Source of the DNA: a virus
Length of the DNA: 40,646 bases
Virus record (IMG/VR): IMGVR_UViG_3300046028_006522
Location: 1 to 40,646 of that record
Strand: one strand, 5' to 3'
The first letter of the stretch is position 1, and each line of letters opens with the position of its first letter. Both the position numbers and the translations under genes were made by a program. The notes beneath the pieces were generated by a model that saw only the letters and a list, made by a program, of their open reading frames with translations, did not search any database and was not told the DNA's origin. Below are positions 1 through 40,646 of this stretch, piece by piece.

Positions 1-11
1 GAGGAAAAGAT

Positions 12-167
12 ATGAAAGGTAAATTAAAAATGATGAAGCGAGCAGATGGCTCGTATTCTCCACGCGGTTTATGGGACAATATTCGTGCTAACAAAGGAAG
101 TGGTAAGAAACCAACTGCCGAAATGTTAAAGCAAGAAAAGAAAATTAAATCAGAAGAAAAAAAATAG
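12..167 (+). CDS. Small basic phage protein, 51 aa
   Basis: The ORF opens with ATG at 12 after a purine-rich GAGGAAAAG and ends with TAG at 165-167. The product is very basic; its core reads KRADGSYSPRGLWDNIR followed by GSGKKPTAEMLKQEKK. I recognise this pattern as a tiny protein that recurs in Bacteroidota phage genomes, always next to the DUF6321-type gene that follows here. The function is unknown; size and charge suggest a nucleic-acid or virion-associated role, but that is inference. Only 2 nt separate it from the next gene, so the two are cotranscribed. Its own promoter must lie left of the window. Confidence 0.8.
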   Translation: MKGKLKMMKRADGSYSPRGLWDNIRANKGSGKKPTAEMLKQEKKIKSEEKK

Positions 168-169
168 TT

Positions 170-454
170 ATGGCAGGAGCTTGGCAACGTAAAGAAGGGA
201 AAAATCCTGAAGGCGGTTTAAACGCCAAAGGCAGAGCATCATATAATTCTGAAACTGGAGGTAATTTAAAAGCCCCAGTTAAAGCTGGCGTTAATCCTCG
301 AAGAGTTTCTTTTGCAGCTCGTTTTGCAGGCATGTTAGGTGCAATGAAAAAACCTAATGGAGAACCAACAAGGAAAGCCCTAGCATTAAAAGCTTGGGGG
401 TTTGGTAGCGTTGAAGCTGCTCGCAAATTTGCTAATGCGCATAAAAAATCTTAA
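170..454 (+). CDS. DUF6321-like phage protein, 94 aa
   Basis: The protein starts MAGAWQRKEGKNPEGGLNAK and contains LKAPVKAGVNPRR and a C-terminal segment with KPNGEPTRKALALKAWG. This is the layout of the DUF6321 family, found in many marine, freshwater and gut phages. It is basic, has no enzyme motif and no membrane segment; the function is unknown. It follows the 51-aa gene after 2 nt. Its stop (452-454) overlaps by 4 nt the stop of the convergent minus-strand gene ending at 451, with no terminator hairpin between them. Family recognition comes from the conserved AWQRKEGKNPxGGLN and LKAPV blocks; it was not searched. Confidence 0.85.
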   Translation: MAGAWQRKEGKNPEGGLNAKGRASYNSETGGNLKAPVKAGVNPRRVSFAARFAGMLGAMKKPNGEPTRKALALKAWGFGSVEAARKFANAHKKS

Positions 455-699
455 TCTTCTGGTTCTAAATCTACCCAATCGGTGCAATTGCCATTACATT
501 CTGGAGCATTTGGACAAACTATGTAATCATGATCAGCATCTTTTAATACGTTAAATGATGTTTCTACCTTGTAATCTCCAACAGTAATTGTTTTATTACA
601 ATGTAAACAATGTTTTTTGTCACCTAATTTTGGAACATTTGCAAATGGGTAGTTTTCTTTTAAAAAAATCTCTTTGTTTTCAATTTCTTTTAATTTCAT
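451..699 (-). CDS. Small zinc-ribbon-like protein, 82 aa
   Basis: This is the last gene of the leftward operon, 3 nt after the gene ending at 703. It has C31-x2-C34 in a CLHCNKTI context and a second cluster C62, C68, C72 (CPNAPECNGNC), which could bind a zinc ion in a ribbon-type fold. The C-terminus is acidic (DWVDLEPED). No family name is certain. Linkage to the PD-(D/E)XK exonuclease suggests an accessory role in early DNA metabolism or host takeover, which is inference only. Its 3' end overlaps by 4 nt the convergent DUF6321-like gene. Confidence 0.7.
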   Translation of the reverse strand: MKLKEIENKEIFLKENYPFANVPKLGDKKHCLHCNKTITVGDYKVETSFNVLKDADHDYIVCPNAPECNGNCTDWVDLEPED

Positions 700-702
700 T
701 TG

Positions 703-981
703 TTAATTTTTAATTTCTTTTTGTTGATTTAAAATTGCTTTTCCTTTATCTGATAATGGTCTAGCATATATTCTTAATTTCTTTTGTGTAGTTGGGCATA
801 CAAAAGTTAAACCTGCATCTAGATAAGATTTTATTATTAATTCTAAAACTCCATCAGCATCTTCACTTGCGCCAATTACATGAGGTTCATCATAATCAAA
901 TTGCATACAGAAATCGCATCCGTTTAATGGTTCTGCATTTTGCGGAAGGTTTAATTGTTTTTCTTTTTTAGATTTTGCCAT
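703..981 (-). CDS. Hypothetical protein with CxxC motif, 92 aa
   Basis: The reading frame is open to an ATG at 1008, but I choose the internal ATG at 981 (MAKSKKEKQLNLP), because the upstream start would place 41 nt inside the exonuclease gene while this one gives a usual 14-nt overlap. The basic start is followed by NGCDFCMQFDYDEPHVIG and later TFVCPTTQKKLRIYARPLS. One CxxC pair and a lone later Cys make a metal site possible but not convincing. Function unknown. It belongs to the leftward operon with the exonuclease, and translation is probably coupled to it. Confidence 0.65.
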   Translation of the reverse strand: MAKSKKEKQLNLPQNAEPLNGCDFCMQFDYDEPHVIGASEDADGVLELIIKSYLDAGLTFVCPTTQKKLRIYARPLSDKGKAILNQQKEIKN

Positions 982-1696
982 TATTAAAGTTTTTGTGGGT
1001 GTTTTCAATATCTTGTAAAAATTCTCTTGCTTTTTCTACTTTTTGCTCAATGCGTAAAATATCATCTTCGTTTCTATTAACTTCAAACATAAGTATTCTT
1101 TCTTCCATAGCTATATCATCAAACTTCATGTTTAATTCTAACTTCATAGCTTCTCTTACAAACTCTGGGCTTTCTTCTGAAATTACATCTAGCTTTTTAA
1201 GTAAGTAATACTTCTCTTGTTGGATAATATTATCTGGTGTATTTACAAGGCAATAAGCAATGGTAGCTTTGGTTTTACCCGTAAGCCACATATATGACAT
1301 CATTTGCCAATAGTATAAATTATCAAGTTTATCTGGGATATTACCTAAGAATGTCCATAGGTCATAGCTAGATTTAATATCAATAATTCCATCATCAATA
1401 ATATCTGGTAGCCCTGTTATGTATTTATTTGAAAATCTTTCCGTATTTTTAGCAAAAGGTTTTTTTAAGAACATAGACAATAAATCAATCGATTCTTGCT
1501 CTACTTCAATACCTTTTTTCATTTGCTTTGTTTGAATATCTTTACTCCTATTATACTTATTAGAAATATAAACATCAAGCAAATGTCTTTGTGCGGTCTT
1601 AGAAAGTAACCCAGCTTCTTTGTCCGCTTTGGTTACTGGTTCGGTCATTATATACCCTACAGAGCTTGCTCTGATTAGTGTTTCATTCCAATTCAT
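968..1696 (-). CDS. PD-(D/E)XK (YqaJ/RecB-like) exonuclease
   Basis: The 242-aa protein has the nuclease core of the YqaJ/Cas4/RecB-type PD-(D/E)XK fold: a helix with KGIEVEQESIDLL (residues 61-73, likely E64 or E66), GLPDIIDDGIIDIKSS with D98 and the D106-x-K108 pair, then YYWQMMSYMWLTG (129-140), the QxxxY-type motif IV. These residues coordinate magnesium for DNA hydrolysis. In phages such enzymes resect double-stranded ends for single-strand annealing or recombination-dependent replication; SSB and NinG in this window fit that. No annealing protein (Erf, RecT, Red-beta) is recognisable nearby. The gene follows the gene ending at 1699 after 2 nt and overlaps the next by 14 nt. Confidence 0.85.
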   Translation of the reverse strand: MNWNETLIRASSVGYIMTEPVTKADKEAGLLSKTAQRHLLDVYISNKYNRSKDIQTKQMKKGIEVEQESIDLLSMFLKKPFAKNTERFSNKYITGLPDIIDDGIIDIKSSYDLWTFLGNIPDKLDNLYYWQMMSYMWLTGKTKATIAYCLVNTPDNIIQQEKYYLLKKLDVISEESPEFVREAMKLELNMKFDDIAMEERILMFEVNRNEDDILRIEQKVEKAREFLQDIENTHKNFNNGKI

Positions 1697-1698
1697 AG

Positions 1699-2061
1699 TT
1701 ATAAAGATTTATGTTTAGCGTTATAAGATTCTAATACCTCTGGATTATTTTTAGCCATTAATTCCCAAGCTCTTAACTCCTCTTTAGTCTTGCAAGCATT
1801 TATAAACTCTATTGTTTTTTCAGCTAAAGATTTTTTAGATTGGGTAGGAATAATTTCATCTGGGACTTCTTGGTAAAATTCGTTTAAATCTTTTAATTTA
1901 ATTACATTTTGCTTGTGATACTCTTCCACAAGTTCTCTTGCGTAATCAAGAGCCTTTGTAGCAGATTCGCCCTCATTAAGAGCAAATTCAACGCCAATTT
2001 TTTCAGAAGAATAGTTTCCTAAGTTAAATGTTCTAGTGTAGTTAATCGTTTGTATATGCAT
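1699..2061 (-). CDS. Exonuclease-linked hypothetical protein, 120 aa
   Basis: The protein begins MHIQTINYTRTFNLGNYSSE, followed by a short beta-rich domain ending GVEFALNEGESATKALDYARELVEEYH, then a linker and a helical C-terminal part. The start pattern (YxRTFNLGNY.SEKIG) is one I recognise from small proteins encoded next to exonucleases in many Bacteroidota phages. Its molecular role is not known to me. It lies 2 nt upstream of the exonuclease gene, so a partner or regulator role is plausible but inferred. No catalytic motif, signal peptide or membrane segment is visible. Confidence 0.75.
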   Translation of the reverse strand: MHIQTINYTRTFNLGNYSSEKIGVEFALNEGESATKALDYARELVEEYHKQNVIKLKDLNEFYQEVPDEIIPTQSKKSLAEKTIEFINACKTKEELRAWELMAKNNPEVLESYNAKHKSL

Positions 2062-2070
2062 AATATTGGT

Positions 2071-2268
2071 TTATTTTATTCTGGTTACAGTAGTAGTGTT
2101 GTCAGTAGCTTTAATCTTAAATAATTTATCTTTGTGGGCGTCTTTTTTCTTTAAATTGGATACCATAACCATTACGGAAGTATATGGATTATCTAACCTA
2201 AGATGTTCGCCTAATGTTAAGTCAGCAACCTTACTGGAAACTGAATCGGGGGAAATGCTTCTTGCCAT
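2071..2268 (-). CDS. Hypothetical protein, 65 aa, first gene of leftward operon
   Basis: A short basic protein (MARSISPDSVSSKVADLTLG...) that fits the operon spacing: 9 nt before the 120-aa gene, and its ATG lies 17 nt downstream of a TAATTTTG promoter box at 2285-2292. I prefer it over the overlapping rightward frame at 2066-2293, because the rightward frame has no partner genes and would run through the leftward promoter. The segment TSVMVMVSNLKKKDAHKDKLFKI looks like beta strands. Function unknown; as first gene of an early operon it may be an early host-interaction protein, which is speculation. Confidence 0.6.
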   Translation of the reverse strand: MARSISPDSVSSKVADLTLGEHLRLDNPYTSVMVMVSNLKKKDAHKDKLFKIKATDNTTTVTRIK

Positions 2269-2284
2269 GTTGTGTGTTTTGGAA

Positions 2285-2292
2285 CAAAATTA
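2285..2292 (-). promoter_or_regulatory. Leftward promoter, -7 box TAATTTTG
   Basis: On the minus strand these bases read TAATTTTG, a full match to the Bacteroidota -7 consensus TAnnTTTG. The ATG of the first leftward gene (2268) lies 17 nt beyond it, the same distance as at other promoters in this window. I see no TTG -33 box at the expected distance; TTAATTAA words occupy that place. Confidence 0.55.
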
Positions 2293-2294
2293 AT

Positions 2295-2329
2295 TTAATT
2301 AATTTAATTAAAAAAATAAATTTAATTAA
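2295..2329. repeat. TTAATTAA cluster between divergent promoters
   Basis: Exact TTAATTAA words start at 2295, 2304 and 2322, so the spacings are 9 and 18 nt, a 9-nt period. They lie between the leftward box at 2285-2292 and the rightward box at 2339-2346. The same word recurs at the divergent region near 3614 and at the late promoter. It may be an operator; AT-richness makes some chance occurrences likely. Confidence 0.5.
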
Positions 2330-2338
2330 ATTTTTGTA

Positions 2339-2346
2339 TATATTTG
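2339..2346 (+). promoter_or_regulatory. Rightward promoter, -7 box TATATTTG
   Basis: TATATTTG matches TAnnTTTG. Transcription would start near 2352. No plus-strand protein gene follows before 3720, and a strong terminator ends at 2417, so the box would drive only a short RNA. No TTG -33 box lies at the usual distance. Confidence 0.5.
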
Positions 2347-2351
2347 TATCC

Positions 2352-2417
2352 GCATAAGACATAGTTAAAGGTTTAACTGGTATCGCTCCTAAGTTTCTAC
2401 TTGGGAGCCTTTTTTTT
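2352..2417 (+). ncRNA. Candidate orphan small RNA, about 65 nt
   Basis: Bounds are inferred from the promoter box at 2339-2346 and the terminator U-run ending at 2417. The transcript would hold a first inverted repeat (AGTTAAA at 2363-2369 with TTTAACT at 2372-2378; some inner pairs must open to form a loop) and then the terminator hairpin. The stretch is too short for a meaningful ORF and leads to no gene, so it is not an mRNA leader. I recognise no RNA family. Regulatory antisense RNA or RNA decoy are possible roles; all are inference. Confidence 0.4.
2385..2417 (+). terminator. Intrinsic terminator of the small-RNA unit
   Basis: GCTCCTAAG (2385-2393) pairs with CTTGGGAGC (2400-2408) over 9 bp with one G-T pair and a 6-nt loop, followed by eight T at 2410-2417. 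It works only rightward, since the left flank has no A-run. Confidence 0.8.
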
Positions 2418-2453
2418 GCTTATTTGTCAAGTTATAGCTTTACGACAAGGGGA

Positions 2454-2503
2454 GGACTTGCGTAGTATGACTACCAACAATTAACAAATTTTGTTACAAG
2501 TCT
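2454..2503. other. Possible three-way-junction RNA or DNA fold
   Basis: GGACTTG (2454-2460) can pair with CAAGTCT (2497-2503). Inside lie two further hairpins: GTAG/CTAC (2462-2465 with 2471-2474, loop of 5) and TAACA/TGTTA (2482-2486 with 2492-2496). The last helix abuts the closing helix directly. The fold is compact, but the region is AT-rich and I could not compute its stability or compare homologues. Direction of transcription, if any, is unknown. Confidence 0.3.
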
Positions 2504-2563
2504 ATATAAATCAGTAACATATTTGCCCTAATTCCATTACAACATTTTACATATTGTACCTAA

Positions 2564-2579
2564 AACATTGTACAATGTT
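2564..2579. promoter_or_regulatory. 16-bp perfect palindrome, operator or origin candidate
   Basis: AACATTGTACAATGTT is identical to its reverse complement over all 16 bases. A related half-word, ATATTGTAC, lies just upstream at 2551-2559. A perfect palindrome of this length is typical of a dimeric repressor site or a replication-initiator site. It lies outside all genes and away from the promoter boxes I could find, which slightly favours an origin or a distant operator. Confidence 0.4.
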
Positions 2580-2691
2580 CCCAATTTGGTTACAAAAGTT
2601 CGCTAATAGTAAACTTTATCAATCATAAAAGTTATTCAATAAGGCAACTTTGAGCCGTAAATGACCAATAATCGGCTCATGTTTGAGCGAT

Positions 2692-2722
2692 AAAAAACCC
2701 CATGTCATTCTAAAACATGGGG
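2692..2722 (-). terminator. Intrinsic terminator of the leftward NinG operon
   Basis: CCCCATGT (2698-2705) pairs with ACATGGGG (2715-2722), a perfect 8-bp stem. The six A at 2692-2697 give a U-run when read leftward. It lies 40 nt beyond the stop of the NinG gene (2763). Confidence 0.85.
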
Positions 2723-2762
2723 CTGAAACTACAAACTATGATAACCACCGTAAAAATATAAA

Positions 2763-3308
2763 TTATTTTTCAATAAATTTCTTTTTTACCAAGTTTAGCT
2801 TTGCCCTATATTCTAGAATTAAGCCCTTTAGCTCATCTTTTGTAGGTTTTGCTGTTTGCCTAGCTGTTTCTCTTAAATATTCAACTATAGCATTATTTTC
2901 TTCATGTAATTTATATTCAAATTCTTCTATATTACCAGTTTTGAAATAATTACATTCCATACATTGTGGTCTGCAATTTTGTTCCATCCATCTAGTGCTT
3001 AAATTTGACCTGCCCATAAAATGACCGCATTGTATTTCTGCAATTGTATGTTTTTTACCACAAGTATAACATTCAACAATACCAGTTTTATCTGCATATC
3101 TATTTCTAATGTATTGACTAAATACATGGTCAAGGTCTTGAACAAGATTCTGAAAACTTTCTGTATCATCTTCAAATTCTTCCATTCTTTTTTGCGTAGA
3201 ATGTACTGTGGCGCATTGTTTACACATCTTTTTAGAAAACCAATAATCAATATTGCCACAATTAACACAACGCTTTTTCTTTGTTATTATTGTACTATTG
3301 TATGCCAT
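2763..3308 (-). CDS. ninG: NinG/Rap-like recombination nuclease
   Basis: The 181-aa protein has the NinG signature: a helix with LDHVFSQYIRNRYADKTG (59-76), ECYTCGKKH (C80, C83), QCGHFMGR (C94, H96), then TRWMEQNCRPQCMECN (C112, C116, C119, N120). A zinc-binding N-terminus precedes it (C14, C17, C29, C32). Lambda NinG (Rap) is a structure-specific nuclease acting on branched recombination intermediates; the His/Cys core resembles HNH enzymes. Length is close to that of lambda NinG. It is the last gene of a short leftward operon, followed by a terminator at 2692-2722, and overlaps the preceding gene by 14 nt. Confidence 0.9.
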   Translation of the reverse strand: MAYNSTIITKKKRCVNCGNIDYWFSKKMCKQCATVHSTQKRMEEFEDDTESFQNLVQDLDHVFSQYIRNRYADKTGIVECYTCGKKHTIAEIQCGHFMGRSNLSTRWMEQNCRPQCMECNYFKTGNIEEFEYKLHEENNAIVEYLRETARQTAKPTKDELKGLILEYRAKLNLVKKKFIEK

Positions 3309-3489
3309 CTTTTTTTATTTTATTTCTTTCTTGATTTTTAATTACTGGTTTATTTAATTTTTCTTGACCTTTTTTACCAATGTATAACATCTGTATGTCA
3401 AAGTAAAAATCTTCTTTATCATCTTTAGTTAAGTCAGGATGATTTTTAATCCTGTGCATTATTTCATCTTCGGTTATCCATCTTTCCAT
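3295..3489 (-). CDS. Hypothetical small charged protein, 64 aa
   Basis: The protein (MERWITEDEIMHRIKNHPDL...) is helical and highly charged, with a basic tail (KNQERNKIKKDG). It overlaps the NinG gene by 14 nt and the upstream 43-aa ORF by 16 nt, the close packing expected of real genes in an operon. The stop is TAG. No known domain is visible. Location beside NinG suggests an early role, otherwise unknown. Confidence 0.6.
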   Translation of the reverse strand: MERWITEDEIMHRIKNHPDLTKDDKEDFYFDIQMLYIGKKGQEKLNKPVIKNQERNKIKKDGIQ

Positions 3490-3605
3490 TTGTGTAGTTT
3501 ATTATTTATAAATCTATATTTCCCAATATATTTTCCTTCTTTCCAAAACTCAATAACTAAATCTAATCTCTTAGCCATTTCGTATATTAATTCTTTGTTT
3601 TCCAT
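3474..3605 (-). CDS. Hypothetical small protein, 43 aa
   Basis: Reading leftward from ATG at 3605 gives MENKELIYEMAKRLDLVIEF then WKEGKYIGKYRFINNKLHKW and a short end, stop TAA at 3474-3476. It fills the gap between the promoter region and the 64-aa gene and overlaps the latter by 16 nt. The ATG at 3605 lies only 4 nt beyond the TAAATTTG box at 3609-3616, so it would be at or before the RNA start; the internal ATG at 3578 (MAKRLDLV) gives a 31-nt distance and may be the true start. Function unknown. Confidence 0.5.
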   Translation of the reverse strand: MENKELIYEMAKRLDLVIEFWKEGKYIGKYRFINNKLHKWKDG

Positions 3606-3608
3606 TTG

Positions 3609-3638
3609 CAAATTTAATTAAATTAATTGAACTACAAA
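3609..3638 (-). promoter_or_regulatory. Leftward early promoter TTTG-N18-TAAATTTG
   Basis: On the minus strand the -7 box TAAATTTG (3616 to 3609) is preceded 18 nt upstream by TTTG (3638 to 3635). Both boxes and the spacing match the Bacteroidota sigma consensus. It drives the NinG operon. It lies back to back with the rightward early promoter at 3665-3695. Confidence 0.65.
3614..3630. repeat. TTAATTAA pair in the divergent early region
   Basis: TTAATTAA (3614-3621) is followed 9 nt later by TTAATTGA (3623-3630), the same 9-nt step as in the cluster at 2295-2329. The pair overlaps the leftward -7 box, a position where a bound protein would block that promoter. Confidence 0.45.
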
Positions 3639-3664
3639 ATAATTTTAAAAAAAAGTTAAAAATA

Positions 3665-3695
3665 TTTGGGAATATAAAAAATAACACTATTTTTG
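3665..3695 (+). promoter_or_regulatory. Rightward early promoter TTTG-N19-TATTTTTG
   Basis: TTTG (3665-3668), a 19-nt spacer and TATTTTTG (3688-3695) form a complete Bacteroidota promoter. RNA would start near 3702, so the TTG at 3693 cannot be the first codon of the next gene, and the ATG at 3720 is used. Confidence 0.7.
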
Positions 3696-3719
3696 TTCTC
3701 CAATAATCAAAACAAATTT

Positions 3720-3917
3720 ATGGAAATCAAAACTGAATTAAGACTACACGAGAGAATTAAAGAGTCTTTAGATGGGCGTACACAAAGGTGGTTATCGCTT
3801 AATGCAAAGATACCAGAATCGGAATTATCACGAAAGATGCAGGGTAAATTATTATTTACCGATGCAGAAATAACTCGTATTAACGAGGCGTTGAAAACCG
3901 ATTTTATTAACGATTAA
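3720..3917 (+). CDS. Small helix-turn-helix DNA-binding protein, 65 aa
   Basis: Starting at ATG 3720 (MEIKTELRLHERIKESLDGR), the protein is all-helical. Residues 20-60 fit a helix-turn-helix of the Cro/XRE kind: RTQRWLSLNAKIPESELSRK followed by a helix in DAEITRINEALK. The frame is also open from a TTG at 3693, but that codon lies within the -7 box, so I reject it. As first gene of the replication operon, just beside two back-to-back promoters and TTAATTAA words, it is a good candidate for an autoregulator of the divergent region. Ten nt separate it from the next gene. Confidence 0.7.
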   Translation: MEIKTELRLHERIKESLDGRTQRWLSLNAKIPESELSRKMQGKLLFTDAEITRINEALKTDFIND

Positions 3918-3927
3918 ATAAATTCTA

Positions 3928-4677
3928 ATGGCTCGCCCAATAAAGAATTACTGTGATTATTTCCCTCACGATAGAGATATGCGAAACCATAGAAAGGTTA
4001 AAGCTATCCGTACAAAGTTTGGAGTTACTGGCTATGCTATATGGTCTATGACTTTAGAGTATTTAACAGGCATAGATGGTAATGTTTTAGAATATTCAGA
4101 TGTAGAATTTGAATTAATGGCTGGTGATTTCGGAGTTTCTGCCACAGAAATACGGGACGTACTGGATTACTGCATTAAGTTGGAGATGTTATTCCTAAAT
4201 AATGGCTTTATTAACTCAGAATCGCTTGATGAAAGACTAGTACCTGTTTACGAAAAAAGAGGTCGCAGTAAGGATAATAGTAAGAAACAACAGCGTGTGA
4301 ACGGTAAATTTGTTAGCTGTAATACCGTTAGTAACGGAGTTTCTGTGGCAGAAAAACCGCAAAGTAAAGTAAATAAAAGTAAAGTAAAAGAAACTATACC
4401 AAGTATAGATGAGTTTTTGTCCTTTTGCAAGGAGGATATGGTAAAGAACAATATGAATTTTAATTTGTACGAATACTCGTTAAAATCAAAATACGAGTCT
4501 TGGGTCGAAAATGGGTGGAAAGATGGCCATAATAACATAATAAAGCTATGGAAGTCTAAAATTCGCAACACTATACCACATTTAAGACCTATGCAGACAC
4601 TTTCTAATAAAAGTGGAGGGAAGTATCAAAATGAATTAGAAACTGCTAGAAACGCCTTTAAACCAATTTCTGAATAA
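3928..4677 (+). CDS. DUF4373-like (Lin1244-type) replication protein, 249 aa
   Basis: The start ARPIKNYCDYFPHDRDMRNH followed by RKVKAIRTKFGVTGYAIWSM matches the N-terminal DUF4373 (Lin1244/Lin1753) domain, a winged-helix-like domain seen at the start of phage DnaD-like replication proteins. A lysine-rich linker (SKVNKSKVKE) is typical of these proteins. The C-terminal part (about 150-230) is helical with a W-rich stretch ending in WKSKIRNTIP. Its stop overlaps the ATG of the primase-helicase (TAATG at 4675-4679), so the two are translationally coupled. A role in origin recognition or helicase loading is inferred from family and position. Confidence 0.75.
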   Translation: MARPIKNYCDYFPHDRDMRNHRKVKAIRTKFGVTGYAIWSMTLEYLTGIDGNVLEYSDVEFELMAGDFGVSATEIRDVLDYCIKLEMLFLNNGFINSESLDERLVPVYEKRGRSKDNSKKQQRVNGKFVSCNTVSNGVSVAEKPQSKVNKSKVKETIPSIDEFLSFCKEDMVKNNMNFNLYEYSLKSKYESWVENGWKDGHNNIIKLWKSKIRNTIPHLRPMQTLSNKSGGKYQNELETARNAFKPISE

Positions 4678-6536
4678 TGATAACAATTTTTAAAAACATC
4701 TTTTCTAAGGAACCAAATTACATTTCTGTTGAAGCTGCGTTAAAAAGAATACAAGAAGGTAAAAGCAAATCAACCGTATCTGAAATTAGAGGAACAATTG
4801 ATAAAGAAAAAGCAAATAAGATAAAACTAAACCTTCCTTCGGTGTGTTTTAGTGGTAAATTTGGTCCCGATAGAACTGATGCCCAGTTAATTACGCATAG
4901 TGGGTACATAGTTTTAGATTTTGACAACGTATTTGAGCTTAGAGATAAGCAAAATGAAATTATTTCACATCCATTTGTTTACGCTTGTTGGATTAGCCCA
5001 TCTGGTAATGGATTAAAAGCTTTGGTAAAAGTAGCAAATGGTGAAAAACATAGAGAACATTTCCAAGCATTACAAGAAGTGTTTCCAGAAATTGACCGAA
5101 GCGGAATTAACCAAAGCAGAGTATGTTATGAGAGTTACGACCCCGAAATTTACATAAACGACAAGGCTGAAGTTTTTAAGAAGATTAAAAAAACCGAAAA
5201 GGTTGTTGTTTACGAGAAAAACGATGATGACCAAAAAATATTTAAGAATGTTTTAACTTGGTTATCTAATAAAAACGAGGCTTTTGTTACGGGGGAAAGA
5301 AATAATTTTATCTTTAAGTTAGCATCAGCTTGTTGTCGTTTTGGTATTAATGAAACTGCAGCAAATTCTATGATTCATACAGAGTTTATTACGAATTCTG
5401 AGTTTACAAAGAGTGAGGCAGATAGGGCAATACGTTCTGCATACAAGGCAAATTCAAAAAACTTTGGAAGTGCATCATTTGATAAAGAAATATTAGTTGA
5501 TAAGGTTTCTAGAAAGGAAATAGAAGTTGAGAAAGCTGTATTTGATGAAGGATTAAAACTTAAAGATGTTATTTACGGAATTGATGTAAAAGAACAAGCT
5601 TTAAGAATTTATGACGAAGGATATGCTAAAGTAGATGGTATTGGCGTACCCGATTTGGATGATAAGTTTAAACCAAAGAGAGGAGAGATTACAGTTCTTA
5701 CTGGTATTGGTAACTATGGTAAATCTTCGTTTAAAAAATGGTACCAAGCTATGCGTATAATGTTATACGGAGAAAAGTTTGCTACATTTTCACCAGAAGA
5801 TAACCCACCAGAAGAATACTACCATGATTTTGTAGAGATTATTTTAGGATGTGATTGTAGTCCTGCAAATCCACATAGACCATCTAAACAAGTTTATGAA
5901 TATGTTTACGATTTAGTATGCAAGCATATATTTTATGTTTATCCTAAAGATGTTTCGCCTACTCCACAATATGTGATGGAAGTATTTTTAGAGTTAATTG
6001 TGAAAGAGAATGTTGATGGCGTAGATATTGATCCTTTCAACCAATTGACAAACGAATATCAAAAGTTTTCAAGAAGTGATAAATATCTTGAATGGGTATT
6101 GTCTGTGTTCTCAAGATTTGCGCAGATAAACAATATTTTCTTTTGGATAATTGCTCACCCTGTTAAAATGGTAAAAGCATCTGATGGTAACTATCCTTGC
6201 CCAGATGTGTTTGATTTAACTGATGGTGCAATGTGGAATAATAAACTAGACAATATCCTTGTATATCATAGACCCTTTGCTCAAACAGACCCTAGTAATC
6301 CATCTTGTGAATTTCATAGCAAAAAGATTAGAAGACAAAAGATTGTTGGTAAGAAAGGGTTTATTTTATTTCAAATGTATTTTCAAACTAGAAGATTTTT
6401 ATTCAATGGATTGGATTCATTACAAAAAATTATAAATGATAAAAATATAATTTTAAGACCCGATGCATCAGTACAAAAAACATTTGATAATTGGACACCT
6501 TACAAAGATGATAATGGAACAGAAATTAATTTTTAA
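4677..6536 (+). CDS. Fused VirE-N (BT4734-like) primase and DnaB/RepA-like helicase
   Basis: The 619-aa protein has an N-terminal BT4734/VirE-N-type domain (about 15-170) with the acidic signature YIVLDFDNV (D81, D83) and WISPSGNGLKALVKV, as in archaeo-eukaryotic-type primases of Bacteroidota elements. A helical PriCT-like segment follows (about 190-260). The C-terminal RecA-type domain carries Walker A TGIGNYGKSS (K349, S350), a Walker B strand GVDIDPFNQL (D452) and IIAHPVKM (H494), as in hexameric replicative helicases. It should both prime and unwind DNA at the fork, like T7 gp4 but with a different primase fold. Coupled to the gene before (TAATG); SSB follows after 17 nt. Confidence 0.85.
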   Translation: MITIFKNIFSKEPNYISVEAALKRIQEGKSKSTVSEIRGTIDKEKANKIKLNLPSVCFSGKFGPDRTDAQLITHSGYIVLDFDNVFELRDKQNEIISHPFVYACWISPSGNGLKALVKVANGEKHREHFQALQEVFPEIDRSGINQSRVCYESYDPEIYINDKAEVFKKIKKTEKVVVYEKNDDDQKIFKNVLTWLSNKNEAFVTGERNNFIFKLASACCRFGINETAANSMIHTEFITNSEFTKSEADRAIRSAYKANSKNFGSASFDKEILVDKVSRKEIEVEKAVFDEGLKLKDVIYGIDVKEQALRIYDEGYAKVDGIGVPDLDDKFKPKRGEITVLTGIGNYGKSSFKKWYQAMRIMLYGEKFATFSPEDNPPEEYYHDFVEIILGCDCSPANPHRPSKQVYEYVYDLVCKHIFYVYPKDVSPTPQYVMEVFLELIVKENVDGVDIDPFNQLTNEYQKFSRSDKYLEWVLSVFSRFAQINNIFFWIIAHPVKMVKASDGNYPCPDVFDLTDGAMWNNKLDNILVYHRPFAQTDPSNPSCEFHSKKIRRQKIVGKKGFILFQMYFQTRRFLFNGLDSLQKIINDKNIILRPDASVQKTFDNWTPYKDDNGTEINF

Positions 6537-6553
6537 TAATAAAACAAAACACA

Positions 6554-6895
6554 ATGATTAGAATTTCAGTAATCGGCAGATTAGGACAAGATGCAACAGT
6601 AAACAATGTAAATGAAAAAACAGTAATTAATTTTTCAATGGCTTACAGCGAAAAGTTTAAAAACCAACAAGGACAAGAGGTAGATAAAACAACTTGGGTT
6701 TCTTGCGCTTATTGGACTGATAAAACCAATGTAGCTAACTATCTTAAAAAGGGTACTTTGATTTACATGGAAGGAAAGCCAGAAGCAAAAACATATCTTA
6801 ATGATAAAACAAAAGAAACAGTAGCCCAGCTTCATGCTAGAGTTACAAGTTTACAATTATTATCAAGTAATAAAAACGAAGAAAACCCGATTTAA
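6554..6895 (+). CDS. ssb: Single-stranded DNA-binding protein
   Basis: The 113-aa protein is an OB-fold SSB: MIRISVIGRLGQDATV at the start, then INFSMAYSEKFKNQQGQEVD, TTWVSCAYW (W48, W54) and YLKKGTLIYMEGKPEAKTY. It coats single strands during replication and recombination. The usual acidic DDDIPF-type tail that recruits host repair proteins is missing; the end is SSNKNEENPI, so partner binding may differ. It follows the primase-helicase after 17 nt, and its stop shares a base with the ATG of the next gene (TAATG at 6893-6897). Confidence 0.92.
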   Translation: MIRISVIGRLGQDATVNNVNEKTVINFSMAYSEKFKNQQGQEVDKTTWVSCAYWTDKTNVANYLKKGTLIYMEGKPEAKTYLNDKTKETVAQLHARVTSLQLLSSNKNEENPI

Positions 6896-7119
6896 TGTAT
6901 ATACACGAATTAAAAAATACAATAGATGTTGAAACCCCACTTGGATATGGAAAAGCAATCGCATGGCTTGACTACGGAAGCGACACCAACACTGTTTGGA
7001 AGGTTATTTTATACGACAACGGCATGGTGCGGAACTTCTACGATGACGACATATTGGTCTACCCCAACAAAATGGATGGGGGATCAATTGATAAAGATTA
7101 TTTTCAAACCAAAAAATAA
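6895..7119 (+). CDS. Hypothetical phage protein, 74 aa
   Basis: The protein reads MYIHELKNTIDVETPLGYGK, then AIAWLDYGSDTNTVWKVILY and a C-terminus with VRNFYDDDILVYPNK. This short beta-rich domain (GxGxAxxxxDYGxxxNTxWxV) recurs downstream of ssb in many phages; no function is known to me. The ATG overlaps the ssb stop by one base, which indicates coupled translation. An overlapping frame at 6926-7123 has unlikely composition and is rejected. Confidence 0.75.
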   Translation: MYIHELKNTIDVETPLGYGKAIAWLDYGSDTNTVWKVILYDNGMVRNFYDDDILVYPNKMDGGSIDKDYFQTKK

Positions 7120-7124
7120 ATAAT

Positions 7125-7415
7125 ATGCAAAACGTATTAAATTTTGTAGGAAGTGATTATATAGAAGAAAGGGACCAAAAAAGATTAAACGGTCAGCATT
7201 ATAAAGTATTTAACCTAATGCAAGACGGGAGGTTTCGTACTTTGCCACAGATTGCTGATATAATAAAAGAACCACCAGCATCAATTTCAGCCCAACTAAG
7301 ACATCTTAGAAAAAAATCTTTTGGTTCTCACATTGTAAATAAAAAATATGAAGGAAATGGTTTATTTTCATACCAATTAATCATAAATAAAAATAACAAT
7401 GGCGAAATTAACTAA
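7125..7415 (+). CDS. Winged-helix DNA-binding protein, 96 aa
   Basis: After LNFVGSDYIEERDQKRLNGQ comes a winged-helix domain: HYKVFNLMQDGRFRTLPQIA, DIIKEPPASISAQLRHLRKK (recognition helix about residues 50-66) and a wing with SHIVNKKYEGNGLFSYQLI. This protein type is common in phage early regions and is presumed a transcriptional regulator, possibly for the early-to-late switch. It is the second DNA-binding candidate in the window, so it competes with the 65-aa HTH protein as the reader of the TTAATTAA sites. Its last 17 nt overlap the next small gene. Confidence 0.8.
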   Translation: MQNVLNFVGSDYIEERDQKRLNGQHYKVFNLMQDGRFRTLPQIADIIKEPPASISAQLRHLRKKSFGSHIVNKKYEGNGLFSYQLIINKNNNGEIN

Positions 7416-7518
7416 CTCTACCAAGATTACATTTGGTAAACAAAAGACAGGAAGAGCTAAAAAATCTTATAACAAACATTCACCCCGTCCAAAACAATAC
7501 AGAGGGCAGGGCAGATAA
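7399..7518 (+). CDS. Tiny basic phage protein, 39 aa
   Basis: ATG at 7399 gives MAKLTNSTKITFGKQKTGRA followed by KKSYNKHSPRPKQYRGQGR and TAA at 7516-7518. The pattern KITFGKxKTGxxKKSxNKH...PKxYRGQGR is one I recognise as a recurrent micro-protein of Bacteroidota phages. It is extremely basic, so nucleic-acid or ribosome binding is plausible; function unknown. It overlaps the winged-helix gene by 17 nt in another frame. Confidence 0.75.
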   Translation: MAKLTNSTKITFGKQKTGRAKKSYNKHSPRPKQYRGQGR

Positions 7519-7527
7519 AATAAATGT

Positions 7528-7665
7528 ATGAATAATAAAGCCGCAAAAAAATTAAGAAGGCTAGCAATTGCTATTGCCGCAGCTAATGGTAAAATTGAAG
7601 ACTCTGAAAGAATCTACAAAAACCTAAAAACAGTACATAAAGAAAATAAAAAAGCCCCTAAATAA
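7528..7665 (+). CDS. Small helical phage protein, 45 aa
   Basis: ATG at 7528 opens a frame with KKLRRLAIAIAAANGKIEDS and ERIYKNLKTVHKENKKAPK, stop TAA at 7663-7665. The NGKIxDxERIYKxLKxxxK pattern recurs in small proteins of this phage group. A nearby ATG at 7524 stops after three codons and is not used. The gene ends inside the hairpin at 7648-7674. It is basic and helical; function unknown. Confidence 0.65.
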   Translation: MNNKAAKKLRRLAIAIAAANGKIEDSERIYKNLKTVHKENKKAPK

Positions 7666-7674
7666 ATAGGGGCT
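7648..7674 (-). terminator. Intrinsic terminator for the leftward pair
   Basis: AGCCCCTA (7653-7660) and TAGGGGCT (7667-7674) form a perfect 8-bp stem with an AATAAA loop. The A-run at 7648-7653 becomes the U-run when read leftward, so it ends transcripts of the two minus-strand genes (last stop 7681). It may also slow rightward RNA polymerase, though no T-run follows on the plus strand. Confidence 0.8.
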
Positions 7675-7680
7675 AATTCA

Positions 7681-7944
7681 TTAAGCGTTTGCTGCAGAAT
7701 TAATCTGTGCTACAGTAGAAGTCGTATAAAATAATACGGGTAGTTGGTTTAAACCAGTAGGTGCTACTTCGACTATTGAATTCATAGTTACTCCGTTAGC
7801 TACAAAATTATCAGGAGCTGGGTAAGCTGCAAATGTAGTTACTGGGAATCCGTAAGAAATGCCAGATGTTGCTGGAGTTCCGTTAGAGTTTAATAAAGCA
7901 TATTGATTTCTTTGATATGCTGTAATTGATACTATTGTTGCCAT
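7681..7944 (-). CDS. Small virion-type protein, paralogue of the next gene, 87 aa
   Basis: The protein (MATIVSITAYQRNQYALLNS then NGTPATSGISYGFP) is a paralogue of the product of 7973-8347. They share RNQYxLxNxNGTPATSG, VANGVxMNS, PxGLNQ and a C-terminal VAQI. It lacks the poly-Thr tail of its sister and ends in NSAANA. It has no signal peptide or membrane segment. Both genes sit on the minus strand between the replication and structural operons and end at the terminator at 7648-7674. A small surface or decoration protein is my best guess, because the sister carries the tail seen on other virion candidates. Confidence 0.7.
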   Translation of the reverse strand: MATIVSITAYQRNQYALLNSNGTPATSGISYGFPVTTFAAYPAPDNFVANGVTMNSIVEVAPTGLNQLPVLFYTTSTVAQINSAANA

Positions 7945-7972
7945 TTTTTTATTTTTTTAATTGTTTTTTAAA

Positions 7973-8347
7973 TTAAGGGGCTGCAGTTGTTGTTGTGGTT
8001 GTTGGAGCTGCAGTCGTAGTTGTTGTTGAAGCTGCAGTTGTTGTTGTAGTGGTTGGTGCTGCAGTTGTTGTTGTAGTTGTAACAATACCACCACCATTAA
8101 TAGCTGTAATTATCTGTGCAACTGTTGCAGCACTATATAATTTTTCAGCTGGTTGATTAAGACCACTAGGGTACATAAGAATTAATGAATTCATTTGTAC
8201 TCCATTTGCTACCACAGTAGTAGGTTGAACTTGTAAGCCAACCGTAGGTAGTGAGAATAATACACCAGATGTCGCAGGTGTGCCATTTGGGTTGTTTAAA
8301 TCGTATTGATTTCTACGATAAACATAAACCGATAAGTGATTTGCCAT
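7973..8347 (-). CDS. Small virion-type protein with poly-Thr tail, 124 aa
   Basis: Residues 1-86 form a beta-rich domain (MANHLSVYVYRRNQYDLNNP, then NGTPATSGVLFSLP) paralogous to the 87-aa neighbour. Residues 90-124 are a low-complexity tail of four TTTTT(T)AA(P/S) units. The same tail type ends the 134-aa protein at 14047-14451 and forms linkers in the 1729-aa stabilization protein, so this is likely a virion or surface protein even though it lies on the opposite strand. A TATCTTTG box lies upstream at 8387-8394. The duplication with the 87-aa gene is old, since only key blocks are conserved. Confidence 0.7.
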   Translation of the reverse strand: MANHLSVYVYRRNQYDLNNPNGTPATSGVLFSLPTVGLQVQPTTVVANGVQMNSLILMYPSGLNQPAEKLYSAATVAQIITAINGGGIVTTTTTTAAPTTTTTTAASTTTTTAAPTTTTTTAAP

Positions 8348-8386
8348 TTTTTTTGGTTTTTATTTTTTGTTTTAAAATTGTTTAAA

Positions 8387-8394
8387 CAAAGATA
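8387..8394 (-). promoter_or_regulatory. Leftward promoter, -7 box TATCTTTG
   Basis: Read leftward these bases give TATCTTTG, a match to TAnnTTTG. The gene start (8347) is 40 nt beyond, with a T/A-rich leader. No TTG -33 box is seen at the usual spacing. Confidence 0.45.
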
Positions 8395-8425
8395 AGCAAT
8401 TATTAGGAATTTATTTTTGAAAAAA

Positions 8426-8472
8426 TATTAAATTAATTAAATTAGCGCTACATTTGTATTAAATTAATTAAA
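8426..8472. repeat. Exact 16-nt direct repeat bracketing the late promoter
   Basis: TATTAAATTAATTAAA occurs at 8426-8441 and again at 8457-8472, exactly 31 nt apart, about three helical turns. The -7 box TACATTTG (8449-8456) lies between the copies, and the second copy covers the expected RNA start and the leader. Each copy contains TTAATTAA. This arrangement is what a regulator-controlled promoter would look like. Confidence 0.55.
8449..8456 (+). promoter_or_regulatory. Late-operon promoter, -7 box TACATTTG
   Basis: TACATTTG matches TAnnTTTG; the ATG of the first structural gene (8475) lies 19 nt beyond its last base. No TTG -33 box at the usual spacing; instead an exact 16-nt repeat flanks the box on both sides. 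Confidence 0.6.
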
Positions 8473-8474
8473 CT

Positions 8475-9155
8475 ATGAAATTGAAAGCTCCAAGCAATAG
8501 AGTAATTATTAAGGTTGATTTAGAAAGTAAAAATAGTCATACATTTAAAGATGGTACAAAAATTAAATTAGAAAGAGTATATGACAATTTTAATATGCGA
8601 TATGTTAAACCAGTTAATGCAGAAGTTGTCGATGCTAAAGACATACCTACTGGGGCTGAAATTCTTATCCATCATAATGCTACTCATGATACTTATAAGA
8701 TTTTTAATTATCAAAGACCTACTACTGAAGCTTCTTCAGATATTCAATATTTCTCAATACCAATCGAAGAATGTTTTATGTGGAGAGAAACAAAAGGTTC
8801 TATATGGAACGCTTTAAATAATTTTGTTACAGCACTAAGAATATTTAAACCATATAACGGGATGCTTGAGGGCATTGAGCCAGAAGTAATGAATAATAAA
8901 CTATACATAACTAGCGGTGAGTTGAAGGGTAGAGCAGTTAATACCGTAATTTCAAGTGATTATGAGATTATATATCAAAATGACGATGGAACAGAAGGAA
9001 GAATTATTAGATTAAGATATTATCCAGACGGTAACGATAGAAATGAGATTATAGCCATAAACGATAATATGACAGCATTGGTTGAGAGTGGTGATTTATG
9101 GGTGGGGTATAGCAAATCAGATGCAAAACAATTAAAAGAATTAGAATGTCTGTAG
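8475..9155 (+). CDS. GroES-like-fold hypothetical protein upstream of terminase, 226 aa
   Basis: Residues 6-80 resemble a GroES-type beta barrel: PSNRVIIKVDLESKNSHTF, DGTKIKLERVYDN, then VNAEVVDAKDIPTGAEILIH, comparable to the last strands of co-chaperonins. A second part of unclear fold follows (about 90-226) with GELKGRAVNTVISSDYEIIY. I recognise the type as a protein found before terminase genes in Bacteroidota phages, function unknown. A true co-chaperonin is encoded at 19753-20025, so this one may have another job. It is the first gene of the late operon, 19 nt after the promoter box; its end overlaps the next gene by 10 nt. Confidence 0.6.
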   Translation: MKLKAPSNRVIIKVDLESKNSHTFKDGTKIKLERVYDNFNMRYVKPVNAEVVDAKDIPTGAEILIHHNATHDTYKIFNYQRPTTEASSDIQYFSIPIEECFMWRETKGSIWNALNNFVTALRIFKPYNGMLEGIEPEVMNNKLYITSGELKGRAVNTVISSDYEIIYQNDDGTEGRIIRLRYYPDGNDRNEIIAINDNMTALVESGDLWVGYSKSDAKQLKELECL

Positions 9156-9529
9156 AATTAGATAAAATAAAGGATTTAGAAAAGCAAATTGCATATTTAC
9201 AAGGCAGAAATGCTTATTACGAGCAAGATGGTATTGGTAAGCTATATCATGCCTTAAATAGAAAGGCTAATGAGATGGCTGAGTTATTGAATAAAACTAG
9301 TCTTACAGCTATTGATATTGATGACCCTAAGATTAAGACTTTTGAGAGATTGCAAAAGATATGGGTGGATGCGGGAACAATTTCTGCTTCAATAAAGGCA
9401 TTAGAAGTATTAGCTGGAATAAATCAAGAAGTCACTGATAAAAAAGAAGTAGTTCAAGTTAATAAAAAACCATTTTCTCCAGAGAATATGGCTGATGCCG
9501 TTGGTGAGTTGGCTGGTAAAAGAATATAA
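9146..9529 (+). CDS. Candidate small terminase subunit, 127 aa
   Basis: The protein is helical with a coiled-coil start (ELDKIKDLEKQIAYLQGRNA) and a conserved-looking middle (KTFERLQKIWVDAGTISASI, then KALEVLAGI). It lies directly before the large terminase (2 nt apart) and overlaps the previous gene by 10 nt. Position, size and helical build fit a small terminase subunit, which recognises viral DNA and loads the large subunit; no sequence motif proves it, and no clear HTH is visible. A hypothetical head-assembly protein is the alternative. Confidence 0.5.
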   Translation: MSVELDKIKDLEKQIAYLQGRNAYYEQDGIGKLYHALNRKANEMAELLNKTSLTAIDIDDPKIKTFERLQKIWVDAGTISASIKALEVLAGINQEVTDKKEVVQVNKKPFSPENMADAVGELAGKRI

Positions 9530-9531
9530 TT

Positions 9532-11580
9532 ATGTACGAAAAAATTGAAGGTGGAACTATTATAGATATCCAAGGATTGAAGTGTAATCTTCCTCCAGAT
9601 GGGTATGTTTATAATATAATTACCAAACAATTAGAATTTAGAGGTATTTATGAGAGAGATAAAAATATAAGCGAACAATATTGGAAAAGAATACCGATGC
9701 CAAGTTGGTATGCCGATACAATGAAGAAGTGGGATGAGTTTGATAAAAAGAAAAAAGACGATGAGCTTGAATTTTACGATGAAAAATTAGAGGAATTTAA
9801 AAGGCAAGAGTGGGATAGAAGATTGAATGGATTTTGGTACATGAATAATGGGGTGCCTACTTATTTGACTGGGTTACACTATTTATACTTGCAATGGTGG
9901 TCAATTGATATTGGTTATCCAAAGTTTAGGATGCCAGATTTAGAGAAGTTCTATTTTATGGAATATTGTATTCAGGACCCATTATGTATGGGGATGCTTG
10001 AGGTAACCAAAAGAAGGTTTGGTAAGTCATTTGTGGCTGGTTTATTTGTAACTGAGTATACTACAAGGACAAAGATGACAAACGGCGGTATTCAGTCTAA
10101 AACAGGCTCTGATGCTAAAAAATTCTTTGCTAAGACGGTGGTAAATCCATTTAGACGACTCCCCAAGTTTTTTAGACCAGAATATGATATGTCTTTGGGG
10201 GTAAATCCAAAGTCTGAAATGAGATTCCAAAAGACAAACGTAAGGGGTAAGAAGGCAGAGGAAAATGTAGACAAAGATGAATTGGGTTCAGTTATTGACC
10301 ATCAGTCAGCAGATACTGTTGCCTATGATGGACAAAAACTCCATAGATATGTAGCAGACGAGTGCGGTAAAACCACAGAGGTTAATGTGTATGACAGACA
10401 CGAGGTTGTGCGTTATTGTTTGTTAGATGATGAGGGACAAATTATTGGTAAAGCATTATATACTACCACAGTAGAGAAGCTTACAACTGAAAAAGATGGT
10501 GTTCAAGATGCCTTTAAATTATTATGGGAAGAAAGTAATCAAGAAAAACGACAAGATAATGGAACTACTTCTAGCGGTCTTTATCGATTCTTCATGTCTG
10601 CAAAGCGTACAAGAAATTTTGACGATTTTGGGCATCCAGATGAAGAAAAAACTTTGGCTCAAATTTTAGCCGACAGGGACACAGTAAAAAACAATCAAAG
10701 AGCATTATCTGCTCGTATTAGAAAAGAGCCTCTTACCATAGACGAAGCTTTTAGTACAGATTCAGATAAGTGTATTTTTAATGTAATGAATATTGGGGCA
10801 AGAGAGTCTTATTTAAAAGAAAATCCTAAACTCAAGCGTCATGTTATATTTTATAGAGATATTGACCAAGTCGTTAGGTGGCGAGAAATAAATGATAAAG
10901 AAGAAGATTTTCATTGGGTAATAACTCAGTTCCCACAAGCGGGCGAAGAAAACAAGCATACTTACGATGTAAAAACCAGAAAGCCAGCTAGGGTATCTGA
11001 TGGAGCAATAGCAATTGATGGTTATAGTAATAGTCAAGGTGGTAAGTATGGTTCAAAAGCCTCAGCTTGGATAGGAAGAAGATACGATTTATTAAAACCA
11101 GAAGATACTGGGAAAGCCATAGGTCATCTTTATGGAAGGCCTCAAATTAAGGAAACTCTGCATGAACAGGTTCTTTTAGCAGCTGAATTTTATGGCTATC
11201 AAGCTTGGTATGAGCATAATAGTGATGATTATCTATCCTATTTTAGAGATAGAGGAAGAGTTGGTTATCTTGGTTCATACCCACTTTCAACTATTGACCC
11301 AGCAAAAAGAGAAACAGCTGACAGACACAAAGGATTTCCTACTACGCCGTTTAGCTTGACAAAACAAACCGATGTGGGGATTATGTATTTTGAATCACAT
11401 ATTGATTCAATAGATTTTGAAAATTTGCTAGAAGATGCAAAAAAATTCGACCCAAACAATAGAACAGACTATGATATTACTGTATCTTTTTTGATGTTAA
11501 TTGTATGTTTAATGGAACCGGTCCAAAAACAAATCAAGAGAGAAGCGCTTGTAAAAAGTTATGTTCCTGTGTTTAATTAA
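9532..11580 (+). CDS. terL: Terminase large subunit (packaging ATPase and nuclease)
   Basis: The 682-aa protein pumps DNA into the head and cuts it. The N-terminal part has RRLNGFWYMNNGVPTYLTG and HYLYLQWWSIDIGYPKFR, typical of TerL of Bacteroidota podophages. The ATPase has a P-loop VTKRRFGKS (K165, S166) and a Walker B strand HRYVADECGK (D276, E277). The RNase H-type nuclease starts at GAIAIDGYSNSQGG (D496), with further acidic residues near the C-terminus (TDYDITVSF). Length is normal for the family. It follows the small-terminase candidate after 2 nt. The stop codon lies within TTAATTAA words, next to a promoter box that serves the portal gene. Confidence 0.95.
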   Translation: MYEKIEGGTIIDIQGLKCNLPPDGYVYNIITKQLEFRGIYERDKNISEQYWKRIPMPSWYADTMKKWDEFDKKKKDDELEFYDEKLEEFKRQEWDRRLNGFWYMNNGVPTYLTGLHYLYLQWWSIDIGYPKFRMPDLEKFYFMEYCIQDPLCMGMLEVTKRRFGKSFVAGLFVTEYTTRTKMTNGGIQSKTGSDAKKFFAKTVVNPFRRLPKFFRPEYDMSLGVNPKSEMRFQKTNVRGKKAEENVDKDELGSVIDHQSADTVAYDGQKLHRYVADECGKTTEVNVYDRHEVVRYCLLDDEGQIIGKALYTTTVEKLTTEKDGVQDAFKLLWEESNQEKRQDNGTTSSGLYRFFMSAKRTRNFDDFGHPDEEKTLAQILADRDTVKNNQRALSARIRKEPLTIDEAFSTDSDKCIFNVMNIGARESYLKENPKLKRHVIFYRDIDQVVRWREINDKEEDFHWVITQFPQAGEENKHTYDVKTRKPARVSDGAIAIDGYSNSQGGKYGSKASAWIGRRYDLLKPEDTGKAIGHLYGRPQIKETLHEQVLLAAEFYGYQAWYEHNSDDYLSYFRDRGRVGYLGSYPLSTIDPAKRETADRHKGFPTTPFSLTKQTDVGIMYFESHIDSIDFENLLEDAKKFDPNNRTDYDITVSFLMLIVCLMEPVQKQIKREALVKSYVPVFN

Positions 11581-11584
11581 TTAA
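11573..11584. repeat. Overlapping TTAATTAA words before the portal promoter
   Basis: Two TTAATTAA words (11573-11580 and 11577-11584) overlap the terL stop codon and lie 26 nt upstream of the TATATTTG box. Same word as at the other control regions; its placement inside a stop codon makes chance more likely here. Confidence 0.3.
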
Positions 11585-11610
11585 AATTTTACTAGATTCT
11601 TAATATTTAG

Positions 11611-11618
11611 TATATTTG
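11611..11618 (+). promoter_or_regulatory. Internal late promoter before portal, TATATTTG
   Basis: TATATTTG is a perfect TAnnTTTG box in the short gap after terL, preceded by TTTAG, similar to TTTCG and TTTCT before the boxes at 18429 and 37454. A TTG codon at 11637 lies 19 nt beyond it, the same distance as start codons at three other promoters. No TTG -33 box. Confidence 0.55.
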
Positions 11619-11636
11619 ACACAAAATACACTTAAA

Positions 11637-14024
11637 TTGGCAGATAGTCCTTTATCAATATCAGCAGCAAATAGTAATGGGGAAGCTATAAAAAAATTCC
11701 AAATTACAACCGATGTATCTTCTAAGAAAGATTTCATGTACGGTAAAAATGTTGCGCAAAGCATCTACTCTACAATATACGGTAACCAAACTTATTTTTG
11801 GTTAAGAAATAATAGATTTAGAAAAAATAGACAAATTGCAAATGGTAAAATAGACATGAGTGTGTTTATGGACCGTTTAGAAATGAATAGTAAAGCTAAC
11901 TTTGTAAATATAAATTGGAAATCAATTATTATTGGTAATACAATTGTTGCAAGATTAGTTGGTTCATGGATGAGTAGAAAAGAAAAAGTTGCAGTTGTTG
12001 CAACAGATAGCGCATCAGCAATGTTAAAAAAAGATGCAGCCGATGAAGCAGAATTTGTTTATCAAAATAAAGAAGTTCTTTCTCAATTACAAGAAGAGTC
12101 AGGAGTTCAAATTATTCCACAAGACCAATTTGTAGCTGAAGATAAAGATGAATTAGACCAATGGATTTTACAATTTAATCATTTGCCTGAAGAGATTCAA
12201 TATAGCATAGGATGCAATAATGTATTAGAAGCTAATGGTTGGAACGATGTTTTAAAACAAAGATTATTACATGATTCAGCAGAAGTCGGATTAGTATGTA
12301 CATATACTTGGATGGATGAAGAAGGAGAAGTTCATGTTCAATGGATTCGTCCAGAAAATGCAATTTACTCATATTCTGATTTTCCTGATTTTAGAGATAC
12401 AACATATCGTGGACATATTTTGTCTATGAAAATAAGTGAAATAAGAGCTAGATATAGCATTGCAGCAGGCGGTACATTATCTGAAGAAGATATATTTATG
12501 TTAGCTCAGTCATGTAAGGAATACCAATTAACAGATAAGATTAAGTGGATGCAAGATTGGAATGTTTCTTGGTTAAGACCTTATGATGAATGGAACATTG
12601 ATTTAATGAAATTTGAAATTAAAACATTAGATTCTGATGGATATACGGTTACCAAAACTAAAAAAAATGGTAGCACTATTATAAGAAAAGGCAAGCCTGA
12701 AAAAATTGATGAAAATCAAGAATATTTAGAAGAAAAGAAATGGAATATATACGAAGGTGTATATTGTCCAGTCACACAAAAGATGATTCATTGGGGAATC
12801 AAGAAAAATATGATTCGTCCTCAAGACCCAAAAGAAATTGGGAACGCAGAATTTTCATATAGTTTTTATATGTATGACCCATACGATATGCGTAATGTGG
12901 CTGTACCTGAAAAAATAGAAGAGCCTATCGAGCAAATGATTTTGGCTAGATTAAAGATACAGCAAATGGTAGCTAAGATGGTACCAGCTGGTGCTTCAAT
13001 CGATGTTGACGCATTGCAAGAGCTTGATTTAGGATTAGGCGATTCTGTTAAACCCCTAGAAGTTCAAAAAATATGGGAACAAACAGGTAAACTTTATTAT
13101 CGTGGTAGAGATGCGGAAGGGAATAGAATACCAGTACCAATTACAGAATTAGCTAATACTGGATTTGCTCCTCAATTACAAGCTTTAATTCAATTATACC
13201 AATTTCATTATCAAGTATTGAAAGATGAGTTAGGAGAAGACCCTAATTTAATGAATCAAGCCGCACAGCCAAGAGTTGCTGCATCAAATATTGAAGCTTC
13301 AAGAGTTTTAGCTAATAATGCAACCGAATATATGTATGACGCATATATTTATGTAATGGAAGAAAGCTGTAAAAAAATAGCTTGTTTATTGAATAAAAGC
13401 GTAACATACGGCTCTAAAAAATATAGAGATTTATTAAAACAAGAAGATGTTAAGGATAGAAATTTTGTTGCTACAATTAAAATGTTACCGACAGAAATGG
13501 AGATAGCAAATTTGCAAGCAATGATGAATAATGCTATTGCATCAAACCCTCAATTGATTATATATTTAGACCCTTTTAAAGCAATGAGAATTGCAAAAGA
13601 AAATGTGTCATTAGCTGAGCTATACTTCAGACAAGCTCAAAAAAGATATATAAAAACAGAGCAAGAAAAAGCTCAAACAAATAGCGAACAAAATGCACAG
13701 ATTCAACAATCTAGCATGCAAGCTAAGGCTCAAGGCGATGCCGCTTTGTTAGATAAACAAACGCAAGCTAAGCAAAGAGAAATTATAATACAAGGTATGT
13801 TTGATTTGGCTAAAGCTAGTATCCCAATGCCAGTAGAATTAAAGCCTTTAATAGCTGAAATGTTGCAAAATATTGAAGTACCATTGGCTATTGATAATCA
13901 GCAAATGGAGGAAGCGCTGCAGCAACAACAAATGCAAATTCAGCAACAACAAATGGAACAAGGTCAAGGCTCACCTGAAGAAGAGCAGATGATGATGGAA
14001 CAGCAACAAATGCAACAACAATAA
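11637..14024 (+). CDS. Portal protein, about 795 aa
   Basis: The portal forms the dodecameric ring at the capsid vertex, through which DNA enters and leaves. It is recognised by place after TerL, size (about 800 aa, as in crAss-like and P22-type portals) and a helical C-terminal crown rich in Gln (QQQQMQIQQQQMEQGQ-type tail). A stem/wing-like region contains LPEEIQYSIGCNNVLEANGW and WIRPENAIYSYSDFPDFRDT. There is no in-frame ATG near the start. TTG at 11616 lies inside the -7 box; I choose TTG at 11637, which has the usual 19-nt distance to the box (longer form: 11616, 802 aa). Sure of the gene, less of the start. Confidence 0.85.
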   Translation: MADSPLSISAANSNGEAIKKFQITTDVSSKKDFMYGKNVAQSIYSTIYGNQTYFWLRNNRFRKNRQIANGKIDMSVFMDRLEMNSKANFVNINWKSIIIGNTIVARLVGSWMSRKEKVAVVATDSASAMLKKDAADEAEFVYQNKEVLSQLQEESGVQIIPQDQFVAEDKDELDQWILQFNHLPEEIQYSIGCNNVLEANGWNDVLKQRLLHDSAEVGLVCTYTWMDEEGEVHVQWIRPENAIYSYSDFPDFRDTTYRGHILSMKISEIRARYSIAAGGTLSEEDIFMLAQSCKEYQLTDKIKWMQDWNVSWLRPYDEWNIDLMKFEIKTLDSDGYTVTKTKKNGSTIIRKGKPEKIDENQEYLEEKKWNIYEGVYCPVTQKMIHWGIKKNMIRPQDPKEIGNAEFSYSFYMYDPYDMRNVAVPEKIEEPIEQMILARLKIQQMVAKMVPAGASIDVDALQELDLGLGDSVKPLEVQKIWEQTGKLYYRGRDAEGNRIPVPITELANTGFAPQLQALIQLYQFHYQVLKDELGEDPNLMNQAAQPRVAASNIEASRVLANNATEYMYDAYIYVMEESCKKIACLLNKSVTYGSKKYRDLLKQEDVKDRNFVATIKMLPTEMEIANLQAMMNNAIASNPQLIIYLDPFKAMRIAKENVSLAELYFRQAQKRYIKTEQEKAQTNSEQNAQIQQSSMQAKAQGDAALLDKQTQAKQREIIIQGMFDLAKASIPMPVELKPLIAEMLQNIEVPLAIDNQQMEEALQQQQMQIQQQQMEQGQGSPEEEQMMMEQQQMQQQ

Positions 14025-14046
14025 AATAACATAAAAAATAAATAAA

Positions 14047-14451
14047 ATGGCAACGGTAAGTAAACTTTTAATAAGACTACAAAAATTTAGTTCAAAAATT
14101 AGCACAGTTGTAGATGCAACAGATTCTTTTAATGCTAATAATAATTTTTACCAAGATTTATCTGGATGGGATTCTGCGGTAGTACAATTTGTAGGTACAT
14201 CTGGAACAGTTAGTTTTAGTACTACCAACGATGATGGTTCTATTACAGGGCAATTATCACCTGCACCAGAAGTGCCAATTAACTGGGTTTCGGTTTTAGG
14301 AGTTAATTTAACAACCAAAACAGATATTGCATCTATTGCAGCAGCTGGTATTGTTGAATTTGGTATTATTGGTAAATATTTGTTATTACAAGGTAATACA
14401 ACAACAACGACAACGGCAGCGCCTACTACCACAACAACAGCAGCACCTTAA
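14047..14451 (+). CDS. Virion-type beta protein with poly-Thr tail, 134 aa
   Basis: The N-terminal domain (about 1-113) looks like a small beta sandwich: VVQFVGTSGTVSFSTTNDDG, later IVEFGIIGKYLLLQG. Residues 116-134 are two TTTTT(T)AAP units. It lies between portal and scaffold, where head fibre or decoration proteins are often encoded in crAss-like genomes, so display on the capsid is likely. The tail is shared with the minus-strand protein at 7973-8347 and the stabilization protein linkers. No membrane segment or signal peptide. Confidence 0.7.
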   Translation: MATVSKLLIRLQKFSSKISTVVDATDSFNANNNFYQDLSGWDSAVVQFVGTSGTVSFSTTNDDGSITGQLSPAPEVPINWVSVLGVNLTTKTDIASIAAAGIVEFGIIGKYLLLQGNTTTTTTAAPTTTTTAAP

Positions 14452-14470
14452 TATTTAAAAAAGATAAAAA

Positions 14471-14737
14471 ATGGCAAATTTAATAGCATATGTATTATCA
14501 AAAAATACATACTCAACAGCAAGCGAAGCAGGTTATGTTGCAACATCACAAGGGACGCAAGTAGTTTACGCTACAACATCAACCCTAACTACTTCTAATG
14601 AATTATTTACTAGTAGTAAGTCAAAGCAGCCAGTTTATGGAGATGGTACAAATTGGTATGGAGTACATTTGTTAACTGATACAACAGTTGATTATGTAAT
14701 TACTATTGATAATGATGGAGTTATAGTTATAGACTAA
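14471..14737 (+). CDS. Small virion-type protein, 88 aa
   Basis: The protein (MANLIAYVLSKNTYSTASEA, later GDGTNWYGVHLLTDTTVDYV and IDNDGVIVID) is beta-rich with no charged clusters. It is encoded 19 nt after the poly-Thr-tailed protein and before the scaffold, so a head fibre, decoration or head completion role is likely. I do not recognise a family. It has some resemblance in size and style to the minus-strand pair at 7681-8347, but I cannot align them convincingly. Confidence 0.65.
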   Translation: MANLIAYVLSKNTYSTASEAGYVATSQGTQVVYATTSTLTTSNELFTSSKSKQPVYGDGTNWYGVHLLTDTTVDYVITIDNDGVIVID

Positions 14738-14762
14738 TAAAATAGAAACCAAATAAGCATTT

Positions 14763-15926
14763 ATGCCAGATAATACAGACATGTCAGCGCCAATTACGCT
14801 GGCAGAAGGTTACAATCCGTTTTCGGATGAAAATGCACCACAAGTGCAACAGCAAGTAGAAGTAGCCCCTACTGCACCAAATGAGCCAGCACAAGCAGCT
14901 CCTCCTCCACAAGAGGAAACAAAAGTAGAGGAACAAGCAGTATCTACTCAATCATTTGACTCAAATCAATTTGTAAAAGAAAGATTTGGTTATGATAGCG
15001 TAGAGCAAGCTGAACAAGAGTTTAAGAAACTCAAAGAACAACCAAGTTTTGAATTTAAAGATGATGTAAGCAAGTCGTTATTCGATGCCATTAAAGAAGG
15101 CAAAGCTGATGATGTTTATGAAATCTTAAATCAGCAAAAAAGGTTAGAAAAATTAACGAGTTCAGAATTAACGCCAGACTTGGCTGCTGAAATTGTTAAA
15201 ACGAATATTAAGAATAAATACAAAGACTTATCAGCAGATGATGTTGAGCTTTTGTTTTATGACCAACATTTCGTACCTTTAAAGCCTGAACAAGGTTATG
15301 ATGAATCCGATGAGGATTATGCTGGGAAAGTAAAAACATGGCAATCGCAAGTAGATTACGCAGAACGAAAGTTGATGATTGAAGCGAAAGTGATTAGGCC
15401 AGAGCTGGAAAAATTAAAAAGTGAAATAAAGTTACCTGATATTTATAATGAGGCTGGAAGAGAAGCTGAATCTCAAGAGGAATTTGAGATTATGCAACAA
15501 GCAAGGTCGATTTATGAAAAAACACTTGATTCTGATTTCCAATCCTTTAGTGGATTTAATGTTTCGGTAAAAGACGAGGATGTTGAAATACCGATTTCAT
15601 TTAATGTGGCTGAAGATGAAAGATTGGCAATGAAGAATGATTTGACGGATTTTGATAGTGACTCATATTTTGAGAATAGATGGTTCTCCGAGGATGGTAA
15701 GCCAAAAGTTCAACAAATAATGGCAGATAAATATCTGCTTGAGAATCGTGAAAAAATCTTCTCAAAAATAGCAAATGAAGCAGCATCTCAAAGATTGTTG
15801 GCTCATTTAAAGAAAAACGGGAATATAAATATCAACCAAAGCCCCACTCCTCAAGGAGCGAAACCAGACCTGAATGGCACCGAAGCTGAAAGGCTAAGAA
15901 TGGCAGAATGGGCTTTTAGTTCGTAA
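14763..15926 (+). CDS. Capsid scaffolding protein candidate, 387 aa
   Basis: The N-terminal 60 residues are disordered and rich in Pro, Gln and Glu (APPPQEETKVEEQAVST). The rest is helical and acidic (FVKERFGYDSVEQAEQEFKK, LKSEIKLPDIYNEAGREAES) and the C-terminus has NINQSPTPQGAKPD followed by a short helix. This composition and the position between portal and major capsid fit a scaffolding protein that directs prohead assembly and is then lost. No protease motif is visible, so removal is probably by exit or by a protease elsewhere. Confidence 0.75.
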   Translation: MPDNTDMSAPITLAEGYNPFSDENAPQVQQQVEVAPTAPNEPAQAAPPPQEETKVEEQAVSTQSFDSNQFVKERFGYDSVEQAEQEFKKLKEQPSFEFKDDVSKSLFDAIKEGKADDVYEILNQQKRLEKLTSSELTPDLAAEIVKTNIKNKYKDLSADDVELLFYDQHFVPLKPEQGYDESDEDYAGKVKTWQSQVDYAERKLMIEAKVIRPELEKLKSEIKLPDIYNEAGREAESQEEFEIMQQARSIYEKTLDSDFQSFSGFNVSVKDEDVEIPISFNVAEDERLAMKNDLTDFDSDSYFENRWFSEDGKPKVQQIMADKYLLENREKIFSKIANEAASQRLLAHLKKNGNININQSPTPQGAKPDLNGTEAERLRMAEWAFSS

Positions 15927-15975
15927 CTTGATATTTGCCTTTGGAGGAGGCGCAAAAAAATAAAAACTAAATATC

Positions 15976-17388
15976 ATGGCAGGAATACCTACCTCAAATA
16001 TTTTGCAGCCGGGTTCAATCTCGTTGCAAACCCAGAATAGGCAACTTATGGTTGACCTACAATTATTAACTCCACAGTACTACAAGCAATACACTCAAAA
16101 GTATGGCAATGAAGATTTTACATGGTGGTTAGCTGCTCATAGCGGCATGGAAGAAGTTAAAAACTTAAACTACTTCTGGTTTGAAAACCGCGGTAAATTA
16201 ATGCCGGGTGTTACAAACAATAGCACAGTTGCTGCTGCAGCTGGTGCTTCTGTTACATTAACTTTAGGAGCTGAAGCTTACTATAACAATGGTACTCAAT
16301 CTCCTTTAAGAGTTAATGAAACTTTACGTGTTGCATCTTCAAATATTGAGGGTGTTATCGTAAGTATTGATGATTCTGTTCCTAATGCATTTACTTTTGT
16401 AGTTGCTCCTAAGCAAACTACTCAAGGCTTCCAATCAGCTGGTTCTGGTTCATTATTAGCTGGTGAGGTTTTATTATTCGGTGGTGACGCAGATGCTGGT
16501 GAAGCTTCTCAAGCTATCAATCCTTTAATCCAATTGGACGAAAGATATGATAACTATGTAACAGAAATTCGTGATGGTTGGTCTAACACCGACTTAGCGC
16601 AAATGGCTGAAACATATTATGAGTTCCCTGTATCTCCAGATATGGCTCAAAATGGCGTTACTGCGTTTACTTACAAAGGTATGTATAAGACTCTTGTTCG
16701 TTTCAAAAACAACGTAGAAGCAAAATTAATGCGTGGTAATTTACAAAATAACAGCGCAATTGATTCTAACTCTCAAGGTTCAGTAGGTATCATTCCTAAA
16801 GTTGTTGCTGACGGTGAAACTGTTGGTTACACTCCGGGTACATTAGATATCGCTAAATTACATGAGATTACTCGTATCATGGACGTTAATGGTTGTGCTA
16901 AGCAATCTGCTTGGTTAACTGACATCTTCCAAAGACAAGATTTCTCTGATGGTATCTTCGCTGCTTACCCAGCTGGTGCTTTCGTTTATGGACAAGGCGA
17001 GAAGTCAAAAGAGGCTTCTGTTGCTTATGGTTTCCAAGAAATCTTCATCGATGGATATTTATTATCTGTAAAGAAGTACGCTCAATTCAACACTGAGGTT
17101 ACTACTGGTTTAACTCCAAATGTAGATTACTTCCGTAATTTCGGATTAATCTATCCAATGGGTGAAACTAAGGATGCGAAAACCGCTCAAGTTTACAAGA
17201 ATATCACTATTATGTATCAACAACCTCCTCAAGGTGGTACTGTTGGTAACGGTATTCGCGTATGGCAATATGGTGGTGGTTCTCCAAACCCTACAGATGG
17301 TACAATGACTAATCAAATCGCGATGATTACCTACAGAGGTACTCGTGTTTGTGCAGCAAACCAATTTATCATCGTTCAAGGTAACTAA
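15976..17388 (+). CDS. Major capsid protein (HK97-type), 470 aa
   Basis: The main shell protein. It starts MAGIPTSNILQPGSISLQTQ and has RQLMVDLQLLTPQYYKQYTQ and an aromatic segment DFTWWLAAHSGMEEVKNLNY. Place after the scaffold, length near that of crAss-like capsid proteins and the mixed alpha/beta build all fit. Codon use differs from its neighbours: 9 of 14 Arg codons are CGT or CGC while neighbours use mostly AGA, and TTC and AAC are frequent, as expected for the most expressed gene. A weak GATATTTG box lies at 15930-15937. A strong terminator follows at 17408-17444, so it forms its own 3' unit. Confidence 0.9.
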   Translation: MAGIPTSNILQPGSISLQTQNRQLMVDLQLLTPQYYKQYTQKYGNEDFTWWLAAHSGMEEVKNLNYFWFENRGKLMPGVTNNSTVAAAAGASVTLTLGAEAYYNNGTQSPLRVNETLRVASSNIEGVIVSIDDSVPNAFTFVVAPKQTTQGFQSAGSGSLLAGEVLLFGGDADAGEASQAINPLIQLDERYDNYVTEIRDGWSNTDLAQMAETYYEFPVSPDMAQNGVTAFTYKGMYKTLVRFKNNVEAKLMRGNLQNNSAIDSNSQGSVGIIPKVVADGETVGYTPGTLDIAKLHEITRIMDVNGCAKQSAWLTDIFQRQDFSDGIFAAYPAGAFVYGQGEKSKEASVAYGFQEIFIDGYLLSVKKYAQFNTEVTTGLTPNVDYFRNFGLIYPMGETKDAKTAQVYKNITIMYQQPPQGGTVGNGIRVWQYGGGSPNPTDGTMTNQIAMITYRGTRVCAANQFIIVQGN

Positions 17389-17407
17389 TTTGTTACCAAA
17401 ATAATCG

Positions 17408-17444
17408 GGTAGGGGCAACTTTATTGATTGCTCCTACCTTTTTT
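17408..17444 (+). terminator. Intrinsic terminator after the major capsid gene
   Basis: GGTAGGGGCAA (17408-17418) pairs with TTGCTCCTACC (17428-17438) over 11 bp with one G-T pair, followed by six T. It lies 20 nt after the capsid stop. Genes beyond it must be reached by readthrough or another promoter. Confidence 0.88.
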
Positions 17445-17466
17445 AAACATTAAAAAATAACCATTT

Positions 17467-18360
17467 ATGGCTCGTTTAAAGGCAGTAGGGTTAGCAGATG
17501 CTAACTATTCACAACAAGGTGAAGTAAAAGTACAAAGACAAAATGATGAGGCTGCACAAGCTATGCAGGAATCCTTTTCATCTAATACAGCAACAACTTT
17601 CAAGATTTTCAAATTATCAGATACCAAGAAAAATGGTAGATACCATATGGAAGGTATTGACGATGTTTGGAATGAAAAGAAAGGCAGAATGGAAAGAATA
17701 AGACTTTTAAGAGGTTATCCAAGTATTTGGGTAGAAGACCAAAAAGGACTTGAAAAATCATTCGTTGAACAAAACAGAAGAAGCTTAATTTTTGATAGAA
17801 GAGTATTAAGAGTAGCTGAATATGACGTAGAAGCTCTTGAGTTTTTAAATCTATGTAACGCTAATCTAGATAATCCTAACAAAAAAGGTACTAGAAAAAT
17901 TACATTCTTTCAATGGAATCCACAAAGAACAGCAGAGCTTGAAAGAGCTAAAAGAGTTGCTAAAGTTGAAGCAATTAAATACGCTTCATTGGCAAGCGAG
18001 GACGAAATGCGTAAGCACTCTAATTTCTTGGGAATCGCATTTACGGATGAATTAGGAATGCCTAAATCAATGGATGCATTAAGAAATGACTACGAACTTT
18101 ACGCTGAAGCTCAACCTAATAAGTTTATGCAAAGCGCTGGTTCTAAAGAAGTTGAAATAGCATTTATAGTTAAAAAAGCTTTAATTGATAATAAAATTGA
18201 CACTACTACAAAAAGAGGTTCAGCTTATTGGTCAAATAATGGAGGTTATATTTGTAAGATACCATCTGACAAAAAACCGCAAAATTATTTAGTCGAATTT
18301 GCAATGTACCCTCAAGATGAAAGTAAGGCCTTTTTAGAGCAATTAAAGAAATTGATGTAA
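17467..18360 (+). CDS. Hypothetical structural-region protein, 297 aa
   Basis: The protein starts MARLKAVGLADANYSQQGEV and has a basic middle (RIRLLRGYPSIWVEDQKGLE, FVEQNRRSLIFDRRVLRVAE) and a C-terminal part with GSAYWSNNGGYICKIP. I do not recognise a family. It sits between two strong terminators (17408-17444 and 18384-18416) right after the capsid gene, so its dosage is set apart from both sides. I found no clear promoter of its own. The long basic segments suggest contact with DNA or capsid interior; head completion protein is one guess. Confidence 0.7.
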   Translation: MARLKAVGLADANYSQQGEVKVQRQNDEAAQAMQESFSSNTATTFKIFKLSDTKKNGRYHMEGIDDVWNEKKGRMERIRLLRGYPSIWVEDQKGLEKSFVEQNRRSLIFDRRVLRVAEYDVEALEFLNLCNANLDNPNKKGTRKITFFQWNPQRTAELERAKRVAKVEAIKYASLASEDEMRKHSNFLGIAFTDELGMPKSMDALRNDYELYAEAQPNKFMQSAGSKEVEIAFIVKKALIDNKIDTTTKRGSAYWSNNGGYICKIPSDKKPQNYLVEFAMYPQDESKAFLEQLKKLM

Positions 18361-18383
18361 TCTTTCCCCCTCTAAATAAAAGA

Positions 18384-18416
18384 AGCCCTGTAACCTAAAA
18401 ATTACGGGGCTTTTTT
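18384..18416 (+). terminator. Intrinsic terminator before the neck genes
   Basis: AGCCCTGTAA (18384-18393) pairs with TTACGGGGCT (18402-18411), 10 bp with one G-T pair, followed by a T-run to 18416. A new promoter box follows at once (18429-18436), so transcription is reset here. Confidence 0.88.
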
Positions 18417-18428
18417 GTATCTTTTTCG

Positions 18429-18436
18429 TATATTTG
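18429..18436 (+). promoter_or_regulatory. Promoter of the neck-tail operon, TATATTTG
   Basis: TATATTTG, preceded by TTTCG, lies 13 nt after the terminator T-run. The ATG at 18454 is 18 nt beyond the box. This excludes the TTG at 18415 as a start codon. No TTG -33 box at the usual spacing. Confidence 0.6.
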
Positions 18437-18453
18437 TTGTACAACTTATTTCA

Positions 18454-19119
18454 ATGAATGTTAATGATATGTATCAGATATGCCAATTTGCAATTAACAA
18501 AGCGCAAAATGGCTATTTAACTCCATCAGAATTTAATCTGACTATAAATCAAGCACAGATTTCATATCAAGATTATTTATTAGGAGAGTTTCAGCAATAC
18601 CAACCCGGAAGACCACAAGCTAGAATTAATTATAGTCAAAATCAAAATATAAGACAAAGACTTACACCTTTGCTTGCGACTGCATCACTTGCAGTCAATG
18701 CTGGCACTGGTGCGGTAGTTTATCCGGGCGATTATCTTCAGGCTGATAGCTTATTGACATCTACATTGCAAAGAGTTAGATATACTCAACAAGATAGCTT
18801 ATATTCTTATTATAATAGCACAATAGACCCCGTAGCTACTAATCCTATTTATATGATTACTAGTACTGGATTTCAATTTTATCCAATAACAATTGGAACT
18901 GTTACCTTGAACTATATCAAGGAAGCTCCATCAATAGTTTGGGCCTATACTACAGTAAGTGGTAGACCTGTTTATAATTCTGCGTCAAGCGTTCAACCAG
19001 TATGGGCTGATGTAGATTTGTTAGAAATAATAGCTCGTGCATTAAAATTAATAGGGTTAAACTTGCAAGATGGGCAACTACAGCAATATGCTAATCAAGT
19101 AACTCAACAAGGACAATAA
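18454..19119 (+). CDS. Neck/connector-type protein, 221 aa
   Basis: I start at ATG 18454 (MNVNDMYQICQFAINKAQNG), because the longer frame from TTG 18415 would begin upstream of the RNA start. The N-terminal helix-rich part contains QNGYLTPSEFNLTINQAQIS, the middle is beta-rich, and the C-terminus is helical (WADVDLLEIIARALKLIGLN, then LQDGQLQQYANQVTQ). Position and build match ring or neck proteins of crAss-like phages that connect portal and tail. Its stop shares a base with the next ATG (TAATG at 19117-19121), so both products are probably made in similar amounts. Confidence 0.7.
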   Translation: MNVNDMYQICQFAINKAQNGYLTPSEFNLTINQAQISYQDYLLGEFQQYQPGRPQARINYSQNQNIRQRLTPLLATASLAVNAGTGAVVYPGDYLQADSLLTSTLQRVRYTQQDSLYSYYNSTIDPVATNPIYMITSTGFQFYPITIGTVTLNYIKEAPSIVWAYTTVSGRPVYNSASSVQPVWADVDLLEIIARALKLIGLNLQDGQLQQYANQVTQQGQ

Positions 19120-19748
19120 TGACTAGAAAAACATTTATAGAAAGAATATTAAGACAAATCTATAATGGGCAACCATCAGATGACTCTAGTATAACTTTTA
19201 ATCAAGTTAATCAATGGCTTAACGATGCCATTGGAGTAGCTGCTAAAAAGAATTATACAGATAGTATTCAAATGGATGGTGTTGCTTATGTAAACAATTC
19301 ATTTTATACTAGTTATTCTGGATTGACAATAACATCAGTAAATAATACTACTTTTAAATTTACCTTACCACAAATACCAGTAGCATTAGGTAAAAACGAA
19401 GGTCTAGCTACATTAAATTTTAGCAATAATAATACTCCAACAACTTTTGGTGCTGTTCCATTGAGTATGAATCAAGTAGGTTATCAAGATACATTAAGAC
19501 CAATTCAAAATAAAGTAGTTTATTGGCCACAAGGTCAAGAGGTTTATATGAGTACAGGGATACCATTAACAGCGTATAAAGCTAATGTTAGAATGGTTAG
19601 TGGTGGTGATTCAACTGATTTAAATTCAACATTAATTATACCAGATGATTATGTGCCTGTTATGGTAGAGTATATCAAAGCTCAATTAGCCTTTGAAAGG
19701 TCAAGACCAATAGACACAAGTAACGATGGAGTAGATAATAACAACTAA
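19119..19748 (+). CDS. Neck/ring-type structural protein, 209 aa
   Basis: The protein begins MTRKTFIERILRQIYNGQPS with an N-terminal helix pair (NQVNQWLNDAIGVAAKKNY), then a beta-rich body (GLTITSVNNTTFKFTLPQIP) and a C-terminal helix after LIIPDDYVPVMVEYIKAQLA. This helix-beta-helix plan is that of podoviral head-tail adaptors, and it shares build with the product of 20028-20798. It is translationally coupled to the gene before. Probably a neck ring; the exact position in the virion is unknown. Confidence 0.68.
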   Translation: MTRKTFIERILRQIYNGQPSDDSSITFNQVNQWLNDAIGVAAKKNYTDSIQMDGVAYVNNSFYTSYSGLTITSVNNTTFKFTLPQIPVALGKNEGLATLNFSNNNTPTTFGAVPLSMNQVGYQDTLRPIQNKVVYWPQGQEVYMSTGIPLTAYKANVRMVSGGDSTDLNSTLIIPDDYVPVMVEYIKAQLAFERSRPIDTSNDGVDNNN

Positions 19749-19752
19749 TAAT

Positions 19753-20025
19753 ATGAAACCAATTAGAGATTTAGTTTTAGTAAAGCCATTTATGGCGGAA
19801 GGTGTTACAGAAGGCGGATTATTTTTGCCTGAAAACTATATTGAAAGAAGCTGTAAGGCTAAAGTAGTTTCTACTGGAAGAGGCACAGCTAAAATAAAAA
19901 TGGAAGCAAAAAAAGATGATGTTATTTTTCATATCAAAGGAGCAGGGGAAGCCATTTTATTAAACGATGAATTGCATTTTTTGATTCGTCATAATGATAT
20001 ATTAGCTTACGCAACAAATAATTAA
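19753..20025 (+). CDS. GroES-like co-chaperonin, 90 aa
   Basis: The protein has the GroES plan: PIRDLVLVKPFMAEGVTEGG (residues 3-22, with the GGL that closes the mobile loop at 21-23), LFLPENYIERSCKAKVVSTG (23-42) and a C-terminal HNDILAYA (80-87). Length is typical of GroES and close to T4 gp31, which replaces host GroES to fold the capsid protein in GroEL. Here it lies among neck genes (4 nt after one, 2 nt before another), so it is made late and may help fold the capsid or a tail protein. No GroEL partner is encoded in the window; the host's would be used. Confidence 0.85.
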   Translation: MKPIRDLVLVKPFMAEGVTEGGLFLPENYIERSCKAKVVSTGRGTAKIKMEAKKDDVIFHIKGAGEAILLNDELHFLIRHNDILAYATNN

Positions 20026-20027
20026 AA

Positions 20028-20798
20028 ATGTCACAAACAAGAAATTATATAACAATAGATTCAGTAATCAATGATTACATTGATGAAAGTGAACAATCAG
20101 TACACAAATACGCTAAATTATATAATATAGCAGTTAGAGGCATGGAAAAACTTGGGCTTGATTTTTTTTATAAAATCAGAACAGTTAAAATACCAATTGA
20201 CACAACAAACTACACTGCTCAATTACCTAACGATTACATTAGCTATACTAAAATAGGCGTATTAAACTCAGTAGGAGAAATTATTCCTTTAAAGTTTAAT
20301 AACAAAATGACTTATTATGCAGACCAACAGCCAGATAGACTTGCTTTAACTCAAGATAATACATTAGCTACTTGGTATCAATCTGATATGCCTTTATGGT
20401 TTAATTATTGGGATGGATATGGATTTCAAAATATATACGGCTTACCAAGTGGTTCACCATTTGTAGGCTCATTTAATATAGACGATGCTAATGGAGTGGT
20501 TCTTTTGAATCAATATTTTTATTATTCTTATTTAATGATAGAATATTTATCTAGCGGGAACCCAGATGAACCATTTAGAATACCTATTCAATTTAGAGAG
20601 GCATTATTATCATTCTTAGCTTGGAGAGATATAGCATCTATGCCAAGTACTAGAAAAGGTAATTTAGGGGATAAAAGAGATAGAAAGCAAGAATTTTACA
20701 ATCAAAGAAGAATTGCTAATGCTCAATTTAAGCCATTGTACTTGATGCAAGCTTACGAACAAAATTTAGACACACAAAGAATGACTGTAAAAGCTTAG
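20028..20798 (+). CDS. Tail adaptor (T7 gp11 / P22 gp4-like), 256 aa
   Basis: The N-terminal helices (SVINDYIDESEQSVHKYAKL, YNIAVRGMEKLGLDFFYKI) are followed by the beta segment TAQLPNDYISYTKIGVLNSV and a C-terminal helical part (FREALLSFLAWRDIASMPST, then basic QEFYNQRRIANAQFKPLYL). This is the usual plan of podoviral tail adaptors that bind the portal and receive the tail nozzle. It directly precedes the stabilization/nozzle protein, as expected. Its stop is TAG, 6 nt before the next ATG. Confidence 0.75.
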   Translation: MSQTRNYITIDSVINDYIDESEQSVHKYAKLYNIAVRGMEKLGLDFFYKIRTVKIPIDTTNYTAQLPNDYISYTKIGVLNSVGEIIPLKFNNKMTYYADQQPDRLALTQDNTLATWYQSDMPLWFNYWDGYGFQNIYGLPSGSPFVGSFNIDDANGVVLLNQYFYYSYLMIEYLSSGNPDEPFRIPIQFREALLSFLAWRDIASMPSTRKGNLGDKRDRKQEFYNQRRIANAQFKPLYLMQAYEQNLDTQRMTVKA

Positions 20799-20804
20799 AA
20801 ATAG

Positions 20805-23800
20805 ATGCCAATTATAAACAACCCTTTTAATGGTAAGTTAAATCTTGATGTTGCTCAATATAGAATTTCTAATGGAGATTATATTGATGCGCTAAATATA
20901 ACTAAGGATTCAGAAGGTGTTGGTAATGATTTGGTTGTTGCTAATATACTAGGCAATACTGAAATACCATACACTCTACCTGCGGGCGAAAATAAAGTAA
21001 TTGGTTTTTATCCAGACAAAGTAAGAGATAGGGCTTATTATTTTCTTTGGAATAGCAATGGATATAATAGTATTTTGTATTATAATGCTAGCACAGAAGC
21101 TATTGTAAAAGTTCTAGAAAGCAAAACAGATAGCGATGGAATTGATATTTTAAATTTTAATCCATCTTATAAAGTTTTATCAGTTAATATATATTATAGA
21201 GATGTAGAAGGGGATATTTTATTTTTTAATGATGGATTAAACCCGCCTAGAAATATAAACGTAGCTGCTAGTTATGGCACATCTTGGAAATCGGAATATC
21301 TTTTAGTGATAAAAGCTCCTCCAGTTATGCCGGCAAAAGTTACATACATAAATGATAATAGTGTAACTGTAAATAATCTTCGTAATAAATTATTTCAATT
21401 TACATACAGGTATGTTTATGACAATAATGAAAAGTCCGTATGGAGTACTAAAAGTATTGTGCCGTTACCGCAACAGCCTACATTGCAATTAACAGAAGAT
21501 ATATTTAAAAATAATTCGGCTATATCAATATCTGTTTCTACGGGTGGTATAAATGTTCAAAAGATAGAATTATCATTTAGAGAAACAACAAGCGGTTTTA
21601 CTAGTGACTGGTATTTAATTACGCAAATTGATAAAACAATTGCTGGTGTATTAGATAATGATATATATACATTTAATTTTTATAATGATAGTATTTATAC
21701 TCAAATTGATGTTACAGATACTACTCAATTACAAGACTGGGTTCCACAAAAATCAAATGCTGCTGAATTAGCTAATGGTAATGTTTTATTATATTCAGGG
21801 ATTACAGAAGGGTACGATAAAACCGATGTTATTTTACAACCACAAACTACAAATGATAGTACAGGTTTTTTTGTAGATAATGCTGGTATTTTATTTTTTG
21901 CTGCTTGTAATGGTCTTGATAGCGGTAGTGTTGGCACTGTTATGAAAGTTTATGTTTATGGGACAATTAGTGATATACCTCCGGTAACTAGCACAACAAC
22001 AACAACAATACCTCCCGGCACAACAACAACAACAACTATATCACCTGCTGTAAATTTTTACCTTGTAACAGCAAGAAGGAGATGTGATACTGGTGTTCAA
22101 AGGGCTATTAGGGCTTATGTTAATTTTACAAATAATTCATATACCCCAATAGTTGGTAAGTGGTATAAAGATAACGCGTGCCCTACTTATTCTTATCAAA
22201 TAAGTAGTGTTACGGTTTATAACAGTGTTGTAGGTGCTGCTACATTGCAAACTACTGATTATGCAACTGGAGATTTAGCTTGCGTTTGTTTAACTACAAC
22301 GACCACAATAGCTGGTACAACCTCTACAACAACTACAACAACAATTGCACCAAGCCAAGGATTGAATAATCCTGCTGGTATATATGTTATTAATGCACAA
22401 AGTGCTGCCGGTGCTGATATTGGTATATCATATACAGTAAATAGTGCAACATATTTGCCGGTAGCTACATTATTAAACGGTATTCGCTCTTCATTACTTG
22501 CTACAGGGTGGACATCTGTTACGATATTAAATAACGTATTAACTGCAACATTTGCAAGCGGGTTCACTTTATTTTCTAGCGGAGTTAAATATCTTGCTCC
22601 AGCTGGAGTTCCAGATAATACATCTTTTGCAAATGCATCAAAATCAGGCTATCAATATGCAATTCAATATTTTGATGCGCAAGGGAGAACAATTGGAGCG
22701 CAAACTGATAAAGATAATAATGGCGCATTCAATACGCCAGATGCAATCGATGGGATTAGGTTTTGCCAAACATATCTTAATATATATAATACTCCTCCAT
22801 TAGAGGCTATGTATTATCAAGTTTTAAGGTCTAATAATACAACATATAATAAAAGATTATTTTGGATTAGTGAATCTACATTTACAAGTCCTCATGTAGA
22901 TGATGATTTTGTAATACCAATAATTACACCTTCAGACCCATATGCTACTAGATTTGCATATATAGATGTGAAAAATATACAAGAATATAATATAACAATT
23001 AGTTCTACACAAAATATAGTATCATATACATTTACAGCTGGGGATAGAATAAGATTTTTAAGTAGGTATAGTGTTACAGGCGAAGAGATACCTGTTGTTA
23101 ATCTTGATTGCGAAATACTTGGGATGGTTTATAGCATCACTACAAACGATGGCGTGAAAGAAGGTAATTTTATTAAAATAAATTATCCTACTGAATTTAT
23201 AAATATTAACCCAACATTTAAATTTGATACGGAAGAGTATTGGCATTATAAAATATTTATTTATAATTTAAGTGCAAGCACATCAGATAGTTTAAGAGTA
23301 TTTTATGAATTTGGCAAATGTTTTGGCATTGGGAATCCCGGTACAACAAGTGCCTATCATATTGGACTTGAACACACTCAGACACCAGTAGCCGGTCCAA
23401 ATTATTATGCCACAATATCTGGAACAAATGGTGATTTATTTTATAGGAAAAGAAATGTATTGTATAATAATCAATATAAGTTTTTAGGAGAAGGCCAAGA
23501 CAGTGCAGCTGCATCAAGTAATGTGCCATTAAAAATAAAATGTCAAAATGGTGGAGTTGATAATATAAGTTATTCTATACAAACTCAAGACTTTGACACA
23601 ACAGTTGTTACAACATCGGATACTCAATTTTTTTATAATAAATCAAGCACTAATAATATTACAATACAAGTAAGATGTGCTTTTGGAGCTAGTTCCTCCG
23701 CTGCTATAAACTTTAATGGTTTTGATGTATATTTATTATATGCAACACCTTATGATTTAACTCCAAGAGGCACAAGAACAGCTTTAGTAAAGCTTGGCGA

Positions 23801-25994
23801 AACAGCATTTTTAACTGAATCGGCTACGCCTATTAGTATTGACGAAAAAGTTGTTATTTTGCCATTAGCAAAAGTTTGGATAATAATAACAGGCGCGGCG
23901 CTTTTTAATGCCGGTGTAACAATTTCTAGTTTTGATTTTAATTTTAGTGTAGTATTTAATAATATTATACCAATAATAGAACAAAGTTTTAGTGATAACT
24001 ATAACTTAGTTACTAATAGTAATGGCAGGCCGTCTGTTATTGACGAAAATGCAGCTAAGAGATATTTCCCAACTTTAATTAGATTTGGGCAAGCATACCA
24101 ATTTAATACCAATATCAATGGTACTAATAGATTCTTTTATGAAAACTTTGATGAATACGATAGAAGCTTTGGCGATGTAATAAGACTGCATGTTAGAGAT
24201 AGATATTTGAAGGTCTACCAAAAGTTTAAAGTAGGTAATGTGCCTATTTTAACACAAATAGTTAAGGATAGTGCTAATAACCCATTGCAGGCTAATACAG
24301 ATGTTTTAATTAATAAAATTCAGTATTATGCAGGTGATTATGGTATTGGAGATGCTGCGACAAGTTTGGCTTGGAATAATTTTGCTGATTACTTTGTAGA
24401 TAACTATAGAGGTGTTGTATGTAGATTAAGCCAAGATGGTATTACCCCAATAAGTATCATTAACAAAATGAACGCATTTTTTGTGGCTACGCTTAGCGCT
24501 TATAGACAAGAATTGAACAATGGAATAGTTGAAACAGGAGTGTATATGGGAAATCCATGTATTTATGGTGTATTTGATGCTTATACTAATAAGTATATAA
24601 TTGCAATGGAAGAGATTAATAGATATGTTACATCTACTACCACAACAACTGCTGGTCCAACCACTACCACAACAACTGCTGGTCCGACTACTACCACAAC
24701 AACAACTAGTGGCCCAACCACAACAACAACTAGTGGCCCAACCACTACCACAACTAGTGGCCCAACTACAACGACTACTACACAACCTCCAGTTTGGTAT
24801 TATTTATATAATTGTTCAACAGGTGGAATTGAAACATCTGCAACATACCCTAATGGTACATTTTATGTTAACCAAAGAGTTGTATATGGAGGTAGTTTAT
24901 TTTTCTATGTAACTCAAGTAGTTTACGCAGACCCGGGTGGTACGCAATGGAGTATTTCTTCAGCAGGCGCTGGGTTAGAATTTTGTCCAGCTACAACAAC
25001 GACTACAACTATAGCTCCTCCTGTTTACTCGTACTATGTTGCGCAAAGATGTGATGACCCATTCCTTGAACAATATTTTAGAACAACAGGTTCATATAGT
25101 GCAGGGATTTCGGTTAGATATCAAGGGTATTGTTGGGAAATTCAAGCTTTACAAGGCGCATCAGGAGTAGACCCTGAAAGCAGTCATATTAGTTGTGCAT
25201 CTTGTTATGCAACATATCCTACTACATCTACAACCACAACTACAACTGCTGCGCCAACTACAACAACTACTACTTTGCCACCAACTACCACAACTACTAC
25301 ACAACCACAAGTTTGGTATTATTTATATAATTGTTCAACAGGTGGAATTGAAACATCTGCATCATTCCTTAATGGTACGTTTGCTATTAACCAAAGAGTT
25401 GTTTATGGAGGTAGTTTATTCTTCTATGTAACTCAAGTAGTTTTTTCAAATCCGGGTGGTACGCAATGGAGTGTTTCTTCAGCAGGCGCTGGGTTAACTT
25501 TTTGTCCTGCAACAACAACTACTACAACTGTGCCTCCTATTGTTACCTCATATTATGTTGCAACAAGATGCGACAACCCATCATTACAACAATATTTCCA
25601 AACAACAGGTTCATATAGTGCAGGCATTTCGGTTAGATACCAAGGGTTTTGCTGGGAAATTCAAGCGCAAGCAGGAGCGTCAGGAGTAAACCCTGAAAGT
25701 AGTCATATTAATTGTGCATCTTGTAATGCAACATACCCTACGACTACTACGACATCTACGACATCTACGACAACTGCTGCGCCTATTATTACAACAACTA
25801 CAACAACTGCATCACTTTGTGCTTGTAAGCAAGGTACTATTCAAGATAACAACGCATTCTCTTATACAGATTGTGCTGGAGTATTCCAATCAGGTAGTTT
25901 TGAACAAGGCTCAGAAGTTTGTGTAGATATTAATCAATTTTATAGTGCAAATATTGGTAATTTAATTGATTTTGTAGGATGTGCGTGTAGTTAA
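20805..25994 (+). CDS. Stabilization/tail nozzle protein with inserted poly-Thr-linked modules, 1729 aa
   Basis: The start (NNPFNGKLNLDVAQYRISNG then DYIDALNITKDSEG) is that of the crAss-like stabilization protein, a tail nozzle-type propeller. Conserved parts return after the first insert (YAIQYFDAQGRTIGAQTD, PPLEAMYYQVLRSNNTTYN) and end near residue 1275. Inserts: a Cys-containing module at about 417-495 flanked by Thr linkers, then from 1276 an array of Thr linkers and modules A (1329-1396), B (1407-1470), A' (1502-1569), B' (1580-1644) and a Cys-rich end (1670-1729). A/B and A'/B' are a tandem copy 519 nt apart. The family's usual C-terminal domain is a separate gene (26058-26606). The modules are probably exposed and may bind glycans or host receptors. 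Confidence 0.8.
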   Translation: MPIINNPFNGKLNLDVAQYRISNGDYIDALNITKDSEGVGNDLVVANILGNTEIPYTLPAGENKVIGFYPDKVRDRAYYFLWNSNGYNSILYYNASTEAIVKVLESKTDSDGIDILNFNPSYKVLSVNIYYRDVEGDILFFNDGLNPPRNINVAASYGTSWKSEYLLVIKAPPVMPAKVTYINDNSVTVNNLRNKLFQFTYRYVYDNNEKSVWSTKSIVPLPQQPTLQLTEDIFKNNSAISISVSTGGINVQKIELSFRETTSGFTSDWYLITQIDKTIAGVLDNDIYTFNFYNDSIYTQIDVTDTTQLQDWVPQKSNAAELANGNVLLYSGITEGYDKTDVILQPQTTNDSTGFFVDNAGILFFAACNGLDSGSVGTVMKVYVYGTISDIPPVTSTTTTTIPPGTTTTTTISPAVNFYLVTARRRCDTGVQRAIRAYVNFTNNSYTPIVGKWYKDNACPTYSYQISSVTVYNSVVGAATLQTTDYATGDLACVCLTTTTTIAGTTSTTTTTTIAPSQGLNNPAGIYVINAQSAAGADIGISYTVNSATYLPVATLLNGIRSSLLATGWTSVTILNNVLTATFASGFTLFSSGVKYLAPAGVPDNTSFANASKSGYQYAIQYFDAQGRTIGAQTDKDNNGAFNTPDAIDGIRFCQTYLNIYNTPPLEAMYYQVLRSNNTTYNKRLFWISESTFTSPHVDDDFVIPIITPSDPYATRFAYIDVKNIQEYNITISSTQNIVSYTFTAGDRIRFLSRYSVTGEEIPVVNLDCEILGMVYSITTNDGVKEGNFIKINYPTEFININPTFKFDTEEYWHYKIFIYNLSASTSDSLRVFYEFGKCFGIGNPGTTSAYHIGLEHTQTPVAGPNYYATISGTNGDLFYRKRNVLYNNQYKFLGEGQDSAAASSNVPLKIKCQNGGVDNISYSIQTQDFDTTVVTTSDTQFFYNKSSTNNITIQVRCAFGASSSAAINFNGFDVYLLYATPYDLTPRGTRTALVKLGETAFLTESATPISIDEKVVILPLAKVWIIITGAALFNAGVTISSFDFNFSVVFNNIIPIIEQSFSDNYNLVTNSNGRPSVIDENAAKRYFPTLIRFGQAYQFNTNINGTNRFFYENFDEYDRSFGDVIRLHVRDRYLKVYQKFKVGNVPILTQIVKDSANNPLQANTDVLINKIQYYAGDYGIGDAATSLAWNNFADYFVDNYRGVVCRLSQDGITPISIINKMNAFFVATLSAYRQELNNGIVETGVYMGNPCIYGVFDAYTNKYIIAMEEINRYVTSTTTTTAGPTTTTTTAGPTTTTTTTSGPTTTTTSGPTTTTTSGPTTTTTTQPPVWYYLYNCSTGGIETSATYPNGTFYVNQRVVYGGSLFFYVTQVVYADPGGTQWSISSAGAGLEFCPATTTTTTIAPPVYSYYVAQRCDDPFLEQYFRTTGSYSAGISVRYQGYCWEIQALQGASGVDPESSHISCASCYATYPTTSTTTTTTAAPTTTTTTLPPTTTTTTQPQVWYYLYNCSTGGIETSASFLNGTFAINQRVVYGGSLFFYVTQVVFSNPGGTQWSVSSAGAGLTFCPATTTTTTVPPIVTSYYVATRCDNPSLQQYFQTTGSYSAGISVRYQGFCWEIQAQAGASGVNPESSHINCASCNATYPTTTTTSTTSTTTAAPIITTTTTTASLCACKQGTIQDNNAFSYTDCAGVFQSGSFEQGSEVCVDINQFYSANIGNLIDFVGCACS
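24631..24790 (+). repeat. Poly-Thr linker repeat within the stabilization gene
   Basis: About 53 codons of mixed ACA, ACT and ACC, in units of TTTTT followed by AGP or SGP. Shorter linkers of the same kind lie at about 21987-22045, 22289-22353, 24991-25023, 25215-25309, 25510-25540 and 25735-25812. The near-repeat at DNA level makes them likely sites of slippage or recombination. Confidence 0.85.
24791..25734 (+). repeat. Tandem duplication of module pair A-B, offset 519 nt
   Basis: The stretch from 24791 (AGTTTGGTATTATTTATA...) returns from 25310 with long identical runs; both copies encode YYLYNCSTGGIETSA, NQRVVYGGSLFFYVTQVV and later YQGxCWEIQA and PESSHI. Differences are scattered substitutions that keep the frame. 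The duplication is 173 codons long including one linker. Confidence 0.88.
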
Positions 25995-26057
25995 ATAAAA
26001 AGTTATGAATAATTTAAGATTTGAAATAAATTGTACTCAATTATAAACAAATAAAAA

Positions 26058-26606
26058 ATGCCAGCATATTTTCATCAAGACCCATATACCATAGCCTTTG
26101 ACGAGGTAGGGAACTCATTTGAGTCTTTTTATTCATATAAACCAGAGATGATGGGGGAGCTAAATACTACTCTATTTTCGTTTAAAAATGGTGGAATTTG
26201 GAGGCATACCAATAGCACAAACTATTGTAACTTCTATGGCACACAATATGGCGCCTCAATAACCACTGTATTCAATACAGCCTCAATAGATAAAAAGACT
26301 TGGATTTCCGTTATGGAAACCGGCAATACCATATGGGCTTGTCCAGTGATATATACCCAAATGAATACTAGCGGGGTTAATACAAGCCAAACAAGCTTGC
26401 TTTTAGAGTCTGATTTCGCAACCTTGGAAGCTGAGTATCAAGCATCGTTTTTAAGGGATTCTAACAGTCCCGGAGGCCTTATAGAAGGGGATAGCTTGAA
26501 GGGTGGTTACATGGTCATAAAATTTGAGAAAACAAGTGCCAATTCTTTCGTATATTTGAACAGCGCAACGACCAAATATATCAATTCACCATTGAATAAT
26601 AGATAA
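26058..26606 (+). CDS. C-terminal domain of stabilization protein as separate gene, 182 aa
   Basis: The protein starts MPAYFHQDPYTIAFDEVGNS and continues FESFYSYKPEMMGELNTTLF, NYCNFYGTQYGASITTVF and GGLIEGDSLKGGYMVIKF. In crAss-like stabilization proteins this block (FHxDPYTIxFDE...FESFYSxxPEMM...NFYGTQY) is the C-terminal end of one long protein. Here it has its own ATG, 63 nt after the stop of the 1729-aa gene. It is in the same frame, but several stops lie between, so readthrough cannot join them. The two products probably assemble in the nozzle. Confidence 0.75.
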   Translation: MPAYFHQDPYTIAFDEVGNSFESFYSYKPEMMGELNTTLFSFKNGGIWRHTNSTNYCNFYGTQYGASITTVFNTASIDKKTWISVMETGNTIWACPVIYTQMNTSGVNTSQTSLLLESDFATLEAEYQASFLRDSNSPGGLIEGDSLKGGYMVIKFEKTSANSFVYLNSATTKYINSPLNNR

Positions 26607-26619
26607 AAAATAATTATAT

Positions 26620-27399
26620 ATGTTACCATTATTAGTACCAGCCTTAGCGCAAGCAGGAATAGGCGTACTTCAAGCTGCTACAAGCGGTGCGAAGAAAGCT
26701 GAAAGAGATTTTGAAAGCTTTGCTAAAAAAAGACCTGTAGCAGCGGAAAGTAAATCTTTAAATGATTACTATCAAAGAAGTCTTAACGAAGTAAATCAAA
26801 ACCCATATCAATCTGCTCAATATTTAATATCCAAGCAAGAAGCTGATAGAAGATTAGCATCAGGTATAGGCGCAATGCAAGGAAGAGGAGGCGCTTTAAA
26901 TGCTATATCTAAATTAGATTTAATGAGAACGGATGCTCAAAATCAAGCAATTAGAAATGCGGAAAGTTACAGAGGTCAAAATTTGAATAGATTAGGACAA
27001 GCAACTCAAATGAAAACAGCTCAAGATAGATATCTTTATGATGTCAATCAAGCTACTCCATTTAATACAATGTTAGGTATAAAACAAATGAAATCGGCAG
27101 CGGCAAATGAAAGATTAAATGCAGGATTAAGCATGATAGGCGGTGCGGCAAGTAATTATGCTATGGGGTCTATGTTTGGTAATGGCGGTGTGCTAAAAGA
27201 TAAAGTATCGCTTTTAAATAATTCATCAGAATTTAACCCAGCTTCTACATATGGAACAAATTATATACCATTTAATTCTTATCAAGAAAATACCCCTTTT
27301 AATCAAGGTTTAGCGGCATATAAAGATTATTCAAATAGATTAAATAACAAAATTAGTACTTCAAAGAAAAACGCTTTAGGTACAAATTATATATTTTAA
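26620..27399 (+). CDS. Internal virion (ejection) protein candidate, 259 aa
   Basis: The protein starts with a hydrophobic segment (LPLLVPALAQAGIGVLQAA), then a helical region rich in Gln, Asn and Ala (SLNDYYQRSLNEVNQNPYQS, AIRNAESYRGQNLNRLGQAT) and a glycine-rich stretch (GLSMIGGAASNYAMGSMFGN). This resembles T7 gp14-type and P22 gp7-type ejection proteins, which leave the head ahead of the DNA and enter the host envelope. It is first in a run of four such genes (26620-37267), which supports the call. Confidence 0.65.
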   Translation: MLPLLVPALAQAGIGVLQAATSGAKKAERDFESFAKKRPVAAESKSLNDYYQRSLNEVNQNPYQSAQYLISKQEADRRLASGIGAMQGRGGALNAISKLDLMRTDAQNQAIRNAESYRGQNLNRLGQATQMKTAQDRYLYDVNQATPFNTMLGIKQMKSAAANERLNAGLSMIGGAASNYAMGSMFGNGGVLKDKVSLLNNSSEFNPASTYGTNYIPFNSYQENTPFNQGLAAYKDYSNRLNNKISTSKKNALGTNYIF

Positions 27400-27403
27400 A
27401 ATA

Positions 27404-28693
27404 ATGGCAGCAACAGGATTACTAGGAATAAACCCATATCAAAAAGGATTAAATTTAGATATAACATCTAAGCCAGCAAACTTAGCTATTCAACTTGAAC
27501 AAAAAGAAGCAGCTAAAAGAGATGCCTTAGATAAGTATTTCATGGATTATGAAAAGACTTTAAGTCAAAATGGAATGCGTCCTCAAGACCAAAATTTATT
27601 TTTAAGTAAATTAGGAGAAGCAAAACAATATTATTTTCAAAATAGAGATAAAATATTAAATCCTTCTAAATATGGCGCAGAAGCACAATCAAACTATAGT
27701 AATTTATTAAGAGAGGCGCAAGGCTTAGTAGGAGAGTCTAAAGCTCAATTGGAAGAAGACAAATTGGTAGCCCGTAATATTTATAATGCCACTCAACAGG
27801 GTAAAACAATACATGAAGGATTGATACCAATGATAGATGCTTCTCATCTTAATATAAGAGACCCAAGATTTAAAAGAGTTGACGCTTATTCTTTGCAATT
27901 TGATGATCCATTTAATTTAGATAAATTTCAAAAGACTGTATTTTATGGGGCCGAGCCTAATAAAATAGATGTTGGAACTAGAACTAATAAAGCTGGTCAA
28001 ATAATAAATATATATAGAAATGAATTTGATAATAAAAGCTTAAATCAATTTGCAAATAAAGCAAAAGCATTGTATAGAACAGACCCAACTGTAGCAAGAG
28101 AAACAAATAAATTAATTCAATCAGGGGAGTACAAAGACCTTGATTCATATTATAAAATGTTAAACCCCAACAAAAGTATAGAAAACGCTGAAGCTGGAGA
28201 TGTGGCAGCCGCATTTGCTTTAAGTTTAAAGCAAATTGGTAAAACCACCGAATCACAACCCGTATTTAGACCTGTTGGCCCAAGAGAGGATACATCTGGA
28301 GAAGATAATCCATTGCATCCAAGTAGTTTAATTGAAGAAATTAGAGGTGGCAATCCAAATTATTTAGCTGGTGGCATAAAAACTCCAAATGAAAATTTAA
28401 TAGATGTAACAAATCAATTTGGTGGATATAATTTATATAAAACAAGCACTAAAGACGGCGTTGTATTATCACCTGCAATTAATGTTGTTTATGATAAAGC
28501 AAACGATAGATTTTATGTAAAATCTCCGTCAAAATTTCAAGAAGCAGAATATTTAACGCCTCAAGCTTTCAAAACAAAAATTATTGTAAGTAACCCAGAT
28601 ATATCATCTAAGGTAAAAGGTTGGGGCAAGCCAATAAGAAATAAAGATACTAGCGGTTATAAATTACCAGACGGCAAAAAATTTAATGGTTAA
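27404..28693 (+). CDS. Internal virion protein candidate, 429 aa
   Basis: The N-terminal half is helical (QLEQKEAAKRDALDKYFMDY, FLSKLGEAKQYYFQNRDKIL); the C-terminal half is mixed, with NVVYDKANDRFYVKSPSKFQ and KGWGKPIRNKDTSGYKLPDG. I do not recognise a defined family. It lies 4 nt after the previous ejection candidate and 16 nt before the 1368-aa protein, so it is part of the internal-protein cassette typical of podoviruses. No enzymatic motif is visible. Confidence 0.62.
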   Translation: MAATGLLGINPYQKGLNLDITSKPANLAIQLEQKEAAKRDALDKYFMDYEKTLSQNGMRPQDQNLFLSKLGEAKQYYFQNRDKILNPSKYGAEAQSNYSNLLREAQGLVGESKAQLEEDKLVARNIYNATQQGKTIHEGLIPMIDASHLNIRDPRFKRVDAYSLQFDDPFNLDKFQKTVFYGAEPNKIDVGTRTNKAGQIINIYRNEFDNKSLNQFANKAKALYRTDPTVARETNKLIQSGEYKDLDSYYKMLNPNKSIENAEAGDVAAAFALSLKQIGKTTESQPVFRPVGPREDTSGEDNPLHPSSLIEEIRGGNPNYLAGGIKTPNENLIDVTNQFGGYNLYKTSTKDGVVLSPAINVVYDKANDRFYVKSPSKFQEAEYLTPQAFKTKIIVSNPDISSKVKGWGKPIRNKDTSGYKLPDGKKFNG

Positions 28694-28709
28694 TTAAAAA
28701 ATATATATA

Positions 28710-31700
28710 ATGCCAGAAGAAATATTACAAGAAGAAAATCCAATATATAAATTCATGAAGTCAAATAATTTGACAGACTTGAATGAAGGCGAATTTCTTA
28801 CTAAATATTCCGCTCCAAATAAAGCAAAGGAAATTCATAGTTTTATGGTTTCCAATAAATTAACTGATTTAGATGAGTCTAAGTTTTATGACTCTTATTT
28901 AAAAAAAAAAGACCAAGGAGTTTTACCTTCCGTTTCTTCTCCTACTCGATCACTATCACCAGACTTTGAAAAAGGTAAAGCTTTTGCTGAGAAAGGTTTT
29001 TTAATGAAGCCAGAAGGCACAAAAGAACAAAAAATAGCTACTGAAGAAGGCGACAAGCAAGGATTATTATTAAATTTGGTTTCTTCTTTAGACAAAGGGT
29101 TTGCAAAAAATTTTATCAGTAGTCCCATAAAGGGATTAGGTACAGTTCTACAAGGAGCAACAAAAAAAGTTTTAGGTGGCACAGGGCAAGGTTATATTAG
29201 TGATGAGCTAATTAAGTATGGCGATTATTTAAACAATGCAATAGACGAATTAACTCCTCAAGATGAAGAATTTAAAAATACTTTATGGGACCAAGCTGCT
29301 CAAGCAGTCGGGCAAATAGGCTCTTTGGTTCTTACAGGGGGTCTTACAGGCGCAGCAGGAAAAGGCGCAGCATTAGTTAGCCAAGCGCCTAAAGGGGCAG
29401 CTTTAACGGCAGTTAAGACACTTGGTTCTCAATTATCTTCTCCTACGGCTGTAAGTGCAGGGCTTTCTATGGGTCAAGCTGAATTTGATAGAGCAAAGCA
29501 AGCAGGCGCTACTGATGACCAAGCATATGAGGTATTTTATAAAAACGCAGCAGTTGGTTCAGTATTAGAAACAATCCCTGTAATGCAATTTTTCAAAAGA
29601 TTTAATAATTCTACAGGAGGAAGTGTAACTAATTATATAAAAACCAAGGGAGTAGCAGGACTTACGGGGGGTATTGAAGAAATGACCACAGAGGTAATGC
29701 AGCAATTATATTCTAATAAAACAGCAAAAGACATATATAATATCAATCAAGATATTCTAGATGGCGTAGGGTCTTCTGGTGGTATTGGTTTTGGTATTGG
29801 TTTCTTACTTAATGCTATGGGTGCTAATGCTAAAATATTAAGAAAACAAGGGAAGGTACAAGAGGCAGATGTTTTAGAGAATCAAGTTAAACAATATGAA
29901 GATAATTTAGAAAACCCTAAAGTTACATCTGGCAATAAAGTATCTGCTAAAGATATTGTTACACAAGGGCCTGAGATAGGTACTCAAAAAGCAGTTCAAA
30001 ATTTAGATAGGGATTTAGCTAATAATGTTATCACTCCTGAACAGTATCAAGAAGGAATTATTTTTGCAGAAAAAGCAGCACAAGTCGCAGATAAAATACC
30101 CGAAACAGTAATAGGCGAAAGCAGAGCTAAATCAATAGAATTATTAGTTGAAAGAAATGATATAAAACAAGCTAATGATAATTTAATTCAGCAAAAACAA
30201 ACAACAGACGAGGCTTATCACGCGGGAATAGATGAAGAAATAAAGGCTAATGAAGAAAAGATTAAAAAAGTAGATGCAGAGGTATACAACATTGCAAAAA
30301 AGCCATCAAAAGAATTTGGAACTAAAAAGTATGAAGTAGACGGAGAAGAGGTAACTAAAGAAGCATTTGAAGCACTGCAAGGCAAGCCCTTGGGTACAAA
30401 AACAATAATAGAGCCTACTCAAATAGGAGGATTAAAAGTTATAAAAAGAGCGCCTGATGCCCCAAATGGTGAAGCTGTTTATGAAGTAGAAGGCGAAAGA
30501 TTTTTGACAGCGGATGGGAAAGAATTGGGTGTGGCTAAAGTTAAAACACCAACACAAGAAATTAAGCCTGAAGTTAAAATTGAAGATGTTACATCAAAAC
30601 AAAAAGATGAAAAATTTAATACTCCAGTTTTAAAAACAAAAGAAAGCAATTTTGAAAAACTTTACATACCAAGAAATGTTGTAGAAGAAGCATATAAAAA
30701 TGATAAAGATAATAACCCCATTTTTGGAAATGGCAATCAGTCGTTAGGTAGAATAATTGAAAGAGGGGGGTATGCAATTTCAGAATTAAATACTTTATTG
30801 CCTAATTGGAAAGACTTGGCAACTAAAGAAGTTAAAATAGCTGAAGTTAAACAGCCTACTAAAGAATTAGTAGAAGGCGAAAGCGTTGAGTTTAAAACAC
30901 CTGAAGGGAACAGTATTGTAGGAGAGAAAGTTATCATACCGGGCTTTGAGAAGATGGATATGGTAATAGTAAAGGAAGGTTTAAATAATATAGTATATGA
31001 TTTAGCATCTGGTATGCCAATATCTGAAGGTGATTTTACCAAAGAAGGTACTATAAAATCAATAAAAGATAATTTTGAGGCTAGAAACATAACTCAAGCT
31101 AAATTATATGGTCTAATATATAAAGGAAATAATACTTCTTCGTTTGAAAATAAAAATAGGGTTAGGCAAATTAATCCTAGTAGCATGTTTGAGTCATATT
31201 CTGAAAAAAGAAAGGCATCCGATAAAGCTGAATATGAAAAGCTTCCTTTAAAATATACACCAAAAGAAATTGAGGGGTTAAATAAATTAAGGGATAAGGC
31301 TAAAGAAAATGGATTAGATACAATAGCTGCCGAAATAGAAGAAAAGGCAAAAGAGAGATTTAAAGAAGGCTCATATAAGCCTCCTTATGATTTTTTTGAT
31401 AAACAAATAAAATCAGAAATTGAACAAAAAACAAAAGAAGAAGCCAAAAATAATAAAGTCCCATACCCAAAAGAATTTATAAAAACGTTTCCTAATGTAA
31501 CAGAAGATTATCTTAAAAAAATGGTAAATTCTGGATATAAGGTAGATAAGTTTGAAAAAATACCAGCTGATGTTAAAAAGGTAATGATTGATGGATTGCA
31601 GTTAAGCAGAGATTTTATGAATAAATATGGGTATCATCCATACGAGCAATCTGATAATTTTTTCACTAAACTTCTTTATTTTATGAACTCTACAGGGGCT

Positions 31701-32816
31701 AGAGAAAATAGAGAATCAAAAATAATTGAATCTAAAAAAGAGCTTATATCAGCATTAGATGATTTAAAAAAAGTACACGAAAAAGAGTTTGGTAAAAAAG
31801 CGGAAGCTGAAGTAAAGCCAAAGGCTAAAGAAGAAATAGAAGAACCAGAAGTATTAGCTAAAGATGAACTTAAAAAAGCTGAGGCAAAATTTATAGCCGC
31901 TGAAGATAAATTTAAAAAAGCTAGAAATAAAATTGAAGCTACTCAAGTAAAGCAAGCTGGCATATTTGGTGGGGAGCAAAAAGGTATGTTCGCTATGGGT
32001 GGAGAAGAAGCCAAGAATACACTTGAACCATTAAGAAAAGCAACAAAAGAAGCTAAAGCAGAATTAGACAATGTTAGAAACAAAATCAAAGTTCAAGAAC
32101 AAGCTCAGCCTGAATTAAAGCCAATTAAAAAAGAAGCTCCTAAAAAAACATATCAAGAAGCAGTAAAAGAAAAACAAGCAGCCGAAAAGAAGCTAACAAA
32201 ACAATTTGCAGGTGAAAAAGCAGCCATTACAAAGGAAATATATCGCAAAGTAAATATGATGGATGACCCTAGAGATGCAGAAGAAGCTGCATTAAGATAT
32301 TTGGCAGGAGGTGGTAAAATTAGAGATGAAGATATTAATGATGTTTATGGTAGAGTTAAAAGAGCAGAGCTTAATACTGGTCGTAGAGAGCTTAAAACAG
32401 CCGAAGTAAAATCAAAGGATTTTGGAGGCGGAAAAGAAAAAATAAGTGATATAGCCCATAGAATATGGGAAGACAGCGGACAAGAAATTTCAGAAAAAGA
32501 AGCAGAGGAAGCTTTAATGGCAGAAATTGGTAATAATAACACTAGACTTGAGGCGGCAGAAGCTTATCTAGAAAAATATAGTCCTGAATATTTAGAAGAA
32601 AAAACATATCAAAGACAAGCAGAAGAAAGTGAAGCCCAAATTTTAGAGGCTGAACAAAAAGCCGCAGAAACTAATGAAAAGATAAAAGAAGAATTTAAAG
32701 AAGTGGTGGGAAAGGCTAGCAAAAAAGCTAAAGAAAATGCCAAAATAGAGTTTGTAGACCGTAACTTTGAATATTTAAAACAAAAAATTAAAATAGAAGA
32801 AAAATGCCCATTCTAA
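28710..32816 (+). CDS. Large internal virion (ejection) protein, 1368 aa
   Basis: Residues 12-34 and 42-64 are a tandem repeat with a 30-residue period (FMKSNNLTDLNEGEFLTKYS and FMVSNKLTDLDESKFYDSYL), a motif seen at the start of large proteins in Bacteroidota phages. Hydrophobic, glycine-rich stretches at about 200-222 (GQIGSLVLTGGLTGAAGKGA) and 357-372 (GIGFGIGFLLNAMGA) could insert into a membrane. The rest is highly charged, largely helical, with Lys/Glu coiled coils towards the end. I find no lysozyme motif. Likely ejected to form a conduit or to act in the host. Its end overlaps the ferritin-like gene by 13 nt. Confidence 0.65.
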   Translation: MPEEILQEENPIYKFMKSNNLTDLNEGEFLTKYSAPNKAKEIHSFMVSNKLTDLDESKFYDSYLKKKDQGVLPSVSSPTRSLSPDFEKGKAFAEKGFLMKPEGTKEQKIATEEGDKQGLLLNLVSSLDKGFAKNFISSPIKGLGTVLQGATKKVLGGTGQGYISDELIKYGDYLNNAIDELTPQDEEFKNTLWDQAAQAVGQIGSLVLTGGLTGAAGKGAALVSQAPKGAALTAVKTLGSQLSSPTAVSAGLSMGQAEFDRAKQAGATDDQAYEVFYKNAAVGSVLETIPVMQFFKRFNNSTGGSVTNYIKTKGVAGLTGGIEEMTTEVMQQLYSNKTAKDIYNINQDILDGVGSSGGIGFGIGFLLNAMGANAKILRKQGKVQEADVLENQVKQYEDNLENPKVTSGNKVSAKDIVTQGPEIGTQKAVQNLDRDLANNVITPEQYQEGIIFAEKAAQVADKIPETVIGESRAKSIELLVERNDIKQANDNLIQQKQTTDEAYHAGIDEEIKANEEKIKKVDAEVYNIAKKPSKEFGTKKYEVDGEEVTKEAFEALQGKPLGTKTIIEPTQIGGLKVIKRAPDAPNGEAVYEVEGERFLTADGKELGVAKVKTPTQEIKPEVKIEDVTSKQKDEKFNTPVLKTKESNFEKLYIPRNVVEEAYKNDKDNNPIFGNGNQSLGRIIERGGYAISELNTLLPNWKDLATKEVKIAEVKQPTKELVEGESVEFKTPEGNSIVGEKVIIPGFEKMDMVIVKEGLNNIVYDLASGMPISEGDFTKEGTIKSIKDNFEARNITQAKLYGLIYKGNNTSSFENKNRVRQINPSSMFESYSEKRKASDKAEYEKLPLKYTPKEIEGLNKLRDKAKENGLDTIAAEIEEKAKERFKEGSYKPPYDFFDKQIKSEIEQKTKEEAKNNKVPYPKEFIKTFPNVTEDYLKKMVNSGYKVDKFEKIPADVKKVMIDGLQLSRDFMNKYGYHPYEQSDNFFTKLLYFMNSTGARENRESKIIESKKELISALDDLKKVHEKEFGKKAEAEVKPKAKEEIEEPEVLAKDELKKAEAKFIAAEDKFKKARNKIEATQVKQAGIFGGEQKGMFAMGGEEAKNTLEPLRKATKEAKAELDNVRNKIKVQEQAQPELKPIKKEAPKKTYQEAVKEKQAAEKKLTKQFAGEKAAITKEIYRKVNMMDDPRDAEEAALRYLAGGGKIRDEDINDVYGRVKRAELNTGRRELKTAEVKSKDFGGGKEKISDIAHRIWEDSGQEISEKEAEEALMAEIGNNNTRLEAAEAYLEKYSPEYLEEKTYQRQAEESEAQILEAEQKAAETNEKIKEEFKEVVGKASKKAKENAKIEFVDRNFEYLKQKIKIEEKCPF

Positions 32817-33304
32817 AATCGCTATTAACCCCTAGCATGAAAAAAGGGTTGCAAAAGGCAATATATGCCGAATTATATCAATCTAACCTTTGGAAGCACA
32901 TTGCTAACCAATTACAAAGATTAGGTTATTTTGGAGGTCAAAAGTATTTCTTAGCAGAAAGCGCAGAAGAACTTACTCATTACCAAGTATTTGTTGATTT
33001 TATCAATGATATGGGTGATGTAGCAGATGTCCCTAAAATAGATGCTGTTGAAGATGATATTGAGTCAATAGCTACAGCATTACAAGTTGCATATGATATG
33101 GAGCTTGACGTCTATAACCAGTACAAAAAATTCTACGAAGAAGCTGAAGATGAAGATGTTACAGTTAGCATCTTTATGCAGCAGTTTGTTACCATCCAAT
33201 TAAAAGCAGTTGGTACTTATGGTGATTTAATTAGTCGCTATAACAAATGTGGCACAAACGAAGCTGCTATCTTGGAATTTGATAGATATTTGTCAAAACA
33301 ATAA
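32804..33304 (+). CDS. Ferritin-like protein, 166 aa
   Basis: The protein is a four-helix ferritin-type bundle of normal bacterial length. Compared with E. coli FtnA: AELYQSNLWKHIANQL carries E23 (FtnA E17); AESAEELTHYQVFVDFINDM carries E55, E56 and H59 (FtnA E49, E50, H53); YDMELDVYNQY carries E100 (FtnA E94); VTIQLKAVGTYGDLI carries Q132 (FtnA Q127). FtnA E126, E129 and E130 are replaced (I131, K134, A135), so one iron site is kept and the second and third are weakened. It overlaps the large ejection gene before (13 nt) and is 9 nt before the next, so it is coexpressed with virion proteins. Iron storage, oxidation or a structural role are possible. Confidence 0.8.
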   Translation: MPILKSLLTPSMKKGLQKAIYAELYQSNLWKHIANQLQRLGYFGGQKYFLAESAEELTHYQVFVDFINDMGDVADVPKIDAVEDDIESIATALQVAYDMELDVYNQYKKFYEEAEDEDVTVSIFMQQFVTIQLKAVGTYGDLISRYNKCGTNEAAILEFDRYLSKQ

Positions 33305-33313
33305 TATATAAAC

Positions 33314-36300
33314 ATGGGTTGCATTTACATTTTAAACGGAATCGAATATAACGAAGAGCAGCTTAAAGAGTATTTAGCTAAAAACTTAGAAGATTTTTCT
33401 GCGGAAATATCTGGAGAGGAAGCTAAAACTAGGGGTATTAATAATGCCGCTAATGGAATAAGAAGGCGATTGCTTGGGATGGAAAGTTACGATCCAGATG
33501 TTGTAACAAATTTTCAAGCTAACCAAGAAGCTGAAAGTTTATTAAAAGAAGGTTATGATGTAAACAAGCTTTTAGACAGATTGCAAAGCGGAGAGCCAGT
33601 GACTCTCGTTCAGCAAGAAATGTTAAAGATATTAAACATGGAATTGGATGCAAAAATTGCTGAAAATCCAACAGACGAATTACTTGAAAAGCAAAGAAGA
33701 TTAGCTTTAATAAATGATATAATCGGTACTGATGCAGCTAGGGTATTACAAGCTAGAAAGGGTATGCCAGCACCAATGACAACTATTTCTGATTTTTACA
33801 TTGATAAAATGAATAAAAATGGAGTAGATGTATTGACTAATACGCAAAAAGAAGAGGCTAAAGCAGATTTTGAAGAAATGGTAAAATCTGAAAAAGAAGT
33901 AGAAAAATTAAAAGAACAAGTAAATGACTATGCCGCAAAGGAATTAGCTGAAAGAGAAATAAATGAAGCAAAAAGAAGTCCTAAAAAAAGAGATTTTGCT
34001 GCTGAAAAGAAAAAAGTTATATCAGATATAAGGCAAAAATTAAAAAATATAAGACAAGGTAGAAGTGGAATTACCGCTGTGCCTTTACCGGGCGTACAGG
34101 AATTAATAGAAATAGCTCCAGATGTAGCAAAGCTGGTTAGAATATTGGTAGATGAAAATGTAAATAAATTAGACGATATTATAGACAAAATATATAAAAT
34201 ATTAAAGTCTGAAATAGGAGGAGTAACTAAAAAAGATGTGCGAGATATAATAGGTGGTAAATATAGTAAGCCTAGAGAAACAAAATCAGAATTACAGCTT
34301 AAAATAGATAATTTAAACAGAGAAGCAAGATTACTTACTGAAATAGAAGAGATAAAAGCTGGCAAACCTAAGACTGAAAAAGAAGAAATAAAAAAGAATC
34401 AAAGAATTGCAGATTTGAATAAGCAATTAATACAGGCTAAAAAAGAAGCTGGTTATTTTGATGATGTTAGAATTAGACAAGCAGAAAAAGTAGTTTCAAA
34501 AAATATAGAAGATTTAAAAAGAAGAATAGAAGAAAAGGATTACGAAATATCAAAAGCTGAGAAAATAAGTAGTCCTAAATTAGAAGAATTAAGGGCTGAG
34601 CAGAAAAAATTAAGAGAGGAATTAGATGCTCAAAAAAACAAAACAGCCGTAGAAGATGCTACTCAAAAAAGAATAGAATCATTAGAAGCAGAATTAAAAA
34701 GAGTAACAGAGAGAAGGGCTAAGGAAAAAGTTGAAAAGGGTACTAAAGTTGAAAAAGAAATAAGTGAAAGAGAAATTGAACTTAAAAATGCTATTGCTGC
34801 CGAAAATGAAAAATGGGCAAATGAAAAAGACAAGGCTAGAATTGCAGCTAGTGACTATAGAAAATTAGAAACCGAAAGAAATAGACAATTGCAAAAAGTT
34901 TCAGATTTAAAAAATAAATTAGAAATATTAAGCAAGGGGCAATTACCAGAAACTAAAAAAACGGAATATAAAAAAGATGTTCCTGAAATAGAAAATTTAA
35001 AAACTGAAATAAAGATAGCTGAGAAAAAAGTAAGAGAAAGTATTGCTTATGAAAAAAGACTAAAAGCGCTAGAGCTAGAATTGGAAAGAATAAAAGAAAG
35101 AAAGAAGAAAGAAAAAGTAGAAAATAAAAGAGTTTTAACAGAAAAGGAAAATGAAATCAGAGAAAAAATTGAAGCTGAAAAACTTGCTTGGCAAATAGAA
35201 GAAAGTGTTAAAAGATTGAAAGATGATTTACAAAGATTGCAAGATAGAAAAGAAAAGGTTGTTAATGTAAAAGAGAAAAGAGATTTAACTGATGAAGAAG
35301 CTGATTTAATAGATAAAATTAAACAAGAAAAGAAAAAAATAGCAGAAGAAAAAGCTCCTGCTGACAGATTAACAAATGCTGTTGATAGAATCAATGCACA
35401 AATAAAAGAATTAAAAGAAAGAATTCAAGAAGGGGATTTTTCTGAAAAACCAAAAAAGTTAAATATTTTAGAAGATAGAGAACTTAGAAAAAATAACCCA
35501 GAATTATTTAACAAATATTTAGATGCTCTTGAGAAAAAGGATGAGTTGTTATTCAAGTATAATGAAAAAATGGCTCAAGAAGAAATGAAATCAAAAAGAG
35601 GGTTTGAAAGATTAGCCGCTGAAACTGGGAAGCTTGCTGAAGAAGGTTTTAACACAGTAAAAGCATTAAAAGCTGGTATAGATAACTCCGTAGTCTTCAT
35701 ACAAAATGGTATTGCTGTTTTAAACCCATTCAATATAAAAGCAACAGGAAAAGCGTTCTTAGCTCAAGCGGATGTTGTATTTAGTGAAACTAATTTTAGA
35801 AGAAGATTAACTCAAATCTTTGCTAATAAGGAATTAATGGAAATGGTGAGTTTATCTGGTTTAGATATTATTGATCCAAAAGGTTTCAGAGAATCTATTA
35901 CAAATGAGCAATTTGGCGGTAAAAACTGGTTAGAAAAAGCAAAGGTTAAAATATTTGGAAAGGAATACAAAGCATCTATGATAACTGCTCCTTTTGAAAG
36001 AATATTCGCGGCGTTTAGTAATGAATTTAGACTTCAAATATTTTTAAGAGGTGCTGAAAAATTAATTGCTAAAGGTAAAACCTTGGATAATAACATAGAA
36101 GATTTCAAGAGTTTAGCTAGTTACGCAAATAATATAACTGGTAGAGGAAAATTACATCCGTTTTTAAAAAGAGGTGAACCAATTATTTCTACTTTAATAT
36201 GGGCGCCGGGCCTTATGTCATCTTCATTAAACATTATAGCTTTGGGTGACTTGGTTAGTTTTGCTAACCCATCTTCATATGGAGCTAAAGGTAAGGGCAA

Positions 36301-37267
36301 AGGATACTATAGAAACATGACTCCAGAAGTGAGAAAATACGCTGCAAAAGAAACCGCTGCCGGGATAGCTATGGGAGTTTTAGTTATGGCTGCAATGGCT
36401 TTAGATGATGATAAAGAAGTAGACTATGATCCAACAAGCGTAACTTTTGGCCAAGTAAGAGATACTAAAAACGGATGGTCTTACAATGTATTTGGCAGAT
36501 TTACCCCTTATATTAGACTTATTGCCATGAGGGCAATGGAAGGCAAGAAAATAGACGGGAAACCAATTAAATACGATGCTAGAGCTGAAGGTTATAAATT
36601 TTTTAGAGGTAAGGCAGCTCCAGTAGCCGGTGTAGTGTCAGATTTGCTTTTTTCTGAAGATTTCCAAGGCAAAAGATATACTATAGATGATAAGGCCCAG
36701 ATTGCTAGAGATTTGTTTGAACCATTGTTTATAGCTGATTTAAGAAAGCAAATGGAAATAGATGGTACAGATGCTATATTAACTAGAGGCATACCATCTT
36801 TTGTCGGTATTAAAGTAGTTAATGAGAAAATGTATGATGAAAGAGATTTGCCTACTTTACTTAAAAATACCCAAGATTCGGAATCAATGGATAAAAACCT
36901 TATGATAAATTGGAATGACAAAGGCAGATATATAAATAAAGAAGAATTCAATGAGTTTGTCAAAGAAAGAGATAAATTAATAGGCGATTATATAACTTCT
37001 ATATACGAAAAGGGAATTCCTGTTGTAGATGAAACTGGTGAAAATGTAATTGTAAAACCTATCAAAGAAGTGACAAAAGAAGAGTTAATTAAAGAAATTA
37101 ATAGAATAAAAACATTAGCTACTAGGAATATTAAAGAAAAGCTATTTGGAGAAAAACCAGCACCTGAAAATTATATTAAAAGAGAATTGAAATATACTAG
37201 AGATGATTTAGGAATAGGCAATCCGGAGGTACTAGAGGAAGAAATTATTTACGAAGAAGAACCATAA
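33314..37267 (+). CDS. Large coiled-coil internal virion protein with LPD-like C-terminus, 1317 aa
   Basis: Residues 1-170 are a mixed N-terminal domain (CIYILNGIEYNEEQLKEYLA). About 180-775 is almost pure Lys/Glu coiled coil (KELAEREINEAKRSPKKRDF, KLEELRAEQKKLREELDAQK). From about 775 a conserved-looking part follows: NPFNIKATGKAFLAQADVVF, NNITGRGKLHPFLKRGEP, LIWAPGLMSSSLNIIALGDL, a hydrophobic segment ETAAGIAMGVLVMAAMAL at about 1013, and RFTPYIRLIAMRAMEG. The TGRGKL...N...P plan resembles large polyvalent-protein domains (LPD38 type) of phage ejected proteins. Last of the ejection cassette. Family assignment is by eye only. Confidence 0.65.
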   Translation: MGCIYILNGIEYNEEQLKEYLAKNLEDFSAEISGEEAKTRGINNAANGIRRRLLGMESYDPDVVTNFQANQEAESLLKEGYDVNKLLDRLQSGEPVTLVQQEMLKILNMELDAKIAENPTDELLEKQRRLALINDIIGTDAARVLQARKGMPAPMTTISDFYIDKMNKNGVDVLTNTQKEEAKADFEEMVKSEKEVEKLKEQVNDYAAKELAEREINEAKRSPKKRDFAAEKKKVISDIRQKLKNIRQGRSGITAVPLPGVQELIEIAPDVAKLVRILVDENVNKLDDIIDKIYKILKSEIGGVTKKDVRDIIGGKYSKPRETKSELQLKIDNLNREARLLTEIEEIKAGKPKTEKEEIKKNQRIADLNKQLIQAKKEAGYFDDVRIRQAEKVVSKNIEDLKRRIEEKDYEISKAEKISSPKLEELRAEQKKLREELDAQKNKTAVEDATQKRIESLEAELKRVTERRAKEKVEKGTKVEKEISEREIELKNAIAAENEKWANEKDKARIAASDYRKLETERNRQLQKVSDLKNKLEILSKGQLPETKKTEYKKDVPEIENLKTEIKIAEKKVRESIAYEKRLKALELELERIKERKKKEKVENKRVLTEKENEIREKIEAEKLAWQIEESVKRLKDDLQRLQDRKEKVVNVKEKRDLTDEEADLIDKIKQEKKKIAEEKAPADRLTNAVDRINAQIKELKERIQEGDFSEKPKKLNILEDRELRKNNPELFNKYLDALEKKDELLFKYNEKMAQEEMKSKRGFERLAAETGKLAEEGFNTVKALKAGIDNSVVFIQNGIAVLNPFNIKATGKAFLAQADVVFSETNFRRRLTQIFANKELMEMVSLSGLDIIDPKGFRESITNEQFGGKNWLEKAKVKIFGKEYKASMITAPFERIFAAFSNEFRLQIFLRGAEKLIAKGKTLDNNIEDFKSLASYANNITGRGKLHPFLKRGEPIISTLIWAPGLMSSSLNIIALGDLVSFANPSSYGAKGKGKGYYRNMTPEVRKYAAKETAAGIAMGVLVMAAMALDDDKEVDYDPTSVTFGQVRDTKNGWSYNVFGRFTPYIRLIAMRAMEGKKIDGKPIKYDARAEGYKFFRGKAAPVAGVVSDLLFSEDFQGKRYTIDDKAQIARDLFEPLFIADLRKQMEIDGTDAILTRGIPSFVGIKVVNEKMYDERDLPTLLKNTQDSESMDKNLMINWNDKGRYINKEEFNEFVKERDKLIGDYITSIYEKGIPVVDETGENVIVKPIKEVTKEELIKEINRIKTLATRNIKEKLFGEKPAPENYIKRELKYTRDDLGIGNPEVLEEEIIYEEEP

Positions 37268-37271
37268 TAAT

Positions 37272-37436
37272 ATGCCATATAAATCAAAAGCCCAAGAAGC
37301 CTACTTTAATATCCATAAAAAGGAGCTAGAAAGACAAGGAGTAAATGTTAACGAATGGAACAAAGCTAGCAAGGGTAAAAAGCTTCCTGAAAGAGTTACC
37401 AAGCTTCAGGCTATGAAGAAAATAAAAATGGGCTAA
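37272..37436 (+). CDS. Small phage protein of the KSKAQ type, 54 aa
   Basis: ATG at 37272, 4 nt after the previous stop, gives MPYKSKAQEAYFNIHKKELE, then GVNVNEWNKASKGKKLPERV and a basic end, stop TAA at 37434-37436. The pattern MPxKSKAQxxYxxxxK...VxEWNxASKGKKLPE is one I recognise from tiny proteins in many phages. Function unknown. It closes the ejection cassette, just before a new promoter box. Confidence 0.78.
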   Translation: MPYKSKAQEAYFNIHKKELERQGVNVNEWNKASKGKKLPERVTKLQAMKKIKMG

Positions 37437-37453
37437 TATAGCCATAAATTTCT

Positions 37454-37461
37454 TATATTTG
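37454..37461 (+). promoter_or_regulatory. Promoter of the appendage genes, TATATTTG
   Basis: TATATTTG preceded by TTTCT lies in the 42-nt gap before the appendage genes; the ATG at 37479 is 18 nt beyond. No TTG -33 box at the usual spacing. Confidence 0.58.
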
Positions 37462-37478
37462 GGTAAAATTTTAATACA

Positions 37479-37997
37479 ATGCCTCTCTCCCCAAATTTTA
37501 CCGCCTCCCAGAATAGCGGCACGCCTAATTTAATTTTTTTAACTGATACCTCAACAGGTTCAGATGGAACTATTACTAAGCGTAGAATTTATTTATTACA
37601 ATCAGATGGTACTTATTTGGTACCAGCAGGAACAGTTACTGATTATATTGAGTGGGCATTGGTGGATACAACCACTAGTTTAAATGTACTAATACAAGAT
37701 ACAGCATTAAGTATTACTGTCCAGTGGTTAACAGCTTCAAATGTGGTAGTGGCAACTAAAACCACATCCTTTGCCTTTACAGCATACAATGAAACTTTCT
37801 ATTATGGTTTAACTGAAAGCCAAGTAGCAAATGCAAATTTAACAGCAAGCACTAACTGGTATCAAACTAAAATGATACTTAGAGTAGAATTAGATTCTGC
37901 ATACCAAGCTATATCTTTTGCATCTGATATCTTCAGCGCGCAAGCAGCTTTAAACAGAGCGACATTCATTAGTACAAACCAAAGTTATTTCTTCTAA
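37479..37997 (+). CDS. Virion appendage protein, 172 aa
   Basis: The protein (SPNFTASQNSGTPNLIFLTD, then TSTGSDGTITKRRIYLLQSD) is beta-rich with the pattern LxDTSTGSDxxITxRRxYxxxxxGxxLVPxGT that I recognise from tail-region proteins of Bacteroidota phages; the C-terminal half contains NETFYYGLTESQ. Probably part of a tail appendage or fibre base. It is the first gene after the promoter box at 37454 and lies 10 nt before the next gene. Confidence 0.7.
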   Translation: MPLSPNFTASQNSGTPNLIFLTDTSTGSDGTITKRRIYLLQSDGTYLVPAGTVTDYIEWALVDTTTSLNVLIQDTALSITVQWLTASNVVVATKTTSFAFTAYNETFYYGLTESQVANANLTASTNWYQTKMILRVELDSAYQAISFASDIFSAQAALNRATFISTNQSYFF

Positions 37998-38007
37998 ATA
38001 AATAGTA

Positions 38008-38535
38008 ATGCCAACACCAGCAGAAGTTTTATCGATAGCCAAAATAGCTGAATACCTATGGAACGATACAATTCCAAAGGAAAAAGGATTTTTCAATGGC
38101 ACCATAGACCCAAGAAAAGCAATTCAATTATATATGGAGTGGAAGGCTTTGAATTTTGGTATTATCCAAAATATAAGCACTATACCCGGCGTAAGTAATT
38201 ACGTCTTTGCTCTTTGTGGGGCTAAGGTTGCAATAGCACAAGAAATATTAGCTAATGGTAGCTCTGGTGGTAATGTAGTACCGGGCGGTGGTGGACAAGG
38301 CGTTCGTGAATACTCTAATTTTGCAGTAGAAGGAACAGCTAGCATCACATTCTCTGAAGCAGTAAATACAACTTTACTTTACGCATCAAGAGGTGGTTTG
38401 GACGTTGGTGCCATCCTTACTTCAGGCACACCAACTGGAAATCAAGTATTATGGACATCATCAACAGGAACTTTAACTGTTGCATCTACTGTACCTTTCT
38501 ACTTAAATGAATTTGTTAGAATACTAGTTAAATAA
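38008..38535 (+). CDS. Virion appendage protein, 175 aa
   Basis: The N-terminal 90 residues are helical (TPAEVLSIAKIAEYLWNDTI, AIQLYMEWKALNFGI), a Gly-rich hinge follows (GSSGGNVVPGGGGQGVREYS), and the C-terminal part is beta-rich (EGTASITFSEAVNTTLLYAS, STVPFYLNEFVRILVK). The helix-hinge-beta plan fits a fibre base or adaptor carrying an exposed domain. I do not know a named family. The next gene, an HNH endonuclease, starts 4 nt later. Confidence 0.65.
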   Translation: MPTPAEVLSIAKIAEYLWNDTIPKEKGFFNGTIDPRKAIQLYMEWKALNFGIIQNISTIPGVSNYVFALCGAKVAIAQEILANGSSGGNVVPGGGGQGVREYSNFAVEGTASITFSEAVNTTLLYASRGGLDVGAILTSGTPTGNQVLWTSSTGTLTVASTVPFYLNEFVRILVK

Positions 38536-38539
38536 TATT

Positions 38540-39052
38540 ATGCGCCAATTAAAAGATAACCCAAATTACTTAGTAACTGTAGACGGAAGAGTATTCAGTC
38601 TACATACTATGAGATATTTGAAAAATTTTCCAAAAGCTGGCGATTATGTGTATGTGAAAATTGGAAGCAAATCACATAGAGTGCATAGACTAGTAGCTCA
38701 AACTTATATACCAAATCCAGAAAACAAACCACAGGTTAATCATATGGATGGCAATAAAGAGAATAATATGCTATGCAATCTAGAGTGGATGACTCATTCT
38801 GAGAATGTGCAGCATGCATGCGATACAGGGTTAAGACCAATTAGTGAATTAATGAGAGAAAATGGAAGAAGAAGCACTAATTTACTTTCTGGGAGAAATA
38901 AATATACTATTAAATTAGTTTTGGATGAAGAAACAGGTATATTTTATGAAAGTGCAAGAGATGCAGCAGAATCAGTAGGTGTGAAACCAAAATATTTGCG
39001 AAGAAGATTGAGTGGAGAAGTAAAAAATAATACAAAATTTAAATACGTATAG
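38540..39052 (+). CDS. NUMOD4-HNH homing-type endonuclease, 170 aa
   Basis: Residues 8-30 match a NUMOD4-like start (PNYLVTVDGRVFSLHTMRYL). The HNH core is RVHRLVAQTYIPNPENKPQV followed by NHMDGNKENN (H68, N76 area), N80-LEW and SENVQHA (N89, H92). The C-terminus (IFYESARDAAESVGVKPKYL) is a NUMOD1-type DNA-binding helix set. Such free-standing enzymes cut related phage genomes lacking the gene and spread by repair. It is packed between two appendage genes (4 nt and 1 nt) and ends with TAG. No intron is evident, so the insertion site is intergenic. Confidence 0.88.
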   Translation: MRQLKDNPNYLVTVDGRVFSLHTMRYLKNFPKAGDYVYVKIGSKSHRVHRLVAQTYIPNPENKPQVNHMDGNKENNMLCNLEWMTHSENVQHACDTGLRPISELMRENGRRSTNLLSGRNKYTIKLVLDEETGIFYESARDAAESVGVKPKYLRRRLSGEVKNNTKFKYV

Positions 39053-39053
39053 G

Positions 39054-40646
39054 ATGGCAATTCAAGGTCTTTTAAGCGGTGATTTAAAGGTAAGAGCGCT
39101 AAATGGCGTACTTATAGCAACGGACGGAATTGTAACTGCTACGAGCTTCTCATCAGGTTCTAGTGGGACTGCTGGTTCGAGTGGAAGTAGTGGTACCAGT
39201 GCAACTTCAGGTACTAGTGGTACAAGCGCTACTAGTGGTACAAGCGGTACGACTGGAACGAGTGGAAGTAGTGGCACAAGCGGTAGCAGTGGAACGAGTG
39301 GTACGACTGGAACGAGTGGTAGCAGCGGTTCTAGCGGTTCTAGTGCAACATCAGGAACGAGTGGCTCAACTGGAACAAGTGGTAGCAGTGGAACAAGTGC
39401 AACATCTGGAACAAGTGGTACAGATGGAACAAGTGGTACAAGTGCGACAAGTGGAACGAGTGGGACAGATGGCACTAGCGGTTCAAGTGGTAGCAGTGGT
39501 TCTAGTGGTACAAGCGCAACAAGTGGTACAAGTGGAACAGATGGTACAAGCGGTACGAGTGGGACCAGTGCAACAAGTGGTACAAGTGGAACGACAGGAA
39601 GCAGTGGAAGCAGTGGAACGAGTGGTTCTTCTGCAACAAGTGGTACAAGCGGTTCAAGTGGAACAAGTGCAACAAGTGGGACCAGTGGTACAAGCGGTTT
39701 ACAAGGCGATAGATACGCCACAACTTCATCGACAACATTTACATTGGGTAATGCAGGGACTTTAACTGTAGGTACTCAATTAGCATATACGGTAGCTCAA
39801 TCTATCATTGTGGTTTATGACGCTAATAACTTCCAAGAGTGTGAGGTTACAGCTTATAATCCAGCAACAGGTTCTTTATCATTCGCAGCACCAACTAGAA
39901 CAGTAGGTAGTGGAACTTATTCTGCTTGGTCTGTTAACTTAGATGGTGCGAGTGGAGGGGATGGGTCTAGCGGTACAAGCGGTAGTAGTGGCTCAAGCGC
40001 AACGGCTGGTACGAGTGGGACGACTGGAACAAGTGGTAGCAGTGGTTCATCTGGTACGAGTGGTAGCACTGGAACAAGTGGAAGTAGTGGAACAAGTGGA
40101 AGTAGCGGTAGCACTGGAACAAGTGGCAGCACTGGTACGAGCGGTAGTAGTGGAACGAGTGCAACAAGTGGAACGAGTGGTACTTCAGGAACTAGTGGTC
40201 GTAATGGTATAGATGGTTCATCAGGAGCTTCAATAGCTAACTGGTATGGTGCATTTACAAGTACAGCTACTCAAGTGGTTACAGCGGCAAATACACCAAC
40301 AGCAATCACATACACAAATGATGAATATAGTAATGGTATTGTTTTCAGTGGTTCACAACTTACTGTTCAACATACTGGTATCTATGAAATAGCATATTCA
40401 TTACAAATTGAACATACAGGTGGTGGAGGTGCAGATGTTAATATTTGGCTAAAGAAAAATGGAGCTAATATTATTAGAACTGATTCTATCTTAGGTTTAA
40501 GAAGCCAAAGTGCAAAGCAGTTACCATTCGTTTCTATTATTGATAGTGCAAATGCTAATGATTATTATGAAGTTTATTTTCAAGCAAATGCATCTGATGT
40601 ACAAGTAACAGCAGTAGCTGCAACAGGTACAATACCAGCAGCACCT
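39054..40646 (+). CDS. Collagen-like fibre with C1q-like end, incomplete at window edge
   Basis: Starting at ATG 39054 (1 nt after the HNH stop), 531 codons are open to the edge. Residues 1-31 (MAIQGLLSGDLKVRALNGVL...) are an anchor. Residues 32-214 and about 298-390 are Gly-X-Y repeats, nearly all GTS or GSS, with Ala instead of Gly in regular ATS triplets and no proline. Between them (219-297) lies a beta domain with SIIVVYDANNFQECEVTAYN. The C-terminal part (391-531) has NWYGAFTSTATQVVTAAN, GIYEIAYSLQIEHTGGGG and NIWLKKNGANIIRTDS, the jelly-roll type of C1q/TNF-like phage fibre heads. Probably a trimeric receptor-binding or adhesive fibre. Confidence 0.85.
   Translation, partial: MAIQGLLSGDLKVRALNGVLIATDGIVTATSFSSGSSGTAGSSGSSGTSATSGTSGTSATSGTSGTTGTSGSSGTSGSSGTSGTTGTSGSSGSSGSSATSGTSGSTGTSGSSGTSATSGTSGTDGTSGTSATSGTSGTDGTSGSSGSSGSSGTSATSGTSGTDGTSGTSGTSATSGTSGTTGSSGSSGTSGSSATSGTSGSSGTSATSGTSGTSGLQGDRYATTSSTTFTLGNAGTLTVGTQLAYTVAQSIIVVYDANNFQECEVTAYNPATGSLSFAAPTRTVGSGTYSAWSVNLDGASGGDGSSGTSGSSGSSATAGTSGTTGTSGSSGSSGTSGSTGTSGSSGTSGSSGSTGTSGSTGTSGSSGTSATSGTSGTSGTSGRNGIDGSSGASIANWYGAFTSTATQVVTAANTPTAITYTNDEYSNGIVFSGSQLTVQHTGIYEIAYSLQIEHTGGGGADVNIWLKKNGANIIRTDSILGLRSQSAKQLPFVSIIDSANANDYYEVYFQANASDVQVTAVAATGTIPAAP
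39147..40220 (+). repeat. Gly-Thr-Ser triplet repeat DNA (two blocks)
   Basis: Two blocks (about 39147-39695 and 39945-40220) of 9-nt-like units such as GGTACAAGT and GGAAGCAGT encode the collagen-like shafts. Synonymous codons are varied, which reduces slippage, but many units are identical. Antisense and shifted frames give long artefact ORFs here. Confidence 0.85.

Follow-up and report, generated by a model that had tools for sequence, protein, structure and literature searches.

A conserved promoter-terminator unit of phages with Flavobacterium-type promoters, probably encoding an antisense small RNA against recombination genes

The window, by which we mean the whole 40.6-kb IMG/VR phage contig analysed here, comes from a virus of Flavobacterium-like bacteria and carries promoters of the Flavobacterium type. 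Its non-coding region at 2269-2762 separates two leftward operons, one consisting of g5, g4, the exonuclease gene (exo) and further genes (ending at 451) and the other starting with ninG (from 3621). A short rightward unit lies in this region, and its features and predicted targets are as follows.

2339-2346, plus strand: -7 box TATATTTG of the small RNA promoter, from the sequence and the Flavobacterium consensus TANNTTTG (PMC6847099)
2351-2417, plus strand: predicted small RNA of about 65-67 nt, with the start taken from the -7 box rule and the end from the T-run
2353-2384, plus strand: putative 5′ antisense segment, from predicted duplexes with the exo and g4 starts and co-variation with the targets across lineages
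2360-2367 and 2370-2375, plus strand: main pairing blocks of the 5′ segment, CAUAGUUA and GGUUUA, from predicted duplexes
2385-2408, plus strand: intrinsic terminator hairpin with the hexaloop UUUCUA (loop 2394-2399), from folding and covariation in 21 relatives
2410-2417, plus strand: T8 run of the terminator, from the sequence
1694-1717, minus strand: predicted target, start region of the exonuclease gene (968-1696), ...AAATCTTTATAACTATG, duplex -14.5 kcal/mol, kept in relatives
2059-2090, minus strand: predicted target, start region of g4 (1699-2061), AACCAG...TAAACCAATATTATG, duplex -13.5 kcal/mol
4657-4679, plus strand: possible third target, start of the primase/helicase gene (4677-6536), CCTTTAAACC, duplex -13.3 kcal/mol, weak

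The promoter box reported in the initial annotation is confirmed at 2339-2346. In F. johnsoniae the -7 box has its G at position -5 (PMC6847099), and by this rule the RNA would start near 2351 and be about 67 nt long. The hairpin and the eight T residues described there are both present, 2385-2408 reading GCTCCTAAG-TTTCTA-CTTGGGAGC and being followed by C and then T8, but the stem has 9-10 bp with one G.U pair rather than a plain 9 bp. The segment 2352-2417 (66 nt) folds at -20.3 kcal/mol (z = -3.87), and none of 200 shuffled sequences folds as well. The unit has the hallmarks of a small RNA gene, namely its own promoter, an intrinsic terminator and no open reading frame, since no frame of note starts from ATG, GTG or TTG within 2351-2417. 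As had been stated, no plus-strand gene starts before 3720. Taken singly, neither the box nor the hairpin is remarkable in this AT-rich window, where TATATTTG occurs at chance level (7 observed versus 5.8 expected) and terminator-like sites are mildly enriched (10 versus 5.6 expected), and therefore conservation has to decide.

The same non-coding region contains a block with many short palindromes at 2456-2696 (AACATTGTACAATGTT, GAGCCG..CGGCTC and others), which keeps 85-95% identity between phages whose flanking genes differ (L089, L109, L112, where L numbers denote individual loci); its pieces look shuffled between phages, and it is possibly an origin or an operator array. An AT-rich element, TTAATTTAATTAATTTAATTAA with TAATTTTG / TAAATTTG boxes, is common to 2285-2332 and about 3609-3650 on the minus strand, and these elements, located ahead of both leftward operons, are probably leftward early promoters.

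The promoter-RNA-terminator unit is common to well over a hundred related viral sequences, and among IMG/VR phage contigs the main unit takes 81 distinct forms, which are spread over three or more genomic contexts. Relatives were fetched by the exonuclease gene (80 loci) and by g5 (2071-2268; 80 more, overlapping), and in most of these loci the unit is located upstream of g5, as in the window (context A). By pattern scan, the unit was found between late genes, the last of which is SprT-like, and rightward early genes (context B), and it was seen again in loci fetched via the SprT-like gene, for which the hairpin was not used. A third location is found in L211. With three or more gene contexts, it does not serve one particular neighbour. 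The initial annotation had named homologous phages as the place to look for the box and the hairpin, and relatives fetched through neighbouring genes indeed carry box, RNA and hairpin. The box is exactly TATATTTG in 64 of the 81 distinct units and CATA lies 5 nt after TTTG in 56 of them, counts that are partly built in because extraction of the units demanded TANNTTTG, CATA and a GGTT-like motif; unselected raw sequences, obtained via neighbouring genes, plainly show TANNTTTG, CATA and GGTT-like motifs. The unit is absent from the L069-L081 lineage and was lost recently from L056 and L058.

An Rfam scan of the window gave nothing at gathering score and only chance matches up to E 10, and DNA searches of known phages likewise returned chance matches only. 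The annotated phages tant8-1 (L306) and ctnlZ23 (L307) contain no covariance-model match, and 395 Bacteroidia genomes gave no match under strict filters and with no positive control, which is a weak negative. A search with a SprT-like protein, an approximate sequence whose last residues were filled in from a pattern, was empty, again a weak negative. A pattern scan of genome contigs returned only L156, a phage contig, and L157, a chance coding match. L156 (CAIMDI010000007.1), filed under a Candidatus Taylorbacteria bin, belongs to this phage group, and its binning is probably wrong.

The terminator stem differs among relatives (GCTCCTAAG/CTTGGGAGC; GCCCTTACG/CGTTGAGGGC; CCCCTTCCG/CGGTGAGGGG; others), whereas the loop remains TTTCTA or TTTTTA, with UUUCUA near-constant in the main unit types. 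In an alignment of 21 diverse units, some taken from a pattern scan that fixed the loop and others anchored on genes and free of this constraint, all 189 pair cells are standard (100% paired) and 8 of the 9 pairs are altered on both sides. Double changes occupy 47 cells, compared with 14.2 (sd 2.7) in shuffles and at most 19 in slid structures, and the covariation measure is 0.711 versus 0.147; a single U.G pair, accompanied by a bulged U, does not vary. The covariance search proposed in the initial annotation is successful, because model R1, built with the window sequence left out, recovers 2355-2414 at 47 bits (E = 2.6e-8), and the rest of the window contains nothing else credible, so that the unit is a single copy. 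Compensatory changes had been predicted in both stems of the transcript; they are abundant in the terminator stem, which is conserved as RNA, but most relatives have lost or rearranged the second stem. Joint conservation of box, hairpin and T-run, the compensatory stem changes and the occurrence in at least three gene contexts support the original reading of the locus as a phage small RNA gene.

Minus-strand terminators behind ninG (L069-L081, L083, L110, L115, L215-L225) share the UUUCUA hexaloop and match model R1 at 32-41 bits, including in phages devoid of the small RNA. The idea that the hairpin in the ninG 3′-UTR takes the place of the RNA in the L069 lineage was rejected, because this hairpin, despite its 32-bit match, does not pair with exo or g4.

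The invariance of the loop and of the U.G pair with its bulge, within a stem that covaries, would also suit a structural or protein-binding decoy, in which the hairpin with its constant UUUCUA loop is the active part and binds, for example, a host RNA-binding protein; most other terminators in these loci have different loops. A variant in which the hairpin mimics the 16S tail (held by bS21, bS18 and bS6) is conceivable, as UUUCUA follows the anti-Shine-Dalgarno CCTCC in flavobacterial 16S genes, CCTCCTTTCTA tails occur in Bacteroidia genomes and bS21 binds the 16S tail in F. johnsoniae (PMC9976891), although this six-letter match was chosen after the fact and may be a coincidence. Some context-B members have other loops (TTTAGTCTTA, ATTTCCAT), and a decoy leaves the co-varying complementarity to start codons, described below, unexplained. 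We regard the decoy explanation as unlikely.

The placement of the unit bears on the possibility that it is only an insulator, in which the promoter-terminator pair sets local supercoiling or stops late rightward read-through into the leftward operon, the RNA itself being functionless. The terminator is unidirectional and rightward, and in contexts A and C the unit is located where gene orientation switches. A plain terminator, however, requires neither a promoter, nor a conserved loop, nor a conserved 5′ segment, and co-variation of this segment with distant mRNAs would have no explanation, which makes a pure insulator quite improbable. The orphan status given to the unit holds in the window but not throughout the family: L156 and L100 have a small plus-strand gene (..EVEITRLEVINHAKNDHPIGRILTLYKELGDF..) 65-110 nt downstream, and in L061 that gene lies directly behind the same promoter, replacing the RNA. 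These loci, together with the early operon downstream of the unit in context B, are what an attenuator or leader of a plus-strand gene, since lost in the window, would predict. No same-strand gene lies directly downstream in the window (none until 3720), and in nearly all context-A phages the downstream genes or inserts are oppositely oriented, so that the exclusion of an attenuated leader by the initial annotation stands apart from the three loci named. As the L247-type early operon has its own TATCTTTG promoter beyond the terminator and the unit is found in several unrelated contexts, a leader is very hard to credit. In L036, L050, L051 and L061, leftward homing-endonuclease genes of GIY-YIG or HNH type are inserted right after the small RNA terminator.

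The reading as a trans-acting antisense RNA rests on the 5′ part of the transcript. The inverted repeat AGTTAAA/TTTAACT noticed there is present in the window but is not conserved, a perfect repeat of at least 6 bp occurring in only 13 of 81 units; because it is lost or broken in most relatives, this stem was rejected as a conserved RNA element. What recurs in the segment is CATA near the start and GGTTTA right before the hairpin, and the 5′ segment is better explained as a putative antisense part pairing with mRNA start regions than as a stem. In the window, duplexes with the starts of exo (p 0.003), g4 (p 0.017) and primase (p 0.033) are stronger than those of shuffled RNA segments; judged on the window by itself, none of them stays significant once 41 genes are corrected for, and a late gene at 38540 (p 0.007) scores by z better than exo. 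Support for the window targets comes from the relatives, through matching site changes and permutation. The primase was rejected as a conserved target, because its site is not kept in A3-type relatives.

The pairing genes of context A are g4 and exo, which come second and third in the leftward operon, and their predicted sites lie about 0.3-0.7 kb from the RNA gene on the opposite strand. Because g5, ninG, g64, g39 and init of the early region of the window show no pairing, the RNA is not a general early-gene switch in this context. The g4 gene (1699-2061, minus strand) encodes a conserved 120-aa protein with a predicted β-hairpin, a long helix and a helical C-terminal part; it has no Pfam match, and its predicted structure (mean pLDDT 76) has no PDB match. 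A C-terminal tail common to g4 and recombinases, an impression gained by eye, found no support in profile comparison (E 0.039, probability <1%) and was dropped.

Complementarity to the start regions changes together with these regions, more weakly so in the lineage of the window itself. In L028, the RNA sequence GCATAG-AA-GGTTTA stands opposite TAAACC-A-CTATGC of g4, and at exo AAGTGTT stands opposite AACACTT in L219 and CAGTGTT opposite AACACTG in L090. In the sister lineage L069-L081, which has no unit, g4 reads AAAATAAGTATTATG, with TAAACC lost, and exo reads CTTTAATG, with CTATG lost; the window RNA pairs with these g4 and exo starts at only -6.4 and -6.6 kcal/mol, compared with -13.5 and -14.5 kcal/mol for its own. 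L056 and L058 retain the g4 site, as expected if the unit was lost only recently there. The units of L083 and L115, which have T4-like segments, pair poorly with g4.

For nine representative RNA types, duplexes of each RNA with its own recombinase start sum to -139.2 kcal/mol, whereas permuted RNA-recombinase pairs have a mean of -92.2 (sd 9.9) and none of 200,000 permutations reaches the observed sum. Permutation of own pairs gave p 0.0024 for g4 (7 lineages) and p 0.014 for exo (6 lineages). Because the representatives were hand-picked, one per RNA/target type, and come from mutually related phages that are not independent samples, the permutation result for the recombinases is to be taken as strong support and not as an exact probability.

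For 255 early-gene starts of context B, duplexes with the RNA segment of the same phage have a mean of -9.83 kcal/mol, which is stronger than for internal ATGs of these genes (-8.07 kcal/mol, p 2.9e-10) and for late-gene starts (-7.22 kcal/mol, p 1.3e-15); late genes show no pairing excess, the mean z of all late families lying between -0.7 and +0.7. Early starts also pair better with real than with shuffled segments (-8.99 versus -6.01, sd 0.29; -11.50 versus -7.71, sd 0.40). The best-paired family tested, with a mean z of -3.89 (15 genes, 11 different segments), is a 240-aa protein identified as the single-strand-annealing recombinase RecT (Pfam PF03837, E 2.3e-24), followed by a 208-aa family (z -3.68; 14 genes, 13 segments) that includes ERF proteins (PF04404, E 1.5e-25) plus one relative without family assignment. 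In many loci, the recombinase start ranks at or near the top of all sites in the locus. The predicted duplexes cover the AUG (CATATTGG/CCAATATG, ACTAATGGT/ACCATTAGT, TTGCATAGTAAA/TTTACTATGCAA), and most are AU-rich and interrupted by internal loops. Inverted copies of a DNA-binding site (an operator) at the RNA gene and its target genes, with no RNA-RNA pairing, would give an identical sequence picture, but this is highly improbable, because the matches are located at start codons, those of the recombinases about 1.7 kb inside the early operon and not at promoters, and because the pairing takes in the AUG in blocks that are split and shifted like RNA duplexes.

In L275, L284, L287 and L094, another promoter-RNA-terminator unit (TATCTTTG ... 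TTCATAGTTCAGGTTTCTCCCAGTGTAAAAAGCTGGGAGTTTTT) stands in tandem ahead of the main one, immediately after the SprT-like gene. Pairing with the starts of early genes (75-aa and 99-aa genes) is a tendency of its 5′ end as well, and it may specify a second RNA of context-B phages that covers further early genes.

Judged from the sequence comparisons, 2339-2417 is most probably a phage gene that stands on its own and encodes an antisense small RNA, which acts in trans to repress the translation of recombination genes. Transcription by the main RNA polymerase of the host would be driven by TATATTTG, begin near 2351 and end at the hairpin and T8, and the stable 3′ hairpin would both terminate and protect the RNA. 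The weakly structured 5′ part (CAUA...GGUUUA) would then pair with early phage mRNAs at their start codons and at UAAACC-type sequences upstream of these. The mRNAs concerned would chiefly be those for DNA recombination, predicted to be the exonuclease and g4 mRNAs here and those of RecT-like and ERF-type annealing proteins in relatives. Pairing over the start codon would block translation initiation. Ribosomes of Bacteroidota initiate without Shine-Dalgarno pairing, and they do so less well when the start region is structured (PMC6847099, PMC9976891); therefore, covering the AUG should repress. The computational analysis establishes a conserved unit, a covarying terminator hairpin and a complementarity that changes with the target between lineages. 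Production of the RNA, repression rather than activation, its timing in infection and the part of any helper protein are what we infer beyond this.

The predicted mode of action resembles that of c4 of P1/P7 and sar of P22, short phage RNAs that block translation of the ant mRNA by pairing near its ribosome-binding site (PMC12197685). Here, too, a small phage RNA is predicted to block translation of phage mRNA by pairing in the start region. However, c4 and sar target an antirepressor in immunity control, whereas the RNA described here is predicted to pair with several genes, those of recombination, and the host group of the window phage makes no use of Shine-Dalgarno pairing. The RNA is not assigned to c4, because no Rfam family reaches threshold (the c4 model gives no match up to E 10 against 2280-2780) and the predicted targets are recombination genes and not ant. 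The OOP RNA of lambda, of about 77 nt, has its own promoter and terminator near early and replication genes (reviewed in PMC12197685). In this respect the two are alike, as both are short phage RNAs with their own promoter and terminator near early genes, but OOP is a cis-antisense RNA transcribed opposite cII; no gene overlaps 2339-2417 on either strand, which is not the OOP arrangement, and the predicted targets are about 0.3-0.7 kb away on the other strand or, in context B, about 1.7 kb downstream. PreS of lambda and VpdS of VP882 are trans-acting, Hfq-dependent phage small RNAs, of which PreS targets host dnaN (PMC12197685); the RNA here would share with them its phage origin and action in trans, but its predicted targets are phage genes. 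Another kind of phage RNA, the RNA anti-CRISPR (Racr), mimics a CRISPR repeat of the host system (PMC10651486). The RNA of the window would work like the antisense RNAs c4, sar and OOP, yet by the tests made it belongs to none of them. A 2025 review (PMC12197685) names no small RNA of a Bacteroidota phage and none directed against recombination genes, within a literature scope of open-access publications, so that an earlier description is possible.

It seems fairly likely that the unit represents a widespread mobile RNA family that is a dedicated brake on phage recombination, its 5′ ends evolving freely with their targets and converging in several independent lineages on whichever annealing or exonuclease gene the phage carries. 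Here a phage small RNA family is defined by its structure and its targets are predicted from coevolution, which is rarely feasible for such RNAs. Because the ribosomes of these hosts do without Shine-Dalgarno pairing, such an RNA would have to cover the start codon itself. The finding points to post-transcriptional control of phage recombination, the process that drives phage mosaicism.
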